This document shows positions 1-64,000 of a stretch of 64,000 bases of DNA, in pieces. Where the stretch lies: NCBI RefSeq assembly GCF_001645685.2, contig NZ_CP017080.1, positions 3,959,051 to 4,023,050 of the forward strand. Direction: 5' to 3'. The notes below the pieces were generated by a model. It made no database searches. It saw only the letters and a list, made by a program, of their open reading frames with translations, and was not told the origin of the DNA. The position numbers and the translations under genes are program-made. This DNA is from Peribacillus muralis (GTDB lineage Bacteria; Bacillota; Bacilli; Bacillales; DSM-1321). How positions within the stretch are numbered: the stretch's first letter is position 1; each line of letters begins with the position of its first letter.

Positions 1-664
1 TTGCAGCAGCGCTATTACCGGCAACCGTACCAATTGGCACACCGAGCTCTTTTCCTTGTGTGAACAGGTGGTTTATGACCTTTTGCACGTCAGGATGACT
101 TGCACCTTCTAACTGATATCCCATGTTGACTGAGAGGTCCGTCGAGCCGATAAAGGCCAAATCAATTCCAGGCACTGTGGCAATGGCTTCAAAGTTGCTG
201 GCTGCCGTTTTCGTTTCAATATGCACAATTATCATAACATTTTCATTACTCTCATCTAAATAGGGTTTTCCACTTTCTTTGCCGTAACGAGCCGGCCTGG
301 TTGAATACGATACACCCCTATTCCCATATGGAGGGAATTTAGCTCTTTTTACGACCTCAAGTGCCTCTTCTTTCGTATTGACCATCGGTACTTGGACACC
401 TTTTGCGCCGCGATCTAAAGCCTTTTGGATACTGGAGGGGTCATAGGAAACCCGGACGATCGGATCAACCCCAACAGAATCTGCCGTACGGATAATGTTT
501 TCAAGCTCTGACGGACTGAATGCACCATGCTCGTCATCTATTAGGACAAAATCGAAGCCTGCATACCCAAGCATTTCGACTAAAGGAGGGGAATTTATCC
601 CTAAAAATGCACCTAGAACCTGTTCCCCGCGTTTTATTTTTTCCTTTGTGGCATTCTTCATCAT
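1..664 (-). CDS. HpcH/HpaI-family aldolase (partial, C-terminus outside window)
   Basis: Class II pyruvate/oxaloacetate-type aldolase of the HpcH/HpaI family, which cleaves 2-keto-4-hydroxy acids to pyruvate plus an aldehyde. The minus-strand frame reads MMKNATKEKIKRGEQ, then the family hallmarks: FVLIDDEHG, an IVRVS segment with the substrate-binding Arg, GVQVPMV, HIETKTA with the metal-binding Glu, and a GIDLAFIGSTDLS segment with the metal-binding Asp. The start ATG overlaps the stop of the upstream hydrolase gene (ATGA) and follows GTGAGGAAAG. Last visible gene of the LacI-controlled operon. About 221 codons are visible against a usual ~250. The family is certain; the substrate is not known. 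Confidence 0.88.
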   Translation of the reverse strand, partial: MMKNATKEKIKRGEQVLGAFLGINSPPLVEMLGYAGFDFVLIDDEHGAFSPSELENIIRTADSVGVDPIVRVSYDPSSIQKALDRGAKGVQVPMVNTKEEALEVVKRAKFPPYGNRGVSYSTRPARYGKESGKPYLDESNENVMIIVHIETKTAASNFEAIATVPGIDLAFIGSTDLSVNMGYQLEGASHPDVQKVINHLFTQGKELGVPIGTVAGNSAAA

Positions 665-1368
665 CTTTCCTCACCCTTCGTTAACCAATCCCTTAATAGA
701 GCGCTTACTTTTTCTGGCTGTTCCAACGTACTTAAATGACCTGATTGATATACGATTTCCAATCTCGCGTCAGGGATATTTTCTTGTAGATATTCAGACA
801 TATGAACGGGACATACCGCGTCTTCCTTTCCTACTATAATCATGGTCGGGCATTGAATGGTAGAAAGGATGGGACGTTGGTCAGAGCGCGTCATCACGGC
901 TTTTAACTGATTGATATAACCTTCTTCACCAACTTTTTCAGCCATCTCGATAATCTTTGATACGAATGCTTCATCATGTCTTCGGTCTGGATGGATTAAC
1001 ACCGGCAGCAGGTGGTTGTGCAGTATATCGAGGAATTGACCGTCATTGGTCATTTCGATAAACCTCTCCCAACCCGAGATTTGTTCAGGAAGGGGAGGGT
1101 TTGGATTCGTATCAAGCAACGCTAGCTTTATGACCCGCTCCGGTGCGATTCGCATGATTTCAAGAGAGATGATGCCGCCCAATGATAAGCCTGCAAGCGC
1201 AAACCGTTCGGGTGCACTTGCTAATATCCCATAGGCAATTCCTTCTATTGTATCAGCCTTGGAGACATCATAGACTTTCACATCAGCAAGATCTGATAGA
1301 TTCATCGATTCCCATAACTGTTCATCACAAAGCGTTCCCGGAAGCAGAATGAGCGGTACCTTTTGCAT
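661..1368 (-). CDS. alpha/beta-fold hydrolase
   Basis: 235-residue alpha/beta hydrolase. The nucleophile elbow GLSLGG lies near residue 60, an acid-loop Asp in VGKEDAVCPV near residue 180, and the catalytic His in SGHLSTLEQP near residue 210. No signal peptide, so probably cytoplasmic. The N-terminus LILLPGTLCDEQLW forms the first strand and oxyanion region. It lies 2 bp after the cupin gene and overlaps the aldolase start, so it is co-transcribed. In the operon it may hydrolyse an ester or lactone intermediate; that role is inference. Confidence 0.85.
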   Translation of the reverse strand: MQKVPLILLPGTLCDEQLWESMNLSDLADVKVYDVSKADTIEGIAYGILASAPERFALAGLSLGGIISLEIMRIAPERVIKLALLDTNPNPPLPEQISGWERFIEMTNDGQFLDILHNHLLPVLIHPDRRHDEAFVSKIIEMAEKVGEEGYINQLKAVMTRSDQRPILSTIQCPTMIIVGKEDAVCPVHMSEYLQENIPDARLEIVYQSGHLSTLEQPEKVSALLRDWLTKGEER

Positions 1369-1370
1369 GC

Positions 1371-2000
1371 TTATTTTTCACCCATTTTCAATTTATCGGC
1401 GATTTCCTTTTCAAGTTCTTCGAAGTTATCGGGTTTAATCATTTTTCCTAATTCATTGGCGTGGAAGCCATATTTAGCGGCATCTTTAATCACCTTTGGC
1501 GACCAGTAAGGGTCTTTTCCATCAAATACTTGATGCTGCTCCAAGACGGCAAAGATCCAGGCATCTTCTTCACTGATGTTTTCGAAGCCTCTCCATAAAC
1601 CCGGGGGTAAAGAAATCAAGTCCCATTGATTGATGATCGTTTCCCCTTCAATTTCATCCGGTCCTTTTCCCCAGTAGAATCGCCATTTTCCTGATAGAGG
1701 AAGGAATGATTCAATGTAATCATGCGTATGGTATGCCGGGCCATTGCCTTTTTGGGCTTTCACCATTCCGATTTGAAAACCATGCGGCTCGGTGATTTCC
1801 GGTGTGAAATTATCATTTTCACTTGCTGTATCTCCGATTAATGTGTAGTTGATGCGTTGATGTCCTGGAATGATGCTATCAATGAACATTAACGGGATTC
1901 CCTTTGGTTTCATTTCATCGAAACGGACGATCCAATTGTTTTCCATTTCCTCATTCGTTACCGCTTTTTTCACTTTTGGCTCTTGTACTGTCATTTTCAT
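1371..2000 (-). CDS. cupin-domain protein
   Basis: 209 residues with one cupin barrel. The first cupin motif is around HTHDYIESFLPLSGKWRFYWG (the His-x-His and downstream Glu are candidate metal ligands), followed by a second strand set around WDLISLPPGLWRGFEN. Such proteins are often isomerases, decarboxylases or dioxygenases of sugar acids and aromatics; the reaction here cannot be told. SD AAGGGGAAA precedes two in-frame ATGs (codons 1 and 3), so the start could be two codons shorter. Sits between the ALDH and hydrolase genes of the same operon. Confidence 0.75.
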   Translation of the reverse strand: MKMTVQEPKVKKAVTNEEMENNWIVRFDEMKPKGIPLMFIDSIIPGHQRINYTLIGDTASENDNFTPEITEPHGFQIGMVKAQKGNGPAYHTHDYIESFLPLSGKWRFYWGKGPDEIEGETIINQWDLISLPPGLWRGFENISEEDAWIFAVLEQHQVFDGKDPYWSPKVIKDAAKYGFHANELGKMIKPDNFEELEKEIADKLKMGEK

Positions 2001-2042
2001 TTTCCCCTTCCACGTTCATTATTTTTTTACATTTCAATCTAT

Positions 2043-3479
2043 TTAAAGAGTGAAGACGGCAAGCTTCAATTCCGTCATTTCCTCAACTGAATACTTAACC
2101 CCTTCTCTGCCCGTGCCGCTGTTTTTCACACCGCCATATGGCATTTGATCAACCCTGAAGGAGGGGATGTCATTGACGATAACACCGCCGACTTCAAGCC
2201 GATCAACGGCATCGAACGCTTTTGGCATGGAGGTCGTATACACACCTGCCTGAAGGCCATATAATGAATCATTCACAAGATCGATGGCATCATCCCATGT
2301 TTTATAGGCGTTCACTGAAACGATCGGCGCAAATGCTTCTTGGCAGCTCAATGCCTCGGCAGGCTTGGCATTCTTAATGATGGTCGGGTGAAGGACTGCA
2401 CCTGTCCTTGTTCCGCCAAGGACGATTTCAGTTCCTGCTGCCCGTGCCGCTTCAATCCATCCTTCAACGCGTTTCGCTTCATTAATGTGGATCAAAGCGG
2501 ATAGGTCCGTATCTTCAGACTCCGGATTGCCAAATGTTAGCTCCTTCGCCTTTTCCGCAAACTTTTGCAGGAATGCTTCATGTAAATCTTCTTGTACATA
2601 TATTCGCTGGATCGAGATGCACACTTGTCCTGAATAGGCAAAGGAACCTTCCACACAGCGCGCTGCAACGGCATCCAGGTCATCGACACTGTCGATGATG
2701 ACAGCGGAATTGGAGCCCAGTTCCAATGTCACCTTCTTCAAGCCCGCTTTTTCTTTAATTCCTAAGCCAACTTCCACACTTCCTGTAAACGTAACCATTT
2801 TGATCCTTGGATCAGTGACCAACACATCGCCAATGACGCTCCCTTTTCCAGTGACGACATTAAGCGCTCCTTTCGGCAAGCCTGCTTCTTCAAAGATTTG
2901 CGCTGCCATGATTGCACTTAGCGGTGTTTGTGACGCTGGCTTCAATATGACTGCGTTACCTGCAGCAAACGCAGGACCAAGCTTATGTGCGGCTAAATTG
3001 AATGGAAAGTTAAAGGGTGTGATCGCAGCAATGACACCAAGAGGCTCACGCTTCGTATAAGCAAAACGGCCTTTCCCGTTTTTAGCGGCATCCATCGGGA
3101 TCGTTTCACCATGAATCCGTTTTGCTTCCTCCGCCGCAAACTTATATGTCTCGATCGTGCGGAGAATTTCCCCTCTTGCGGCCTTTAAGGGCTTGGCATT
3201 TTCCTGTGTAAGGATGAAGGCGCATTCCTCAAGCCTCTCCTGAAATAGTGCTGCTGCGCGTTCCAAAATGGTTGAACGTTCAAGCGCCGTTAACTTTCTC
3301 ATTTCCTTTGCACCACGTTCGGCACAATCGATTGCTGTTAATACGGCGTCCTTTTCTGCCAAAGGGACTTGTGCGATCACCTTTCCCGAATAAGGAGATA
3401 GCAGATTGTAGTGATCATTCCCCTCTTTCCACTCGCCGCCGATGAATAATTTCTTTTTATCTGAATCTGTCCCAATCAA
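2043..3479 (-). CDS. NAD(P)-dependent aldehyde dehydrogenase
   Basis: Aldehyde dehydrogenase superfamily. Visible motifs are ITPFNFPFN, the Rossmann GSVEVG, the catalytic general base in TLELGSNSAV and the nucleophilic Cys in SGQVCIS. The frame stays open upstream to 3539, but I prefer TTG at 3479: it follows GGGAGGGAATTTAAG, lies just after the stop of the upstream alcohol dehydrogenase, and gives 478 residues, the usual ALDH length. The longer version would overlap the neighbour by 59 bp. Together with the Fe-ADH it would oxidise an alcohol to an acid through an aldehyde. Confidence 0.9.
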   Translation of the reverse strand: MIGTDSDKKKLFIGGEWKEGNDHYNLLSPYSGKVIAQVPLAEKDAVLTAIDCAERGAKEMRKLTALERSTILERAAALFQERLEECAFILTQENAKPLKAARGEILRTIETYKFAAEEAKRIHGETIPMDAAKNGKGRFAYTKREPLGVIAAITPFNFPFNLAAHKLGPAFAAGNAVILKPASQTPLSAIMAAQIFEEAGLPKGALNVVTGKGSVIGDVLVTDPRIKMVTFTGSVEVGLGIKEKAGLKKVTLELGSNSAVIIDSVDDLDAVAARCVEGSFAYSGQVCISIQRIYVQEDLHEAFLQKFAEKAKELTFGNPESEDTDLSALIHINEAKRVEGWIEAARAAGTEIVLGGTRTGAVLHPTIIKNAKPAEALSCQEAFAPIVSVNAYKTWDDAIDLVNDSLYGLQAGVYTTSMPKAFDAVDRLEVGGVIVNDIPSFRVDQMPYGGVKNSGTGREGVKYSVEEMTELKLAVFTL

Positions 3480-3480
3480 C

Positions 3481-4683
3481 TTAAATTCCCTCCCGTCCTT
3501 TAAAGGCACTCTGATAGATTCCCAGAATCTTTTGTTCATTCAATTGGTAAGGGGTGTTCGATAGCAGGCGATCAATTTTCGCTGCCTGCTTTGCCATCAT
3601 CGGCAGCGAATCCTCTCCTATGTCAAGCTCCGCTAACGTGTGAGGCAGATCCAGGTCGTCAAGAAGCTGATGCATATAATCGACAACGGCCTTTAATGCT
3701 TCATTCGGTTGTGACTTGAAATCACCCAGCTGTAGAAAGGATGCGACATCCACCATTTCCTTCGTGCATGTTTTGCCTATCACTTCGAAAACATATGGCA
3801 TCAAGAGAGCATTCGAAACCCCATGCTCAATATGGAATGTACCGCCCAAAGGATAGGCGAGTGCATGAACCGCCCCAACTCCCGCATTTGCAAGAGCTAC
3901 GCCAGCGAGCGAGCTTACCCAACTCATCCCCACCCGTGCCTCTAGGTCGCTTCCATTGTGGACAGCTCCAGTAATGTTCGAAGTGAATAGCTTCATGGCC
4001 CTTTCTGAGTAAACCTTCGTGAGCGGTGTCGACTTGATGGCGATATACGATTCAATCGCATGTGTAAACGCATCCACCCCTGATGCCGCGGTCACCCGAG
4101 ACGGACAGGAAACGGTCAGCTCGGGATCGATGATGGCTGCGTCCGGAAGGAACACCGGACTTACAAGCCCTCTTTTAACCTGCTGCTCTTCATCGCCAAA
4201 TATGGCATTCATCGTCACTTCCGACCCTGTTCCGGAGGTTGTCGGCAGAAGGATGCATTTCACCGTCCTTGATTCGATCGTTTCCTCTCCGCTTAAATAA
4301 GGCGCCAAATTTGATTTTCCGCATAAAGCGGCGGTTGCTTTGGCGACATCCAGCGCGCTTCCCCCGCCAATTCCGATGATCAAGTCGCACTTTTCGGCTT
4401 GAAGCGTTTCGACCGCATCTTGCAATAGCTGAAACGTTGGCTCGCCGGCAATGTTCGTATAAGTGACGGTTGGCACGGAAAGTGGTTCAATGAGATCTAC
4501 CACCCTTTGGACAACGCCCACCTTTTCAAGCCCCTTATCACTAACGATGGCAACCTTCCTGGCACCAAGCGATTCAATTTCTTTCGCGAGCGTCGCAAAT
4601 GCTCCAACACCAAAGCGGAAAACGGCCGGCATTCGAAAATCATGGATCATTTGTTGTCTATTTTGATTAACTGACATGTTCAT
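3481..4683 (-). CDS. iron-containing alcohol dehydrogenase
   Basis: 400-residue group III (Fe-dependent) alcohol dehydrogenase. The NAD-binding GIGGGSALDVAKA lies near residue 100. The metal site is formed by an Asp and His residues in DAFTHAIES, AVHALAYPLGG and HIEHGVSNA. GGAGG lies 3 nt before the first ATG and 9 nt before the ATG at codon 3 (4677), so 4677 is the likelier start. The 18-bp operator palindrome at 4692-4709 abuts this SD, so repressor binding could act directly here. Substrate unknown; paired with SDR and ALDH in the same operon. Confidence 0.92.
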   Translation of the reverse strand: MNMSVNQNRQQMIHDFRMPAVFRFGVGAFATLAKEIESLGARKVAIVSDKGLEKVGVVQRVVDLIEPLSVPTVTYTNIAGEPTFQLLQDAVETLQAEKCDLIIGIGGGSALDVAKATAALCGKSNLAPYLSGEETIESRTVKCILLPTTSGTGSEVTMNAIFGDEEQQVKRGLVSPVFLPDAAIIDPELTVSCPSRVTAASGVDAFTHAIESYIAIKSTPLTKVYSERAMKLFTSNITGAVHNGSDLEARVGMSWVSSLAGVALANAGVGAVHALAYPLGGTFHIEHGVSNALLMPYVFEVIGKTCTKEMVDVASFLQLGDFKSQPNEALKAVVDYMHQLLDDLDLPHTLAELDIGEDSLPMMAKQAAKIDRLLSNTPYQLNEQKILGIYQSAFKGREGI

Positions 4684-4691
4684 TTTCCTCC

Positions 4692-4709
4692 TTTGAATAC
4701 GTATTCAAA
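4692..4709. promoter_or_regulatory. LacI-family operator, internal copy
   Basis: Perfect palindrome with core TTGAATACGTATTCAA between the SDR stop and the Fe-ADH start, touching the Fe-ADH Shine-Dalgarno. The same core occurs at 5543-5564 upstream of the operon. Even-length palindromes centred on CG are typical LacI-family sites, and the LacI-type gene lies next door. Confidence 0.75.
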
Positions 4710-4714
4710 AAAAC

Positions 4715-5494
4715 TCACCAGACAGTCCACCCGCCATCAACCACCAAGGTTTGGCCTGTCATCATATCCGAACTTTTTGAAGCCAGATAGAGCACACCGC
4801 CGAATAGGTCCTCCGTTTTAGCAAGCCTGCCGAGAGGAATCCTGCCCAATACTTCGCGTTTGAAGGCTTCATCCTCAAACATCTGCTTAGTCATCGGTGT
4901 CTCTATGAAGGTTGGGGCTATGGCATTGACATTGATTTGATGCGGTGCCCACTCTATTGCCAGCGCTTTCGTCATCTGGGTAATCCCCCCCTTGCTGGAG
5001 GAATAGGCTGCCCGCTTGTAATAGCCGACGAATGCCATCTGCGAGGACATATTGATGATTTTCCCTTGTTTCCGCATGATCATATACTTGCCTGCTGCTT
5101 GACTCGTGAAAAAGACACTTTTTAAATTAATGTCCAGCACCTTATCCCAATCCTGTGGTGTCAGCTCTTCTGCTGGCTTTGCCACATTGATTCCGGCGTT
5201 ATTTATTAAAATGTCGATCCTGCCGAAGTGCTCATATATCCCTTCCATTATCTGTGCGGTGTCTTCCACCTTCGTTAAATCAAAGGGTACGGGTAAAACA
5301 TCCACACCCATTCGCTCAATTTCATGTGCAGCTTCTTCGAGTTGCTCTTTATTGCGGGCAACTATGGCGATATGTGCTCCGGCCTGTGCAAGGATTTTGG
5401 CCAAGTCTTTGCCGATTCCCTTGCTTGCACCGGTAATGATCGCCACTTTACCGTCTAAATTAAATAGTTGATTGATGTCCAACCTATCACCCAT
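4715..5494 (-). CDS. short-chain dehydrogenase/reductase (gluconate 5-dehydrogenase-like)
   Basis: Classical SDR of about 259 residues. It has the NAD(P) motif TGASKGIG near residue 25, the structural NNAG, and the catalytic Ser-Tyr-Lys with YSSSKGG. The ATG at 5494 is chosen over in-frame codons up to 5539: it follows GAGGTAAAG and begins MGDRLDINQLFNLDGKVAI, typical of gluconate or 2-deoxygluconate dehydrogenase-like SDRs. First gene of the operon behind the promoter at 5598-5626. Likely oxidises a polyol or sugar acid; substrate unproven. Confidence 0.9.
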   Translation of the reverse strand: MGDRLDINQLFNLDGKVAIITGASKGIGKDLAKILAQAGAHIAIVARNKEQLEEAAHEIERMGVDVLPVPFDLTKVEDTAQIMEGIYEHFGRIDILINNAGINVAKPAEELTPQDWDKVLDINLKSVFFTSQAAGKYMIMRKQGKIINMSSQMAFVGYYKRAAYSSSKGGITQMTKALAIEWAPHQINVNAIAPTFIETPMTKQMFEDEAFKREVLGRIPLGRLAKTEDLFGGVLYLASKSSDMMTGQTLVVDGGWTVW

Positions 5495-5542
5495 CTTTAC
5501 CTCATCGAGGAGATTTTTGCTAATCCCGAAATAAAGCATTTG

Positions 5543-5564
5543 TTTTTGAATACGTATTCAAAAA
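5543..5564. promoter_or_regulatory. LacI-family operator, upstream copy
   Basis: Perfect 22-bp inverted repeat (11-bp arms) centred between 5553 and 5554, containing the core TTGAATACGTATTCAA. It lies about 35 bp downstream of the -10 at 5598-5603, so it would block elongation or form a loop with the copy at 4692-4709. Confidence 0.78.
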
Positions 5565-5597
5565 TGGGATGCAATGATTTGATCGATTACAAATTAA

Positions 5598-5626
5598 AAT
5601 ATATCCAACTTTCTGACTTTTGTAAA
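5598..5626 (-). promoter_or_regulatory. sigma-A-type promoter of the SDR/ADH/ALDH operon
   Basis: Minus-strand TTTACA (5626-5621), 17-bp spacer, TATATT (5603-5598). Positioned between the end of the lacI-type gene and the SDR gene, with the operator just downstream. Confidence 0.6.
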
Positions 5627-5698
5627 TAGTAAAATTATTTTTTATGGAGAAATTTCCTGCAAACATACTTGAGACCACCCCAAAGCCGCTCATGACAC

Positions 5699-6730
5699 TC
5701 ATTCTTGTTTTGGGGCTGGTCCTGTTGTACGGCGGATCATCAATTCAGGCTCAAGGAAAATTTGGATCGATTCAGCTGCTTCTTCTTTATGCTCGATCAA
5801 ATAAATCAGCTTTTCCAATGCCGTCAACGACATTTGATCCATTTTTTGCGATATGGTGGTCAGCCCGATGAATTCATTGGAGGCGAGCCTTATATCATCA
5901 AACCCAACAACCGACAAATCATCCGGGATTTTCATGTCCAGGCTTGAGGCTGCCCCTAAAACGGCAAGTGCCATTTGATCGGATGCGGCGATGATTGCAG
6001 TGGGCCTATCCTTTTTCTTGAGCAGTTTTTTCGTAAATGAATAGATTTCATCATAGGAAAATTCACTATTGAAAATCAAATCCCCATCGATTGCATATCC
6101 ATTGTCCGCCAGCTCTTGTTTATAGCCCATCGTTCGTTCATAAGTCGCTAAGTATTTGGAAGGTCCAGATATTTTCGCGATTCTTTCATGGCCCAATCCC
6201 AATAGGTGCTGGACGGCGAGCCTCGCCCCTTTATTATTGTCCATGACAATAAAGTTCACATCTTCAATGTCCAGGGAGCTATTATACAATAAAACGGGAA
6301 ATCCATTCTTATGTAATTTCTTAATTTTTTCAGTATAGTTTTTACTCACACTTGTGAGGATGATTCCGTCCACCCGCTTACCAATCAGCAAATTGATCGC
6401 CTGCTCCAGGTTCTCATCTTTATGGCCCGTATTATATACGATGACATCATATTTCAATTCCTGGGCCCTCTCGATGATCACCTCAGCCGTTTCGGCAAAG
6501 AAAGGGTTGGATATGCTTCCTAATATCAAGCCGATGGACTTCGTTCTTTTTTCGACAAGGCTTCGGGCAATTTCATCCCTTGTGAACCCCAGTTCTTCAA
6601 TGACAGCAAGAACCTTTTCACGGGTATTCTTCTTAATATACGGATAATCATTCAGCACCCTTGAAACCGTTGACTGTGAAACCCCAGCAATTCTTGCCAC
6701 ATCTTCCGTCGTCAATCTCTTCATACTCAT
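5699..6730 (-). CDS. LacI-family transcriptional regulator
   Basis: 343 residues. The N-terminal helix-turn-helix and hinge read TTEDVARIAGVSQSTVSRVLN (about residues 6-26). It is followed by the periplasmic-binding-protein-like effector domain with IGLILGSISNPFF and SVVGFDDIRLA. SD AAAGGATTAA precedes the ATG. The gene is in the same direction as, and upstream of, the operon it most likely represses; two matching palindromes lie at 4692 and 5543. Effector probably a sugar or sugar acid. Confidence 0.93.
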   Translation of the reverse strand: MSMKRLTTEDVARIAGVSQSTVSRVLNDYPYIKKNTREKVLAVIEELGFTRDEIARSLVEKRTKSIGLILGSISNPFFAETAEVIIERAQELKYDVIVYNTGHKDENLEQAINLLIGKRVDGIILTSVSKNYTEKIKKLHKNGFPVLLYNSSLDIEDVNFIVMDNNKGARLAVQHLLGLGHERIAKISGPSKYLATYERTMGYKQELADNGYAIDGDLIFNSEFSYDEIYSFTKKLLKKKDRPTAIIAASDQMALAVLGAASSLDMKIPDDLSVVGFDDIRLASNEFIGLTTISQKMDQMSLTALEKLIYLIEHKEEAAESIQIFLEPELMIRRTTGPAPKQE

Positions 6731-6848
6731 TTAATCCTTTCTACGCCTAAAATCGTTTTACTAATAAACTAAATGGGCATTCATCGACACCCATCGCTTA
6801 TAATATATCATAATATTACAAATTTTTCTTCCCGTTATGAAATCAGCC

Positions 6849-6875
6849 AAAAAAAGCCCATCGCTAAAATGGGCT
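6849..6875 (-). terminator. intrinsic terminator after the HAD gene
   Basis: AGCCCAT (6855-6861) and ATGGGCT (6869-6875) form a 7-bp stem; on the minus strand it is followed by a run of seven T. It ends the transcript that includes the HAD phosphatase gene. Confidence 0.8.
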
Positions 6876-6894
6876 AATTCCAAACCATTATGGG

Positions 6895-7740
6895 TCATTG
6901 AAACTTTTTCTTCAAAAAACGATAGAGACCGTCTTCCCTATATGAATACTCCGTCACTCCATCTGCCTGTTCCTTGACAAGATCAGTCGCGTTTTTCATG
7001 GCAATGCAGTGCCCGGCGAATTGAAAGAGCGGAAGGTCATTTTCGCCATCGCCTACAGCGAGGATGTTTTTCGGTTCGACCTGGAAATGCTTCAGCAAGT
7101 GGCGGACGCCCGTTGCTTTCGAGACGCCTGCCACCGTCACTTCGACATTATGGTGGGTCGAGGATGCTGTTGTGAAAGCATGCTCCTTCTTGATTCCTTC
7201 CAGATCATCAATCCATTTTTCCATGATATGGATTACATTGCTGAAAAAATAGATTTTGGCGATGCTCCCAGTCTCCAATCGTTCCACCCATTTTATTTTC
7301 CCTTCCATTGCATCCTGTCTTGAGAGCCATTCATTCTCATCGACGGTTGCAGGCTTTTGCACCATTCCTTGTTTAACCATATAGTCTTTATCTTTTCGTA
7401 ACGTCATCCGTGCTCCATCGTTCGGATGAACTTCATAATACATCTCTTCCGCACCCGCTTTCGCGACCAATCGCTCCACAAGCCCGGGCGGCAAAGCGTT
7501 TTCGACAATCTGTTCGGTCCCGATGAATACCGACATTCCATTCGCCGTCACCATGGCATCGACCAGCATGTGGGACGGCAGCACGTCCTTCACTTCTTCC
7601 AGCGTTCTTCCCGTTGCGATGAAGACAAGCTTTCCGCTTTCCCTAAGTTCGCTTATGTACTGTATCAGGGTCTCGTTCACCGTATTGATTTCGTTCAATG
7701 TTGTGCCATCCAAGTCCAGCACAATGGCTTCAATCGTCAT
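6895..7740 (-). CDS. Cof-type HAD hydrolase
   Basis: 281-residue HAD-superfamily phosphatase (IIB, Cof type). Motif I is VLDLDGTTLN at residues 7-16, motif II is the Thr in FIATGRT, and motif III/IV is VGDGENDLPLF near residue 230 with a C2B cap between. Such enzymes dephosphorylate sugar phosphates or FMN-like substrates. It lies 98 bp after the PTS IIC gene and may be the last gene of that operon, relieving sugar-phosphate accumulation (inference). Confidence 0.88.
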   Translation of the reverse strand: MTIEAIVLDLDGTTLNEINTVNETLIQYISELRESGKLVFIATGRTLEEVKDVLPSHMLVDAMVTANGMSVFIGTEQIVENALPPGLVERLVAKAGAEEMYYEVHPNDGARMTLRKDKDYMVKQGMVQKPATVDENEWLSRQDAMEGKIKWVERLETGSIAKIYFFSNVIHIMEKWIDDLEGIKKEHAFTTASSTHHNVEVTVAGVSKATGVRHLLKHFQVEPKNILAVGDGENDLPLFQFAGHCIAMKNATDLVKEQADGVTEYSYREDGLYRFLKKKFQ

Positions 7741-7838
7741 GTACTCACCTCAATATCGATCCTGGAAATGCCAACAGCCCACTCTCTACTTGATGATAGG
7801 CTGCTGGTTCGTTCCTTTATTTATATTAGTATAACATG

Positions 7839-9107
7839 TCAGGATAATCCTAACAGCTTCATGACACTGAGGATCAGGAGACCGACTACACCGAAGTCGG
7901 AATCGCCGAATGTCGTACCTTCAAATCCTACATTCCCTAAAAAGACGAGGAGTATGGCCGGCAGGAAGCTGATGATGATGCCGTTGGCAAATGATCCGAG
8001 CATCGCCCCGCGCCGGCCGCCTGTGGCATTTCCGAAAACACCGGCTGCCGCCCCGGTAAAGAAATGGGGAACGAGTCCCGGGACGATGACCTTCAATCCA
8101 ATCACTGGCAGAAGGAACATCGACAATAATCCAGCTAAAAAGCTGAATAGGAACCCAATGATCACGGCATTCGGTGCGAACGGAAAGATGGTTGGGCAAT
8201 CCAGTGCAGGTTTTGTGTTTGGTGCGACTTTATCCGCGATCCCCTTGAAGGCTGGGACGATCTCGGCAATCAGCATCCGCACCCCTGCAAGAATGATGTA
8301 GACCCCTGCCGCAAATGTAATGGCCTGGATGAATGAAAATACGATGAAATTCGAACCGCCGGATAATTTTGTTTCAATATAATCCTGGCCGGCAAACAAT
8401 GCGACGATCACGAAAAACATCGTCATGGTAAGGGAAACAGCGACTGATGTGTCCCTTAAGAATCCTAACGATTTTGGTACCTTGATTTGCTCTGTCGTCT
8501 TTTCCTTATTTCCAAACCATTTCCCGACCGTTGCAGAAACGAAATATCCGATCGTCCCGAAGTGGCCGATTGCAAAATCATCGCTTCCGGTGATTTTGCG
8601 CACGTATGGTTGAAGGAGCGCAGGAAACAGCACCATGCAGCCTCCCAACAGAATCGAACCGACCAAGATAAGTACAACGCCATCAAGCCCGCCGACAGAC
8701 AGGGTGACCGCAAGTAAACAAGCCATGAATAACGTATGGTGTCCCGTCAGGAATATATATTTAAATGGCGTGAAGCGAGCTAGTAAGACATTGACGACCA
8801 TACCAAAAACCATGATTAATGCTGTCGAAGTGCCAAAATCACTTTGTGCCGCTGCGACTATGGCTTCATTATTCGGGATGACCCCCTGAACATTGAAGGC
8901 GTGATCGAACATTTGACTGAATATATCCAGCGCACCAATGAGTACTGCCGCACCCGCGCCAATGATAATGAAGCCCATAACGGTCTTTAACGTTCCGGAT
9001 ACAACATCCGCAGCAGCTTTCCGTTGTAACAGCAGGCCGACTAACGCAAACAGACCGACCAGTATCGATGGTGTACCCAAGATATCATTCATGATAAGCT
9101 CCAGCAT
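7839..9107 (-). CDS. PTS ascorbate-type (UlaA/SgaT family) EIIC permease
   Basis: About 422 residues, highly hydrophobic, with 10 or more membrane segments. It resembles UlaA-type EIIC: early GLFALVGLLLQRK, central TGHHTLFMACLL, late PFAPNAVIIGF and GNATGGRRGAMLGSF. The start is placed at ATG 9107, which follows GGGGGTTGAGGCA; the in-frame ATG at 9122 lacks an SD. With the two IIB genes and the regulator that carries an IIA domain it makes a full EII system. Ascorbate or another polyol/sugar acid is the likely substrate class; specificity is not certain. Confidence 0.88.
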   Translation of the reverse strand: MLELIMNDILGTPSILVGLFALVGLLLQRKAAADVVSGTLKTVMGFIIIGAGAAVLIGALDIFSQMFDHAFNVQGVIPNNEAIVAAAQSDFGTSTALIMVFGMVVNVLLARFTPFKYIFLTGHHTLFMACLLAVTLSVGGLDGVVLILVGSILLGGCMVLFPALLQPYVRKITGSDDFAIGHFGTIGYFVSATVGKWFGNKEKTTEQIKVPKSLGFLRDTSVAVSLTMTMFFVIVALFAGQDYIETKLSGGSNFIVFSFIQAITFAAGVYIILAGVRMLIAEIVPAFKGIADKVAPNTKPALDCPTIFPFAPNAVIIGFLFSFLAGLLSMFLLPVIGLKVIVPGLVPHFFTGAAAGVFGNATGGRRGAMLGSFANGIIISFLPAILLVFLGNVGFEGTTFGDSDFGVVGLLILSVMKLLGLS

Positions 9108-9138
9108 TGCCTCAACCCCCATTCGTTATGATTTTTGT

Positions 9139-9405
9139 TTATAGATGATTGGCTAATTTCGAAGTGATTTCAGGGATGCTCATCATATTTTCCAGTGTGA
9201 CGATCAAGCGCGATCCGTCATCCAGCTGCCCGACGATATCCGCGGCCCCAAGGAATATATCCGCCTGAACCGTTTTGGCCGATGTAAGGTCGGTATGATC
9301 GACCTCGGCCGTTTTCCCCATCTCCGTCAATGCTTTTTTCACATTCATCTCCATGATGAAGCTGCTGCCCAATCCATTCCCGCATACTACCATGATTTTT
9401 TTCAT
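9139..9405 (-). CDS. PTS lactose/ascorbate-type EIIB, second copy
   Basis: 88-residue EIIB. The phosphorylation Cys lies in MVVCGNGLGSSF at residue 9. Identical at protein level over about the first 80 residues to the neighbour at 9420-9689; the copies differ only at the last eight or so residues (TSKLANHL here). Phosphoryl carrier between the IIA domain and the IIC permease. Start preceded by AAAGGAGAGATTGAT. Confidence 0.92.
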   Translation of the reverse strand: MKKIMVVCGNGLGSSFIMEMNVKKALTEMGKTAEVDHTDLTSAKTVQADIFLGAADIVGQLDDGSRLIVTLENMMSIPEITSKLANHL

Positions 9406-9419
9406 ATCAATCTCTCCTT

Positions 9420-9689
9420 TTATCCGAAATGGACTTCCAATTTAGATTTGATTTCAGGGATGCTCATCATGTTTTCCAGTGTGACGATCAAGCGCGATCC
9501 ATCATCCAGCTGGCCGACGATATCCGCGGCCCCAAGGAATATATCCGCCTGAACCGTTTTGGCCGATGTAAGGTCGGTATGATCGACCTCGGCCGTTTTC
9601 CCCATTTCCGTCAATGCCTTTTTCACATTCATCTCCATGATGAAGCTGCTGCCCAATCCGTTCCCGCATACTACCATGATTTTTTTCAT
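9420..9689 (-). CDS. PTS lactose/ascorbate-type EIIB, first copy
   Basis: 89 residues, same sequence as the downstream copy except for the tail KSKLEVHFG. Cys9 lies in VVCGNGLGSS. About six silent base differences separate the paired ~240-bp stretches, so this is a young tandem duplication or a pair kept alike by gene conversion. The start overlaps the regulator stop by 4 bp. Confidence 0.92.
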   Translation of the reverse strand: MKKIMVVCGNGLGSSFIMEMNVKKALTEMGKTAEVDHTDLTSAKTVQADIFLGAADIVGQLDDGSRLIVTLENMMSIPEIKSKLEVHFG

Positions 9690-11758
9690 TCCGTTTCCTC
9701 CTTCGAATATGTATGAACGTACTCCATAAGGACCTCTTTATCTGTAGTCCGCAGAATGTCTTCAATGTTGGCTGGTTCATTCAATAATTGAGTAAGCTGG
9801 ATCAATGCACGCAAATGTGAATCATTATCTACGGCAGCTAAAATGATGATCAGGCGTACCGGTTTATCCGGCGCAAAATCCACTGCTTCCTCCAATTTCA
9901 ACAAGCTCATCGATAACGACCGGACTCCCTGCTCCGGCCGTGCATGGGGAATCGCCACTCCAGGCGTTATCACTACATATGGTCCATTCGTTTCTATCGC
10001 CTCGATCATGGCATCCACATATCGTTCTTCGACGGTTCCTAAGTCCACGAGAGGCTTGGCCGCGAGTTGAATGCCTTCCTTCCAATCGGAAACGTGCGGC
10101 TGTAATTGAATCGTTTGCATATTGAGCAGTTCTTCTAACACAGGCTTCTCTGCCTCCTTTAAAGAAAATTGAGTTACTTTTGGCGTATGATCATACATCT
10201 TCGACTGCAGCGCCTTTTCAAGCTGATCCTGTTCATGGATCGTGGCATACTTGGAGATGAGCTTTACTAATGCTGCAACATCCACACCTTCCGTCGTATA
10301 TCCGTACAATTGCTGCATCACCTGCTGGCGTAATGTATGTTTATCCTGCATTTCCAAAATCGGCGGTACGACGAATAATATCGCGTTTGTCCGCATATGC
10401 ACGGTTGAAAAGACAAGGTCATACGAAAGGGTATATTCAGCCGCATTCCTTACGGATAAAACATCCAGGAACAAAATGTCGGGAAACAGCTCCCTCAATG
10501 TATAAATGAGGATATTGCTGATGCCCACTCCATTCGGACAAACGACGATTGCCCTTTTTCGATCATCCAATGTCGTTCCTTGCCTCCGGAGCCAGCCGCC
10601 AAAATAGATCGTGAAGTAGGCCACTTCCTCTTCCGATATTGGACAGCCAATTTCTTTCTCCAGCACCCGCAAGGATTTTTTTGTCAAATGATGCAGCTCA
10701 GGATATACCTTCTGCACCCTTCCCGTCATCGGATTCATTTGCGGAAGACCATACCGCAGGCGATGATAGGCCGGTTTGAAATGAACGTATAGCTGTTGGC
10801 ATAGCTGCTCTTTGTCCTTCAGGTGAACGAATGCCAGCCTCTCGAACTCTTCCACGATTTCCTGCAAAAGATGTTGAATGAATTCATCATCCTTAAGAGG
10901 CGAAATATCCTTCGTGCGATTCATGCTCATTAAATGTAAGGCTGCATAAAGGTTTTCCGTTTCGCTCCATGTCGCTTGAAACGCATCGCTTCTCGTCATG
11001 CCCTCAATCATTTTGTATTCTTCCGTCGTAACGAACGGCGCCCAGCTCGGGTCTGCCGATAACACTTCCCCTTTGCCAATGAGCTGATCGGTGCATAAAA
11101 ACAAATAAGTCAGTTCATGCAGCCTCTCATCGGTGAAGGTAATGCCCCATTTACGCTCGATTCTTTCGAGCTGGGACCGTATCGCGCTGATCCTGCTTTC
11201 GTATCGCCCCCAGATGCACTCCATGACCGGTTCACTATTCGGACTGTTCAGCACATCATGGACCAAACGCTCGATGACATATCTCTTAGCCCGGCTGTCT
11301 CCCCTTGCCACATAACCTTCTTGTTTCGAATACTGGATCTTAAGCATCATGTCCCTGTGTTTTTCCTTTAACCGCTTTAAATCCTTCAACACCGTATTAC
11401 GCGATATTCCAGTGAGTGATTGAAAATGGTAGACGGACAGTTCTTCCTCGCTTAACAAAATCATCAAGTAAAAAACTCTTTCTCTATCCGTCTCTGAAAA
11501 TATATAATTCCTTTTTGTCAGTTTAACGTCCAAATCTTCATCCTTGATTGTTCCAGAAAAGGAATAGCCCGTCTCACGGCCATATTGAATTGGCTCATAT
11601 CCATGAAATTCGAGCCAATCATTCGCCTTGGAAAGACCATATTGAATTTGCCTTCTCGTCAAGCCGGTTTGTGCTTCAAGCTCCTTCATTTTCGAAATGG
11701 GCGAATGCTTCAATAGCTTTACTAAATTAGCGCTTCTTTCATCTAAAAACATGCTCAT
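9686..11758 (-). CDS. BglG-type PRD transcriptional regulator with EIIB-like and EIIA domains
   Basis: 690 residues. Order: N-terminal winged helix (about 15-70, GLTRRQIQYGLS) and second HTH (about 100-150, TGISRNTVLKDL). Then come two PTS regulation domains (about 190-400, with His-rich TYLFLCTDQL and VHFKPAYHRLRYG), an EIIB-like segment (AIVVCPNGVGISN, Cys near 410) and a C-terminal EIIA of mannitol/fructose type (PYVVITPGVAIPHARPE, active His). MtlR/LicR-like activator whose PRDs are phosphorylated by HPr and EIIB. Heads the PTS operon; GGGAGAGGGA before the ATG. Confidence 0.92.
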   Translation of the reverse strand: MSMFLDERSANLVKLLKHSPISKMKELEAQTGLTRRQIQYGLSKANDWLEFHGYEPIQYGRETGYSFSGTIKDEDLDVKLTKRNYIFSETDRERVFYLMILLSEEELSVYHFQSLTGISRNTVLKDLKRLKEKHRDMMLKIQYSKQEGYVARGDSRAKRYVIERLVHDVLNSPNSEPVMECIWGRYESRISAIRSQLERIERKWGITFTDERLHELTYLFLCTDQLIGKGEVLSADPSWAPFVTTEEYKMIEGMTRSDAFQATWSETENLYAALHLMSMNRTKDISPLKDDEFIQHLLQEIVEEFERLAFVHLKDKEQLCQQLYVHFKPAYHRLRYGLPQMNPMTGRVQKVYPELHHLTKKSLRVLEKEIGCPISEEEVAYFTIYFGGWLRRQGTTLDDRKRAIVVCPNGVGISNILIYTLRELFPDILFLDVLSVRNAAEYTLSYDLVFSTVHMRTNAILFVVPPILEMQDKHTLRQQVMQQLYGYTTEGVDVAALVKLISKYATIHEQDQLEKALQSKMYDHTPKVTQFSLKEAEKPVLEELLNMQTIQLQPHVSDWKEGIQLAAKPLVDLGTVEERYVDAMIEAIETNGPYVVITPGVAIPHARPEQGVRSLSMSLLKLEEAVDFAPDKPVRLIIILAAVDNDSHLRALIQLTQLLNEPANIEDILRTTDKEVLMEYVHTYSKEETE

Positions 11759-11844
11759 TCCCTCTCCCTGCCTCTACAATATCCCACTTCCTATTAGAAA
11801 TGAATGATTTCTGAGTTCGTTTCTTGTCACATGGACTGCACAAT

Positions 11845-11872
11845 ATTATACTCCATAAATATTTGTGCACAA
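11845..11872 (-). promoter_or_regulatory. promoter of the PTS operon with overlapping inverted repeat
   Basis: Minus-strand TTGTGC (11872-11867), 16-bp spacer, TATAAT (11850-11845). An imperfect inverted repeat, GCACAATATT (11838-11847) and AATATTTGTGC (11858-11868), overlaps the promoter and could be the regulator site. Confidence 0.55.
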
Positions 11873-11971
11873 TCTTTTATAACGAAGACATGAGAGCGAA
11901 AGAGGGGGGAAAAATCCCTTCTCTGGATGCGGCCCGGCCCATCCACTCAAAGACCTCTCCAGCAAATAATG

Positions 11972-12003
11972 AAAAAAGGCTTCGGAGTGACCGAAACCTT
12001 TTT
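11972..12003 (-). terminator. intrinsic terminator after the MFS efflux gene
   Basis: Minus-strand stem AAAAAGG-TTTCGG / CCGAA-GCCTTTTTT with a five-base loop and T-run, 28 bp past the efflux gene stop. Confidence 0.85.
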
Positions 12004-12030
12004 GTCTACTATACAATCAACCGCTCACGC

Positions 12031-13422
12031 TCAATGTGCAGCCGGTTTTTTCAAGAATAATGAAAGCACCACATTCACGATGGCAAGCAGTAAACTGATT
12101 TTGAATACAAGTGATGATCCTGTAGCAGCCGCTGCCGGCAGGTCATTTGCGACATCAGCCAGATAGCTGCTTTGCTTCGCAGAGAAAAGCGATATCATGA
12201 CGGCAATGCCGATTGCCCCTGATACTTGCTGGGAGGTCTGCGTAATCGCGATACCATCCGGATAGAATTGCCTTGGCAAGGCATTCAATGTATTCGTTTG
12301 TACGGAAGCAAGTACCATGCCTATGCCAAGCATCATCACGATATGCGTGGCTGCCACGATCCAAAGGGCCGTTTCCGTTCCGTACATGGCATATAGCCCG
12401 TAGCCAATCGCAACCAATGCCGTCCCCGGAGTAATTATGGCGCGAGGTCCATATTTATCGAATAGCCGCCCGATAATCGGCGCGAATACGCAGTTCAATA
12501 AACTGCCTGGCAGCATGATCAAGCCAGTGGCGAACGCCGAAACGATTAACGCCATTTGCATATACATCGGCAGCACAACAAGCATCGATAACATGTTGAA
12601 GAACGTAATCATGTTCATCACAAGTCCCAGCACAAAGAGTGGATACTTGAATGCCTTTAAATTCAGCATCGGGTTTTCCATCTTCGTTTGACGGAGTGCG
12701 AAGAAAATGAGGGCAAGCATCCCCACGATGATTGTGCCCATTACCGTCGTATTCGCCCAGCCAAGATCTCCGCCTGCGCTTACCCCATACACAACGCCGC
12801 CAAAGCCTATCGTCGATAACACAACTGACAAGAAATCAATCGAAACCGATCGGATTTCATTCACATTCGGAATGAAAATATAGCCAAAAATAAGCGAAAA
12901 TAATAAAAACGGAATCGTAAACCAGAATATAAAATGCCACGATAACGTATCTAAAATCATTCCAGCCAAGGTAGGACCGAAGGCTGGACCCGCTAAAATG
13001 ACCAATCCCATGATCCCCATTGCCCCTCCACGTTTATGCGGCGGAAAAATCGTGAAGATGACATTTTGCGTCAACGGCAAAATGATCGCCAGTCCAGCTG
13101 CCTGAATGACACGTGCCGTCAATAGCACACTAAACGCCGGGGCCACTGCCGCGACGATCGTTCCGATGATGGAAAAAAATAAAGACGCCAAGAACATTTG
13201 GCGTGTTGTAAACTTTTGCATTAAAATTCCTGTAACCGGCACTAGAATGCCCAGTGTCAAAAAGTAGCCTGTTGCCAGCCACTGTATGGTCGTCGCATCT
13301 ACTTCAAAAATATGGATTAATTCACCCAATGCGATGTTTAATGCAGTTTCACTAAATAGCCCAACAAACCCTGCGACCAAAAGAGCCGCCATTATCGGTC
13401 CTGTTTTTATCTGTTTTTCCAC
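12031..13422 (-). CDS. DHA2-family MFS drug:H+ antiporter (LmrB/EmrB-like)
   Basis: 463 residues with 14 predicted membrane segments, as in the DHA2 family. Motifs: LATGYFLTLGILVPVTG (segment 2 and loop), RVIQAAGLAI, and motif C AGPAFGPTLAG near residue 145. Multidrug export across the plasma membrane. The start is GTG at 13422 after GAGGGAG with a 10-nt spacer. No regulator gene lies beside it, but a TetR-like operator precedes it at 13619-13634. Drug specificity cannot be read from sequence. Confidence 0.9.
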   Translation of the reverse strand: MEKQIKTGPIMAALLVAGFVGLFSETALNIALGELIHIFEVDATTIQWLATGYFLTLGILVPVTGILMQKFTTRQMFLASLFFSIIGTIVAAVAPAFSVLLTARVIQAAGLAIILPLTQNVIFTIFPPHKRGGAMGIMGLVILAGPAFGPTLAGMILDTLSWHFIFWFTIPFLLFSLIFGYIFIPNVNEIRSVSIDFLSVVLSTIGFGGVVYGVSAGGDLGWANTTVMGTIIVGMLALIFFALRQTKMENPMLNLKAFKYPLFVLGLVMNMITFFNMLSMLVVLPMYMQMALIVSAFATGLIMLPGSLLNCVFAPIIGRLFDKYGPRAIITPGTALVAIGYGLYAMYGTETALWIVAATHIVMMLGIGMVLASVQTNTLNALPRQFYPDGIAITQTSQQVSGAIGIAVMISLFSAKQSSYLADVANDLPAAAATGSSLVFKISLLLAIVNVVLSLFLKKPAAH

Positions 13423-13616
13423 TTGTTAAAAACTCCCTCAATATATTTGATAGCCATCGCAAAACCGATGTCTCGGACAAATAAAAATACATCTCCGATT
13501 CTTCTTAAAAATAGATCTCTTCCCCGCGCTTTTCGACTGATCCCCAACTGTTCTTTGCCGAATCGTTGCAAGATCCTAGCGACGATTTTGTATCCTTGTC
13601 TGCAGCACACCACCTT

Positions 13617-13634
13617 ATTATACCAACCGGTCTA
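13617..13634 (-). promoter_or_regulatory. possible TetR-type operator over the -10 of the efflux gene
   Basis: Minus-strand TAGACCGGTTGGTATA (13634-13619) matches from memory about 12 of 16 positions of the LmrA/YxaF-type operator of Bacillus and overlaps a TATAAT (13622-13617). About 195 bp of untranslated leader follow before the GTG start. No intact tetR gene is beside it; a trans-acting or lost repressor is possible. Confidence 0.35.
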
Positions 13635-13778
13635 TTTGTTACTATACCAAAAAAAATTCCCTCGATGTAAGAACTTTTTACTCCCCATTTAACGAATTCA
13701 CATTTTAGACACACCTATATTCGCATGATCGTTTTTATCACGCTGACCGAGTTCGCGCTTTTTTTCAAGTTTGGGGAT

Positions 13779-14380
13779 TTTACTCGCCAATTGGGTTTTT
13801 ACTCGCCAATTGGGTTTTTCACGCTTAATTGGGGTGGTTAACACGCTTTTTTGAGCGAGTGCTTGCTCGCTGGTTGCGTTTCCTACAAATTGAGGGCCAT
13901 TTACACGGAGTTTAATGCTTTTTTTTACGAAATCGGAACTTTACTCGCCAGTTTGGGCGTTTTACTCGCCAATTCCGGGACTTTACTCGCCAATTAGAGG
14001 ACTTTACTCGCCAATTCGGGGTTTTTACTCGCCAATTTGATTTTTCACGCATAATTGGGGTGGTTCACACGCTTTTTTGAGCGAGTGCTCCACTGCTTGC
14101 GTTGCTCACGAATTGAGGGCCATTTACGCCGAGTTTAATGCTTTTTTTTACGAAATCGGAACTTTACTCCCCAATTTAGGCCTTTTACTCGCCAATTCGG
14201 GGTTTTTACTCGCCAATTTGATTTTTCACGCTTAATTGGGGTGGTTCACACGCTTTTTTGAGCGAGTGCTCCACTGCTTGCGTTGCTCACGAATTGAGGG
14301 CCTTTTACACGGAGTTTAATGCTTTTTTCCACCAAATTGGAGCTTTACTTCCCATTTCGCAGCTTTTACTCGCGAATTCA
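13779..14380. repeat. two-level non-coding array of 21-bp TTTACTCGCCAATT repeats
   Basis: Short units beginning TTTACTCGCCAATT recur in blocks. Starts are at 13779 and 13798; at 13940, 13961, 13982, 14003 and 14024 (exactly 21 bp apart); at 14163, 14184 and 14205 (21 bp); and at 14344 and 14365 (21 bp). The blocks are separated by a conserved ~139-bp segment (TTTTTCACGCTTAATTGGGG ... TTTAATGC) present three times, starting at 13815, 14041 and 14222. No credible gene lies here. A four-unit array of the same family lies at 52543-52618. Confidence 0.9.
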
Positions 14381-14510
14381 AATTTCACGTGAATTGAATG
14401 GCCGGATTTATCGCTCAAACGCATGATTTTATCATTTGCGATCAAGCAGAAATGAAGAAAATGAAAGGAATTTCAATTTTCTTGAATGAAAATGATTTTT
14501 ATTATCAATA

Positions 14511-14548
14511 ATAAAAAAGAAGAAGGGCAACCAGTTGATGGTTACCCT
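14511..14548 (-). terminator. intrinsic terminator after the DUF1540 gene
   Basis: Minus-strand stem AGGGTAACCA / TGGTTGCCCT (one G-U pair) with a five-base loop, followed by TCTTCTTTTTT. Confidence 0.8.
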
Positions 14549-14556
14549 CCGCCGTT

Positions 14557-14712
14557 TTAAACTCCTGGATCAAATGTTTTGCAATCCGTTTCTTTACTAT
14601 TCGATGCATGATTCCCTTTATGGCTCACTACATAAATAGCCTCTGCATTACATTTGTTTCCAGAATGCCAGTGTACACAATTATTTACCTCACATAAAAC
14701 ATCTTTTGCCAT
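14557..14712 (-). CDS. DUF1540 domain small Cys-rich protein
   Basis: 51 residues starting MAKDVLCEVNNC, with four conserved Cys (positions about 7, 12, 21, 44) in the C-x4-C ... C-x(n)-C pattern of DUF1540. This family is common in Firmicutes, is possibly metal-binding, and its function is unknown. Excellent SD GGAGGTGTAATACG before ATG 14712, and a terminator directly after the stop. Likely its own short transcript or readthrough from cstA 77 bp upstream. Confidence 0.85.
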   Translation of the reverse strand: MAKDVLCEVNNCVHWHSGNKCNAEAIYVVSHKGNHASNSKETDCKTFDPGV

Positions 14713-14789
14713 CGTATTACACCTCCTCATTTGTTATCATTAACAAATTTGGGGGTATTGATACTTTCCTTTTTTAGGTTCCCGTTTTT

Positions 14790-16583
14790 TCAGGCTGATT
14801 GTTTCAGTAGTTCGGCTTGCGGAATTTTCCAAAGCTCGCGCCACTTTTTCAATGCCGTAATGAGAATGATCAAGCCGAGACATAACATGGTTATCGACAA
14901 TACTCCATTCAGGATGCTGAATCCTGCAGCATCCGGGTTGAGATAGACGTTTTTGACCATCCAGTATCCTGCTACATTTACCGTTACATATAGGTAGGCG
15001 AGAGGTACGAGGCATGTCCACATATACCAGCGCTTGTCGGCGATTTTCAAGACGACGGTCGCTCCGATGATGAGACCGATCGATGCCATGAGCTGGTTGG
15101 ATACGCCAAAGAGTGCCCAGATCGAGCCGATGTCCCCGGAATAGAGGAGATAGCCCCAGATGAAGCAGGCTAATGCACTGGCGAAGATGTTGCCGGGCAG
15201 CCAATCGACTCGCTTCAATGGTTTATAAAACTCGCCGAAGAAGTCCTGAATCAAGTAGCGGGCCACACGTGTCCCCGAGTCGATAGCGGTTAATATGAAT
15301 ACCGCCTCGAACATGATGACGAATTGAAAGAAGAACGAAGCCAATTTTTCAAAGAAGGGAATTTCCGTAAAGATATAGGTCATCCCGACTGCAAGGGTTA
15401 CCGCCCCGCCCGTCCGTCCTTCAAGGTCCATGCCGATTTCTTCACTGAGCTCATCCAGGTGCACTTTTTCCATGCCTAATGTTTGAAAGACTTCAGGTGA
15501 AGAGTTAATCGCAAAATAATCACCTGGCTGCAGTGAAACTGCCGCAATCAATGCCATGATGGCAACGACACACTCGACAAGCATCGCTCCGAAACCGACG
15601 GATTTGATATCACTCCAGCGGTTTAACATTTTGGGCGTCGTGCCGGAGCCGACGAATGCATGGAAGCCTGAAATCGCCCCACAGGCAATCGTTATCGAAA
15701 TGAATGGCCACACAGGACCGGCGACAATTGGGCCTCCGCCATTGACGAATTCGGTGAATGCTGGAAATTGAATGTCTGGATTCACCACGAATACACCGAT
15801 AATCAATGCGGCAAACACACCGATTTTCATGAATGTGCTTAAGTAATCACGTGGTGCCAGCAGCAGCCATACCGGCAATGCCGCTGCGAAGAAGGCATAA
15901 ATTGGCAAAATAAGGGCAAGCGTACTTGCTTCAAGTGTCAATAGTTCACCAAGGGCCGTTCCTTGGATGTTCGGACCAAGCAAGATTCCAGCCATGATGA
16001 GTGTGAATCCGACAATGGTCGCTCCTTTTAAATTGCCTGTTTTTTTATGGTATAGGCCCACTCCCATGGCGATGGGAATCGTGATCCCGACAGCAAACGT
16101 TCCCCATGGATTATTTTCCAAGGCATGCAGGACGACCATAGAAAGTCCTGCCATCGTAATCGTAATGATAAAAAGCATCGCAAGTCCTGTACAGAAGCCT
16201 GCGACCGGGCCAAGTTCTTCCTTGGCAACTTCAGATAGCGATTTTCCTTCTTTACGCATCGATGCGAAAAGCACGACAGCATCATGAACCGCTCCGCCGA
16301 TGACAGCTCCGATCAATAGCCATAACAAACTTGGCAAATAACCAAATTGTGCAGCAAGGATCGGACCGACAAGCGGACCTGCCGCTGCGATGGCGGCAAA
16401 ATGGTGGCCGAATGCCACCCATTTATTAGTTGGAACATAATCTTTTCCATCTTCCAATGCATGAGCCGGTGTCGGCTTGGAGTCGTCCAGCTTTAATACT
16501 TTCCTTGCTATGAATGTCCCGTATAAACGGTAGGCGATCATTAATATACAAATCGACCCTATGACGATTGAAACCGCATTCAT
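14790..16583 (-). CDS. cstA: carbon starvation protein CstA family transporter
   Basis: About 597 residues, the standard CstA length, with some 16 membrane segments. Typical motifs are the N-terminal VPTNKWVAFGHHFAAIAAAGPLVGP, HAFVGSGTTPKMLNRW and TAIDSGTRVARYLIQD. CstA/BtsT proteins import peptides or pyruvate in starved cells. ATG at 16583 is chosen over the frame opening at 16628 because it follows AGAGGGGGATTCAAA. It lies directly downstream of a LytS/LytT-type system, the arrangement known for pyruvate-sensing BtsSR-BtsT and LytST-type loci. Direct repeats and a cre-like box lie in the 140-bp gap. Confidence 0.93.
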   Translation of the reverse strand: MNAVSIVIGSICILMIAYRLYGTFIARKVLKLDDSKPTPAHALEDGKDYVPTNKWVAFGHHFAAIAAAGPLVGPILAAQFGYLPSLLWLLIGAVIGGAVHDAVVLFASMRKEGKSLSEVAKEELGPVAGFCTGLAMLFIITITMAGLSMVVLHALENNPWGTFAVGITIPIAMGVGLYHKKTGNLKGATIVGFTLIMAGILLGPNIQGTALGELLTLEASTLALILPIYAFFAAALPVWLLLAPRDYLSTFMKIGVFAALIIGVFVVNPDIQFPAFTEFVNGGGPIVAGPVWPFISITIACGAISGFHAFVGSGTTPKMLNRWSDIKSVGFGAMLVECVVAIMALIAAVSLQPGDYFAINSSPEVFQTLGMEKVHLDELSEEIGMDLEGRTGGAVTLAVGMTYIFTEIPFFEKLASFFFQFVIMFEAVFILTAIDSGTRVARYLIQDFFGEFYKPLKRVDWLPGNIFASALACFIWGYLLYSGDIGSIWALFGVSNQLMASIGLIIGATVVLKIADKRWYMWTCLVPLAYLYVTVNVAGYWMVKNVYLNPDAAGFSILNGVLSITMLCLGLIILITALKKWRELWKIPQAELLKQSA

Positions 16584-16641
16584 TTTGAATCCCCCTCTAC
16601 TTCTTCCATCGTAAACTGATGATATCACGATGAAAGCGGAT

Positions 16642-16655
16642 GCAAAGCGTTTTCA
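16642..16655. promoter_or_regulatory. cre-like CcpA box upstream of cstA
   Basis: GCAAAGCGTTTTCA matches 12 of 14 positions of the catabolite-responsive consensus TGWAANCGNTNWCA. CstA-type genes are classical glucose-repressed genes, so CcpA control is plausible. Confidence 0.4.
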
Positions 16656-16713
16656 AGCTACAATGCAGATAATGAGGGCTGGATTGCAATATAAAGAAGC
16701 TAAAATGCAGAAT
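16655..16713. promoter_or_regulatory. direct repeats, candidate LytT operator for cstA
   Basis: AAGCTACAATGCAGAT (16655-16670) and AAGCTAAAATGCAGAA (16697-16712) are direct repeats starting 42 bp apart (four helical turns, 2 x 21), between lytT and cstA. LytTR-domain regulators bind same-face direct repeats, so this is the best candidate site. Confidence 0.6.
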
Positions 16714-16723
16714 TATGAAAATT

Positions 16724-17476
16724 TTAAAAACCAATAAGCTGCTTTAGCTCCTTTACATAGGTGCGGCTCACGGGTATGTTCGATCCATCGCTCATGATGA
16801 GGTTATACGTCGAATTGAACCAAGGCTGGATTTCAGCTATATGGGTGATATTGACGATAAACCCGCGATGCACCCGTAAAAACAAGCGTTGGTCAAGCTT
16901 TCTTTCAAACACGATGAGCGGGTCGCCCATTTTATATTCAGTTTCTTCCGTTTTGATGAACGTCTTTCCATCGATGAGGCCGATGAATAATATTGAATCA
17001 CGGTCGATCAAAACGATCCGGTCATCGATTTCCACAGCCAGTTTCCCTGTCTGCCCCACCGCCGTACGAAGCGGCGGCTTTGTACTTGTTTCAAGCTCCC
17101 CTGCTTTACGCACTTTGACGAGCTTTTCCAAGGTTTTCCGTATCCGCTTTTCATCAAAGGGCTTCAATAGGTAATCAAATGCATACGATTCAAAGGCCTG
17201 AAGGGCAAACTCGTCATAAGCCGTGGCAAAAATGAGTGTTGGGGCCGGCTCAAGCTCTGCCAATTGTTTGGCCAATTGTAAGCCATTGCCGTCTGCCAGC
17301 TCAATATCCAAGAAGACAAGATCTGGCTTCAAGCCTGGAATATTGTTCATGGCCCCTTCTATCCCTTCCGCCTCGCCCACGACTTCAACTTGCCTGCTCC
17401 TTTTCAGGAGGTATTTCAATTCATCCCTTGCCAGTGGTTCATCTTCTACGATAAATGCTTTCAACATCGCTGACAT
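16724..17476 (-). CDS. LytTR-family response regulator
   Basis: 250 residues. The receiver domain has acidic EDEPLAR, a phospho-acceptor Asp in LVFLDIEL near residue 57, and Lys in YLLKPFDEKR near 108. The C-terminal LytTR DNA-binding domain (about 150-250) has LRVHRGFIVNI and ISRTYVK-like ends. The gene overlaps lytS by 38 bp. GGAG lies 3 nt before ATG 17476 and 12 nt before ATG 17467, so the start is ambiguous. Probable activator of cstA. Confidence 0.93.
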   Translation of the reverse strand: MSAMLKAFIVEDEPLARDELKYLLKRSRQVEVVGEAEGIEGAMNNIPGLKPDLVFLDIELADGNGLQLAKQLAELEPAPTLIFATAYDEFALQAFESYAFDYLLKPFDEKRIRKTLEKLVKVRKAGELETSTKPPLRTAVGQTGKLAVEIDDRIVLIDRDSILFIGLIDGKTFIKTEETEYKMGDPLIVFERKLDQRLFLRVHRGFIVNITHIAEIQPWFNSTYNLIMSDGSNIPVSRTYVKELKQLIGF

Positions 17477-19232
17477 ATGCTCCTTTTTCGTTGAGTGGTA
17501 TCGATATTCTCACTTGCGTTCCGTGCCCCGTTTCACTTTTTATCGAGAAATTTGCCTGACCTTTATAGATTCCTTCCAGCCGTTCACTGATATTATAAAG
17601 GGCCGTTCCTGTACCTTTAATCGAATCTACAGCACGCTTTCCTAATTCAACTAATTTCTCCCCTGCCATTCCTTTTCCGTTATCTTCCACAACAATGTGC
17701 ATCGCATCGTCTTTAACATATGCTTGGATAACGATTTCCCCTTTGTTTTTCATATGTGGAAAGGCATGGTGTATCGCATTTTCAACGAGCGGCTGCAGCG
17801 TGAATGGAGGTATCGGAACCTCTTTAAGACTTGGTTCAATGTTATGAACGATATGATATTTATCCGGAAATCGGGCTTGCTCCAGCGATAAATAAGCTTG
17901 GACATGCTCCAATTCCTTTTCAAGCGGCACCAATATTTGCCTGGCTCCTTGCAGGTTGCTGCGAAAGAAGGCACTCAGCTCCATTAACAGGCTTCTTGCC
18001 TTTTCCACATCCGTACGGCATAGAACGGAAATCGTATTGATTGCATTGAACAGGAAATGCGGATGGACTTGTGCCTGCAGGGCCTTGATTTCAGCATCTT
18101 TCAATAAATCGGTTTGCATTTCCGCCTTGGCTAGCTCCAGTTGGGTGGAGAAAAGCTTCGCCAGCCCTTCAGCCAGCTCCTGTTCCACTTGGCTTAATTT
18201 ATCAGGATGCTTGAAGTACATCTTCAACGTCCCGACCGTTTTCCGTTGGACTTGAAGGGGCAGCACGACCGCTGCTTGCAAAGGACATTGATCATGAAAG
18301 CAATAAATGTCCTTTCTTGTTTTGGCGACGATGATGTTGCCTTGTTCGAGGGCCTTTTTCGTTAAGCCCGTCGCGATGCCTTCCCTTGGAACATGATGAT
18401 CGGACGCTGCCCCCACATGAGCAAGTACGCTATGCTCATTCGTTATGGCCACCGCATCGGCTTCCGTCAGCCCAAGGATTATTTCGGCAATTTTCTTACA
18501 AGAGGCTTGATTCAGGCCCTGGCGGAAATAAGGCAAGGTTTGATCCGCAATCAGGAATGCCAAATTCGTCTGCACGGCCCGCGTCCGTGCCTCATCCCTC
18601 GTAATCGATTGAATGATGAGCATGAATAATAACGTGCCAAAGCCGTTGATGAAAATCATCGGGAGGCCGATTACCTGGACGAGCTCCCACGCCCGTTCAA
18701 ATGGCTTGGCCGTTGCCAGGATGATGACCATTTGGATCGCTTCCAGGGCCATGCAAATCGGGAGGGCAAACCAAGGCGTGATCAGCCCATGCTTTTGCCG
18801 CCTTTTTCCTAAAAACCCCGATAAGACGCCAGCCAAAATCGCCGCGACGGCACAAGCCCCTGCTGTAAAACCGCCGAGAGTGTAGCGATGCAGCCCTGCA
18901 ATCAAACCGACCCCCAAACCGACGAATGGCCCCCCAAGCAGGCCGCCGATGGCGACACCCATGATCCTTGTGTTGGCAATCGCATTATCGGGAGCGATTT
19001 CGGCATGCCAATTCCCTAGCGGCATCTCATGATTCCCGATTTCGATCCCGGTATAATTACTAATGATGCCGAATATTCCAAAAAGGATGATGAGCATGAT
19101 CTTCTTTGACATTTGATGCTCATGACCGATCATTTGCCGAAACGGCTTCATATAAGAAAGCAGGAACGCCGCAATCACGATGATCCCGACCTTTTCAAAC
19201 AGCGACGGTAATAAATGAACCAACTCATTCAC
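17439..19232 (-). CDS. LytS-type sensor histidine kinase
   Basis: 597 residues. N-terminal 5TM-5TMR_LYT membrane sensor (about 10-195), a GAF domain (about 215-345), then a His_kinase domain with the phospho-His in QVHPHFLFNAINTI (near 385) and an HATPase with ENAIHHAF and GTGTALYNISERL. This family senses pyruvate or related metabolites (BtsS, YpdA) or envelope state (LytS). The neighbourhood with cstA favours the metabolite role. Confidence 0.93.
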   Translation of the reverse strand: MNELVHLLPSLFEKVGIIVIAAFLLSYMKPFRQMIGHEHQMSKKIMLIILFGIFGIISNYTGIEIGNHEMPLGNWHAEIAPDNAIANTRIMGVAIGGLLGGPFVGLGVGLIAGLHRYTLGGFTAGACAVAAILAGVLSGFLGKRRQKHGLITPWFALPICMALEAIQMVIILATAKPFERAWELVQVIGLPMIFINGFGTLLFMLIIQSITRDEARTRAVQTNLAFLIADQTLPYFRQGLNQASCKKIAEIILGLTEADAVAITNEHSVLAHVGAASDHHVPREGIATGLTKKALEQGNIIVAKTRKDIYCFHDQCPLQAAVVLPLQVQRKTVGTLKMYFKHPDKLSQVEQELAEGLAKLFSTQLELAKAEMQTDLLKDAEIKALQAQVHPHFLFNAINTISVLCRTDVEKARSLLMELSAFFRSNLQGARQILVPLEKELEHVQAYLSLEQARFPDKYHIVHNIEPSLKEVPIPPFTLQPLVENAIHHAFPHMKNKGEIVIQAYVKDDAMHIVVEDNGKGMAGEKLVELGKRAVDSIKGTGTALYNISERLEGIYKGQANFSIKSETGHGTQVRISIPLNEKGAYVSDVESIYRRR

Positions 19233-19423
19233 CCCATTTATGAGTTTTCATTCATCTTACAACAGCTTTGAAATCTTTGTCGAATTTTGTTTTTACGTCC
19301 AGCGCAACAATCTTTGGGAGAGCGTACCATTTCTGGAACTTAACGGATCATTTCAGGAACCCATCAGATTGAAAAAAACACGTATAGTGGAGTCACCAAA
19401 GCTAGTTCTTAATAGGAGTAATC

Positions 19424-19582
19424 ATGAATAGTAGGGTCCTGACATTTTATGCGCTGGGGGGAATATCATTATTTGGTGCAGCATTATTTCCGATTGGATA
19501 CGTAGAATCTTTCAACCTATTCATTTCTTTGTTTGCAATGGGCATAGCCTTGATTTTGATCGCTCATTTCCATAAAGGATGA
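19424..19582 (+). CDS. small membrane protein, unrecognised
   Basis: 52 residues beginning MNSRVLTFYALGG, with two hydrophobic stretches (about 5-25 and 32-48) and tail HFHKG. AGGAGTAATC precedes the ATG. Faces away from lytS and stands upstream of another tiny ORF. No family recognised. Confidence 0.6.
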   Translation: MNSRVLTFYALGGISLFGAALFPIGYVESFNLFISLFAMGIALILIAHFHKG

Positions 19583-19592
19583 TTGATTATTA

Positions 19593-19733
19593 ATGAAAAA
19601 ATCAACCAAATATATGGCCCTATTTCTCTGGGTCATGTTTCTATATTTCTATGATATGGTTATGACGAAAGGTTTTTTTATTTTCATTGTAGGAATTCCA
19701 GTGCAAAAATTTAGAGTCATTCACGCGACATAG
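19593..19733 (+). CDS. small membrane protein, unrecognised
   Basis: 46 residues beginning MKKSTKYMALFLWVMF, with one or two hydrophobic segments and a short basic tail. It starts 10 bp after the previous stop, with a weak SD, so translational coupling is likely. A GGGCATG/CATGCCC hairpin follows. Confidence 0.45.
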   Translation: MKKSTKYMALFLWVMFLYFYDMVMTKGFFIFIVGIPVQKFRVIHAT

Positions 19734-19738
19734 GTAAA

Positions 19739-19767
19739 GGGCATGAATCCACACTGAACCCATGCCC
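19739..19767. terminator. hairpin between convergent genes
   Basis: GGGCATG (19739-19745) pairs with CATGCCC (19761-19767). The T-runs on both sides are weak. It sits between the end of the small plus-strand genes and the end of the mutS2-like gene. Confidence 0.5.
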
Positions 19768-19776
19768 GAACGTTGT

Positions 19777-21681
19777 TTATTCGTTTAGCTTCTTCCGCAT
19801 ATCCGCCGCGACATTCCTTAATGCCTTCTTCGATCCCCGCTCCAGGTCATGGTTCAGCTTCCTTTCTTCGTAGCTGACGAATAGGGAGTTCAGATCATAG
19901 CCTTCCGGATATAAGTCGATGGCTTTTATTTCAAGCTCCAGCCTATTGGCATGAACTTCCTTGAAGGAATCTTCGAAAAGGACGACGACATTATTAAAGG
20001 AATTCTTCTTTTTATAGACGATCGCATATCCGTCAAGTCCGCTTACCTTCACCTTGTCACCGACTGCAAATTCAGGCAAGGCTTTTTTTGGAGGAAGCTC
20101 TGCTTTCGTTTTTTTGATTTTCCCTTCCTGGACACGTTCCAAGTCATAGTCTTTATTGTTTATATAGTGTTTTGCCTTTTGCAACACCTGCTGGCGTACG
20201 TCCATTTTTTTCGCGATCCACAGGGCATTGCTTTCGCCGGATTGGCCGATCAGCAGCTTATACCTCGGCTCCAATGTTTCACTGTTAAATTGCATCGCCG
20301 CATTCATGAAGTCGCTGTGAATTTCGGAATAGCGTTTGATTTCACCGTAATGGGTCGTGGCAACGGTGATGCATCCCTTTTGATAAAATTCCTCCAGGAT
20401 CGCGATCGCTAAAGCGGCGCCTTCATTCGGTTCCGTTCCGCTGCCGATTTCATCGAACAGCAGCAGCGAGTTGTTGGTTACAGCGAGCAGGATTTCCGAA
20501 ATGTTTTTCATATGCGACGAAAACGTACTCAGCGCATTTTCCAGGCTTTGATTATCGCCAATGTCGACAAATACGTGATCGAAGACGGCCAGCTCCGTCC
20601 CCTCTTTGCCGGCAATATGAAGCCCAGACATCGCGGCCAGCGTAAGGATGCCGATCGTTTTCAGGACGACCGTCTTTCCTCCGGCGTTTGGTCCCGTGAT
20701 GATCAAGCTGCGATAATCCTGGCCGATTTCGAAATCCAATGGTACACTGTCTGCGGGCAAAAGCGGATGCTTGCAGCCGGCTAATCGGATATACCCATGA
20801 TCATTGATTTTCGGTTCGATTCCGTCCATGCTTTTACTGAATTTGGCTTTTGCGAAGATCATGTCATACTGGCTGATGAGTTCGACATTGATTTTGATCG
20901 GCTTTAGCTGTTCGAAAACCATGCCTGATAACGTCGCCAATAGCTGATACTCCTCCATCGCTTCCTCCGCTTTGAAGCTGGCCAGTTCTGCATTCAATTT
21001 CGTTACGGCGGCAGGCTCGATGAACACGGTGGCACCCTTTGCGGATACCTCCACGATCGTTCCGGCCACCTGGTTTTTATAAGAGGATTTGATTGGTATG
21101 GTATAGCGATCATCTTTTTTGCTGATGAAGAATTCCTGAATGAACGCTTTATTGGTACCGCTCTTCAAGAACTTATTCAAACGCTCCTCGATTTTACCTT
21201 CCGTTTTGCCGATTTGGTTCCGAATCCGCTTCAACTCCCTGCTGGCTTCCGAAGCAACGGCATTTCCTTTTATTGTGAATTGGATTTCCTCCTCCAAGGT
21301 CCTGAGTTCTGTCATCGAATGCGCGTAAGAGTGCAATGTTGGAGCAAAAAACGCTTTATCGGTCATGAATGTCTTGATATTCCGGCAGCCCCTTAAGAAG
21401 TCGGCGATCGCCACAAGCTCACTTGGCTCCAAGATCATTCCCTTTTCGAGCTTTTCGATATGGAAGCCAATATGGGAGATGCCCTTCAAGGGAATATGGC
21501 TTTCCGCATTCAATAAATCCCTTGCTTCCGTCGTCTCGTTCAAACGGTTCTTGACCACATTCAATATGCCGCTTGGCTGCAGCCGATCCAATAATTCCTT
21601 CCCTAAGCCGCTTACACAATGGCTTTTCACCATGTCCTTCAGTTGGATATATTGTAGTTTTTCATAAGTCATCGTATTCAT
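19777..21681 (-). CDS. MutS2-family ATPase lacking the Smr domain
   Basis: 634 residues. It has the MutS2-type core and clamp helices (1-300), the Walker A ITGPNAGGKT near residue 330, Walker B LLLFDEIGSGTEP near 410, and a KOW-like module around FAVGDKVKVSGLDGYA (about 545-590). The chain ends there, whereas standard MutS2 (~785 residues) continues into an Smr nuclease domain. MutS2 binds collided ribosomes and DNA junctions. This paralogue keeps the ATPase and the ribosome-associated KOW part only. GGAGGATCATGCT precedes the ATG. A ~410-nt leader with uORF and two terminators lies upstream. Confidence 0.9.
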   Translation of the reverse strand: MNTMTYEKLQYIQLKDMVKSHCVSGLGKELLDRLQPSGILNVVKNRLNETTEARDLLNAESHIPLKGISHIGFHIEKLEKGMILEPSELVAIADFLRGCRNIKTFMTDKAFFAPTLHSYAHSMTELRTLEEEIQFTIKGNAVASEASRELKRIRNQIGKTEGKIEERLNKFLKSGTNKAFIQEFFISKKDDRYTIPIKSSYKNQVAGTIVEVSAKGATVFIEPAAVTKLNAELASFKAEEAMEEYQLLATLSGMVFEQLKPIKINVELISQYDMIFAKAKFSKSMDGIEPKINDHGYIRLAGCKHPLLPADSVPLDFEIGQDYRSLIITGPNAGGKTVVLKTIGILTLAAMSGLHIAGKEGTELAVFDHVFVDIGDNQSLENALSTFSSHMKNISEILLAVTNNSLLLFDEIGSGTEPNEGAALAIAILEEFYQKGCITVATTHYGEIKRYSEIHSDFMNAAMQFNSETLEPRYKLLIGQSGESNALWIAKKMDVRQQVLQKAKHYINNKDYDLERVQEGKIKKTKAELPPKKALPEFAVGDKVKVSGLDGYAIVYKKKNSFNNVVVLFEDSFKEVHANRLELEIKAIDLYPEGYDLNSLFVSYEERKLNHDLERGSKKALRNVAADMRKKLNE

Positions 21682-21728
21682 AGCATGATCCTCCTTGAAT
21701 GAGTGTGTGTGATTCTCTCCTTAAATCC

Positions 21729-21801
21729 AAAAAAATGCCCGCAAAAGTCCCCCTACCTTTACAAATGAACAAGCCATTTGAGTAGAAAGCTCCTGCGGGC
21801 A
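21729..21801 (-). terminator. distal intrinsic terminator inside the leader
   Basis: TGCCCGCA (21801-21794) pairs with TGCGGGCA (21743-21736), followed by seven T (21735-21729). The large loop holds a smaller CAAATG/CATTTG hairpin. It lies only ~50 nt before the mutS2-like start codon, so it must be bypassed for expression. Confidence 0.8.
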
Positions 21802-21864
21802 CGGCCTTATAAAGACCTAAAATCGAAAACAAAATAGGCAGGTCAAAGAAACCTGATAGACAAC

Positions 21865-21896
21865 AAAAAAGCATGATAGGACAAACCCCACCATAC
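21865..21896 (-). terminator. proximal intrinsic terminator inside the leader
   Basis: GTATGGTGGGG (21896-21886) pairs with TCCTATCATGC (21881-21871) using G-U wobbles, loop of four, then six T. It is the first of two stop points in the leader. Confidence 0.72.
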
Positions 21897-22042
21897 TTTT
21901 TCGCCGTAACACCTACATGTTACACGAATTATGGAAAAGGAAGCAGTCTTAAGGTAGGTATCCACAATGCAGGAATGCACCGTGAAAAAAGGCAAACTTA
22001 ATCCACTGACTGATCAGTGACTAAATACCTTATTCAACTAAA

Positions 22043-22066
22043 TTAGTTGATACCTACTCCCGACAT
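22043..22066 (-). CDS. leader peptide uORF of seven codons
   Basis: ATG at 22066 encodes MSGVGIN and then TAA. AAAAGGTG lies 9 nt upstream. Codons 4-6 (GTA GGT ATC) are exactly the 5' strand of helix P1, so a ribosome on this uORF would prevent P1 from forming. This is the layout of ribosome-stalling attenuators of antibiotic-response genes. Assigned from layout only. Confidence 0.6.
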   Translation of the reverse strand: MSGVGIN

Positions 22067-22098
22067 AAAACACCACACCTTTTCTTAGAATTGGAATT

Positions 22099-22127
22099 AA
22101 TATACCATATGAGCAAGAAAGAGTCAA
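22099..22127 (-). promoter_or_regulatory. promoter of the mutS2-like leader
   Basis: TTGACT (22127-22122), 17-bp spacer, TATATT (22104-22099) on the minus strand. Predicted start near 22092, about 26 nt before the uORF ATG. Confidence 0.68.
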
Positions 22128-22278
22128 TTCGTTTTTTCCGTTTTCTACTCGCAGCCAAGCCCTTTTTCTTGCCGGGATTTTGCTTTACCAATAAAGGAAT
22201 TAAAACTCTTTTACCTTTGTTCACCTTATTGTGTTAAATGATGGTTCATTAAGGAGTTACTATCTTCTCATTTAACTT

Positions 22279-24357
22279 CTAATACGTTTCACTTAGATGA
22301 TAGGCTAGGAGCAGCTTAAGCCAAACATTAGAATCGTTTAGATCAACTGCAAGAGCGTCCTCGATTTTTCTTATTCGATGATAGAGTGTATTTTGGTGAA
22401 TATGAAGACGTTCTGCCGTATCGGATATAGATCGATTAGCAGCAATGTATGATTTCAGTGTCAATTCCAGATCACTCGACTTAGCCTTGGGAGATTGGAG
22501 CGGTGCAAACACCTCTTGAATGAACTGTTCGATATCCTCGGTCTGTTGATTTAGAAATAATCGGTTAATGCCAATACTTTGATAACTGATTACGCCAGGA
22601 GTACCGCGACTTAAGAGATAAGCTAACGACTTATTCGCTTCTTCAGAGCTTCTGGCAACATGCTCTAAACCTGTGTAAGGTCTGCCTATACCTCCCCTAA
22701 GGATTGGGACATCCTTATTTGTCCATAACGTTACCACTTTGTTCAATTTTTCGATCAACACTTCCTGTAGGGACTCGGTACTAGCGTTCATGATGATCGT
22801 CACTTTGTCATGAAAACCGAATAAAAGGTAATCTAAAGACCCCAGCTCTTTATGCAGAGCGGCAATGAGCATTCTCTGGTGTGTTTCCCTTTTCTTGTGG
22901 ACTTGTGCCTTCCCACTAAGTTGCAATACTGTAACGAAGAGTGGGATGTCTGGAGAAAGACCAAAATCCCGTGATTTAGAAGCAAGCTGATTGGGCTCCC
23001 TATATTGGAGAAGTTCATTAAAAAATTCATAGCATTGTTTATAGTACATATCCGTCATTGAATAGGTATTGACCATTTTTAATGCAACTAAAGCACTGCC
23101 CTGCTCCAACACTACAGTATCAAGGGGGAGGAGCGATCGGTGAAGCTCGACGACAAAGTAACCGATTGGAACTCCATCATTCACAATCGGATACAAATGA
23201 ATGGATGTTTCGTTAGTAGTAACTGTCAATGCTTCCACACATTCTTCCCATTTTTTCAGAAAATCCGTATCCATTAGCTTCCTTGAAAGAGGCGTGTAAT
23301 GGGGATACCACTCATTTTTAGTCAGATCAAACAGAGAAACAGGAAGGTTTGTCATCTGTTCAACGGTTTTAGCAACCATTATCAAATCAGAATCCTTAAA
23401 AGAGAGTCTAGTAAAAACATCATGAATATGGTTCCGTTTAACCAAATAATCGTTTGTTTCCCTTAAATCCGAGAAAAGTCTCGCATTGGTAATGGCAATC
23501 GCTGCCTGATCGGCAAAACCCTGCAACCTTCTTAAATCATCGGTAGTCAGCTTTTGCTTTTTATTATTCTGGTGGACAATCATCACGCCAAGCTTAGCTT
23601 TGTTCATCCTGACAGGAACAGCCATCACCATTAGGTTGGGATTTTCCTCTGTATGTTCCATTGAAACCATTAAACTTTTCATGTTGTTAGCCTGAATATT
23701 AGATATAGCTGCAAATGCTTGTTCCCTATTGTAGATACGGCCGATCCCGCCTTGGAATACCTTCCCTCCAACACCTTCCCCTATATTGGTCTTGAAGTCA
23801 TAGATGGAAGCTCCCATTCCAATGCTTGCTTTAGGGACAAGCTTTTGTGTTTCAGCGTCATAAAGCATTAAAAATCCACTGTCTACGGCTGGAATGGCAA
23901 TCAATGCATTTTCCATGATGTTGTGTAACAGTTCATTCAACTCAAGCATGGATGTCAGTGAATGCAAGCCTTCGAGCCATGCATCGTTCTCTTGCCAATG
24001 CCGCTTGATTGTTTGTTCAAGCAGCATATAACGGACTTGTAACACAAAATGCTCGGACTCCAATTCAGTTAACGTCCTACCAGAATGAATACACGCACGA
24101 ACTGAAGTTGGATCAGGAGCTTCCGTTACAAACAAAAATAGTTGGTTACCGGTATGAGCATGGTAGCAAGTAACATAATCATTACTTTCTATGCATGATG
24201 AATTCGGCCATGCATCTTCATTTGAAAAAGGGTTTTTATCATTATCGGTTAGGGGCTCCCCACACAGGTGGACCCAATCCTCCGTGGAATCCAAGATCCA
24301 AACATGGTATGTTAAGGTGCCATCAGATCGGCACATTAAACTTCCTCGTTGTTCCAT
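22279..24357 (-). CDS. GAF-domain regulator with PucR-type C-terminal HTH
   Basis: 692 residues. Unrecognised N-terminus (1-110), GAF domain (about 130-300, with IGEGVGGKVFQGG and FADQAAIAITNARL), a second sensory region, a degenerate GGDEF-like CdaR segment (about 490-590, RGGIGRPYTGLEHVARSSEEANKS), and the PucR C-terminal helix-turn-helix AANRSISDTAERLHIHQNTLYHRIRKIEDAL (about 630-665). GGGGGAACGCT precedes the ATG. Divergent from the MFS/M20 pair, which it probably activates. Three ATTGT/ACAAT palindromes fill the divergent promoter region. Confidence 0.88.
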   Translation of the reverse strand: MEQRGSLMCRSDGTLTYHVWILDSTEDWVHLCGEPLTDNDKNPFSNEDAWPNSSCIESNDYVTCYHAHTGNQLFLFVTEAPDPTSVRACIHSGRTLTELESEHFVLQVRYMLLEQTIKRHWQENDAWLEGLHSLTSMLELNELLHNIMENALIAIPAVDSGFLMLYDAETQKLVPKASIGMGASIYDFKTNIGEGVGGKVFQGGIGRIYNREQAFAAISNIQANNMKSLMVSMEHTEENPNLMVMAVPVRMNKAKLGVMIVHQNNKKQKLTTDDLRRLQGFADQAAIAITNARLFSDLRETNDYLVKRNHIHDVFTRLSFKDSDLIMVAKTVEQMTNLPVSLFDLTKNEWYPHYTPLSRKLMDTDFLKKWEECVEALTVTTNETSIHLYPIVNDGVPIGYFVVELHRSLLPLDTVVLEQGSALVALKMVNTYSMTDMYYKQCYEFFNELLQYREPNQLASKSRDFGLSPDIPLFVTVLQLSGKAQVHKKRETHQRMLIAALHKELGSLDYLLFGFHDKVTIIMNASTESLQEVLIEKLNKVVTLWTNKDVPILRGGIGRPYTGLEHVARSSEEANKSLAYLLSRGTPGVISYQSIGINRLFLNQQTEDIEQFIQEVFAPLQSPKAKSSDLELTLKSYIAANRSISDTAERLHIHQNTLYHRIRKIEDALAVDLNDSNVWLKLLLAYHLSETY

Positions 24358-24390
24358 AGCGTTCCCCCTTACCCCACTCTTTTGTTATTA

Positions 24391-24471
24391 ATTGTACAAT
24401 TCTCCATACATTATCTTACACATTGTAGAGATTTACAATTGAATTCTGAATACATTGTTTATTCTGACAAT
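24391..24471. promoter_or_regulatory. three ATTGT-N-ACAAT inverted repeats in the divergent promoter
   Basis: ATTGTACAAT (24391-24400) and two 18-bp inverted repeats, ATTGTA-N6-TACAAT (24422-24439) and ATTGT-N8-ACAAT (24454-24471). The last two start 32 bp apart (three helical turns). They sit between the regulator and the transporter operon, a natural operator position. Confidence 0.55.
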
Positions 24472-24532
24472 GACAACCATCAGTCAGTTTTATTAATATT
24501 TAACTTGTAATCATTAAAAAGGGAGGTTTTAT

Positions 24533-25771
24533 ATGGGGGCCAATCTCAATTCTTCAAAAAACAAAATGATTTTATTAGTTCTCTATTTCGGCTGGATTGT
24601 ATCGTATATTGACAGAACTGTTGTAAGTCTTTCCATATTAAAAATCGGAGAAGATTTATCACTTGATGCGTCAAAATTGGGGATTGTATTAAGTGCCTTC
24701 TTCATGGGCTATGCGATCATGCAAATTCCAGGCGGCTGGCTCGCAGACCGTTTTGGATCAAGAAAGGTCATCGTTATAGCTGTTTTGTTCTGGTCCGCAT
24801 TTACTGCCTTGACTGGACTTGCCTGGTCCCTCACTTCGCTACTTCTCATTCGTTTTCTGTTCGGGATCGGGGAAGGAGGATATCCTTCAGCAAGTACTAA
24901 AGCCATATCCGATTATTTTCCGGCTGATAAAAGGACGAAAGCCCAATCCACAATGATGTCCTCAAATGCACTTGGCGGGGCTCTTGCACCGATTATCTGT
25001 GCTCCTCTACTTGTATGGCTAGGGTGGCGTCATGTATTTTGGGTGATCTCCCTATTAGGTATAATCTTTGTAATCTGGTTCCTCCTATCCACAAGACAAG
25101 CAGGTGGATACTCCAATTCCTTGGATAAAGCACATAAGCCTAAGCGGGAAGAGTATAAGCAGCTACTTTTAAATACTTACTTATGGAAGGTTCTTCTAGT
25201 TTTCTTTTTTATTAATATAACAAGCTGGGGTCTCTCTTCATGGATGCCTTCATACTTGATGCAGGTTCTTGGAATCAATCTTAAATCAATTGGAATAATC
25301 AGTGCCATCCCCGCCTTGTTCTTGGCAGCAGGCATGATCATTAGCGGTCGAATCATTAATAAGATTGGATCTAATGCAAAGTATGGAGTCATCACGGGAA
25401 TCTTCATTATGGGTATCTCACTTTATCTGATGACGCTTTCCACCAGCATTACCCAAGTGATTATATACCAGTGCATGGCTTTTACCTTTATGGCATTTGT
25501 CATGAGCTTTATCTTCACGTTGCCCCACCGGGTTATGGAACAGAAGGTAGTGGGTACCGCATTCGGTATATTAAATTTCGGAGGTCAAGCTGCAGGAATT
25601 TTTTCCCCGATGATCATGGGTGCTCTTATCTCTTCGTCAGGGGGATCTTACAAAAGTGCGTTCTTATTCTTAACTGCATGCTGCTTAATCGCTGGTGTCA
25701 TTGCCTGTTTTTTACCATCAGCTAAAAGAAATCAAGAGGTTACGGATGCAACTGTAAAAACAGTTGGTTGA
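24533..25771 (+). CDS. MFS transporter, anion:cation symporter (ACS) type
   Basis: 412 residues, 12 membrane segments. N-terminal YFGWIVSYIDRTVVSLSI and motif A GGWLADRFGSRK are typical of the ACS/hexuronate-like family, with RFLFGIGEGGYPSAS in segment 4. Imports an organic anion. AAAGGGAGG lies before the ATG. The M20 amidohydrolase starts about 50 bp downstream, so the pair likely imports and hydrolyses an N-acyl amino acid or aminobenzoyl-type conjugate (inference). Confidence 0.9.
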   Translation: MGANLNSSKNKMILLVLYFGWIVSYIDRTVVSLSILKIGEDLSLDASKLGIVLSAFFMGYAIMQIPGGWLADRFGSRKVIVIAVLFWSAFTALTGLAWSLTSLLLIRFLFGIGEGGYPSASTKAISDYFPADKRTKAQSTMMSSNALGGALAPIICAPLLVWLGWRHVFWVISLLGIIFVIWFLLSTRQAGGYSNSLDKAHKPKREEYKQLLLNTYLWKVLLVFFFINITSWGLSSWMPSYLMQVLGINLKSIGIISAIPALFLAAGMIISGRIINKIGSNAKYGVITGIFIMGISLYLMTLSTSITQVIIYQCMAFTFMAFVMSFIFTLPHRVMEQKVVGTAFGILNFGGQAAGIFSPMIMGALISSSGGSYKSAFLFLTACCLIAGVIACFLPSAKRNQEVTDATVKTVG

Positions 25772-25818
25772 AGGACCTTTTGCCGTTAATCACAATACAA
25801 ACGAGAGGTGTGATAAGA

Positions 25819-27249
25819 ATGGGGAAGTCGAAGATTACAAAATGGATTGATGAAAACGAGGCCAAATTCACAGGCATGGCCAAACGGATTTGGGACCAGC
25901 CTGAAGTAGGGTATACGGAAACCTTTGCATCTACCTTGCAAATCAAGACGTTAAAAGAAGCGGGGTTTACGATTACTTCCGGGATAGGTGATGTGCCGAC
26001 TGCATTTGTAGCAGAATATGGAAAAGAAAAACCAGTCATAGGTATTCTTGGGGAATTTGATGCCCTGCCAGGATTATCCCAAAAAGCCACTCCAAAATAT
26101 GAACCGGTAGTTCAGCATGGACCAGGACATGGTTGTGGGCACAACTTGCTCGGAACAGCAGGGGTAGAAGCTGTGATTTCGCTTAAGGAAAGAATTGATG
26201 CGGAAATGCTGCCGGGTACCATTCGATATTATGGCTGTCCCGCTGAAGAACTGCTCTCTGGAAAAACATTCATGGCGAGGGTTGGCATTTTCGATGATTT
26301 AGACTGCGCCCTTACTTGGCATCCGGGAACGTCCAATATGACCGCCAATTTTCGTTCTCAGGCATTGACCGCAATCGAATTTCATTTTTCCGGAAGAACT
26401 TCCCATGCTGGGGCGGCTCCGCATCTTGGACGCAGTGCACTGGACGCAGTCGAGTTAATGAATGTAGGAGCTAACTATTTACGGGAGCATGTGCCAGATG
26501 GTTCCCGAATCCACTATCAGATTACAAACGGAGGGATGGCACCGAATATCGTGCCAGATACAGCTAGCGTTTATTATTTCTTGCGCAGTGCAGACCGTAG
26601 GCAGGTGGAAGAATTGAAAGAACGATTGATAAAAGTGGCGCAAGGGGCAGCTATGATGACAGAAACGTCGGTACTCTGGGAAATCAAATCTGGGTGCTAC
26701 GATACATTGCCTAATCGAACGTTAAATGAGCTCATGTATATGCAAGCGGAAGCAGCAGGATCAATGGTTTTTTCCCAAGAAGAAGAGAAATTCTCTGAAG
26801 AATTGTGCCAAACGGTTGATCCATCCGTGTTGGCCGCGGCTAAGCAGCAAGTCATAAGTGATGTTAACAAGTTACTCGATACAGGTTTCCATCACAACAG
26901 TAAGCATTTCGATATCACCATGGGCGGATCAACGGATGTAGGCGATGTCTCTTGGATCACGCCGGTCGGACAAATCATGACCACCTGCGCACCGCTTGGA
27001 ATTCAGTTCCATACCTGGCAGGCTACGGCCTCATTTGGTTCATCGATCGGAATGAAGGGAATGCATTACGCAGCGAAAGTAATGGCGTTATCTGCATATG
27101 AATTGCTGCTAGATCAAAGTGGCATCCTTGAAAAAGCAAAAGCCGAGTTCATAGCAAGCACAAAAGGATTGACCTACAAATCTGGTATTCCATCTGATGT
27201 GAAACCACCTGTGCAAAATAGTGACGCTGTTCCGGTATCATCAACCTGA
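25819..27249 (+). CDS. M20-family amidohydrolase (AbgB-like)
   Basis: 476 residues, like AbgB (p-aminobenzoyl-glutamate hydrolase subunit B). Metal site: HGCGHN near residue 112, the PAEE segment near 150, a His in LTWHPG, and the C-terminal His in GIQFHTWQA. Dimerisation/substrate loop FHFSGRTSHAGAAPHLGRSALDA. ATG 25819 is used because GAGAGGTGTGATAAGA precedes it; the frame opens at 25768 inside the MFS tail. No AbgA partner is seen, so the natural substrate may be another N-acyl compound. Confidence 0.88.
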   Translation: MGKSKITKWIDENEAKFTGMAKRIWDQPEVGYTETFASTLQIKTLKEAGFTITSGIGDVPTAFVAEYGKEKPVIGILGEFDALPGLSQKATPKYEPVVQHGPGHGCGHNLLGTAGVEAVISLKERIDAEMLPGTIRYYGCPAEELLSGKTFMARVGIFDDLDCALTWHPGTSNMTANFRSQALTAIEFHFSGRTSHAGAAPHLGRSALDAVELMNVGANYLREHVPDGSRIHYQITNGGMAPNIVPDTASVYYFLRSADRRQVEELKERLIKVAQGAAMMTETSVLWEIKSGCYDTLPNRTLNELMYMQAEAAGSMVFSQEEEKFSEELCQTVDPSVLAAAKQQVISDVNKLLDTGFHHNSKHFDITMGGSTDVGDVSWITPVGQIMTTCAPLGIQFHTWQATASFGSSIGMKGMHYAAKVMALSAYELLLDQSGILEKAKAEFIASTKGLTYKSGIPSDVKPPVQNSDAVPVSST

Positions 27250-27374
27250 GTCATTTTTAACGTCACCTTTATATAGGTTTAGGGTACCTGACAGTATGAA
27301 CTTTACGAGTAGCTTATATTACGAACCTTCGCTTCAATGGAGGAAAATTATAGAACCATTCAATCGAATATATT

Positions 27375-27416
27375 AAGAGCATGTTTTGATCAATTTTTTC
27401 AAAGCACGCTCTTTCT
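27375..27416 (+). terminator. intrinsic terminator of the MFS/M20 operon
   Basis: 15-bp imperfect stem, AAGAGCATGTTTTGA (27375-27389) with TCAAAGCACGCTCTT (27399-27413), followed by TCTTTTG. Nothing else was recognised between 27250 and 27533. Confidence 0.65.
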
Positions 27417-27533
27417 TTTGTTAGTTAATCAATGCTTTAGCATTCATTTTCTCATGCTGCTTGCGTAATTCCCTTCAATGTCTGAATATTTACTTTAAAA
27501 TCCGGGTATGTTATCCTTATAGTATCATAAACT

Positions 27534-27563
27534 AAAAACAGCCCCATGCGCTAACATGAGGCT
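27534..27563 (-). terminator. intrinsic terminator of the small toxin-like ORF
   Basis: Minus-strand AGCCTCATG / CATGGGGCT (one U-G pair), loop of six, then GTTTTTAGTTT. It lies 37 bp past the stop of the small ORF. Confidence 0.7.
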
Positions 27564-27600
27564 GACAACTAGCAAGAGTGGTTGGTCACAACTAACTTAA

Positions 27601-27753
27601 TTAATCGTCAGAAGAAGAACCATTGCCATCTTGGGAGGATGAGTGGTTCTTTTTCCGTTTCTTGTCGAACATAGACAGGACTAGACTGGTTGCTACTGCA
27701 ACCACTATCTCTTTACCCATATCTATCATTACGTTCAATAAGAAATGAATCAT
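27601..27753 (-). CDS. small amphipathic membrane peptide, candidate type I toxin
   Basis: 50 residues: hydrophobic N-terminal segment (MIHFLLNVMIDMGKEIVV...LVLSMF, about 1-29), a basic cluster DKKRKKN, then a Ser/Asp-rich hydrophilic tail. A perfect AAGGAGGTGA lies 5 nt before the ATG, partly folded into a hairpin CCATCTA/TAGATGG just upstream. Strong SD, short hydrophobic peptide, hairpin near the SD and dedicated terminator resemble Bacillus type I toxin mRNAs (Fst/TxpA-like). No antisense RNA gene could be shown. Other possibility: an ordinary small membrane protein. Confidence 0.55.
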   Translation of the reverse strand: MIHFLLNVMIDMGKEIVVAVATSLVLSMFDKKRKKNHSSSQDGNGSSSDD

Positions 27754-27878
27754 GAAGTCACCTCCTTCCCATCTATAATTAGATGGAAAAGTACGTGACC
27801 TACCACTCTATCCTCAGTTGTCCCTTTATCTTATCACACGTTTCCATTTTTTTGAAACCAAACACAACATTAAATAAG

Positions 27879-27911
27879 AAAAGGGGATCATCCATTGGAT
27901 GATCCCCTTTT
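27879..27911 (-). terminator. strong terminator after adenine deaminase
   Basis: Perfect 15-bp stem AAAAGGGGATCATCC with GGATGATCCCCTTTT and a loop of three, 4 bp past the adenine deaminase stop. Symmetric T/A runs make it able to work in both directions. Confidence 0.9.
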
Positions 27912-27915
27912 CGGT

Positions 27916-29634
27916 TTAAGCTTGTACGCTCAAAATGAGAGGGACTATTTTCCCTTCATTTACGTTGATCAATCCGTGGTCCGTTATTTTCAGGGCCGGG
28001 CTGACCGGGAGCGATAAGGTGCTTAATGACATGATGACATTGTAATGTTCGTAGCCTAATGATTTAAGTGCTTCCGTCAGCTGCTCGACCTGTTCCGATA
28101 CGATGTCCATCGGTTCTTCGGAAAGGATTCCGCCCACGGGAAGATGGATCATCGAGAGGATTTGGCCGTCGTGGACGCAGCAGACGCCGCCTTGATTCCT
28201 GATGACTTCATTAGCGGCCATCACCATATCCTGCTTATTGCGGCCGATCACCAGGAGATTATGGTTATCATGTGAATAGGTCGTGGCAACCGCTCCCCGC
28301 TTCAGTACATCGCCGGTGATCAGGCCGTGCGCCCGGTTGCCGTTTTTCCCATACCGTTCGAAGGTGGCAATCAACCCGTAGGGGCTTTCTTCCCAACGTA
28401 ATTCGCCATTCTCCATCGACAGCCAGTCATTCGTTTCACTTGTGAAGGTGGAACCATTCTTTACTTGAATGATCCGGCACTCCGCTTGTCCCTGCTCATC
28501 CGGGGCAGATAGGTTAAAATCGGTTTCGCTCAGTTCGGCAAGCTTCACACTTTCATAGAAGTGCTCTGGAAATTGCCTACCGCTCGCTTCCTGCACATAA
28601 GGCTGTGACGAATCATAAACGAGCTCCCCGTTTTTATACACCTGATCGATGTCAAAGCTTTGCAAGTCGGATATAAGAAGGAAATCAGCCACCTTACCAG
28701 GTGCAGCCGCACCGCGATCATGCATCCTCATCCGCTGTGCCGGTGTATACGTACAAGCATAAATCGCTTTTTCAGGTGACATGCCCATTTGGATCGCTTT
28801 CTTTAACAGGACATTCAGATGCCCCCTTTTTTGGAAAGAGTCGGTCATGACATCATCTGTAACAAAGCAGAAATGCTCATCCACCTGCTGGTTTATTAAG
28901 AAATCCATCACTTCTTCAGTCATCGATTTCTCTTGGATCTCGATGAACATTCCGGCAGCGATCCTCGCCTCCAAGCCTTCAACGGTCTGATGTGTATGAT
29001 CTGAATTCACTCCGGCATGAATGATCTTTTGCAGATCCAAGTCGAGCAGTTTTGGAACGTGCCCTTCAATGATCAGATCTGGATAATGGGAACGGATGTG
29101 GGACAGGATCTTATTCGTTTTGCATTCCGGATCCGAGATGACCTCATAGTAATTCATGATCTCGCCAAGGCAAATGATGTCCTCGGTTTGCATCAATTGT
29201 TCCATGTCGGAAATTTCGATGGACCCCCCCGTCGTTTCCATCGAGGTTGCGGGAACGGAGCTCGGGATGGCATAAAACATATCCGCGACACACTCTTTAC
29301 TCGCCTTGATCATTTCCTTCACGCCGGAAATCCCGAAGACATTGGCCATTTCGTGTGGTTCCGGCACAATTGTGGTCACGCCATTTTTGATGAGGCCATA
29401 GGAAAATGTGGCCGGTGTCACCATCGTGCTTTCAATGTGCAGATGGATATCGATCAGTCCAGGAACCAGATACCTTCCCTTTCCGTCGATGATAAGCTCG
29501 GAAGTGAAGGCATCCAGCTCGCTTTCGCCAATATAATGGAATGTGCCGTCCTTGATGGCCGCATTCCCTTTCATGAATCTTTTGAAATAACTGTTGAAAA
29601 TGTTGATATCCTTTATAAGCATATCCATTCGCAT
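27916..29634 (-). CDS. ade: adenine deaminase
   Basis: Amidohydrolase-superfamily adenine deaminase (adenine + H2O to hypoxanthine + NH3), about 572 residues as usual for the Ade family. Motifs: PGLIDIHLHIESTMVTP (HxH), PEPHEMANVFG, GHVPKL, NSDHTHQ, CFVTDDVM with the metal Asp, and a C-terminal family domain around VATTYSHDNHNLLVIG. ATG 29634 follows GGGGGGAAAGTT; the frame opens at 29688 inside the ATPase gene. Last gene of a purine operon, using adenine brought in by the ABC transporter. Confidence 0.93.
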   Translation of the reverse strand: MRMDMLIKDINIFNSYFKRFMKGNAAIKDGTFHYIGESELDAFTSELIIDGKGRYLVPGLIDIHLHIESTMVTPATFSYGLIKNGVTTIVPEPHEMANVFGISGVKEMIKASKECVADMFYAIPSSVPATSMETTGGSIEISDMEQLMQTEDIICLGEIMNYYEVISDPECKTNKILSHIRSHYPDLIIEGHVPKLLDLDLQKIIHAGVNSDHTHQTVEGLEARIAAGMFIEIQEKSMTEEVMDFLINQQVDEHFCFVTDDVMTDSFQKRGHLNVLLKKAIQMGMSPEKAIYACTYTPAQRMRMHDRGAAAPGKVADFLLISDLQSFDIDQVYKNGELVYDSSQPYVQEASGRQFPEHFYESVKLAELSETDFNLSAPDEQGQAECRIIQVKNGSTFTSETNDWLSMENGELRWEESPYGLIATFERYGKNGNRAHGLITGDVLKRGAVATTYSHDNHNLLVIGRNKQDMVMAANEVIRNQGGVCCVHDGQILSMIHLPVGGILSEEPMDIVSEQVEQLTEALKSLGYEHYNVIMSLSTLSLPVSPALKITDHGLINVNEGKIVPLILSVQA

Positions 29635-29650
29635 AACTTTCCCCCCTAAC

Positions 29651-30715
29651 CTAATCGACAAGCACCATCTGGTTTCTCGGCACTTCAAGAATGATCTCCT
29701 GACCCACGGAATAGGATTCCGTCATTTCCTTGTTGACGATGAAATCCCCGATCGGCGTTTCCACGACGTATTGATAGCTTCTTCCAAGATACGTGCTTAC
29801 CTTGACTCGGCCGGGTAAGCTATTTTCCTGGACGGCTCCAGCGTCATCCTTTTCCCTGATCAAAAGATCGTCCGGTCTGATTGCGCCAGTTTTCCCAGCA
29901 TGATTGGCCATCCGGGCGTCCTTATCCAATACGAAGGAGTGGCCGGATTTGTTCAATTCAATTTTACCTTCATGATCCGTCCTCTTATCGAAGTCGATGA
30001 AGTTCTTGAAGCCGATGAAGTCCGCGACGAATTTGGTTTCAGGATATTTGTAAATGGTGGCGGGATCACTAAGCTGCTCGATGACCCCTTTATTCATGAT
30101 CGCCACTTGGTCGGAAATGGAGAAGCATTCTTCCTGGTCATGTGAAACATACACCGTCGTAATTCCTAATTCCTGCTGGATCCGGCGAATTTCCACCCTC
30201 ATATTCACCCTTAAATTCGCATCAAGATTGCTCAACGGTTCATCGAATAAAAGGATATCAGGTTCGATCACCAGCGCCCTCGCAATCGCGACACGCTGCT
30301 TTTGCCCGCCGGAAAGCTCTTGCGGATACCGTTTTTCAAATCCTTTTAAATTTACGATTTCGAGCACATTCATTACTTTTTTTTCGATTTCAGCCTTCGA
30401 ATTCTTTCTTAGGCGCAGTCCGAAGGCTATATTATCAAAAATCGACAAATGCGGGAATAAGGCATAGTTTTGGAACACAAAGCCAAAGTTCCGCTTGTTG
30501 ACGGGAACCTTCGTATAATCCTTATCCTTGAATAAAAATTTCCCTTCGTTCGCCTGTAAAAAGCCGGCAATCAAACGCAGGGTCGTCGTTTTCCCACAGC
30601 CGCTCGGGCCAAGGAGGGAGACCAATTTCCCTTTTTCAATCTCAAGGGTGAAGTCCTTTAAAATATTCTGTTTGTTATAAGCTACAGATATATCTTGTAA
30701 AGTGAATAAAGCCAT
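29651..30715 (-). CDS. ABC transporter ATP-binding protein, PotA/FbpC type
   Basis: 354 residues. Walker A LGPSGCGKTT, Q-loop FVFQNYALFPH, signature LSGGQKQRVAIARAL, Walker B LLFDEPLSNLD, switch His in VSHDQEE, and a C-terminal TOBE domain (about 280-354). Energises the two permeases upstream. In this operon the cargo is probably a nucleoside or purine rather than polyamine; that is inference from the hydrolase and deaminase. Confidence 0.92.
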   Translation of the reverse strand: MALFTLQDISVAYNKQNILKDFTLEIEKGKLVSLLGPSGCGKTTTLRLIAGFLQANEGKFLFKDKDYTKVPVNKRNFGFVFQNYALFPHLSIFDNIAFGLRLRKNSKAEIEKKVMNVLEIVNLKGFEKRYPQELSGGQKQRVAIARALVIEPDILLFDEPLSNLDANLRVNMRVEIRRIQQELGITTVYVSHDQEECFSISDQVAIMNKGVIEQLSDPATIYKYPETKFVADFIGFKNFIDFDKRTDHEGKIELNKSGHSFVLDKDARMANHAGKTGAIRPDDLLIREKDDAGAVQENSLPGRVKVSTYLGRSYQYVVETPIGDFIVNKEMTESYSVGQEIILEVPRNQMVLVD

Positions 30716-30730
30716 CGAAATTTACCTCCT

Positions 30731-31519
30731 TTATCGTTTTGTGAAATAAGACAAGCCCATGAGCCGTTCAACCATGAACATGAAGAATGCCGTTATGAAC
30801 ATGAGCAATACGGAAATGGCCGAGATGGTCGGATCAAAATAATTCTCTACATACGTCAGCATTTGGATCGGGAACGTGCTTACGCCAGGACCCGTCATAT
30901 AAACGGAAATGTCCACATTATTGAAGGATTCCAAAAAGGCGATCATCACGGCTGCCAGGATTCCTGATTTGATATTCGGAAGGACGACCGTGAAGAATGT
31001 CCCCAGCTTACTAGCCCCAAGGCTCTCAGCCGCTTCTTCAATGGAAAAGTCGAAATTCGATAAGCTTGAAGAAATCACGCGGATGATGAACGGCAGCATG
31101 ATGACTGTATGCCCGACGAACAGGGCCGCATGAATCGGAAGCTGATACGTGCCCACAATATAACGTAAAAATGCAAAGCCAAGCACGATGCCTGGAACTA
31201 AAATGGGTGAAACGAAAAACGCATTTATGACGGATTTCCCTTTAAAATCCACCCTGCTTAATGCATAAGCAGCCGGGACTCCCAGTAAAAGCGCCAATAG
31301 ATTGCCTGCAAGCGAAACAAGAATGGACGTTTTGAAAGCGACTAAAAACATGTCCACCTTGAAGATATTTTCGTACCATCTTAAAGAAAACTCTTCTGGC
31401 GGGAACTTCAAAATATTTCCGCCCTCGAATGACGTAACGGATATGATCAGTAAAGGCCCTAGTAAAAAGAGAAACACCAGGAGAGTAAACAGGGCCAATC
31501 CTCGATTTTTTTCCTGCAT
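30731..31519 (-). CDS. ABC transporter permease, PotC type
   Basis: 262 residues, six membrane segments. The EAA loop AAESLGASKLGTFFTVVLPNIKSGILA lies near residues 165-190. Forms the membrane channel with the next gene. 6 bp separate it from the partner permease. Confidence 0.92.
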   Translation of the reverse strand: MQEKNRGLALFTLLVFLFLLGPLLIISVTSFEGGNILKFPPEEFSLRWYENIFKVDMFLVAFKTSILVSLAGNLLALLLGVPAAYALSRVDFKGKSVINAFFVSPILVPGIVLGFAFLRYIVGTYQLPIHAALFVGHTVIMLPFIIRVISSSLSNFDFSIEEAAESLGASKLGTFFTVVLPNIKSGILAAVMIAFLESFNNVDISVYMTGPGVSTFPIQMLTYVENYFDPTISAISVLLMFITAFFMFMVERLMGLSYFTKR

Positions 31520-31525
31520 ACACCT

Positions 31526-32347
31526 CTACCCCTTTGGATTTAATTTTTTTGCCAAACCGTTCATGATCGAGATGATAAGGACGGTTACGGCAATCATGAT
31601 CGTCGCGACGATCGATGCCACCTGCCATTCATTCAAGGTTATGGCATTTTGATAAAGAAATGTTGAAATGACTCGCTGTTTCCCGCCTAATAAGGCAGGC
31701 GTTGTATACGCCGTGAAGCTTCCTACAAAAACGAGGATGCTGCCGATGACCAAGCCTGGAACGGATAGCGGAATGATCACCTTTGAAAACACGGCCAGTC
31801 TTGAGGCTCCAAGACTTTCTGCCGCCTTCAATAAATCCGTCTCTATATTCTCCATTACACCTACCAGCGTCACGATGATCAATGGCAGGAATAAATGGAC
31901 CAAGCCGATGATGATCGCAGTCGGGGTGTACAAAATGTCCAGCGGCTTGTCGATCAAGCCGCTGCCCAAAAGCAATTTATTCACCACACCGTTTTTACCG
32001 ATGATCACCATCCAGCTGAATGAGCGGACGACCGGGCTTGTCAAAAGCGGGAAAATCGTCAGCAAAAGCATGATCGCTTTTTTTCTTTGTTTCAGTTTCG
32101 AAATATAATAAGCTGCTGGAAAACCTAAGAAAATGCAAAGGATCGTCGTGAACAGACTCACCTTAAGTGTCGTGAGCAGGATTTCAATAAAGTATCGATC
32201 TTTGAAAAAATCGAGATAGCCTTGTATCGAGAAACCATTGTCACTGATGAATGTCGTTCCTATCGTCAGCAAGATGGGAATGATCATGAAAACCGTCAAA
32301 AAAAGTAACCCTGGCAACAGCAGCAGGTATAGATAGCGTTTTTTCAC
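31526..32347 (-). CDS. ABC transporter permease, PotB type
   Basis: 273 residues, six membrane segments. The EAA loop is AAESLGASRLAVFSKVIIPLSVPG near residue 180. Partner of the 30731-31519 permease. Confidence 0.92.
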   Translation of the reverse strand: MKKRYLYLLLLPGLLFLTVFMIIPILLTIGTTFISDNGFSIQGYLDFFKDRYFIEILLTTLKVSLFTTILCIFLGFPAAYYISKLKQRKKAIMLLLTIFPLLTSPVVRSFSWMVIIGKNGVVNKLLLGSGLIDKPLDILYTPTAIIIGLVHLFLPLIIVTLVGVMENIETDLLKAAESLGASRLAVFSKVIIPLSVPGLVIGSILVFVGSFTAYTTPALLGGKQRVISTFLYQNAITLNEWQVASIVATIMIAVTVLIISIMNGLAKKLNPKG

Positions 32348-32371
32348 CTCGGAGCCCCCTGATCGTTTGAT

Positions 32372-33301
32372 TTATGAATGGATGGTGCGAATGAACAGGT
32401 CGAAAAACGCTTCTGCATCGACATCAAGACAAACATGCGCATTCGCAGGCTTCATCAGCCGGTCCTGAAAGTCGCAAACCATCTGTCCATCACAAATCTC
32501 ACTTTTTGTTTCTATATCCACATAATATTCTTTTGTCGTGACAAGATCTTTTTGCAAAGCGATGCCAACCGCCAATGGATCATGCATCGCGCATGCCCAA
32601 ACACCGTTCCGCTCAAAATACCTTTTCCGATAGTCTGATGTGCTTTCGCTTATATAATCAGCAAGCTCTTGATTTTGAATCGCTTGGATATGCTCCTCGC
32701 TCAGCAGCACCTTTCTCGTGACATCGAGACCGACCTGTGTGATCGATCGGAACCCTGCATGCAGGACGATTTTGGCTGCTTCCGGATCGACGAATGTGTT
32801 ATATTCGGAGGTCGGCGTGACATTGCCGACTCCTTGTACAACTCCGCCCATGAAAATGACTTCCTTCACAAGCTGGGTGATTTGCGGACATTTTTTCACT
32901 GCAAGTGCCAAATTCGTAAGCGGCCCCGTCATGATGAGCGTCACCTCTTCCGGAAAGTTCAAAATGGAATTGATGATGAAATCAGCGGCAAACCCCTCAT
33001 CCGGCTGTTTTGTAACCGGGACATTGGCGAGCGCGCCCCCTATCCCGTCCTCCCCATGGATCTTATGTTCAAAAAAGGAGGGCCTGATTAGGGGAGCATT
33101 TGCGCCCTTAATGACTGAAATGTCTTGCTCGCCGAGCATATCAAGGATTTTGCATGTGTTGAGAGTGGCCGTATCCAGTGATACATTGCCATTGACGGTG
33201 GTGATTGCCAATATGTCGAATTGACGGCTTTTTACAGCAAGAATGATCCCGATTGCATCGTCTATTCCAGTATCCACATCGAGAATCAGTTTTTTCTTCA
33301 T
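32372..33301 (-). CDS. inosine/uridine-preferring nucleoside hydrolase
   Basis: 309 residues. N-terminal Ca-binding signature LILDVDTGIDDAIG, TVNGNV, TGPLTNLALA, FMGGVV, and C-terminal ACAMHDPLAVGIAL with the catalytic His and last Asp. Cleaves nucleosides to ribose and base. It stands between the solute-binding protein and the permeases, so imported nucleosides would be split and any adenine deaminated by Ade at the operon end. Confidence 0.93.
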   Translation of the reverse strand: MKKKLILDVDTGIDDAIGIILAVKSRQFDILAITTVNGNVSLDTATLNTCKILDMLGEQDISVIKGANAPLIRPSFFEHKIHGEDGIGGALANVPVTKQPDEGFAADFIINSILNFPEEVTLIMTGPLTNLALAVKKCPQITQLVKEVIFMGGVVQGVGNVTPTSEYNTFVDPEAAKIVLHAGFRSITQVGLDVTRKVLLSEEHIQAIQNQELADYISESTSDYRKRYFERNGVWACAMHDPLAVGIALQKDLVTTKEYYVDIETKSEICDGQMVCDFQDRLMKPANAHVCLDVDAEAFFDLFIRTIHS

Positions 33302-33322
33302 TCATCAAACCTCTTTCCATTG

Positions 33323-34372
33323 TTAATGTGCAAGCTCACGATTCCAACGATCGATCCATTGCTTCGAGTTTTCATTTACGAACTTCATGTCAAGGACACG
33401 CAGGCTGTTAATGACGTCTTCACCGTATGTTAAGCCTTTCGCCTCTTTTTCAGATAGCGTCACTTCCGTATTGACAGGAGAGTCGATTTTCGCCTTCGCT
33501 GATTTTTCCTGTACTTCCTTGCTTAAGATGTAATTCAAGAATTCTCCGGCCAATTCTTTTTGATCACTGGCTTTTACGATATTCACCGTATTCATGACCG
33601 CGTATCCGCCTTCTTTCGGAGAAACGAACTTCGCATTAGGGACGGCTTCCTGTAAATCACCGAAATACATCTCCATGATCGGGCCAGCCGCGATTTCCCC
33701 TTGCGAGAACATGTTGACGAACTCAGATGTTTGTCCGTACTCTTTTACCGCATTGGGCATGATCTTTTTCATTTCGGCAAAGGCTTTATCTTCATTGAAA
33801 TCCTTACTTCCGCTTACTTTCGAAGCTGCATCCAAAAACATCGGGCCAGTCGTTGAAGTGATGGATGGAATCGTGATTTTCCCTTCCAGATCCTTGCTCC
33901 AAAGGTCCTTCCACGAAGTAATCGGCTTACTCACTTCATCGGGATTATAGGCAATGCCAAATTGGGCAATCGTATAGGCCGGACCATAGTCGGCGCCATT
34001 AGGGGCCTTCGCTTGGTCATAGATATGTTCCATATTCGGAATGCTTGCGGCGTCGATTTTTTCGAATAACCCTTCATCGATTCCCTGCTGGGCATAATAA
34101 TCGGATAAATAGATAACATCCACGTCGCTATTTGCTTGGCGTACCTTGTTCAGTCGATCGGCATTATTTCCTGAATCGACGACGATCTTGACGTTATGCT
34201 TTTTTTCAAAAGGCTCATAAACCTCAGGGCGAAAGAAATCATCGGCAAATCCCCAAGTGGAAACGACTAATTTGGTCGGTTTTCCTTTTCCGTCCTCTTT
34301 TGAGGAGCATGCAGCTAAAACTAGTGTGAACACTGAAAACATCATGAATAAGCTAATTATTTTTTTCATCAT
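33323..34372 (-). CDS. lipoprotein extracellular solute-binding protein
   Basis: About 349 residues. Lipoprotein signal MMKKIISLFMMFSVFTLVL with lipobox LAAC, then the SBP type 1/6 fold (STWGFADDFFRPEVYEPFEK). Start at one of two adjacent ATGs (34372 or 34369) after GGAGGTTTGG; the frame opens at 34504 inside the terminator region and that extension is not coding. PotD/thiamine-type relatives bind small cationic compounds; the operon suggests a nucleoside or base. Confidence 0.9.
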   Translation of the reverse strand: MMKKIISLFMMFSVFTLVLAACSSKEDGKGKPTKLVVSTWGFADDFFRPEVYEPFEKKHNVKIVVDSGNNADRLNKVRQANSDVDVIYLSDYYAQQGIDEGLFEKIDAASIPNMEHIYDQAKAPNGADYGPAYTIAQFGIAYNPDEVSKPITSWKDLWSKDLEGKITIPSITSTTGPMFLDAASKVSGSKDFNEDKAFAEMKKIMPNAVKEYGQTSEFVNMFSQGEIAAGPIMEMYFGDLQEAVPNAKFVSPKEGGYAVMNTVNIVKASDQKELAGEFLNYILSKEVQEKSAKAKIDSPVNTEVTLSEKEAKGLTYGEDVINSLRVLDMKFVNENSKQWIDRWNRELAH

Positions 34373-34424
34373 CCAAACCTCCAATTTGATATTGTATAAA
34401 ATTCCCTTTTTACTGCTATACATG

Positions 34425-34474
34425 TAAAAAAAGACAATCTTAAATAGAATTAACATTCTACCCAAGATTGTCTT
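34425..34474 (-). terminator. terminator/attenuator ahead of the purine ABC operon
   Basis: AAGACAATCTT / AAGATTGTCTT outer stem with an inner TAGAAT/ATTCTA stem, then a T-run, 53 nt before the binding-protein ATG. No separate promoter was seen between this hairpin and the gene, so transcripts from the promoter at 34943 must read through. The preceding ~90 nt form a CTCCGGA/TCTGGAG hairpin. No purine-riboswitch core was found. Confidence 0.72.
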
Positions 34475-34562
34475 TTCTTTGTAAACAAAGATAAAACTCA
34501 TCATTTTGGTACTTTTGCGGCATTCGCTCCAGATAAATCCGGAGTGAAGTCCATATATAGGA

Positions 34563-34877
34563 TTAAATGGTTTCCTTCAATACAATATTGGTGAAAGCCC
34601 GCTGCGTCGCTGAATCATAATCCCTCAGGACCGCTTCGATCTCCCAATCCGTTTGCATCTCCAGCTTTTGTCTCAATTTCTTTTTATAAAGCAGTGACAT
34701 ATGAAAATCAACCTCCTGCTTCAGGCTGGGAACTTCTCCCTCCAAAGCTTCAGAGCGTGGTGCACGGCGATGTTTGGCCTGAAATGTGATCACATTCAGC
34801 TCGACGGTAACCTTGAGCACCGTCGTGCCAAAACCGAACAATTCCTTCGATACCTCATTATACATATGAGAGAGCAA
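34563..34877 (-). CDS. DUF2294 family protein, 5' end uncertain
   Basis: DUF2294-like: HMYNEVSKELFGFGTTVLKVTVE ... LRQKLEMQTDWEIEAVLRDYD. Small cytoplasmic family of unknown function. The only in-frame start is TTG 34877 (or ATG 34865), both without SD. The family-like frame continues upstream (INANETKK) to 34917 without a start. A GTG at 34920 opens a nine-codon frame (MKSHLTDKR) that a single-base shift would join to it. So a start-proximal frameshift, or a late TTG start, is possible. Confidence 0.6.
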   Translation of the reverse strand: MLSHMYNEVSKELFGFGTTVLKVTVELNVITFQAKHRRAPRSEALEGEVPSLKQEVDFHMSLLYKKKLRQKLEMQTDWEIEAVLRDYDSATQRAFTNIVLKETI

Positions 34878-34942
34878 TTTCTTCGTTTCATTAGCGTTTA
34901 TCGGTAAGATGACTTTTCACCTGCCAACTATCATTTGAGGTA

Positions 34943-34971
34943 ATTATATATACTTTTTTAAAATTGCACAA
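34943..34971 (-). promoter_or_regulatory. promoter of the DUF2294/purine operon
   Basis: Minus-strand TTGTGC (34971-34966), 17-bp spacer, TATAAT (34948-34943). Confidence 0.6.
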
Positions 34972-35184
34972 GATAATATTCGGATTTGATACAAAAAAAA
35001 GTTTAAAATAACAAAAAACGCCCATTTAACTACCAATAACCGAATTATACCAGAAAGTTGATGACAATCCTTCACTATATTCATATAGCTTTATAGTAAG
35101 GCATCCATTCATTTCACGCAGTTTTTCCTCCGTTTGTTTTCGGGCACTCGATGATGTTGAAAATTTTTTCAGAGAAATCTGTTC

Positions 35185-35248
35185 CTTATTGAAAACAATT
35201 GATATCTCTTTGCCGCTTATTGAAAACGCTTTTATCGGGAATTAATAT
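35185..35248 (+). promoter_or_regulatory. promoter with cre box and direct repeats for the PTS-nanE operon
   Basis: TTGAAA (35220-35225), 17 bp, TAATAT (35243-35248). TGAAAACGCTTTTA (35221-35234) is a near-perfect cre over the -35. CTTATTGAAAAC occurs twice (35185-35196 and 35216-35227), 31 bp apart, possibly the RpiR regulator site. Otherwise nothing was recognised from 34972 to 35313. Confidence 0.6.
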
Positions 35249-35313
35249 ACAAGTATAGCTCAGCAAAAAATAAAGAAGGGCATGGGCCCCATTAAATAAG
35301 GGAGGAATGTTTT

Positions 35314-36849
35314 ATGAAGAAAGCTTTTGAGAAAGCGCAGCAGTTCGGTAAATCTTTTATGCTCCCGATTGCCGTATTACCAGCCGCAGGATTATTGCTA
35401 GGAATCGGTGGTGCTCTTTCGAATCCTAATACGGTAGAGGCCTATCCATTTTTGGATTTTGCCTGGTTGCAGGCTATATTCACGATCATGAGCTCTGCGG
35501 GCAGTATCGTCTTCGCCAACTTGCCAGTCATCTTTGCCGTCGGTGTTGCCGTTGGCTTAGCGCGTTCCGATAAAGGGACCGCTGCACTTGCAGCCATGAT
35601 CGGCTACTTCGTGATGAACAGTTCGATCAATGCACTGCTTCAAATAACCGGGGAGCTTGCCAAGGATAATTTGGCTGGTGCCGGACAAGGTATGGCTGTC
35701 GGGATCCAAACACTGGAAACTGGGGTATTCGGCGGTATCATCGTTGGTATCACCGCGGCATTTTTGCATAATAAATATAATAAAATCGAGCTTCCACAAG
35801 TATTGGGGTTTTTCGGCGGTTCACGCTTCATTCCAATCGTCGTTTCCTTCGCATCCATCCTCGTCGGAGCGATATTGTTTGTCTTATGGCCTTACTTCCA
35901 GCTTTTCATCAACCAGCTTGGTGCACTGGTAACGAGCACAGGAACGATCGGAACCTTCTTCTACGGATTCATTTTACGCATGCTCGGGCCATTGGGGTTA
36001 CACCATATTTTCTATCTCCCTTTCTGGCAAACGGCTTTAGGCGGAACGATGGAGATCAAAGGACAGCTTGTGAGCGGAACTCAAAATATCTTCTTTGCTC
36101 AATTGGCCGATCCAAGTACGACCAAGTACTATGAAGGGGTATCACGGTTCATGTCCGGACGGTTCATCACGATGATGTTCGGTTTGCCGGGAGCGGCACT
36201 GGCCATTTATCACTGTGCTAAACCAAAGAATAAGAAGGTCGTGGCCGGTTTACTTCTTTCGGCAGCCTTAACGTCCTTCTTAACGGGCATTACCGAGCCA
36301 CTTGAATTCAGTTTCTTATTCGTCGCTCCGATCCTTTATGTTTTTCATGCCATATTCGACGGCTTGGCCTTCATGATGGCAGACATATTCAATATCACGA
36401 TCGGTCAAACCTTCTCTGGGGGCTTTATCGATTTCACCTTATTCGGGATACTTCAGGGTATCAGTAAAACAAATTGGATTTATGTCCTTGTCGTAGGCAT
36501 ACCGTGGTTCTTCCTTTACTACTTCACGTTCAAGTTCTTGATCAAGAGGAAAAACTTGAAGGTGGTTGGCCGTGAAGATGAGGAACAAGCCGTTTCACAA
36601 CAAGTGGCGGCATCAGAAAGAACCGAGACCATCGTTGAGGGCTTGGGCGGACAAGACAATATCGAAATCGTCGATTGCTGTGCAACTCGCTTGCGCATCA
36701 CGGTCAAGGATGAATCTTTAGTAAAAGAAGACGTCATCAAGCAAACCGGCTCCAAGGGTGTCGTCCAACAAGGAAAAGGCATACAAATCGTTTACGGACC
36801 ACAAGTAACGATCATCAAAAATGAAGTGGAAGAATATTTGGGTCACTAA
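35314..36849 (+). CDS. PTS glucose/GlcNAc/MurNAc superfamily EIICB
   Basis: 511 residues. An N-terminal EIIC domain (about 1-410, ten membrane segments, [21 protein letters not shown] and [15 protein letters not shown]) and a C-terminal EIIB (about 430-511) with the phospho-Cys in [15 protein letters not shown]. No IIA domain, so it needs another protein (e.g. glucose IIA). The next gene is NanE, which points to an amino sugar such as N-acetylmannosamine. SD GGGAGGAATGTTTT. Confidence 0.9.
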
Positions 36850-36881
36850 GCGGATTGAAAAACGATAAGGGAGTGTTACAC

Positions 36882-37574
36882 ATGCAAAATGTGCTGGATA
36901 CCATTCATAAAGGATTGATTGTATCTTGTCAGGCATTGGAGAATGAGCCTCTGCACAGTTCTTTCATCATGGGGCGCATGGCTGTCGCCGCCAAGGAAGG
37001 CGGTGCGAAATGCATTCGCGCTAATTCTGTAGCCGATATAATCGAGATCAAGAAGAATGTCGACCTGCCAGTCATCGGGATCATTAAACAGGTCTATGGA
37101 CAAAACGATGTCTATATCACCCCTACCATGACGGAAATCGATGCATTGATGGAAACGAAAGCTGAAATCATTGCGACCGATGCGACAGCCCGTGTACGGC
37201 CGGACGGAAAATCGTTAGAGCAGTTTTACGATGAAATACGGGCAAAATATCCAGATGTCTTACTCATGGCCGATGTCTCCTCCAAGGAGGAGGCCATATA
37301 CGCCGACGAATTAGGCTTCGATATTGTCGCACCCACTTTATACGGCTATACAAACGAAACGAGCGGACAGAAAATATATCACGACGACTATGCTGTTCTG
37401 AAGGATATCGTACAGGTCGTCAAGACGGCTAAAGTCATCGCTGAAGGAAATGTCATCACACCGGAAATCGCGCGTTCAGTATTGGATATGAACGTACATG
37501 CAGTAGTAGTGGGGGGCGCCATTACAAGGCCCCAGCAAATCACTAAACGCTTCGTCGATGCGATCCAGGAATAG
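36882..37574 (+). CDS. nanE: N-acetylmannosamine-6-phosphate 2-epimerase
   Basis: 230 residues, the normal NanE length. (beta/alpha)8 barrel with [34 protein letters not shown] and [11 protein letters not shown]. Converts ManNAc-6-P to GlcNAc-6-P. ATG 36882 follows GGGAGTGTTACAC; the upstream ATG 36855 lacks SD. 32 bp downstream of the PTS gene. No nanA or nanK is nearby, so ManNAc, not whole sialic acid, would be the imported sugar. Confidence 0.93.
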
Positions 37575-37590
37575 AAATTGCACATCCATG

Positions 37591-37625
37591 AAAAGACCCA
37601 GACTATCAAAGTTTGGGTCTTTTTC
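37591..37625 (+). terminator. intrinsic terminator after nanE
   Basis: AAAAGACCCA and TGGGTCTTTT stem followed by TTTT on the plus strand. Confidence 0.85.
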
Positions 37626-37740
37626 CTTTCAGTAAGTATCCATTCCACCTCTATGGATACTTGTCAAACGCATGGTTTGAACCGGAAGCGGCATGAAGCA
37701 GCCTCTATAGGTGAACACGGGGCCATTAATGGAGAGTAAA

Positions 37741-37778
37741 AAAAGAACTATGCCTCATACTCAAGGCATAGTTCTTTT
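37741..37778 (-). terminator. intrinsic terminator after aspartase
   Basis: Perfect 14-bp stem, AAAAGAACTATGCC with GGCATAGTTCTTTT, loop of ten; T-run on the minus strand. Confidence 0.9.
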
Positions 37779-37799
37779 GAAGTTTGTTCACTTCATTTC

Positions 37800-39230
37800 T
37801 TATTGGCGATCGAAAAGAGAAGCACCCGCTATACCCGGCTTCGTCATTTCATAAGGGTTTAGAATCAAATCCAATTCGGCTTCAGTCAGCACATCATACT
37901 GCAAGCAAAGCTCGCGTACGGATTTGCCTTTCAAGATCGCTTCACGTGCGATACGTGAAACCACTTCATATCCGAGATGCGGATTGACGGCGGTGATCAC
38001 GCCAACGCTTTTTTCGACATATTCTTTCAAGCGTTCCTCATTTGCTTCGATACCTGCCAAGCAATAATCGGTGAATACGTTAAAAGCATTATTCATGATC
38101 GAAATCGACTGCAATAGATTGAATACGAGTACTGGCTCCATTACATTCAGTTCCAATTGCCCTGCTTCTGATGCCAAGCAAATCGTATTATCATTCCCGA
38201 TTACCTGGAATGCAACTTGGTTGATCAATTCAGGCATGACCGGATTCACTTTTCCTGGCATGATCGATGAACCTGGTTGACGCGCCGGAAGCGTGATTTC
38301 CCCTAATCCAGCTCTAGGGCCTGAAGCCATCAAACGTAAGTCGTTTGCGATTTTTGACATGTTCATCATACAAACCTTCAAAGCGGCTGACACTTCGGTG
38401 TAGGCATCAGTGTTTTGTGTGCCATCCACTAAGTGTTCTGCGCCAACAAGCGGCATTTCACTAATTTCAGCTAAATATTTCACAACATTCTCGATATAAC
38501 GCGGATCTGCATTCAAGCCAGTTCCAACAGCCGTTGCTCCCATGTTCACTTCATATAAATGCTGACGTGATTGGCTTATTCTTTTTATATCACGCTCCAG
38601 CACTCGGCTATATGCCTCGAATTCTTGACCGAGACGAATAGGAACGGCATCCTGAAGGTGGGTACGGCCCATTTTGATGACGTGATCGAATTGCTTCGCC
38701 TTCGCTTTGAAGACGGATCCCATCTTCGTCATCGTTTCTAGTAATTGCTCTAATAATCGCAGTGTCGAGATATGAATGGCCGTCGGGAAGACGTCATTGG
38801 TCGACTGTGACATGTTAACGTGGCTGTTTGGACTAACCTTGCTATAATCACCTTTATCGTGCCCCATCAGTTCTATGGCCCGATTGGCAACGATTTCATT
38901 AATGTTCATATTCATCGATGTACCGGCGCCGCCTTGGATCGGATCGACGATGAAATATTCGTGCCATTTCCCTTCGATCACTTCATCAGAAGCCTTCACG
39001 ATGCTGTTTCCAATACCTTCATACAAGCGTTTTGTGTCCATATTGGCAAGTGCGGCGGCTTTTTTTATCATCGCCAAGGCACGAATCATTTCTTCATTGA
39101 CCTTGTATCCGGTAATCGGAAAATTCTCTACTGCGCGTAAAGTCTGAATCCCATAATACACATTTGCCGGAATCGCCTTTTCACCAAGAAAGTCTTTCTC
39201 AATTCGGATTGCTCTCTCATCTATCATCAT
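37800..39230 (-). CDS. aspA: aspartate ammonia-lyase
   Basis: 476 residues, fumarase/aspartase superfamily. NMNINEIVANRA, SQSTNDVFPTA, MGRTHLQDAVP and the signature GSSIMPGKVNP (about residues 320-330) carrying the catalytic Ser loop. Converts L-aspartate to fumarate and ammonium. Length and first residues match aspartase rather than fumarase. GGGGGAACTAGAGAA before two ATGs. Monocistronic. Confidence 0.94.
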   Translation of the reverse strand: MMIDERAIRIEKDFLGEKAIPANVYYGIQTLRAVENFPITGYKVNEEMIRALAMIKKAAALANMDTKRLYEGIGNSIVKASDEVIEGKWHEYFIVDPIQGGAGTSMNMNINEIVANRAIELMGHDKGDYSKVSPNSHVNMSQSTNDVFPTAIHISTLRLLEQLLETMTKMGSVFKAKAKQFDHVIKMGRTHLQDAVPIRLGQEFEAYSRVLERDIKRISQSRQHLYEVNMGATAVGTGLNADPRYIENVVKYLAEISEMPLVGAEHLVDGTQNTDAYTEVSAALKVCMMNMSKIANDLRLMASGPRAGLGEITLPARQPGSSIMPGKVNPVMPELINQVAFQVIGNDNTICLASEAGQLELNVMEPVLVFNLLQSISIMNNAFNVFTDYCLAGIEANEERLKEYVEKSVGVITAVNPHLGYEVVSRIAREAILKGKSVRELCLQYDVLTEAELDLILNPYEMTKPGIAGASLFDRQ

Positions 39231-39883
39231 TTCTCTAGTTCCCCCATGTTTTCAAAAAGTAATTTTTTTAATGAAACCCCTGTTTTGTCACATCAGTCAG
39301 GGACAGTTGTCCCGTTATTATATGTCTCTAATGAAATGATTCATTCAAATCCATTTCCCTACCATCATGTCGTTTCAACAACAGATAGGCAACACTCCCC
39401 CAGCTCCATACATTTCTTAAAAATGCTTTCCAAGAAATAATATACCACCCTTCCATCACTTTCAAATCGATCTTTTTCATTGACCGGAAAATAAAAGGAT
39501 ATGGGCGGTGTGAACCTTAGCCAATGCAGCATCTGCCCAATTCCATGGAAGAAATGTTACGTAACTTCCTCGTTCTTGGTAACTGGACAATTTCATTATA
39601 CTCGATTTTTTAATTATATATAGGAATAATATTAATGCAGCATAGTTCATCTTTTGAAACGCACCCTTCATCCCTGAATGGTACTGCCATGTTTCCGGCC
39701 ATTAGCATATCTTCCTACAACTTGACTGTTTTGTCCAGCACAATAAAACGCTTCCAAGGAATAGATGCCGCATAGTTGTGTAAAAGGGCAAGTTTGGTGA
39801 ATATTCACTATCTTTTAATGATATCGGTTATTGACGTCCTTACTGGATACATTAAACTATACATATAATATATTTTGCCTGAA
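39231..39883. other. 640-bp region without recognisable gene
   Basis: AT-rich. Contains a small inverted repeat GGGACA-GT-TGTCCC (39300-39313) that resembles debris of a mobile repeat, and several short frames without SD. The last 60 bp hold the probable promoter of the rpiR-type gene (TATAAT near 39864). No RNA gene recognised. Confidence 0.5.
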
Positions 39884-40738
39884 ATGGGTGGTCAATTGGA
39901 ATATCTAGCAGAAAACCTCATATACGGCATAGAATGCAGTATGAGTAAATTCACCAAAACGGAAGAAGAACTGGCCAACTATATTCTGCAGCGCCCTGAG
40001 GAAGTGAGTCAGTTAACCATTAGTCAAATTGCGAAGAAGCTGCATATTTCCCCGGCAACGATCACTCGATTCTGCCAGAAATTAGCTTTTTCCGGTTTCA
40101 ATGAGTTCAAGCATGAGTTAAAGCGATTCGTCGACCTCCGCAATACGCCGATGCATATGAAGGATTTAAAGCAGGTCGATTATTTCGCTAAATTATATCA
40201 AGATCACATGAGCATCATCGAGGATACCTTTCATATTACATCTTATGAGGATATCCAAAAAGCGGTCTCTTTCCTTACGAAGGCAAAAAAGATACATGTC
40301 TACGGAATCGGCAGTTCAGGTATAGCCGCACATGAGTTCAAATCGAAGTTTTTCAGGATCGGCCTGTCTGTCGAGGCGATAACGGACCCTCACCAGTCGA
40401 TGATGGATGCGGCCTTAAGTAACCAGGAAAGTGTTGTCATCGGCATTTCCATTACCGGTGCAACCAAAGAGGTCATTCGTGCGGTAAAGATCGCCAAGAA
40501 ACAAGGGGCATCGATCCTGGTTTTTACAGGCAATAAGAATTCCGAGCTCTCACGGTTAAGTGACCTATCGCTATTGGTGACGAGCAAAAACAGCATGCAT
40601 ATGGGGCAGAATATCTCTCCCTTACTGCCGCTCTTATTGCTTTTTGATTTACTTTATACCGAACTGGTTTCCAAGGATTATAAAAACAGGATAAGCATCA
40701 GGGAAAAGACGCTGCAGGTATTAACCGATCCCCACTGA
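39884..40738 (+). CDS. RpiR-family transcriptional regulator
   Basis: About 284 residues. N-terminal RpiR HTH (LTISQIAKKLHISPATITRFCQKLAFSGFNEFKHEL, about 40-80) and a C-terminal SIS sugar-phosphate-binding domain (IHVYGIGSSGIAAHEF and GISITGATKEVIRAVKIAKKQG). Start uncertain: TTG 39875, ATG 39884 or TTG 39896 (the last has GGGTGGTC upstream). Likely controls the ptsG-like/nanE operon 2.3 kb away in response to an amino-sugar phosphate. Confidence 0.9.
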   Translation: MGGQLEYLAENLIYGIECSMSKFTKTEEELANYILQRPEEVSQLTISQIAKKLHISPATITRFCQKLAFSGFNEFKHELKRFVDLRNTPMHMKDLKQVDYFAKLYQDHMSIIEDTFHITSYEDIQKAVSFLTKAKKIHVYGIGSSGIAAHEFKSKFFRIGLSVEAITDPHQSMMDAALSNQESVVIGISITGATKEVIRAVKIAKKQGASILVFTGNKNSELSRLSDLSLLVTSKNSMHMGQNISPLLPLLLLFDLLYTELVSKDYKNRISIREKTLQVLTDPH

Positions 40739-40760
40739 TCCCAATCCTTCCTCCAAATAA

Positions 40761-40795
40761 TGAAGGCCACCAGTCCAAAGGGACGGTGGCCTTCA
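40761..40795. terminator. bidirectional hairpin between rpiR-type gene and TOMM operon end
   Basis: TGAAGGCCACC and GGTGGCCTTCA with inner GTCC/GGAC pairing. T-runs are short on both sides, but the position between convergent stops supports it. Confidence 0.7.
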
Positions 40796-40800
40796 TGTAT

Positions 40801-42369
40801 TCAGTTATGCAGTCCCCCCTTTAGCCATGGACGATTCCGATAGGCTCCGATCGGGATTTGGATCAGGCTCGTTTTGCCTTGCGCCCCGCCGATCTTATAA
40901 AGCTGATCACACATATTGACATCGAACCCGAGCAGCGGATGTCCATTCATTCCGAGGGCGGATGCTGCCAGCAATATTCGCTGCACAAGCATCCCCGCCT
41001 CCATTTGCTGGATCCGGTATCCCCTATATCCGAGCTGCGGCTTGTGGTACGTTCGATCACCCGCCACATGGATGCAAATCGGGACCTGCTGCAAATTCAA
41101 GATATCGAGCGACATTCCGCACTGCAATCGTAGCCGATGATCTCCTGCCCGTATCAGCCGCAACGAATGTGTCTTGCTTTCATACAGGTAGGCGCCATCC
41201 TCCAGGTCCTCCACATTATATAAGGTTGCATAGATGGAGACGCGATGCTCGTTGTCATCATTCGATTCATCCAGATCATTTTGATACGCAAATGAGGCAG
41301 TCGCCTCTTGGAGGAGAAGTGCGAGCTGCACTTGACTTACTTTTCCTAAAATGAAGTCCATTTCAGGGGAAAAGCGTTTTTGGCAAACCGATGCCAAATC
41401 ATAGGACAAGCTCTTCACGATAGGCAAATCAATTACATGTCCCTTGCTCTCCCGTCCTCCCTCCGCATCGATCGGTCCAATCGTTTCGGCGCATTCAATC
41501 ATCGATGCTCGATTCAATTTCGTTAGCATCGGGAATGCCTTGATCACTTGCGACCGAACATAGTGTTCCGGCTCGATATCCGGCAGCTCCCGGCACAAAT
41601 CGGACGCCGTGGCATATTTCCCCGTACTCCCAGCATCCGTACATAGGTTTGCCGGCTCCTTCGATAAAGTGATCATCGCATAGGCGCTTTCTTCTTCCTC
41701 CGATAATCCGAGGAGATGATTGATGGCCCGGTCGACGAATTGAAGACACACCTTCGTGTTCATACCGAACCGTTTCGCCACTTCGAGCAGCTGTCCAATG
41801 AGCACTCCCGCATCAAGGCCTTGGAGCCGGTATGAGAAATTATTATATTTATAAAAATTTTTCCAAAACATCGTCGATACAAATACCACCCCAAAACAAG
41901 CGGATACATTGCAGTGATCACCAATAGCCTTGTTTACATATGAATCGAAATTACCTTCCCGCAACAGCAACAAACGATGGTGAGCCGCATCATAATGGTA
42001 CACACCGTCAGGAAACTCCTCCGTCTTCAAGTATACGTACAGCTCACTTGGATACAGCGCCCCCCCTGATGGCGGAAAACGCCGGAATGACTGCATGAGA
42101 TCATCAGGATCCGATGCTCTCTGTGCTTGACTGATTTGGGTGAGTCCATAAGCATACCAGAGAAAATCACTGATTCCGCCTCCGTCAGCCTTCGAACCTC
42201 TCGCGGAACCTTCCAGGGAAAGCGGAATCTCCAGCGACAAAGGGAACTGCGGCAAGCCACGATAGAGCTTAAACGTAAGCGGCGCATCATCCCAATCCAC
42301 TTCCCAATCAGGCGGACTGACCTTTTCAATGTCAACATGCAAATTATGCAGAAATGTCTCTAAACTCAT
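40801..42369 (-). CDS. SagB-type azoline dehydrogenase, double nitroreductase domain
   Basis: 522 residues with two nitroreductase-fold halves: the first (about 60-240) with FPPSGGALYPSELYVYL and a Lys/Tyr-rich active region (WKNFYKYNNFSYR), the second (about 300-510) with LGYRGYRIQQMEAGMLVQRILLAASALGMNGHPLLGF. SagB-type FMN enzymes oxidise thiazolines/oxazolines to azoles in TOMM natural products. GGAGGTAAGGGG before the ATG. Last gene of the TOMM cluster; 23 bp after the YcaO gene. Confidence 0.9.
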   Translation of the reverse strand: MSLETFLHNLHVDIEKVSPPDWEVDWDDAPLTFKLYRGLPQFPLSLEIPLSLEGSARGSKADGGGISDFLWYAYGLTQISQAQRASDPDDLMQSFRRFPPSGGALYPSELYVYLKTEEFPDGVYHYDAAHHRLLLLREGNFDSYVNKAIGDHCNVSACFGVVFVSTMFWKNFYKYNNFSYRLQGLDAGVLIGQLLEVAKRFGMNTKVCLQFVDRAINHLLGLSEEEESAYAMITLSKEPANLCTDAGSTGKYATASDLCRELPDIEPEHYVRSQVIKAFPMLTKLNRASMIECAETIGPIDAEGGRESKGHVIDLPIVKSLSYDLASVCQKRFSPEMDFILGKVSQVQLALLLQEATASFAYQNDLDESNDDNEHRVSIYATLYNVEDLEDGAYLYESKTHSLRLIRAGDHRLRLQCGMSLDILNLQQVPICIHVAGDRTYHKPQLGYRGYRIQQMEAGMLVQRILLAASALGMNGHPLLGFDVNMCDQLYKIGGAQGKTSLIQIPIGAYRNRPWLKGGLHN

Positions 42370-42392
42370 CCCCTTACCTCCTAGGCCACCGT

Positions 42393-44333
42393 TTATGGAA
42401 ACGGATGCGGATGCGGGTTGAGCTGTTCGAATGCAAGCGGCCGCTTTGCATATCCAAGTTCCATTGGAACCCGAAGCACTCGCTCAAGCCCTTTCACCCG
42501 TGTAAGATGATGGCCGAATGTCATCGGCAGCATTCCCGGAATCAGCACTTTCACGCAATGTAAACCATTTCTCCCGATTTCAGGCGTCGTCTGATCCACC
42601 ACGATCACCTCGAGATTCAAGCGGCGAAACTTTTCCAGAATGCCTTTTAAATCATCAGTCAAGTCGAGATGCTTCTCCGTTTTCGGAAATTCTTCAGCAA
42701 ATGTCCGCATGGGACGTTCCACATTCAACAAGAAATCCAATCGTGCTTCCGATTGCGGCAGCCCATACAGGATGCCATGATCATCCATTTTCCTCACAAG
42801 CGAGGAGTCATGGAACATTGCCTCGATTTCCGCCTCGTTTTCCTCCAATTTCTCGTCAAGGGTAAGCATCATGCCCGCCAGCTCGAAAACCGCGCTTTTC
42901 ACCGCCCGGATCGGGTCAAGATGGGCCCCTGCTGCACATATGAGATTCAGTCCCTTTTCTTTCGTGTTTTTCGCCAGCGCCCATACACTCGGTATACCGT
43001 GCTCCATCGTCGAATTGAACAAATGGATATCATATCCCGCCGCGGCCCTTGCCCTGTCTATCATCAATTCCAGCTCTTTATCATTTGCCGAGTACGGATC
43101 GATCCGGTTAAGCGGCAATTGTGCATACCATGTCAGCAAAAATGAATCACGTTCCACCACTTCCATCATGCCGTAGAAAATGGCCTCCTCCAAACTGCCG
43201 CCAAGGGCGCATCCATTGGAGGTTTCATAGACAAATCCGTTCCCGCAGCCCAAGCTGTAATAGGAAAGCAGCTCTGGAACCAAAATCGGCCGCTCCTGTT
43301 TGAACGAATATCCCCATACCCAATCCATCGAACGATCAGGATGGAACGGTTGAAACGGAAAATCAGGCTGTGCATAATTCTCCTCCGCGTGTACGCCGAT
43401 CTTGATCGGATCAAGTGCTTGATCTTTCAAGTTGTTGTAGCTGTCATGCACCACGGTCCTCTTGCCGCGCGGCTCCATTCCGCAATACCGCTCAAGTCCC
43501 TCCAATATGGCCGTCATCTCGCTTGCAGCATAGGAAAGCGTCCGCCCAGCCGTCCCCTCGTCGCCGATGAACAAAGGCAAATTAACACTAACATCGGCAA
43601 ATGGCGGAATGAGGTCGATCATTTTACTATTGAGGAAACCCGTACGACTGTCCAAATAATCCCTGGCCAATACTTTGCCGAGCTCCTCCATGGAACGGGT
43701 ACGGTAACTATCGGGACTGATTTTTGGGCTTGGCAGCAGGGATATCCTTGCCCGGTCCATCGTGTCATCAGGCAACTGGCTGCATACCGGACACAATGGA
43801 TCAGGTAAAAACGAGTGCCATGAAATATTAAGTGTTTTCAGGTTGATGATTGCCACCCGCCCCTCTGAACGGGGGGGATTACCGCTCAGCACCTCGCTGA
43901 CCTCTTCCCCGATCAGGTGAGACATCTGCAAAAGACCTATGCGCGATGCCGCCGCATCACGCCCGATCCCTCCATTATCCTGGAGCTGCTTTTTGATGCC
44001 CCACATTTCCTTGCGGTCACGCCCTGCCATCAGCTGTCTTAAATCTGCACATTGGGAGCAGCCGGAAATGCCAGGACGTACCAGCGGGCCGACCACTCCC
44101 TCCCCAAATGATACGAATCCTCGCAGCCAAGGTATCTCTTGGGACCGTAGCAGCTCTTCCGCCTTCAGATGTACAGCGGGATTCCAGGCATCCTCCAAGA
44201 TCAGGACCATGGTCGCTTGCGGGATTCCTGCCGCGAAATCGGATAGGCGCTTGACCTGGTATGTGCCGGATAAGTCCCGATGAACATGGTCGGCCAATAC
44301 GCCGTTCCCGACAACCACTACGTCAGCTTTCAC
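42393..44333 (-). CDS. TOMM cyclodehydratase: ThiF-like N-terminus fused to YcaO
   Basis: 646 residues. The N-terminal third is a ThiF/E1-like part with Cys pairs (CSQCADL, CPVCSQL) for a structural zinc. The YcaO domain (about 230-646) has AASEMTAILEGLERY, SNGCALGGSLEEAIFYGMMEVVERD and EVIVVDQTTPEIG, and ends in PHPHPFP, the proline-rich C-terminus of azole-forming YcaO enzymes. Activates the amide backbone with ATP to cyclise Cys into thiazoline. GTG start at 44333 overlapping the upstream stop, SD GGAGG 7 nt away. Confidence 0.93.
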   Translation of the reverse strand: MKADVVVVGNGVLADHVHRDLSGTYQVKRLSDFAAGIPQATMVLILEDAWNPAVHLKAEELLRSQEIPWLRGFVSFGEGVVGPLVRPGISGCSQCADLRQLMAGRDRKEMWGIKKQLQDNGGIGRDAAASRIGLLQMSHLIGEEVSEVLSGNPPRSEGRVAIINLKTLNISWHSFLPDPLCPVCSQLPDDTMDRARISLLPSPKISPDSYRTRSMEELGKVLARDYLDSRTGFLNSKMIDLIPPFADVSVNLPLFIGDEGTAGRTLSYAASEMTAILEGLERYCGMEPRGKRTVVHDSYNNLKDQALDPIKIGVHAEENYAQPDFPFQPFHPDRSMDWVWGYSFKQERPILVPELLSYYSLGCGNGFVYETSNGCALGGSLEEAIFYGMMEVVERDSFLLTWYAQLPLNRIDPYSANDKELELMIDRARAAAGYDIHLFNSTMEHGIPSVWALAKNTKEKGLNLICAAGAHLDPIRAVKSAVFELAGMMLTLDEKLEENEAEIEAMFHDSSLVRKMDDHGILYGLPQSEARLDFLLNVERPMRTFAEEFPKTEKHLDLTDDLKGILEKFRRLNLEVIVVDQTTPEIGRNGLHCVKVLIPGMLPMTFGHHLTRVKGLERVLRVPMELGYAKRPLAFEQLNPHPHPFP

Positions 44334-46270
44334 CCTGATTCCTCCTCTCGCAAAAACACCCCAAACACCCCTGCCAGTTCTTCTTGCAGAACAAGTTCCG
44401 TTTCCACTTCGAAAACGAAGAGCCGCTTCCCGCTCTTTTCGATGACTGTGAGAGCGGATTGAACCATCTCGGCAATCGCTGCTCCCTCACCTTCACACGA
44501 AGGAATCACAAGATCATCCGCTCGTCTTCCTCCCGGTTGTTCAAGAGAGGCTTTACGGCAAATGGTTTGATTTTGGATTTTCATGACCGCCTTTTTCAAC
44601 GCTTCCCGCAATCCGAGTGTGACATTCAAGCCTACGGCACCTGACCAGCCAGCGCTCGTTCCTACCCAAACTGCCGGAAAACCGGACACATCCCCATCAA
44701 GCGCGATGATCGGTTCGCCTTCCAGGCGGGTCAATGCTTGTAAATAATATTTGCAGCGTTCATCCTTCACCTCGGCCAATTTCACCGAGACGAGAGCCTC
44801 CTCATTGAGCTTCCTGTTCCCAAGCTCCGCAGCCAAACAGTTTTGCAATCCCCGGCTTACGCATTCAGCAAACGTTTCCCCCGCTCCCACGCCGATTGAT
44901 TCTTTTAGATCATCATAGTCAGACAACGGAGGAAGAGTAGCAACGCTTCCGCTAAGCGCCCGGGATACATAGGCCTCGATTCCCGAAAGGCCCGTCTCCC
45001 TCCTCGCTTCCTCATGAGTCAGCTCGGCACGGATGATATCAGGCAGAAGCAAAGCCGGACCCTCAGACATCGGATCGGCGACCTGAACGCGGCATTGGGC
45101 CAGCGGTAGCTGTTTGAGTTCCCCCTCCTCCCAGCTATGGAAAATCCCTGATTGCTTGGATGTCATCCTGCCGAAAAGCATGAACAGTTGACCAGGCTTG
45201 GAAGGGCCGGACTCTTGCCCGAGCCGATGGTCGATATCACATACCCATTCAGCGTTTCCCTTTCCCGTCACACCTGGATGGGGCAGGAAAGGATGCCAGC
45301 TCCCCTCCAATGTTTCTGTATTCAACAAATAAAACGAATGGTCTTGTTCTGCTGCCGTGACACCCGTGGTCTCTTTAAACCACTCGAATACCATTACATT
45401 TGCCAGCAGCGCCCCAGCTGTGGAAGAATAGCTACCGGACGCTTGATTTCCATCCAGCACCGTTTGATGCAGTCGATGCCATGCCGACTCCCAGCAGCCC
45501 TTGGACTGCGGGCTGACAAGCGGTCCTGCCATGCCGACTTGATTGATGATCATAGCTGGGAACAGAACCTTTCCCTCCTGCCTGCAAACCGAATGGAGTT
45601 CCCTCAATTCGTCTATATCACCCTCTTGTGACACATATAATACCGAATCGAATGGCCGGACGATTTCCTGCCATGTTATGCTTGCTTCCTTCTCGGGCAC
45701 AATCTCCTCCATCGCCACTTCAGCATCGATGCTTCGCGCATGTGCAACGATTTCCTTTAATCTCTTCCTATTCGTTTGTACCGTATCCGTGATGAGAATA
45801 TGGAAGCTGGGCAGACCGGATTCCATCAGCGCGGATACCAATGAAAGGAACATCGGTCCAGAGCCGATTGCCAGCGCCTTTTTCTTTCGATAAGCTTGAA
45901 AACGGTTAGCCCCAGAGTCACCGAAACCTTCAAGGAACTCGATTTGGGACGCAAAGGCTTCTAAAACCTGATCGTTCAATTGATGAGGACTGTCCTGACT
46001 TACATCCCGAACGAATCCGTTCCTGTACAAAACCTCGGCAATTTCCATGACACGGCTCCGGTAAGGGCCAGGCAAACCATCCGTCAGCTCACGTAACGAA
46101 TGGGCTCCGTTGAACATTGGCAACAGATTTTCGATCCACTGCACGATCGTTCTTCCCTCCATCCGGAACGAACTTATATTATTCCTGAAATATACACCTT
46201 TGTTTGGTTCAGGGAAGAAGAACGTGTCCCTTTTCAATTTCAATTGCATAGTAGGGGTCAACTTGACCAT
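44330..46270 (-). CDS. thiazole-containing bacteriocin maturation protein, ThiF-like
   Basis: 646 residues; matches the family found with heterocycloanthracin precursors. N-terminal leader-binding-like segment (residues 1-110, LKLKRDTFFFPEPNKGVYFRN), then a Rossmann/ThiF-like part (KKALAIGSGPMFLSLVSALMESG) and a long C-terminal part distantly like the YcaO partner (FAECVSRGLQNCLAAELG). Likely binds the precursor leader and presents it to the YcaO protein. ATG 46270 is chosen because CAGGAGGTGCAAA precedes it; the frame is open to 46309. Confidence 0.88.
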   Translation of the reverse strand: MVKLTPTMQLKLKRDTFFFPEPNKGVYFRNNISSFRMEGRTIVQWIENLLPMFNGAHSLRELTDGLPGPYRSRVMEIAEVLYRNGFVRDVSQDSPHQLNDQVLEAFASQIEFLEGFGDSGANRFQAYRKKKALAIGSGPMFLSLVSALMESGLPSFHILITDTVQTNRKRLKEIVAHARSIDAEVAMEEIVPEKEASITWQEIVRPFDSVLYVSQEGDIDELRELHSVCRQEGKVLFPAMIINQVGMAGPLVSPQSKGCWESAWHRLHQTVLDGNQASGSYSSTAGALLANVMVFEWFKETTGVTAAEQDHSFYLLNTETLEGSWHPFLPHPGVTGKGNAEWVCDIDHRLGQESGPSKPGQLFMLFGRMTSKQSGIFHSWEEGELKQLPLAQCRVQVADPMSEGPALLLPDIIRAELTHEEARRETGLSGIEAYVSRALSGSVATLPPLSDYDDLKESIGVGAGETFAECVSRGLQNCLAAELGNRKLNEEALVSVKLAEVKDERCKYYLQALTRLEGEPIIALDGDVSGFPAVWVGTSAGWSGAVGLNVTLGLREALKKAVMKIQNQTICRKASLEQPGGRRADDLVIPSCEGEGAAIAEMVQSALTVIEKSGKRLFVFEVETELVLQEELAGVFGVFLREEESG

Positions 46271-46370
46271 TTTGCACCTCCTGACCCAAAGTTTTTCTAA
46301 ATTCTCCAATCACTTCACTTTCATCCTATGTATGATATTTTGTCTCATATGTCTAAACCGCAAAGAAATA

Positions 46371-46393
46371 TCCCTGCAATATCACTGCAGGGA
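46371..46393 (-). terminator. leaky terminator between precursor and maturation genes
   Basis: TCCCTGCA and TGCAGGGA stem with a seven-base loop, followed on the minus strand by TATTTCTTTG. It lies 21 bp past the precursor stop and about 100 bp before the next start, as in many RiPP operons where the precursor is made in excess. Confidence 0.65.
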
Positions 46394-46413
46394 CATCTGT
46401 ACTACATGAACCA

Positions 46414-46674
46414 TTAACGACCGCCGCAGCGTCCGCCGCATCCGCCGCAACGACCGCCGCACCCGCCACAACGTCCGCCACACCCGCCACAACGTCCGCC
46501 GCACCCGCCGCATCCGGCACAGCCAAAGCACAAGAAACAACCAAAACATCCAAAACCTATAAGGCGGGAATCCTCCATGGCATATTGTGGCTGGGTTTGT
46601 TCCCATTGAACCGGCTGACTTACCTGGAAATCATCAACATTTAGCATTTGAAGTTGATTTTGAAACTCATTCAT
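46414..46674 (-). CDS. heterocycloanthracin/sonorensin-type TOMM precursor peptide
   Basis: 86 residues. Leader (1-42, MNEFQNQLQMLNVDDFQ... ending YAMEDSRLIGFG) and a Cys/Gly core (43-86). The core starts CFGCFLCFGCAGCGGC and continues with four CGGCGGR-type repeats. It has 13 Cys, no Ser or Thr, and four spaced Arg plus a C-terminal Arg. Up to 13 thiazoles could form. SD GGAGGTTATATAA. The coding DNA is a 21-bp tandem repeat of much higher GC than its surroundings. Secreted antibacterial peptide by family analogy. Confidence 0.92.
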   Translation of the reverse strand: MNEFQNQLQMLNVDDFQVSQPVQWEQTQPQYAMEDSRLIGFGCFGCFLCFGCAGCGGCGGRCGGCGGRCGGCGGRCGGCGGRCGGR

Positions 46675-46853
46675 TTATATAACCTCCATATTTTTTAAAA
46701 TAAGATAATGCTTGAATCGAAATGAAATAGTCTGGGAATATGAACCACGTCAAGTACTCCCTCCAACAAAATATGTAAAGCGAGTAGGTATTGCCACTGA
46801 ATCAAACGCCTATTTTCACCACACGGTTCGTGATGATCAGCTGCAAAAAACAA

Positions 46854-46886
46854 AAAAACCAGAAGGCTGACACCCTTCTGGTTTTT
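46854..46886 (-). terminator. intrinsic terminator after the NCS2 permease
   Basis: 13-bp stem AAAAACCAGAAGG / CCTTCTGGTTTTT, loop of seven, 4 bp past the stop. Confidence 0.9.
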
Positions 46887-46890
46887 CATA

Positions 46891-48186
46891 TTAATTCTGC
46901 AGTTGCTCAAAACGCTTCCAGTTTACCGATTTCTCCAGCACGATCGATATCAATACACCCATGATGAGCCCATTCGTTAAAAAGGGCTGCAAAAGCGTCG
47001 GAACATTCGCGAATGCACTGGGCAGGACGTTCATCAAGCTCACGCCGATCAATACGGGGACTGCGAGTCTGAAGATCGTGTCTGAAGTGAAATATTGGCC
47101 CTTGACGCTGTTGAAGGCCGTGCCGAACAATTGAAGATACGCAACGAACAAAACTGCATTCCCAACGGTGATTGGCATCGTCGCCAAGAAAGAAATGAAC
47201 GGAGGAATCAGTCCAATCAACGTCAACAGCGCGCCCCCGAGTAAAAACGGTCGCCGCCCATAAATCTGGGTGCTTTGCAGGAATCCGATGGACGAGGTGA
47301 AAGGCGTATAAGGGACTAGACCGAGCAATGGCGATAAAATGGTGAAACCGCCCGTCATGAATATCGATTTCCGATATTGGTTATACGATGCTTCCTCCTT
47401 CAATAGCTCTGATGCAGCTTGGATTGAAGCAAAGGTATTACACAAGTTCAATAATCCGGCAAAAAAAGCGATCGCTATGATGCCGAATTCCAGGTTTGGC
47501 ATACCTAACGGGAATAATGAAAATGAAGCGACTGTCGTGGCCGCTTCCACCCCTGTAGATGGAAATAACAACGCGTAAAAAATCCAGCCGACGATGATTC
47601 CGATCAAAATCGAGAAATTACTAATGGTCCTTGGGCCTTTTATCTTCAAGATACTGACTAATAAGACAATCGCCAAGGATAGGAAACTGACCGGGATGTT
47701 AATTTCCCCCGCATCCGTAATTCCGAGCATCCCTTTAAAGAAGACAAAGATGAGCTGGAACGTGAGGAGGAAGAGGTAAACGGTCATGACCATCGGGGTG
47801 AAAATCTTCTGAACGTATGAAATCAGGTTAAAGGCTGCAATGATCATGGTCACGACGCCAGCCGCAAGGAGACCAGTCGCTATCCCACCACCTATTGCGG
47901 CATAACTTAATCCGATCGATGGCGCAGACAGTCCGAGGTTCAGCATCACTCCCCACAATAGCCCGGAATGCCCCTCCATGATTGGATATCTATGTCCCTT
48001 CCATCCTTGGATCACACAGGCAATGCCTGTGAAGACGAGTGAGCTCCTCATCGTCATTTCCGTAATGTCGGAAGGAAGATCAAAAGCGGCACCAATCGAT
48101 ATGGGCACAACCACCGTATTGGCAAAAATAAAAAACAACCATTGAAAAGAAGAAAATAGAGTCACGGAAGAACCCCAACTTTTCAT
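46891..48186 (-). CDS. NCS2-type uracil/xanthine-like permease
   Basis: About 431 residues, 12-14 membrane segments. NCS2 family features: FANTVVVPISIGAAFDLP, MEGHSGLLWG, NTFASIQAASELL and the late GGVLTLI-like stretches. Imports a nucleobase or related heterocycle with protons. ATG 48186 has GGAG 9 nt upstream; ATG 48195 touches the SD and is unlikely. It lies next to the triple amidohydrolase operon, so it may feed it. About 400 bp without gene lie upstream. Confidence 0.85.
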   Translation of the reverse strand: MKSWGSSVTLFSSFQWLFFIFANTVVVPISIGAAFDLPSDITEMTMRSSLVFTGIACVIQGWKGHRYPIMEGHSGLLWGVMLNLGLSAPSIGLSYAAIGGGIATGLLAAGVVTMIIAAFNLISYVQKIFTPMVMTVYLFLLTFQLIFVFFKGMLGITDAGEINIPVSFLSLAIVLLVSILKIKGPRTISNFSILIGIIVGWIFYALLFPSTGVEAATTVASFSLFPLGMPNLEFGIIAIAFFAGLLNLCNTFASIQAASELLKEEASYNQYRKSIFMTGGFTILSPLLGLVPYTPFTSSIGFLQSTQIYGRRPFLLGGALLTLIGLIPPFISFLATMPITVGNAVLFVAYLQLFGTAFNSVKGQYFTSDTIFRLAVPVLIGVSLMNVLPSAFANVPTLLQPFLTNGLIMGVLISIVLEKSVNWKRFEQLQN

Positions 48187-48573
48187 AGCTTCCATCTCCT
48201 TTGAACATGATACTTTTCAAGCTTATGGTTAAAACATGGACCCTTCCATGTCACTTCAAAGAAAGATAAGCGACGGAACCCCATGCTAATAAACGTAAAC
48301 ACACCAGATGCTTCTGCTCATGCAGAAATCTTCCGGCACCAAGCCCCCTTAGTTTGGAATTTAAGGAGCATTGTTAACCGGTCCTTTTAGTGAAACCGAC
48401 TTCCATTCCATTTGTTTACAGCTATAGGGCAATGATGGATAAAACCGTTTAACCATGAAAGCAAAAAAAAATTACTTACCAAGCATATAACACAAGCACG
48501 TAAAAGTACACGACATTGAAACGGCTGGCAAGCGAGTCCGCCGAGTGTTTCGGACACAAAACGAAAAAGGAAA
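48187..48573. other. gene-free region upstream of the NCS2 gene
   Basis: Holds hairpins such as ACATGGA/TCCATGT (48235-48252) and TTCTGC/GCAGAA on the leader side, which may be a regulatory leader. No known riboswitch core was recognised. Confidence 0.4.
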
Positions 48574-48600
48574 TCCGGACGAATCCAGAAATCCTTTTTC
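48574..48600 (-). terminator. intrinsic terminator of the triple amidohydrolase operon
   Basis: AAAAAGGA ... TCCTTTTT outer stem with an inner CTGG/CCGG stem, just past the stop at 48603. Confidence 0.65.
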
Positions 48601-48602
48601 TG

Positions 48603-49865
48603 TCAGCTCTTCACATCAATGGGCCGTTTTTGCTTGCTCAATGAACCGGATACGATGCGTCCATTGTACATGACCGCTCTACGTTCGGACCTTCTTGCAA
48701 TTGCTTCGGCAGAACAGCTGGCGTCAATCAGTACAAGACTTGCTGCATCACCAGCCTTCGGCCAAACTTGGTTTCCCCGATCGTCAAGCGGCGTTTTCCC
48801 GCCCGTTATGAACCCCAATGCTTGGGACAAGGATGCTTCATCAACCCATTTGAACCGTTCGGCCAGCCTGCCAGCTCTCTCCAGAATGTCCCCATTCCCA
48901 AGTGGTGACCATACATCGAAGATATTATCATTCCCGACAGCTACCTCCACGCCCCTTTCTTGCAATACATCCACGGGGGGCATTTGCCGATTGATCGGCA
49001 CGCTTGTGACGATCGAGACCCCGGCATCCCTCAGGATGTCGGCCAGGTCATAGGCTTCTGCTCTGGATACGTCTCCAATGCCGAACGCATGGCTGATGGC
49101 TACCCTGCCCTCCCAGCCTGCTTGCTTTGTTAAAGCTGCCAAACGCTTCATCGTGAACGTACCAAGGTGTCCGGGATCATGTAAATGAAGGTCAACATCG
49201 GCATCCGCCTCCACCGCTAAATCCATCATTTGCACAAGAGATGCTTCAATATCGTTATCGATCGTCGCCGGATCGACAGCCCCCACGATTCCAGCTCCAT
49301 TTCGCAACGCCTCCCTGACAAGCTTGACGGAATTCGATCTCAATAAACCGTGCTGGGCAAATGCGACGATTTCCGAGCTGAGCCGGTTGGAATAGGTTTC
49401 CAAAGCCTGTTGTACTTGCTCCAGGTTCTGCAATCTTACTTCCGGATATATATCGACATGAGTCCGGACATGCGTCGAGCCAGAAGCTAAAAGCACTTCC
49501 AATAATGTCTCGGCACGCTTTTGAGTACTTGTCGCAATCGTCGGAAGCACTTTTTTCTCATTTTCAAAGCGCTCAATGACACTGGTCGAGGGGGTACATG
49601 CTCGCCAAACATCCCCCATCAAGGTCTTATCAAGATGAACATGCTTTTCAATGAACGAGGGCAGCACAAGCAATCCTTCTGCATCCTCGGCAGGCACATC
49701 ATTCGGGATCGGCTCTCCAGCCTTGACAATCCTCGTGATTTTCCCGTCATCTATCAACAGATGAAAGAGGTCAGTCATGGTACCTGTCACTCTTCCACCC
49801 TCTTTTTGGTACCCGCATTCCAGCCGTGCATTCTTCAGCCAAAAGGAATTATCCATCCTTCTCAT
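48603..49865 (-). CDS. cytosine-deaminase-like amidohydrolase (third of three)
   Basis: 420 residues, amidohydrolase superfamily, CodA branch. Metal/active motifs: IEKHVHLDKTL (HxH), THVRTHVD, VAFAQHGLLRS (substrate-binding Gln), DLHLHDPGHLG, VAISHAFG, and VGNDNIFDVWSPLGNGD (metal Asp). The residue after the HLH motif is Asp where CodA has the proton-shuttle Glu. Deaminates or hydrolyses a cyclic C=N substrate. ATG 49865 touches its SD; ATG 49856 (AAGGG 9 nt upstream) may be the true start. 13 bp after the previous gene. Confidence 0.88.
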   Translation of the reverse strand: MRRMDNSFWLKNARLECGYQKEGGRVTGTMTDLFHLLIDDGKITRIVKAGEPIPNDVPAEDAEGLLVLPSFIEKHVHLDKTLMGDVWRACTPSTSVIERFENEKKVLPTIATSTQKRAETLLEVLLASGSTHVRTHVDIYPEVRLQNLEQVQQALETYSNRLSSEIVAFAQHGLLRSNSVKLVREALRNGAGIVGAVDPATIDNDIEASLVQMMDLAVEADADVDLHLHDPGHLGTFTMKRLAALTKQAGWEGRVAISHAFGIGDVSRAEAYDLADILRDAGVSIVTSVPINRQMPPVDVLQERGVEVAVGNDNIFDVWSPLGNGDILERAGRLAERFKWVDEASLSQALGFITGGKTPLDDRGNQVWPKAGDAASLVLIDASCSAEAIARRSERRAVMYNGRIVSGSLSKQKRPIDVKS

Positions 49866-49878
49866 CCCTTCTTTCCAT

Positions 49879-51126
49879 TCAATTGTAAGTCAGTTCCGTT
49901 TCCCTGCTCAATCCACCGAAAATCAGACTTCCATCGGAAATGACCGCTGCTCTTCTTGATCTTCTTGCCACTGCCTCGGCCGAGCATGAAGCCTCCACCA
50001 ATACCATACTTGCAGCATCTCCAACCTTCGGCCATAAACGATTCCCATTACGATCCAGCGTCCTGATGCCTCCTGTAATGAATTGGAGCGATTGAGACAA
50101 TGCATACTCATCCTTCCATTTGTACCTCTCGGCTAAGCGACCTGCTTTTTCCAGCATATCGCCTGTACCGAATGGAGACCATGAGTCATAAAATCCATCA
50201 CATCCAAGAGCAACATGGACTCCTTTTTCATGCAGTACATCGATTGGCGGCATGACCCGATTGATCGGCACCGTAGACATGATGGCGATCCCCAGGCTTG
50301 CCATTTCGTCCGCCATCTCAAGCGTTTCTTCCACGGACACATCTCCGAGTGCAAAGGCATGGCTGATGGCCGCCCTGTTTTTCCATCCCGCTTCTTCGAT
50401 CAAGGAAACCAATTTCTTGATCGTATAAAATCCAAGATGCCCTGGATCATGTAGATGGATATCGATATCCGCCTCGAATTCAGCAGCCAGGTTCATCATC
50501 TCATAGAGGGACGCTTCAATATTCCGATCGATTCCACCCGGGTCCAAGCCGCCTACGATGGATGCCCCCGCTTTCATCGCTTGCCTCATCAAACCAGTCG
50601 AATTCGTTCGGAGCAGTCCATGCTGGGGGAAGGCGACGATTTCATGCGTCATTTTGCCTCCGAAGGAATCTAGTGCCTTCTGGATTTCTTCCAAGTTCTT
50701 CAACCCAATGTACGGATCGATATTCACATGCGTTCTGACGTGTGTCGCACCGCCTTGCAGCAAAAGCTGAAGCATGTGTTCCGCACGATGCTGCCCGGTC
50801 CGTGCCAGTTCAGCGAGCTCCGCAGCTTCCAATTTCAATCGTTCCGTTAAGTTGGGCACCGGGGTGCATGATTTCCACGGGAGTCCTAAATAGGTTTTGT
50901 CCAGATGGTTATGCATCTCTTTAAAAGGTGGAAGTGCAAGTAGCCTTTTGGCATCCTGTACGGGCAAATCCGTCTTCAAAGGCATGCTTTGTGCCACTTG
51001 CAATTCTTCAATCACCCCATCCTTTATCCGGATATCGTATAAAGCGGTCTCCGTTCCCTCCAGTCTCCCATCCTCATGAACATAGCCGCTATCAAGCGTA
51101 ACGTTAGTAAGCCAGTATGCTTTCAT
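49879..51126 (-). CDS. cytosine-deaminase-like amidohydrolase (second of three)
   Basis: 415 residues, paralogue of its neighbours. MHNHLDKTYLG, THVRTHVN, VAFPQHGLLRT, DIHLHDPGHLG, AISHAFALGDV, LGCDGFYDSWSPFGTGD. AGAGGGTGTTTTA before the ATG. Same family and presumably a related substrate; the residue next to the metal Asp varies between paralogues (N-D-N, C-D-G, N-D-S), so specificities may differ. Confidence 0.88.
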   Translation of the reverse strand: MKAYWLTNVTLDSGYVHEDGRLEGTETALYDIRIKDGVIEELQVAQSMPLKTDLPVQDAKRLLALPPFKEMHNHLDKTYLGLPWKSCTPVPNLTERLKLEAAELAELARTGQHRAEHMLQLLLQGGATHVRTHVNIDPYIGLKNLEEIQKALDSFGGKMTHEIVAFPQHGLLRTNSTGLMRQAMKAGASIVGGLDPGGIDRNIEASLYEMMNLAAEFEADIDIHLHDPGHLGFYTIKKLVSLIEEAGWKNRAAISHAFALGDVSVEETLEMADEMASLGIAIMSTVPINRVMPPIDVLHEKGVHVALGCDGFYDSWSPFGTGDMLEKAGRLAERYKWKDEYALSQSLQFITGGIRTLDRNGNRLWPKVGDAASMVLVEASCSAEAVARRSRRAAVISDGSLIFGGLSRETELTYN

Positions 51127-51150
51127 TAAAACACCCTCTTTAATGGAAGA

Positions 51151-52398
51151 TTACACACCTGTCGCCTCAAAAGATGAAATCGACCCACTTACGACTTTGC
51201 CCCTGAAGATGACAGCCGCACGCTTCGACCTCCTGGCCACCGCTTCCGCCGAACAGCTTGCTTCAAGCAGGACGATGTTCGCCTCATCGCCAACATTCGG
51301 CCAGGTCTTGACTCCTTCTTGGTTTAATGGAGTCCTTCCTCCTGTTATGTATTGCAGGCTGCCTGCCAAGGAACGCTCCTCGATCATGCGGAACCTCTCG
51401 GCAAGGCGACCTACTTTCTCCAGATTGTCACCGATTCCGAATGGTGTCCAGTGATCCGTGATGCTGTCATTGCCCAGTTCGACCTTCACTCCTCTTTCAC
51501 GGAGCAGCGGAATTGGAATCGTCCTGAAGATAGGCACAGTGGACGTAATCGATATGCCTAATTCCGAAAACCTTTCGGCTATACTCGTTACCTCAGATAC
51601 GGAAAGATCTGCCAACCCACTTGCATGGCTTACCGTCACCCTGCCCTGCCACCCTGCATCTTCGGTCATGGAAGCAAGCCGCTGCATGGTAAAGAGTCCA
51701 AGCTGATCCGGATCATGGAGATGGACATCGATATCCGAATTCGATTCAACCGCGATATCCATGATCGTTTCAAGTGATTTCTCGATATTTTCATCAATGG
51801 TGGCGGGGTCGACACCTCCTACCAGATTTGCCCCGTTTTTCATCGCCTCCCTGATCAGCCCGACGGAATTGGAGCGTAAAAGTCCATGCTGAGGGAATGC
51901 GACGATTTCATACGTCAATTTATCTTTGTATCCTTCCAGTGCTTGAATGGTCGCTTCCAGGTTTTTCAGCCCAATCACGGGATCTACATTACAATGGGTG
52001 CGAATATGCGTAGATCCGAAACTCAGTAATAAATCGAGCATTTTTTCCGCTCTTGCCTTGGCGGTAGGCAAGAGCTGAGGAAGTAACCCCTGCTCTTCCT
52101 CTATCCGGGTCTTCACCCCGTTTACAGCAGTCATGCAAGCCTTCCAAGGACCGCCGTAGTAGGTTTTATCAATATGGATATGCATTTCCTTAAACGAAGG
52201 AACCATCAGCAGCCCCCCTGCATCATGCTGCGGGTCTTGATCTGGTAACAATTCCTTTGCCGATAAAATGGAGGCTATCTTCCCACCATCAATCTTAATG
52301 TGATACTTCCCGGTTTCAGTACCGGTAATCACTTTCATTTCATTATAAGTGAAGCCTTTTTCCAGCCGAACATTCGTCAACCAATACGATCGTGACAT
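51151..52398 (-). CDS. cytosine-deaminase-like amidohydrolase (first of three)
   Basis: About 415 residues. MHIHIDKTYYGGPWKAC, THIRTHCN, VAFPQHGLLRS, DVHLHDPDQLG, TVSHASGLADL, LGNDSITDHWTPFGIGD. ATG 52398 is preferred to GTG 52407; AAGGGTGAGTTCA precedes it. Promoter-proximal gene of the operon; its promoter carries the 21-bp TTTACT repeats at 52476-52508. Confidence 0.87.
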   Translation of the reverse strand: MSRSYWLTNVRLEKGFTYNEMKVITGTETGKYHIKIDGGKIASILSAKELLPDQDPQHDAGGLLMVPSFKEMHIHIDKTYYGGPWKACMTAVNGVKTRIEEEQGLLPQLLPTAKARAEKMLDLLLSFGSTHIRTHCNVDPVIGLKNLEATIQALEGYKDKLTYEIVAFPQHGLLRSNSVGLIREAMKNGANLVGGVDPATIDENIEKSLETIMDIAVESNSDIDVHLHDPDQLGLFTMQRLASMTEDAGWQGRVTVSHASGLADLSVSEVTSIAERFSELGISITSTVPIFRTIPIPLLRERGVKVELGNDSITDHWTPFGIGDNLEKVGRLAERFRMIEERSLAGSLQYITGGRTPLNQEGVKTWPNVGDEANIVLLEASCSAEAVARRSKRAAVIFRGKVVSGSISSFEATGV

Positions 52399-52440
52399 TG
52401 AACTCACCCTTCCACTACAGATTGAACATGCGTCCCTTTC

Positions 52441-52508
52441 ATTATAATCCTAAAGCAAAGCCGATAATTTCAGAATTTTTACTCATTTTTATGTTATTTT
52501 TACTTATT
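52441..52508 (-). promoter_or_regulatory. activator-type promoter of the triple amidohydrolase operon
   Basis: TATAAT (52446-52441), 17-bp spacer, a weak -35 within TGAAATTAT (52472-52464), and directly upstream two direct repeats TTTTTACTCATT (52476-52487) and TTTTTACTTATT (52497-52508) exactly 21 bp apart. The same arrangement with the same spacing occurs at 59018-59085. Confidence 0.7.
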
Positions 52509-52542
52509 GCGCAAATGAATTTTCTTTCAGCATTTCGGCGCG

Positions 52543-52618
52543 TTACTCGCGAATTCGGAACTTTTACTCGCCAATTTACCGACTTTACTCGCGAGTTTCG
52601 TACTTTTACTCGCCAATT
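52543..52618. repeat. four-unit 21-bp TTACTCGC(C/G)AATT array
   Basis: TTACTC units at 52543, 52564, 52585 and 52606, exactly 21 bp apart, same family as 13779-14380. They continue the phase of the operator repeats (52479, 52500; next 52543 is two periods on). Lies between the operon promoter and a terminator. Confidence 0.85.
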
Positions 52619-52637
52619 CAGGCTTTGCAACAGCAAA

Positions 52638-52665
52638 CTGAGTCCCGCCTAAATGGGGGACCCAG
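52638..52665 (-). terminator. intrinsic terminator of the binding-protein/TRZ operon
   Basis: CTGGGTCCC / GGGACTCAG stem (one G-U), loop of ten, then TTTGC; 9 bp past the stop at 52674. Confidence 0.7.
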
Positions 52666-52673
52666 TGTCTTTA

Positions 52674-54239
52674 TCACTTTATCGTTACTTCATTAATTTC
52701 TAGGTAGCCTGAAGGGCTGATTGAGAATCCTTTTACGTCCTTGGCGACTGCAGCAAGATTTTCAATGACCCTTACCGGTATATATGGGGTATCAGCCAGC
52801 TCGATTTCCTGGGCCTCGGCGTAAAGATCCTTGCGCTTTCCTTCCTCTTTTTCCTTTCTCGCCGCATCTATCAAATCGTCAACCTTTTGGTTGCTATAAA
52901 AGAATGTATTGCCGGCCGCTCCCTGTGAATTCGTATGAAATAGATTGTATTGATTGTAATCGGCGTCACCTGTCGCGTTTCTCCAGCTGATGATGAACAT
53001 TTCCGATTGCCCTTTATTCACTTGTTCCACGAACGATCCGTACTCCATGACCTGGACCTTCAAGTTAATGCCGATTCCTTTTAGCTGCGATTGCAGGACC
53101 TCGGCCAAGTTGACTCTTTCCTTACTGTCCATCGTGAGGATGGTGGCGTCCAAGCCTTTTGAATATCCGGCTTCGGCCATCAGCTTTTTAGCTTCTTTAA
53201 GGTTATAATCATACGCTTCCAAACTCGCATCATACCCAAACACTTTAGAGCCCATCAACGAATTCGCCTTGACTCCGACATTATTGAACACGCCTTTAAT
53301 GATTGAATCCATTTCAATGGCATGGGCAATCGCTTTACGGACCCGGACATCATTGAATGGTTCATTCTTGACATTGAATCCTACATATTCGGTACCATAT
53401 CCTTCGCTGCGGTATACATCCATAGCCGCTGATGATTCCACTTGATCCATGACCGCTATCGGAAGGGGCTCGGCTATCTGCGCTTCACCCGTTTCGATCA
53501 TCGATATCCGCGTCGAATCTTCAGGGACGACCTTGAAAATGACCTTGTCCACCTTTGGCTCATTTCCCCAATAGTTTTTGTTCTTCACCAAGGTGATTTC
53601 CTGTCCCGGGGACCACGAATCAAAAACGAAAGGACCTGTTCCGTTCGGTTCCTGAATGATTTTCTTGCCATACTTCTCGATCGTTTTCGGGCTGATGATT
53701 CCGCCTTCGTGATTCGCCAAAATTGAAAGCAGCGGGGAAAAAGGCTCCTTCAGTATGAATTGAACAGTATATTCATCAATCGGCTTCACTTCTTTTACCA
53801 TTTCGAATACGACCGCTCTGGGAGAGGCAACTGCCGGGTCCAATAGCCGATCGAACGTCTTTTTTACCGCATCTGCATTAAATGGTGTGCCATCATGAAA
53901 CGTTACATCGTCCCTAAGCTTGAATTCCCAGGTCGTGTTATCCGTTTGCTTCCAAGATTCTGCCAGCATAGGCTGAATCTCGCCATTTTTATCCCGCTGT
54001 ACAAGTCCTTCATAAATTTTATGATGCGTGACACTGGCAGCATTGATCGTGGACATGAACTGCTGATCCAGATTTTCAGCGTCCGATAAACGGGCAATGA
54101 CCAATGTACCTCCTTCCTTTGAAGCAATGTTCGGATCGCTTGCCGTTTTACTTACGTCACTGTTAGAAGAACAACCTGTCATGATAATACCAATGAACAT
54201 GACGATAATAAGCCTTCCTATGCCAAGATATCTCCCCAT
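52674..54239 (-). CDS. family-5 extracellular solute-binding lipoprotein, copy 1
   Basis: 521 residues. Lipoprotein signal with lipobox MTGC near residue 22, then the SBP_bac_5 fold (GGTLVIARLSDAENLDQQF, DDVTFHDGTPFNADAVK, NGTGPFVFDSWSPG, RVRKAIAHAIEMD). Binds di/oligopeptides, glutathione or other small organics for a Dpp/Opp-type importer. ATG 54239 chosen over TTG 54242, with GGGGGG upstream. Close paralogue of 57384-58940; last gene of the minus-strand operon. Confidence 0.9.
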   Translation of the reverse strand: MGRYLGIGRLIIVMFIGIIMTGCSSNSDVSKTASDPNIASKEGGTLVIARLSDAENLDQQFMSTINAASVTHHKIYEGLVQRDKNGEIQPMLAESWKQTDNTTWEFKLRDDVTFHDGTPFNADAVKKTFDRLLDPAVASPRAVVFEMVKEVKPIDEYTVQFILKEPFSPLLSILANHEGGIISPKTIEKYGKKIIQEPNGTGPFVFDSWSPGQEITLVKNKNYWGNEPKVDKVIFKVVPEDSTRISMIETGEAQIAEPLPIAVMDQVESSAAMDVYRSEGYGTEYVGFNVKNEPFNDVRVRKAIAHAIEMDSIIKGVFNNVGVKANSLMGSKVFGYDASLEAYDYNLKEAKKLMAEAGYSKGLDATILTMDSKERVNLAEVLQSQLKGIGINLKVQVMEYGSFVEQVNKGQSEMFIISWRNATGDADYNQYNLFHTNSQGAAGNTFFYSNQKVDDLIDAARKEKEEGKRKDLYAEAQEIELADTPYIPVRVIENLAAVAKDVKGFSISPSGYLEINEVTIK

Positions 54240-54335
54240 CAACCATGACCCCCCGATTTCATTTTTTGAACTGAAAAAATATTCAGACTATTAAACACAA
54301 AAATATTCACTACTCTTTTTGCCTGTCATCAGCTC

Positions 54336-55808
54336 TTAACCAATGGATTCTACCAGCTTGAATGAAGGCTTAAAAAGCTCCTGCTCAGGAAGCCTCTGAT
54401 AATCCCTTTCCAAATAACCGCTTCTCATCCTATTAAAATATTTTTGCGCCTTATATTTTATTTCTTCCAAATCATGATTCGGAAGAAATTGATCTTTCAT
54501 GACGACTTTTCCATTAATGATGGATAATGTAACGTCCTTCCCAGAACCGCTTACGAACATCGATCGAATCGGGTCATCGATGACACCCATATGATAGCTG
54601 TCCAGGCTCACCGCGATGATATCGGCTTTTGCCCCAGGTGCGATACGGCCTAGATCGTCCCTGCCAAGAAAAGCGGCTGCATCAAGAGTTGCGGATCGAA
54701 AGAAATCGGCATACTTCGAGCCTTCCACTTCCTTTTCCGCCATTTTTGAAAGTAAGCTGCCTACCCTTACGTTCTGGAACATATCTGGAGGGAATGTATC
54801 CGTCCCAAGAGCGATATTGATGCCTGCCCTTTTATATTCAGCGAAGGATTCCAGCGCCTCGCCATGCCTTGCGAGTATCAGCGGGCAATGAATCACCGTT
54901 GTCTTCGTTTCCTTTAGAAGCGCCAAGTCATCACCTTCGCCATATTTCGCTCGGCTGTATCCAGCAATATAGTGGGCATGAGGAATCCCCGTTCTTTGAC
55001 CGAGGAAACCAAGGTCGTACAAATATTGGATCGGTGTCTTATGATGTGCATTCCAAATCGTCTCGAACTCGAAGCTCCCCTGGGCAGCATGAAGCTTGAT
55101 CGGTACACCCAACTTATCGCCGTAATATTTTGTCTGTTTTAAACCATTTGCCGTTTGGCACTCTACACGTTCCGGGGCAAGCATCCCCCTAACCAGGCCA
55201 TCATAAGCTCCATCGAACGTTTCGACGAACTTGACTGCCCTATTCAATCCAGCTTCCCCGGCCTTTTCATTCCAGTGCAGTTTCACTTTTCCGTTAGGCT
55301 CGACGACCCTGATTCCGGATTGAAAGCTTGGACCTAAGTAAACTCTTAATCCCAATCGAGTTGCATGCTCGGCCGCAGCCGCCAATTCAGCATACGTTTC
55401 GGCCCAGTTTTTATAGAAAACGGAGGTGATCGGCATAGCCGTCGTCACGCCATGAAGGATGAGCTGCGAGTACGCATATAGAGATTTGAATGCCTCATCT
55501 TCTTTGGACATCCATTCGGGATGGCCGTTTTTGATATAATCCTCGGACCAAAGCAGGTTTTTCTGTCTATCGGAGCCAGCCTCGAAATGCAATAGATCAT
55601 GATCAATATCCCCTAACGCATTCAGATCAATGAAGCCGGGGCTAATGATCGCATTTCCGGCGTCCAATATCTCATCCACCTCTTGCGGATATTTTTTGCC
55701 TACATACAAAATCGTATCACCTTCATATACGACCTCCGCATTTTCCAACATGACATGATCACAGCCATCATAACCAATTACATATTTTCCTTTAACCTTC
55801 GTTTTCAT
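54336..55808 (-). CDS. TRZ/ATZ-type amidohydrolase with altered first metal motif
   Basis: 490 residues, amidohydrolase superfamily (COG0402-like). At the place where the family has PGFIDxHxH this protein reads PGFIDLNALGDIDHD, so the canonical HxH pair is missing. Later sites are kept: IKLHAAQGSF, PHAHYIAGYS, VIHCPLI, ALGTDTFPPDMFQN. ATG 55808 follows AAAGGGGAATAAG and lies 1 bp after the previous stop; the frame opens at 55865 inside that gene. Possibly mononuclear with a different ligand set; reaction unknown. Confidence 0.85.
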   Translation of the reverse strand: MKTKVKGKYVIGYDGCDHVMLENAEVVYEGDTILYVGKKYPQEVDEILDAGNAIISPGFIDLNALGDIDHDLLHFEAGSDRQKNLLWSEDYIKNGHPEWMSKEDEAFKSLYAYSQLILHGVTTAMPITSVFYKNWAETYAELAAAAEHATRLGLRVYLGPSFQSGIRVVEPNGKVKLHWNEKAGEAGLNRAVKFVETFDGAYDGLVRGMLAPERVECQTANGLKQTKYYGDKLGVPIKLHAAQGSFEFETIWNAHHKTPIQYLYDLGFLGQRTGIPHAHYIAGYSRAKYGEGDDLALLKETKTTVIHCPLILARHGEALESFAEYKRAGINIALGTDTFPPDMFQNVRVGSLLSKMAEKEVEGSKYADFFRSATLDAAAFLGRDDLGRIAPGAKADIIAVSLDSYHMGVIDDPIRSMFVSGSGKDVTLSIINGKVVMKDQFLPNHDLEEIKYKAQKYFNRMRSGYLERDYQRLPEQELFKPSFKLVESIG

Positions 55809-55809
55809 C

Positions 55810-57318
55810 TTATTCCCCTTTCCGCATTTCCGGATCATTCTCCCGTTCGTCATATCTCCTTTCATCGACGTATGCCCTCGCGTGGCCCCAGAAATATTTC
55901 GTCGGCTTCATATACTTTTCGAGCCCCGCACGCTCGATCGTCGAAGAAGCTTCTTCATTCGCTTCATTAAGTATGGTGCTTTCATGAACGGTTTGGACTT
56001 CCCTGCTCTCCATGATCAATTTCCCATCGACGATGACATGCTCGACATCATTGGCCACCGCTTGGAAGACAAGCCGATGAACATGCATGAATTCAGGGGT
56101 CAAATGCGGCTGATGCAAATTGACCGTAATCACATCCGCCTTCTTCCCGATCTCCAGCGAACCGATTTCATCATCCCAGCCTATGCATTTTGCCGCATCA
56201 ATCGTAATCATTTCCAGGAGCTTTCCTGGTGGCAGATAGTAATAATCCCTAAGGGCCGCTTGGTGAACGAATTGGGTTTTCCTCATCGCCTGGAACATAT
56301 CAAAGCTTGTGGAAGGCGAGGTCCCATCCGTAGAAATGGCCACCGTTGCACCCATTTCCAATAATTCAGTGATCGGCGTACGTGCATTCACCTGTCCAAA
56401 ACCGGGCGAGGCACTGACATTGGTGCCCGTTTCTGCCAGTATCCTTGCCTCATCAAAGGAAATGCCGCGGCAATGCTGTAAATGGACATCAGGACCTAAC
56501 AAGGCGTTCTCCCTATCCTGTATCGCTAAATGAATCATCCCGCCAAAAGCATCGGAATGAATCCTCGTATCATATTTACGGGCAATTTCCCGGATTCTTT
56601 TCGCCTGATAAAGATCATGATCACTTAGCCCATAAAGCCTGTCAGGTGCAGTGGGATTGGAGGGGTCAACAGATGTGACGATCACAAATGGTGTAATGAA
56701 GGCTCTCGTGCGGTCTTCATTTGCATGATTCAGTGCTTCTATCACTGCTTCCGCTCCCTTTAATACCTCTTCATACGTAACCTCCTTCACGACTCTTTTT
56801 CCATCAACCCACCGACTGAATGAATGTGGCCAAGGAGGGTTGCATGGACCGGTGCAGACAACCTCCCTCACGCCCACCTCGGCGTAAGCCTTTGCATGAT
56901 TGATGGCGAAAATCGGATCATCAGATCGCGGCATCGAGCCTAACACACTCACACCCGTCGTCACACCCGCCTTCAATCTTTCCAGAGAAGAGAGCTTGCC
57001 TTCGTAGTACCAAAAATCATCCGTGACAAAATGTTTATACGTATTCGTCATGATCGGCATCCAAAAATCGATATTCTCCATCGCAATCGTCTTGAACATC
57101 GAGTGTCCCCCATGGCCATGAACATCTATCAATCCTGGCAGTATGCATTGATGGCTGCAATCGATCACTTTTTTCGCCTCATACTTCGATGTCAGTTTTG
57201 CGGTTATACCCACGTCTACAATCCGTCCTTCGTTTATGGCGATGGCGCCATCCGAAACGATTCTCCTGTCTGGATCCATGGTGATGACAGTCCCGTGAAT
57301 GAGCAGTAAATCGATCAT
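55810..57318 (-). CDS. TRZ/ATZ/MtaD-type amidohydrolase
   Basis: 502 residues. PGLIDVHGHGGHSMF (HxHxxH), IHSDAFGGMIHLA, LQHCRGISFDE, AISTDGTSPSTSFDM with the metal Asp, and a C-terminal beta-sandwich return (IGKKADVITVNLHQPH). Relatives deaminate SAH/MTA or triazines. ATG 57318 follows GGAGGGGAAAT; frame opening at 57381 overlaps the binding-protein tail and is rejected. Confidence 0.87.
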   Translation of the reverse strand: MIDLLLIHGTVITMDPDRRIVSDGAIAINEGRIVDVGITAKLTSKYEAKKVIDCSHQCILPGLIDVHGHGGHSMFKTIAMENIDFWMPIMTNTYKHFVTDDFWYYEGKLSSLERLKAGVTTGVSVLGSMPRSDDPIFAINHAKAYAEVGVREVVCTGPCNPPWPHSFSRWVDGKRVVKEVTYEEVLKGAEAVIEALNHANEDRTRAFITPFVIVTSVDPSNPTAPDRLYGLSDHDLYQAKRIREIARKYDTRIHSDAFGGMIHLAIQDRENALLGPDVHLQHCRGISFDEARILAETGTNVSASPGFGQVNARTPITELLEMGATVAISTDGTSPSTSFDMFQAMRKTQFVHQAALRDYYYLPPGKLLEMITIDAAKCIGWDDEIGSLEIGKKADVITVNLHQPHLTPEFMHVHRLVFQAVANDVEHVIVDGKLIMESREVQTVHESTILNEANEEASSTIERAGLEKYMKPTKYFWGHARAYVDERRYDERENDPEMRKGE

Positions 57319-57383
57319 ATTTCCCCTCCTAATGGAGAAGACAGCATAGCCGTCGTATGCTGCCTTCTCTTTTGATCTCATTC

Positions 57384-58940
57384 TTACTGAACAGTTATAT
57401 CATCAAGCATTAAATAATTGGCCGGGTTCAGCCATAGCCCCTTAACCGTTTCGCCATACACTGCCAGATGCTCATAGTTGCGGATCGGAACATATGGCAC
57501 CTCTTCCCGTTCGATTTCCTGAGCCTTCGAATAAAGCTCCTTACGCTTGTCGCCGCTTGATTCCTGTCGTGCCGCTTCAATCAATTTATCCACCTCAGGA
57601 TTACTGTAAAACGAACTATTCCCGGCTGCACCTTGCGATTTGCTATCGAAAAGATTGAATTGATTATAATCTCCGTCGCCCGTCGCATTGCCCCAGCCGC
57701 CTATGGAAACCTGATGCTCGCCCTTGGCCGTCGCGTCAATATAAGCTCCATACTCAAGCACTTGTATTTTCACCTTGAATCCAATTCCTTTTAATTGGGA
57801 TTGAATCACCTCTGCCATGTTGATTCTTTCCTTACGGTCACTTGTCGTTAAAGTAATCTCCATGCCATCTTTAATTCCAGCTTCCTTCAATAGCTTTTTG
57901 GATTCATTAATATCATAATCGTATCCCTTTATCTTCGGGTCATAGCCGAAAACCTTAGGACTCATCGTTGAATTGGCCTTCGTGCCAACATCGTTATATA
58001 CCCCTTTGATGATCGAATCGACCTCGATGGCATGCGCGACCGCTTTCCGGACACGAACATCATCGAACGGCTTCTTCTTGACATTGAAGCTCAAGTATTC
58101 GACGGCAAGTCCGTCCGTGCGATACAACCCCATCGTGTCCGAGGCCTCGATGCGATCGATTTCCGTCACGGGCACTTGATCGGTCACATGTGCTTCACCC
58201 GTTTCGATCATCGCGATTCTCGTTGCATCTTCAGGGACGACCTTGAATACGACGCCATCGATCTTCGGTTCTTTTCCCCAGTAGTCCTCATTCTTGGCGA
58301 GCTCGATCTCTTCTCCCGATTTCCACGATTTGAAAACGAATGGACCTGTCCCAACCGGATTTTGCCCAAGTTGGTCACTATGCTCTTTAATCGCCTTTGG
58401 ACTCAGGATGCTTCCTTCATTACTGACCAATATCGAAAGAAGCGGAGCATACGGATATTTCAGTTTGAACTGTACGGTCGTATCATCAACCACCTTGATT
58501 TCCTTGATCATTTCCAATTTTCCAGCCTGCGGCGAAGAGGTTTTAGGATCCAGTAATCTGTCGAAATTCATTTTTACCGCTTCGGCATTGAATGGTGCCC
58601 CATCATGGAATTTCACGCCCTCACGCAGCTTGAACTCCCATGTTAGATCGTCCAGCTGCTTCCATTCCTTCGCGAGCAATGGCTGTGGTTTCATATCCTT
58701 GTCAGGAACGACCAATGTTTCATACACCTTCTCATAGACGACGTTTGCCGAAGGGATGTCCGTAATGAAATGCGGATCAAGCGTCGTCGCATCAGACAGC
58801 CGGGCGACGACCAATGTACCGCCTTCCTTCGCTTCCCTTTCCGGTTTCTTGCTGCTTGTTTGATCTGAAGTACATCCAGATAAAACCGTCGAGATACATA
58901 ATAACGATGCAAATAGTAATCCAGTTATACCTTTTCTCAT
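57384..58940 (-). CDS. family-5 extracellular solute-binding lipoprotein, copy 2
   Basis: 518 residues, lipobox LSGC near residue 23, SBP_bac_5 fold (GGTLVVARLSDATTLDPHF, GVKFHDGAPFNAEAVK, VGTGPFVFKSWKSGE, RVRKAVAHAIEVD). First gene of the minus-strand operon, divergent from the permease genes. GGGAGGAACAACAATC before the ATG. Delivers substrate to the DppBCDF-type complex. Confidence 0.92.
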   Translation of the reverse strand: MRKGITGLLFASLLCISTVLSGCTSDQTSSKKPEREAKEGGTLVVARLSDATTLDPHFITDIPSANVVYEKVYETLVVPDKDMKPQPLLAKEWKQLDDLTWEFKLREGVKFHDGAPFNAEAVKMNFDRLLDPKTSSPQAGKLEMIKEIKVVDDTTVQFKLKYPYAPLLSILVSNEGSILSPKAIKEHSDQLGQNPVGTGPFVFKSWKSGEEIELAKNEDYWGKEPKIDGVVFKVVPEDATRIAMIETGEAHVTDQVPVTEIDRIEASDTMGLYRTDGLAVEYLSFNVKKKPFDDVRVRKAVAHAIEVDSIIKGVYNDVGTKANSTMSPKVFGYDPKIKGYDYDINESKKLLKEAGIKDGMEITLTTSDRKERINMAEVIQSQLKGIGFKVKIQVLEYGAYIDATAKGEHQVSIGGWGNATGDGDYNQFNLFDSKSQGAAGNSSFYSNPEVDKLIEAARQESSGDKRKELYSKAQEIEREEVPYVPIRNYEHLAVYGETVKGLWLNPANYLMLDDITVQ

Positions 58941-59017
58941 GATTGTTGTTCCTCCCTTTCATACTTCCCTTTGTATTCCGCGCAGCCTATTACGATGAGC
59001 ACATCGGGCTTAATCAA

Positions 59018-59126
59018 ATTATAAGAAAAAACAAAATTTTATATTTTCAGAATCTTTACTCATTTTTTTATTATCTTTACTGCTTTCGGACATCATATTT
59101 ACTTCGATACCCATTTTGCATAAATT
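59018..59126. promoter_or_regulatory. divergent promoters with three 21/22-bp-spaced TTTACT repeats
   Basis: Minus strand: TATAAT (59023-59018), 17 bp, TGAAAATAT (59049-59041), then repeats TCTTTACTCATT (59053-59064) and TCTTTACTGCTT (59074-59085), 21 bp apart, the same layout as 52441-52508. A third TTTACT at 59098-59103 serves as -35 for the plus strand, 17 bp before TAAATT (59121-59126). One activator could drive both operons. Confidence 0.68.
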
Positions 59127-59151
59127 AAATGAAAGAAAAGGAGGAACTGTC

Positions 59152-60054
59152 ATGAAGCCAGAGGTCGTTATCAAGAATCCCGGATTGAAGCTGAACAAAA
59201 ACAAATCTACAAAACTCCAAAACTGGAAAGCCTTTTATAGAAAGTTCAAAAGAAATAAATTGGCATTGGTAGGCGGCTACATCGTACTTTTTTATATTTT
59301 ATTGGCGATTTTCGCACCTGCCATTTCACCGCAGGACCCCTATGAAATCGATTTGGTCAACAAGCTTCAGCCTCCTACGGGAGACCATTGGATGGGGACG
59401 GATGATAAGGGAAGAGATATTTTGAGCAGGTTATTATATGGGACACGCCTTTCGTTGACCGTGGGATTCGTTTCCGTTTTCTTCGGCGCGTTCATCGGCA
59501 TCCTCTTGGGCTTGACGGCCGGATATTATGGAAAATGGATCGATACGATCATCATGAGGATCGTCGATGTTCTGCTTGCCTTCCCGGGAATATTGCTGGC
59601 GCTTGCCATCATAAGCGCTCTCGGACCAAGCTTGATCAATGTAATGGTAGCGGTTGGTGTTTTTTCCATCCCCATGTTTGCCCGAATCGTACGGGGTTCC
59701 ACGCTTTCGGTGAGGAAGCTTGAGTATATTGACGCCGTTCGTGCATTGGGAGCGACGGACTTCACGATCATAGTGAAACACATTTTCCCTAATATCCTTT
59801 CACCCGTCATCGTCCAAGCGACGTTGCGCCTGGCAACGGCGATTCTATCGGCAGCCGGCTTGTCATTCCTCGGGCTTGGAGCGCAGCCTCCTTCACCGGA
59901 ATGGGGTGCGATGTTGAGCAGCGGACGGGACTATTTATTCAGCGCGCCGCACATCGCTTTATTTCCCGGGATCGCCATATCCACACTTGTACTTGGCTTC
60001 AATATCTTCGGAGATGGACTGAGGGACGCCCTGGATCCAAGAATGAAAAAATAA
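59152..60054 (+). CDS. Dpp/Opp-type ABC permease, DppC class
   Basis: 300 residues, six membrane segments. N-terminal OppC_N region (FYRKFKRNKLALVGGYIVL), PTGDHWMGTDDKGRDILSRLLYGTR, EAA loop AVRALGATDFTIIVKHIFPNILSPV. ATG 59152 has AAAAGGAGGAACTGTC; ATG 59116 lacks SD. First gene of the plus-strand operon. Confidence 0.93.
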   Translation: MKPEVVIKNPGLKLNKNKSTKLQNWKAFYRKFKRNKLALVGGYIVLFYILLAIFAPAISPQDPYEIDLVNKLQPPTGDHWMGTDDKGRDILSRLLYGTRLSLTVGFVSVFFGAFIGILLGLTAGYYGKWIDTIIMRIVDVLLAFPGILLALAIISALGPSLINVMVAVGVFSIPMFARIVRGSTLSVRKLEYIDAVRALGATDFTIIVKHIFPNILSPVIVQATLRLATAILSAAGLSFLGLGAQPPSPEWGAMLSSGRDYLFSAPHIALFPGIAISTLVLGFNIFGDGLRDALDPRMKK

Positions 60055-60066
60055 GGAGGAGAGAAC

Positions 60067-60987
60067 ATGTTCGTATTCATCGTCCGGCGCATGTTGCAAA
60101 CGGTACCGGTATTGTTAGGAGTAAGTTTAGTAGTCTTCCTCATCATGCAGATGGTTCCCGGTGACCCGGCAACCCTGCTTGCAGGTGAAGGGGCGACAAA
60201 AGAAACGATAGAAATGATCCGGCATCAGCTTGGGCTGGATCGCCCGATTCTCTATCAGTACGTTGATTATGTGGTTCATGCCGTTCAAGGCGACTTCGGT
60301 GAATCACTCCGCAGCAGCCGTCCTGTTCTGGACGAGATTATGGTCCGCCTGCCCGTTACGCTTGAACTCGCACTTGCCAGTATTTTCATCACCGTCGTGC
60401 TTGGAATGGTGGCCGGAATCATCTCGGCGACCAGGCAATACTCTGCAGCTGACATTTCCATCATGATCGTTGCTTTACTAGGAATCTCCCTGCCTAGCTT
60501 TTGGTTAGGGCTGATGCTCATCTACTTCTTTTCCGTCAACCTTCAGTGGTTTCCCGTTTCAGGCTGGGGAACCTTCAGCCATATGATCTTACCTGCGATA
60601 ACCCTTGGTGCGGGCGGAGCGGCGATTGTCGCCAGGATGACGAGATCAAGCATGCTCGAAGTCGTTCGTCAGGACTATATCCGTACAGCGAAAGCCAAAG
60701 GCTTGAAGGAGCATGTCATCATTTATAAGCACGGGCTGAAAAATGCGTTGATTCCCGTCATTACGGTCGTCGGCCTCCAGTTCGGTGCCCTCCTTGGCGG
60801 CACCGTATTGACCGAATCCGTGTTTGCCATCAACGGACTTGGGAGATTGATCGTCGATGCCATCAGAACGAGGGATCTGCCGATGGTCCAAGGCGGTGTC
60901 CTCATTGCCTCCGTCATCTTCGTATTCATGAATTTGGCTGTGGATGTCCTCTATCGATACTTTAACAAGCGCATAGACTTAAACTAA
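60067..60987 (+). CDS. Dpp/Opp-type ABC permease, DppB class
   Basis: 306 residues, six membrane segments. [21 protein letters not shown] start, PGDPA, EAA loop [25 protein letters not shown]. 12 bp after dppC with AAGGAGGAGAGAAC. Confidence 0.93.
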
Positions 60988-60998
60988 GGAGGTACGTG

Positions 60999-62024
60999 AT
61001 GAAACAGTTTGATGATAAAATACTCGAAGTCAAAAACTTGCAGACCCACTTTTTTACCGACGAAGGAACGAGTAAAGCCGTGGATGGGATCAGCTTCACC
61101 TTGAACAAAGGGGAAACGCTTGGAATCGTGGGAGAATCGGGAAGCGGCAAAAGCATCACCTCCTTATCCCTGTTAAGGTTAATTCCATCGCCTCCCGGTA
61201 AAATCACCGGCGGCAGCATCTTTTTTAAAGGGGAGGACCTGCTTGCCAAGACGGAAAAACAAATGCGGGCGATTCGCGGAAATGAAATTTCGATGATCTT
61301 TCAGGAGCCGATGACCTCATTGAATCCCGTATATTCAGCGGGCGAGCAAATTGCCGAAGCGATCCGGCTTCACCAAAAGCTCGGGAAAAAGGAAGCGTGG
61401 AACAAAGCGGTCGACATGCTCCGGCTTGTCGGCATCCCCTCCCCTGAAAAAAGGGCAAAGCAGGAGCCGCATGAGTTAAGCGGCGGAATGAGGCAAAGGG
61501 TCATGATTGCGATGGCACTTGCCTGCCACCCTGAGGTTTTGATAGCGGATGAGCCGACGACGGCGCTTGACGTGACGATCCAGGCCCAAATCCTGGAACT
61601 GATCAAAACGCTGCAAAAGGATTTCGGAACGGCCGTGATTTTAATCACCCATGATTTAGGTGTCGTCTATGAAACATGTGACAGGGTGGCGGTGATGTAT
61701 GCCGGAAAAATGGTGGAATACACCTTGGCGAAAGAGATTTTCACGAACCCTAAGCATCCTTACACCATCGGATTATTGAATTCCCTTCCACGCCTCGACC
61801 TGGATCAGGAGGAATTGACCACCATCCCCGGAACCGTGCCAAGTCCGTACGATATGCCCAAGGGCTGCAGCTTTGCACCACGGTGTGCACATGCGAGGCG
61901 AATCTGCGAACAAGCTGTACCGGATCTCGAATCAGTAGACACCGATACAAAAGTCAGCTGCTGGATGTATACCCCGCAATGGGAAAAAGAATATGAAGCG
62001 GAAAAGAAAGTGGGGGTTCAATGA
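60999..62024 (+). CDS. Dpp/Opp-type ABC ATPase, DppD class
   Basis: 341 residues. Walker A GESGSGKS, signature [15 protein letters not shown], Walker [15 protein letters not shown]-loop ITHDLGVV, and the C-terminal oligopeptide_HPY region with [14 protein letters not shown], which in some relatives binds an Fe-S cluster. ATG 60999 preferred to GTG 60996 because of AAGGAGGTACGTG. Confidence 0.93.
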
Positions 62025-63010
62025 TGGGCGCAGCAGTGGAAGACAAGAAGGTTCTGCTAAAGGTAGATCAATTGAAGCAATATTTCCCGATCAAGGGCGG
62101 TTTTTTCGGAAGGACCGTTAATCATGTAAAAGCTGTCGACGACATCAGCTTTCATATTTATCAAGGAGAAACATTGAGCATAGTCGGTGAATCCGGCTGC
62201 GGCAAATCGACGACCGGACGGGCCATCCTTCGATTGGATCAGCCTACGAGCGGGCAAATCCACTTTCAGGGCAAGGACCTTTTAAGCTTAGGAAAAAAAG
62301 AAATGAGGAGTACGAGGAAGGATCTGCAGGTCATCTTTCAAGATCCTTTCGCCTCCCTTAATCCTAGGCAGACGATCGGGCAAATTCTTGGAGAAGCTTT
62401 AGCGATACAAAATGTGGTGCCTAAGCAAAATCGCCGGAGCAGGATTGAAGAATTATTGGAACATGTCGGCCTGAGACCGGAATCGCTGGAAAGATATCCG
62501 CATGAATTCAGCGGCGGCCAGCGTCAGCGGATCGGGATTGCCCGGGCACTTGCCGTCGATCCAAAATTGATCATTTGTGATGAAGCGGTATCTGCACTCG
62601 ATGTCTCCATCCAGGCGCAGGTGCTGAATCTATTGAAAACATTGCAGCGGCAATTCGAGCTCACCTTTCTTTTCATCTCGCATGACTTAGGCGTCGTACG
62701 CCATATCTCCGATCGCGTCATGGTGATGTATCTAGGAAAAATCGTCGAAATCGGTGACAAAAAGTCGATATTCGAACAGCCGCAGCACCCTTATACACGG
62801 GCATTGCTTTCTGCCATCCCTGTACCGAATCCAGTGCAGGAAAGGGAACGGATTCTATTGACAGGTGATGTCCCCTCACCGATCGACCCGCCGAACGGCT
62901 GCCGCTTCCATACACGGTGCCCGTTTGTGATGGACATCTGCAAAACAAAGGCACCTGAATTGAAACGCTCCGCGCAAAATCATCAAGTTGCGTGTCACAT
63001 TGTGTCATAA
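62021..63010 (+). CDS. Dpp/Opp-type ABC ATPase, DppF class
   Basis: 329 residues. [55 protein letters not shown] and oligopeptide_HPY tail [14 protein letters not shown]. Start overlaps the dppD stop (ATGATG), SD GGGGG. Confidence 0.93.
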
Positions 63011-63099
63011 GCTGTAGATTTCCGCGAAAGTCTTTAGTAAGATACTCATAGACAAAATAATGCGAGTCATTAAAAAAATATAACCGACAGAGGTTCTCC

Positions 63100-63867
63100 A
63101 TGCTTAGTTACGAGGGATTCACGCTAATCATCATGCTCTTCATTTTAGCTCCCATCATGGGAGCTATTGCTCTTTTATTTTTATTCATATTCGAAAAGAG
63201 GATCGATCTGCTTGAAAACAAAAACAAAGAGATCCAGCTGGAGCAAGCTCTGCAGGAGGCACAATACAATAAACTGAACCAGCAAATCCAGCCTCACTTT
63301 TTATTCAATACCCTTAATGTCATATTGGGCTTGGCCCGCCTGGACAGGAAGGCCGAATTGATCCGTGCCCTGGAGGCATTTTCACAATTCCTGAAATTCA
63401 AATACAAAGCATCCGAGCCATTGATTCCGCTTGCCCAGGAAATTCAATACACCCAGCATTATCTCGACATCCAAAGCCTCCGCTTTGGTGACCGGCTTAA
63501 GATCGATATGTCGTGCCCCGATCACTTGACGATCGCACTGGTCCCCCCATTCATTCTCCAGACATTAGTGGAGAATTCATTCAAGCACGGCTTGGAAAAA
63601 AAGGTGGGAGAAGCCCTTCTTCATATTCAATTCCATTTGGAAGCGGAGACGATGCATCTCATAGTGAAGGATAACGGGTACATCGGGAATGCCACTTCCG
63701 CTGCCGAGGAAGGCGGTCATGGCCTGGACAATATCCAAAAGCGTTTACACTTGTATTTCAGCAGCCGAGCACGATTAATGATCAATTCCGATGAACGCGG
63801 CACAAAGGTGGAGGTATCATGGCCACTCGTTTTTGATACGAAATTGGAGGAGGCAGCACCGGAATGA
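63100..63867 (+). CDS. LytS/YesM-like sensor histidine kinase, short
   Basis: 255 residues. One N-terminal membrane segment (about 8-32), a short coiled coil, His_kinase with phospho-His in QIQPHFLFNTLNVILG (near 65), and HATPase with LVENSFKHGLEKK and GHGLDNIQKRLHLYF. No extracellular sensor, so it probably reads the transporter or a cytoplasmic/membrane cue. AGAGGTTCTCC before the ATG. Overlaps the response regulator by 4 bp. Confidence 0.92.
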   Translation: MLSYEGFTLIIMLFILAPIMGAIALLFLFIFEKRIDLLENKNKEIQLEQALQEAQYNKLNQQIQPHFLFNTLNVILGLARLDRKAELIRALEAFSQFLKFKYKASEPLIPLAQEIQYTQHYLDIQSLRFGDRLKIDMSCPDHLTIALVPPFILQTLVENSFKHGLEKKVGEALLHIQFHLEAETMHLIVKDNGYIGNATSAAEEGGHGLDNIQKRLHLYFSSRARLMINSDERGTKVEVSWPLVFDTKLEEAAPE

Positions 63868-64000
63868 ATGTATTATTAGTGGATGACGAACCATTGGTCC
63901 TTGAACAAATGGAATATATGATCCAGTCGATATTCCCGTTTTGGACCTTTCACAAGGCCGCTGATGCTGTTCAAGCGCTGACGATCAACCAGACTCATAA
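63864..64000 (+). CDS. response regulator, partial (runs off right edge)
   Basis: Begins MNVLLVDDEPLVLEQMEY with the acidic pocket DDE of a receiver domain; 45 codons visible. The output domain (AraC or LytTR) lies outside the window. The 21-bp direct-repeat operators upstream of the two nearby operons would fit either. ATG overlaps the kinase stop. Confidence 0.85.
   Translation, partial: MNVLLVDDEPLVLEQMEYMIQSIFPFWTFHKAADAVQALTINQTH

Follow-up and report, generated by a model that had tools for sequence, protein, structure and literature searches.

Among the closest known systems is the 219-nt vmlR leader of Bacillus subtilis, which, according to the accessible part of PMC9226507, holds a uORF encoding MIN and follows a scheme of anti-antiterminator, antiterminator, and terminator. 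Another is the attenuator of hflXr (lmo0762) in Listeria, with rli80, for which the available sections of PMC6310831 give a 14-codon uORF with an RLR motif. The uORFC-6-1 motif located before hflX in Bacillales was found by comparison (PMC8632094); in the main text of that article, as far as available, the term "mutS" does not occur. As for the protein concerned here, the accessible sections of PMC10897456 describe how the KOW and SMR domains bring MutS2 of B. subtilis to collided ribosomes, which it splits by means of its ATPase.

We analysed a stretch of 64,000 nucleotides from Peribacillus muralis (hereafter, the window), in which a leader on the minus strand (22127-21682) lies 5' of the gene for a 634-aa MutS2 paralogue. 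A sequence-only reading had described a promoter, a Shine-Dalgarno site, and a seven-codon uORF whose codons 4 to 6 are the 5' strand of a 9-bp helix, with two terminators before the mutS2-like start, and all of these elements were found in the sequence. In the following list, A2 is the 17-sequence alignment of leaders of the window's own class, and its helices are those of R2, the structure model built on it.

22099..22127, minus strand: sigma-A-type promoter, TTGACT-17-TATATT, matching at 10 of 12 positions and with TG in front of the -10
22076..22083, minus strand: Shine-Dalgarno site of the uORF, AAAAGGTG, read from the sequence
22043..22066, minus strand: uORF MSGVGIN, seven codons and stop (ATG TCG GGA GTA GGT ATC AAC TAA), from sequence and comparison
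22049..22057, minus strand: 5' strand of helix P1, GTAGGTATC (putative anti-antiterminator), uORF codons 4 to 6, from fold and comparison
22035..22049, minus strand: hairpin spanning codon 7 and the stop codon of the uORF, CAACTAATTTAGTTG, A2 helices 3 and 4
21989..22032, minus strand: hairpin P2, AAGG...GCCTT with an inner stem, A2 helices 5 and 6
21961..21986, minus strand: hairpin P3, TTCACGGTGCA...TGCATTGTGGA, A2 helix 7
21954..21962, minus strand: 3' strand of P1, GATACCTAC, forming the 9-bp helix with GTAGGTATC, from the window fold
21950..21962, minus strand: predicted switch strand M, GATACCTACCTTA, with the uORF or M' as partner, from fold, alignment, and stall model
21930..21950, minus strand: stretch AAGACTGCTTCCTTTTCCATA, highly conserved in the window-class alignment and mostly outside predicted helices
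about 21864..21901, minus strand: intrinsic terminator T1, from fold, alignment, and stall model
21729..21801, minus strand: intrinsic terminator T2, TGCCCGC...GCGGGCATTTTTTT, ending ca. 48 nt 5' of the mutS2-like ATG at 21681, from fold and alignment
21752..21759, minus strand: M', AAGGTAGG, inside T2, resembling GTAGG of the uORF and able to pair with M, from pairing count and stall model
21690..21696, minus strand: Shine-Dalgarno site of the mutS2-like gene, read from the sequence
19777..21681, minus strand: SMR-less MutS2 paralogue, 634 aa, from TIGR01069, PF00488, and structure model

The fold of the window leader had a z score of -8.9 against shuffled sequences, none of 100 being as good. 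Within its class, the 24 aligned leaders retain TTGAC in the -35 element, and AAAGGTGTGG, in the Shine-Dalgarno region of the uORF, is nearly invariant in A2.

As in the vmlR leader (accessible part of PMC9226507), the uORF lies inside a putative anti-antiterminator helix, accompanied by a predicted antiterminator, an intrinsic terminator, and a candidate Shine-Dalgarno hairpin, and the target would likewise be an ATPase at work on the ribosome. However, the vmlR peptide is a loosely conserved tripeptide, whereas the uORFs described here mostly have seven to eight codons with conserved residues, lie up to 574 nt before a gene of MutS2 type, and are accompanied by two terminators or by crossing long-range helices. 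The closest functional parallel is hflXr (PMC6310831, available sections), in which a drug-protective homologue of a ribosome-splitting factor is under attenuator control, but there the uORF has 14 codons with RLR and the protein is an HflX, while here seven codons without RLR precede a MutS2 ATPase. With uORFC-6-1 (PMC8632094, available text) our leader shares a comparative uORF motif before a ribosome-rescue gene in Bacillales, although the gene is a different one. By these analogies, it is best called a leader that would work like those of vmlR and hflXr, the new element being the target family.

The 634-aa protein matched TIGR01069 with 591 bits, above the cut-off, although the match extends only to position 524 of the 790 in the model, and PF00488 was also above its cut-off. 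The proposal of a uORF-coupled terminator attenuator before an SMR-less MutS2 paralogue was supported. No match to the Pfam SMR domain appeared in the window protein or in any of 26 family members from the first three leader classes described below; MutS_V was matched in all 26, and the Walker A and B motifs (GPNxGGKT and DE) are invariant in these sequences, as are the C-terminal residues L590, Y591, Y595, R607, and K608. Outside the 26, the absence of SMR is read from protein length (535 to 641 aa in 80 orthologues, two of which, L106 and L110, fall below 600 aa, and 358 to 694 residues, from start to stop of the match, in 30 class-wide proteins). The window's genome also encodes a full-length MutS2 (791-aa open frame, 39% identity) and has a third, weaker match to the MutS family (29% identity). 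In two annotated records, members of the mutS2-like family are labelled endonuclease MutS2 or mismatch-repair protein. Some matches are split or hold a stop (G024:C2:28802-30701, G052:C5:245130-247017, and G042:C98:20013-21896), so some strains may carry a disrupted copy. Elsewhere in the window (14790-19232, minus strand), a CstA transporter lies beside a LytTR response regulator and a 5TMR-LYT histidine kinase.

The structure model of the window protein (mean pLDDT 83.9) had MutS2 structures as its best structural matches. In profile comparisons, residues 1-582 aligned to 1-682 of 7qv3 (785 residues), but 1-565 to 1-601 of 8qpp. In the model, residues 543-585 contain five strands, possibly a KOW-like region, and a Pfam KOW match was absent from the window protein and the 26 members. 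The family is like B. subtilis MutS2 (7qv3; PMC10897456, accessible sections) in its ATPase core and possibly in a KOW-like region, but unlike it in being a paralogue without SMR and ca. 150 residues shorter. The SMR-less form would need another way to the ribosome.

To follow the leader across relatives, we used 80 orthologous loci from named genomes (the top 80 among 115 relatives detected), which, going by genus names, we take to belong to Bacillaceae, Planococcaceae, Paenibacillaceae, Staphylococcaceae, and Aerococcaceae, together with a Turicibacter MAG. All 80 have an assignable short uORF: 69 had seven codons and 7 had eight, and the shorter or shifted ones had six (3 loci) or five (1 locus); the five-codon case, L101, is probably a three-codon remnant, as in L168. 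The uORFs fell into classes. The window class encodes MSGVGIN, MSVVGIN, MSEVGMN, or close variants, with seven codons and valine at codon 4 in 35/35 rows, whereas the second class (MSAVGSK, MSAVVSK, and relatives) starts with GTG, ATG, or TTG and keeps the valine in 58/64 rows, some loci being counted twice. Serine occupies codon 2 throughout the 99 rows for the two classes together (again with some loci counted twice), written as TCN (TCG, TCA, or TCT) in 35/35 rows of the window class and as AGT or AGC in 63/64 rows of the second. Six different serine codons, three alternative start codons (ATG, GTG, and TTG), and eight-codon variants that stay in frame are signs of coding across the classes. 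The leader thus holds a short ORF with start, Shine-Dalgarno site, and stop that is conserved as coding. None of the conserved uORFs assigned in all classes has the RLR motif of macrolide-type leader peptides.

A third class, with uORFs ending in VLN, was found at 19 of 21 MutS2-like loci of 35 to 42% identity; of the two misses, L122 is at a contig edge and L127 has no uORF. Codons 2 to 4 are variable in this class, and GTTCTTAACT of the uORF (codons 5 to 7) pairs with AGTTAAGAAC ca. 100 nt downstream. Variant uORFs have changed partners (MSGSVVLR with GAAGAACAAC, MSAKVVLN with TTCAGAACAAC, and MSGVILN with AGTTAAGAAT). A fourth class encodes MSEVVSA or MSGVVSA (five loci), and a clostridial relative, Acetoanaerobium, has MSVIVLL. 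In a class-wide sample, 30/30 loci had a short uORF and a perfect complement of at least 7 nt downstream (at least 9 nt in 28). Among 20 further MutS2-like loci, 16 passed the scan, and on inspection three of the four misses have a uORF and the fourth a three-codon remnant. The element is nearly palindromic, and antisense uORFs were matched in several loci.

We also applied a fixed rule, requiring an SD-like site, a uORF of seven to eight codons, and a perfect complement of at least 8 nt located 40 to 150 nt downstream. It was passed by 58 of 71 class-wide loci, compared with 14 of the 849 stretches that were taken from the 80 loci as controls. None of 20 chosen upstream regions of canonical MutS2 genes passed it, and in lacking the leader these differ from the SMR-less paralogues. 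Only 22 of the 80 orthologues reach 8 nt under this rule; the helix of the second class is the shorter one. With at least 6 nt, there were 66/80 orthologues versus 99/849 controls and 1/20 canonical MutS2 genes. The sizes and strands of neighbouring ORFs vary between the 23 loci listed, and therefore the leader and the mutS2-like gene seem to move as a unit.

The pairing evidence in the window class is of several kinds. In A2, 96.2% of cells were paired in the R2 helices versus 27 to 46% in slid versions, with the caveat that the structure derives from this very alignment and is thereby favoured over those versions. Cells altered on both sides numbered 35, versus 14.0 ± 2.9 in shuffles. They included six at one position of the hairpin CAACTAATTTAGTTG (helices 3 and 4, 98.5 to 100% paired), and changes on both sides were seen at four pairs of P2 (helix 6) and three of P3 (helix 7). 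P1 formed 7 to 9 of its 9 bp with M in 26/26 leaders, and R2 helix 2 was 100% paired with one compensatory change. It hardly varies within this class (own pairing 211 versus 212.0 in shuffles), so that its support comes from being maintained with different sequences in the other classes. The sequence-only reading had staked its proposal on conservation of the uORF, P1, and the terminators among orthologues, and all three proved to be conserved.

As the helix competing with P1, that reading had named TAAGGTA with TACCTTA. The window does contain this pairing, yet among 24 window-class leaders only 10, all from the window's genus, have it in full (7/7 pairs), so that it did not stand as a conserved competitor; its AAGG pairs locally with CCTT (at least 4/5 pairs in 24/24 leaders). 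M (CCTACCTT) makes a better competitor, by pairing with AAGGTAGG in the 3' arm of T2. In the window class, M and M' are paired in 197/208 cells (shuffles, 193.8 ± 1.5, with 52 of 2,000 as high). Because P1 and M:M' share strand M, the uORF helix and the downstream pairing are computed to be mutually exclusive, weakly so in the VLN class. Two other pairings, TGCGG of the uORF with the 3' arm of the terminator and M with T1, were judged by eye not to be conserved.

For the three main classes, 23/24, 59/59, and 49/49 distinct leaders have at least one intrinsic terminator between uORF and gene, versus 60/380 regions upstream of other ORFs. We modelled a stalled ribosome in 11 leaders, chosen from the 24 of the window class, by folding growing transcripts with the uORF free or covered. 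When the transcript ended at M', the probability of M:M' was 0.00 with the uORF free versus 0.59 to 0.98 with the uORF covered. T1 was at 1.0 in both states, so that the model does not show the earlier suggested switch between T1 and T2. Once T2 was complete, it won with the uORF free or covered in this equilibrium model without pseudoknots, and thus antitermination at T2 would have to be kinetic.

Putting together uORF conservation, helices, and terminators, we consider it probable that the leader is a ribosome-stall-responsive attenuator, the stalling being predicted. In the absence of stress, the uORF would be translated fast, P1 would re-form and hold M, and T2 could then form and stop transcription. 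A ribosome staying on the uORF would cover codons 4 to 6, and M, left free, would pair with M' while the 3' arm of T2 is still incomplete, so that transcription reads through. The most likely trigger would be a ribosome-targeting inhibitor acting in the first codons. By analogy with HflXr among HflX proteins, the MutS2-type ATPase without SMR would probably act on stalled or drug-bound ribosomes.

The second class has a different architecture. From a plain MAFFT alignment of these leaders, RNAalifold recovered almost nothing, so we read the helices per sequence and then tested them (n = 55, with L099, L108, L112, and L065 dropped, their motifs not being located). Most of the leaders folded (53 and 49 leaders) form two hairpins, one of them long, and a terminator. 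Strand S1, near the transcript start, paired with S1', after the terminator, in 696/770 cells versus 649 ± 5 in shuffles, and M paired with M', here just before the gene, in 717/770 versus 711 ± 1 (maximum, 716). These two helices cross (for example, in L060:3600-3995), which implies either a pseudoknot over roughly 300 nt or two exclusive states. In this class M:M' would free the Shine-Dalgarno site of the gene, and the pairing of that site with the 3' half of M' (338/385 cells versus 337.5 in shuffles) shows nothing beyond conservation. The terminator loop GGTATC was noted as a candidate partner of M. As regards the VLN class, we saw by eye that the final terminator (for example, in L136 and L286) often holds GAAC...GTTCATT, like GTTC of the uORF. 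The mean longest match to the uORF strand in the last terminator was 6.18 versus 5.71 in shuffles (n = 49), only suggestive of a copy of that strand.

Covariance models linked the classes. R1, built from 54 leaders of the VLN class alone, found the window leader (38 bits, E value of 1.3e-4, window positions 21954-22082) as the sole match in the genome at E ≤ 0.01 under stricter filters, and its 33 matches at E ≤ 1 over 62 sources (653 kb) were all at mutS2-like leaders. Of 51 genomes near the window, 18 had a single R2 match each; in the window's own genome, a second target was not found, and the sole site was the window leader. Its matches in the other classes were weak, with three in the 62 sources (best E value, 0.26). 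We infer that the leader may be ancestral to the SMR-less MutS2 family. Searches of the open-access PMC literature gave no description of the leader or of the peptides MSGVGIN, MSAVGSK, and MSAVVSK. In viral contigs, two pattern matches were to the same stretch, without the surrounding leader. Searches for plasmid DNA similar to four leaders retrieved one Paenibacillus plasmid for two queries and none for the other two. A mutS2-like gene with its uORF leader was seen on the plasmids of L286 (Paenibacillus pHD01, 115 kb) and L287 (Cytobacillus spongiae, 690 kb).

VLN leaders also precede other genes, and terminators were present in 9/9 leaders of these targets versus 60/380 regions upstream of other ORFs. 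The leader was found before BpsA-like genes (PF01861, ca. 140 to 154 bits) at 9 of the 12 loci L223 to L234. In the other three BpsA-like cases, L243 stands in an operon behind a mutS2-like gene, with four bases between the genes, L281 has a degenerate leader, and L227 (G287) was left unassigned. BpsA-like genes with a VLN leader or in a mutS2-like operon were noted at L187-L194, L223-L226, L229-L234, L243, and L279. In G216, a mutS2-like gene is followed by a short BpsA-like gene with a stop inside its match. Seven loci with R1 matches were opened, the matches being compared with gene positions by eye; G365 has a second R1 site. They yielded an APH-fold kinase (L280:2336-3831; uORF MSAVVLS; R1 E value of 3.8e-11) and a GNAT acetyltransferase (L278:199-1507; uORF MFVVVLN; E value of 1.8e-12); in L282, a weak match (E value of 0.006) came without a conserved uORF. 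APH and GNAT folds are known from drug-modifying enzymes, and it is possible that this kinase and this acetyltransferase modify a drug. Because VLN leaders precede BpsA-like, kinase, and acetyltransferase genes, the targets would point to a drug-response regulon rather than to a general rescue sensor.

The latter is the alternative that survives best. A homeostatic sensor of rescue capacity would raise the MutS2-like protein upon any lasting stall on the uORF, with no specific drug. We think it unlikely, though worth serious consideration, given the drug-enzyme folds among the other targets and the conserved peptide features, which suggest specificity. Its main attraction is that B. subtilis MutS2 splits stalled ribosomes and that its loss leads to poorer growth on chloramphenicol, tetracycline, and erythromycin (PMC10897456, accessible part).

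Sensing of polyamines, whose level would make the short peptide stall, seems very improbable. It would suit the nine leaders at BpsA-like loci, the operon shared by mutS2-like and BpsA-like genes in G121, and the lgDDDl stretch kept in L279, the one BpsA-like protein aligned. However, none of the 10 canonical BpsA loci (L213 to L222, the ORF of L216 not being located) carries the leader, the kinase and the acetyltransferase have no evident link to polyamines, and many leader-bearing genomes, including that of the window, gave no PF01861 match. There is little more than a slim chance, in turn, that the RNA is a riboswitch-like or protein-binding leader, bound by a metabolite or by the MutS2-like product, with the uORF as an incidental feature. 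The RNA is indeed very structured, with the conserved stretch AAGACTGCTTCC and, in the second class, crossing long-range helices, but the uORF shows coding signs and overlaps P1 in all classes, and the VLN leader stands before unrelated gene families. Against Rfam 15, including T-box and ribosomal-protein leaders, the window and 12 orthologous loci gave no match at gathering score; two weak matches were far below it. Least probable of all is a response to amino-acid starvation, in which ribosomes lingering at Ser, Val, Gly, or Asn codons of the uORF would report a shortage of charged tRNA: the layout, a uORF followed by terminators, is the classic one and valine 4 is kept in 35/35 and 58/64 rows of the two closer classes, but the targets are not amino-acid genes, no single-codon run matches a target pathway, codons 2 to 4 vary in the VLN class, and neither a T-box nor any other Rfam family reached gathering score.

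We thus prefer the stall-responsive attenuator. More tentatively, and with greater doubt than for the attenuator itself, SMR-less MutS2 proteins might be an inducible class of ribosome-protection or rescue factors ("MutS2r") under one ancient arrest-peptide leader that answers to a single inhibitor and coordinates a regulon. This joint reading would place in the regulon the MutS2-type ATPase, the BpsA-like enzyme of aminopropyltransferase fold (sometimes in one operon with it), the APH-fold kinase, and the GNAT acetyltransferase. The comparison of clades suggests a single attenuator family in which the input, uORF and P1, is kept while the output differs, with terminator invasion in one clade and Shine-Dalgarno release in another. 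If true, a widespread family of MutS2 paralogues would be an inducible translation-stress or resistance factor, and it would belong to a regulon whose inducer a simple reporter screen could find.
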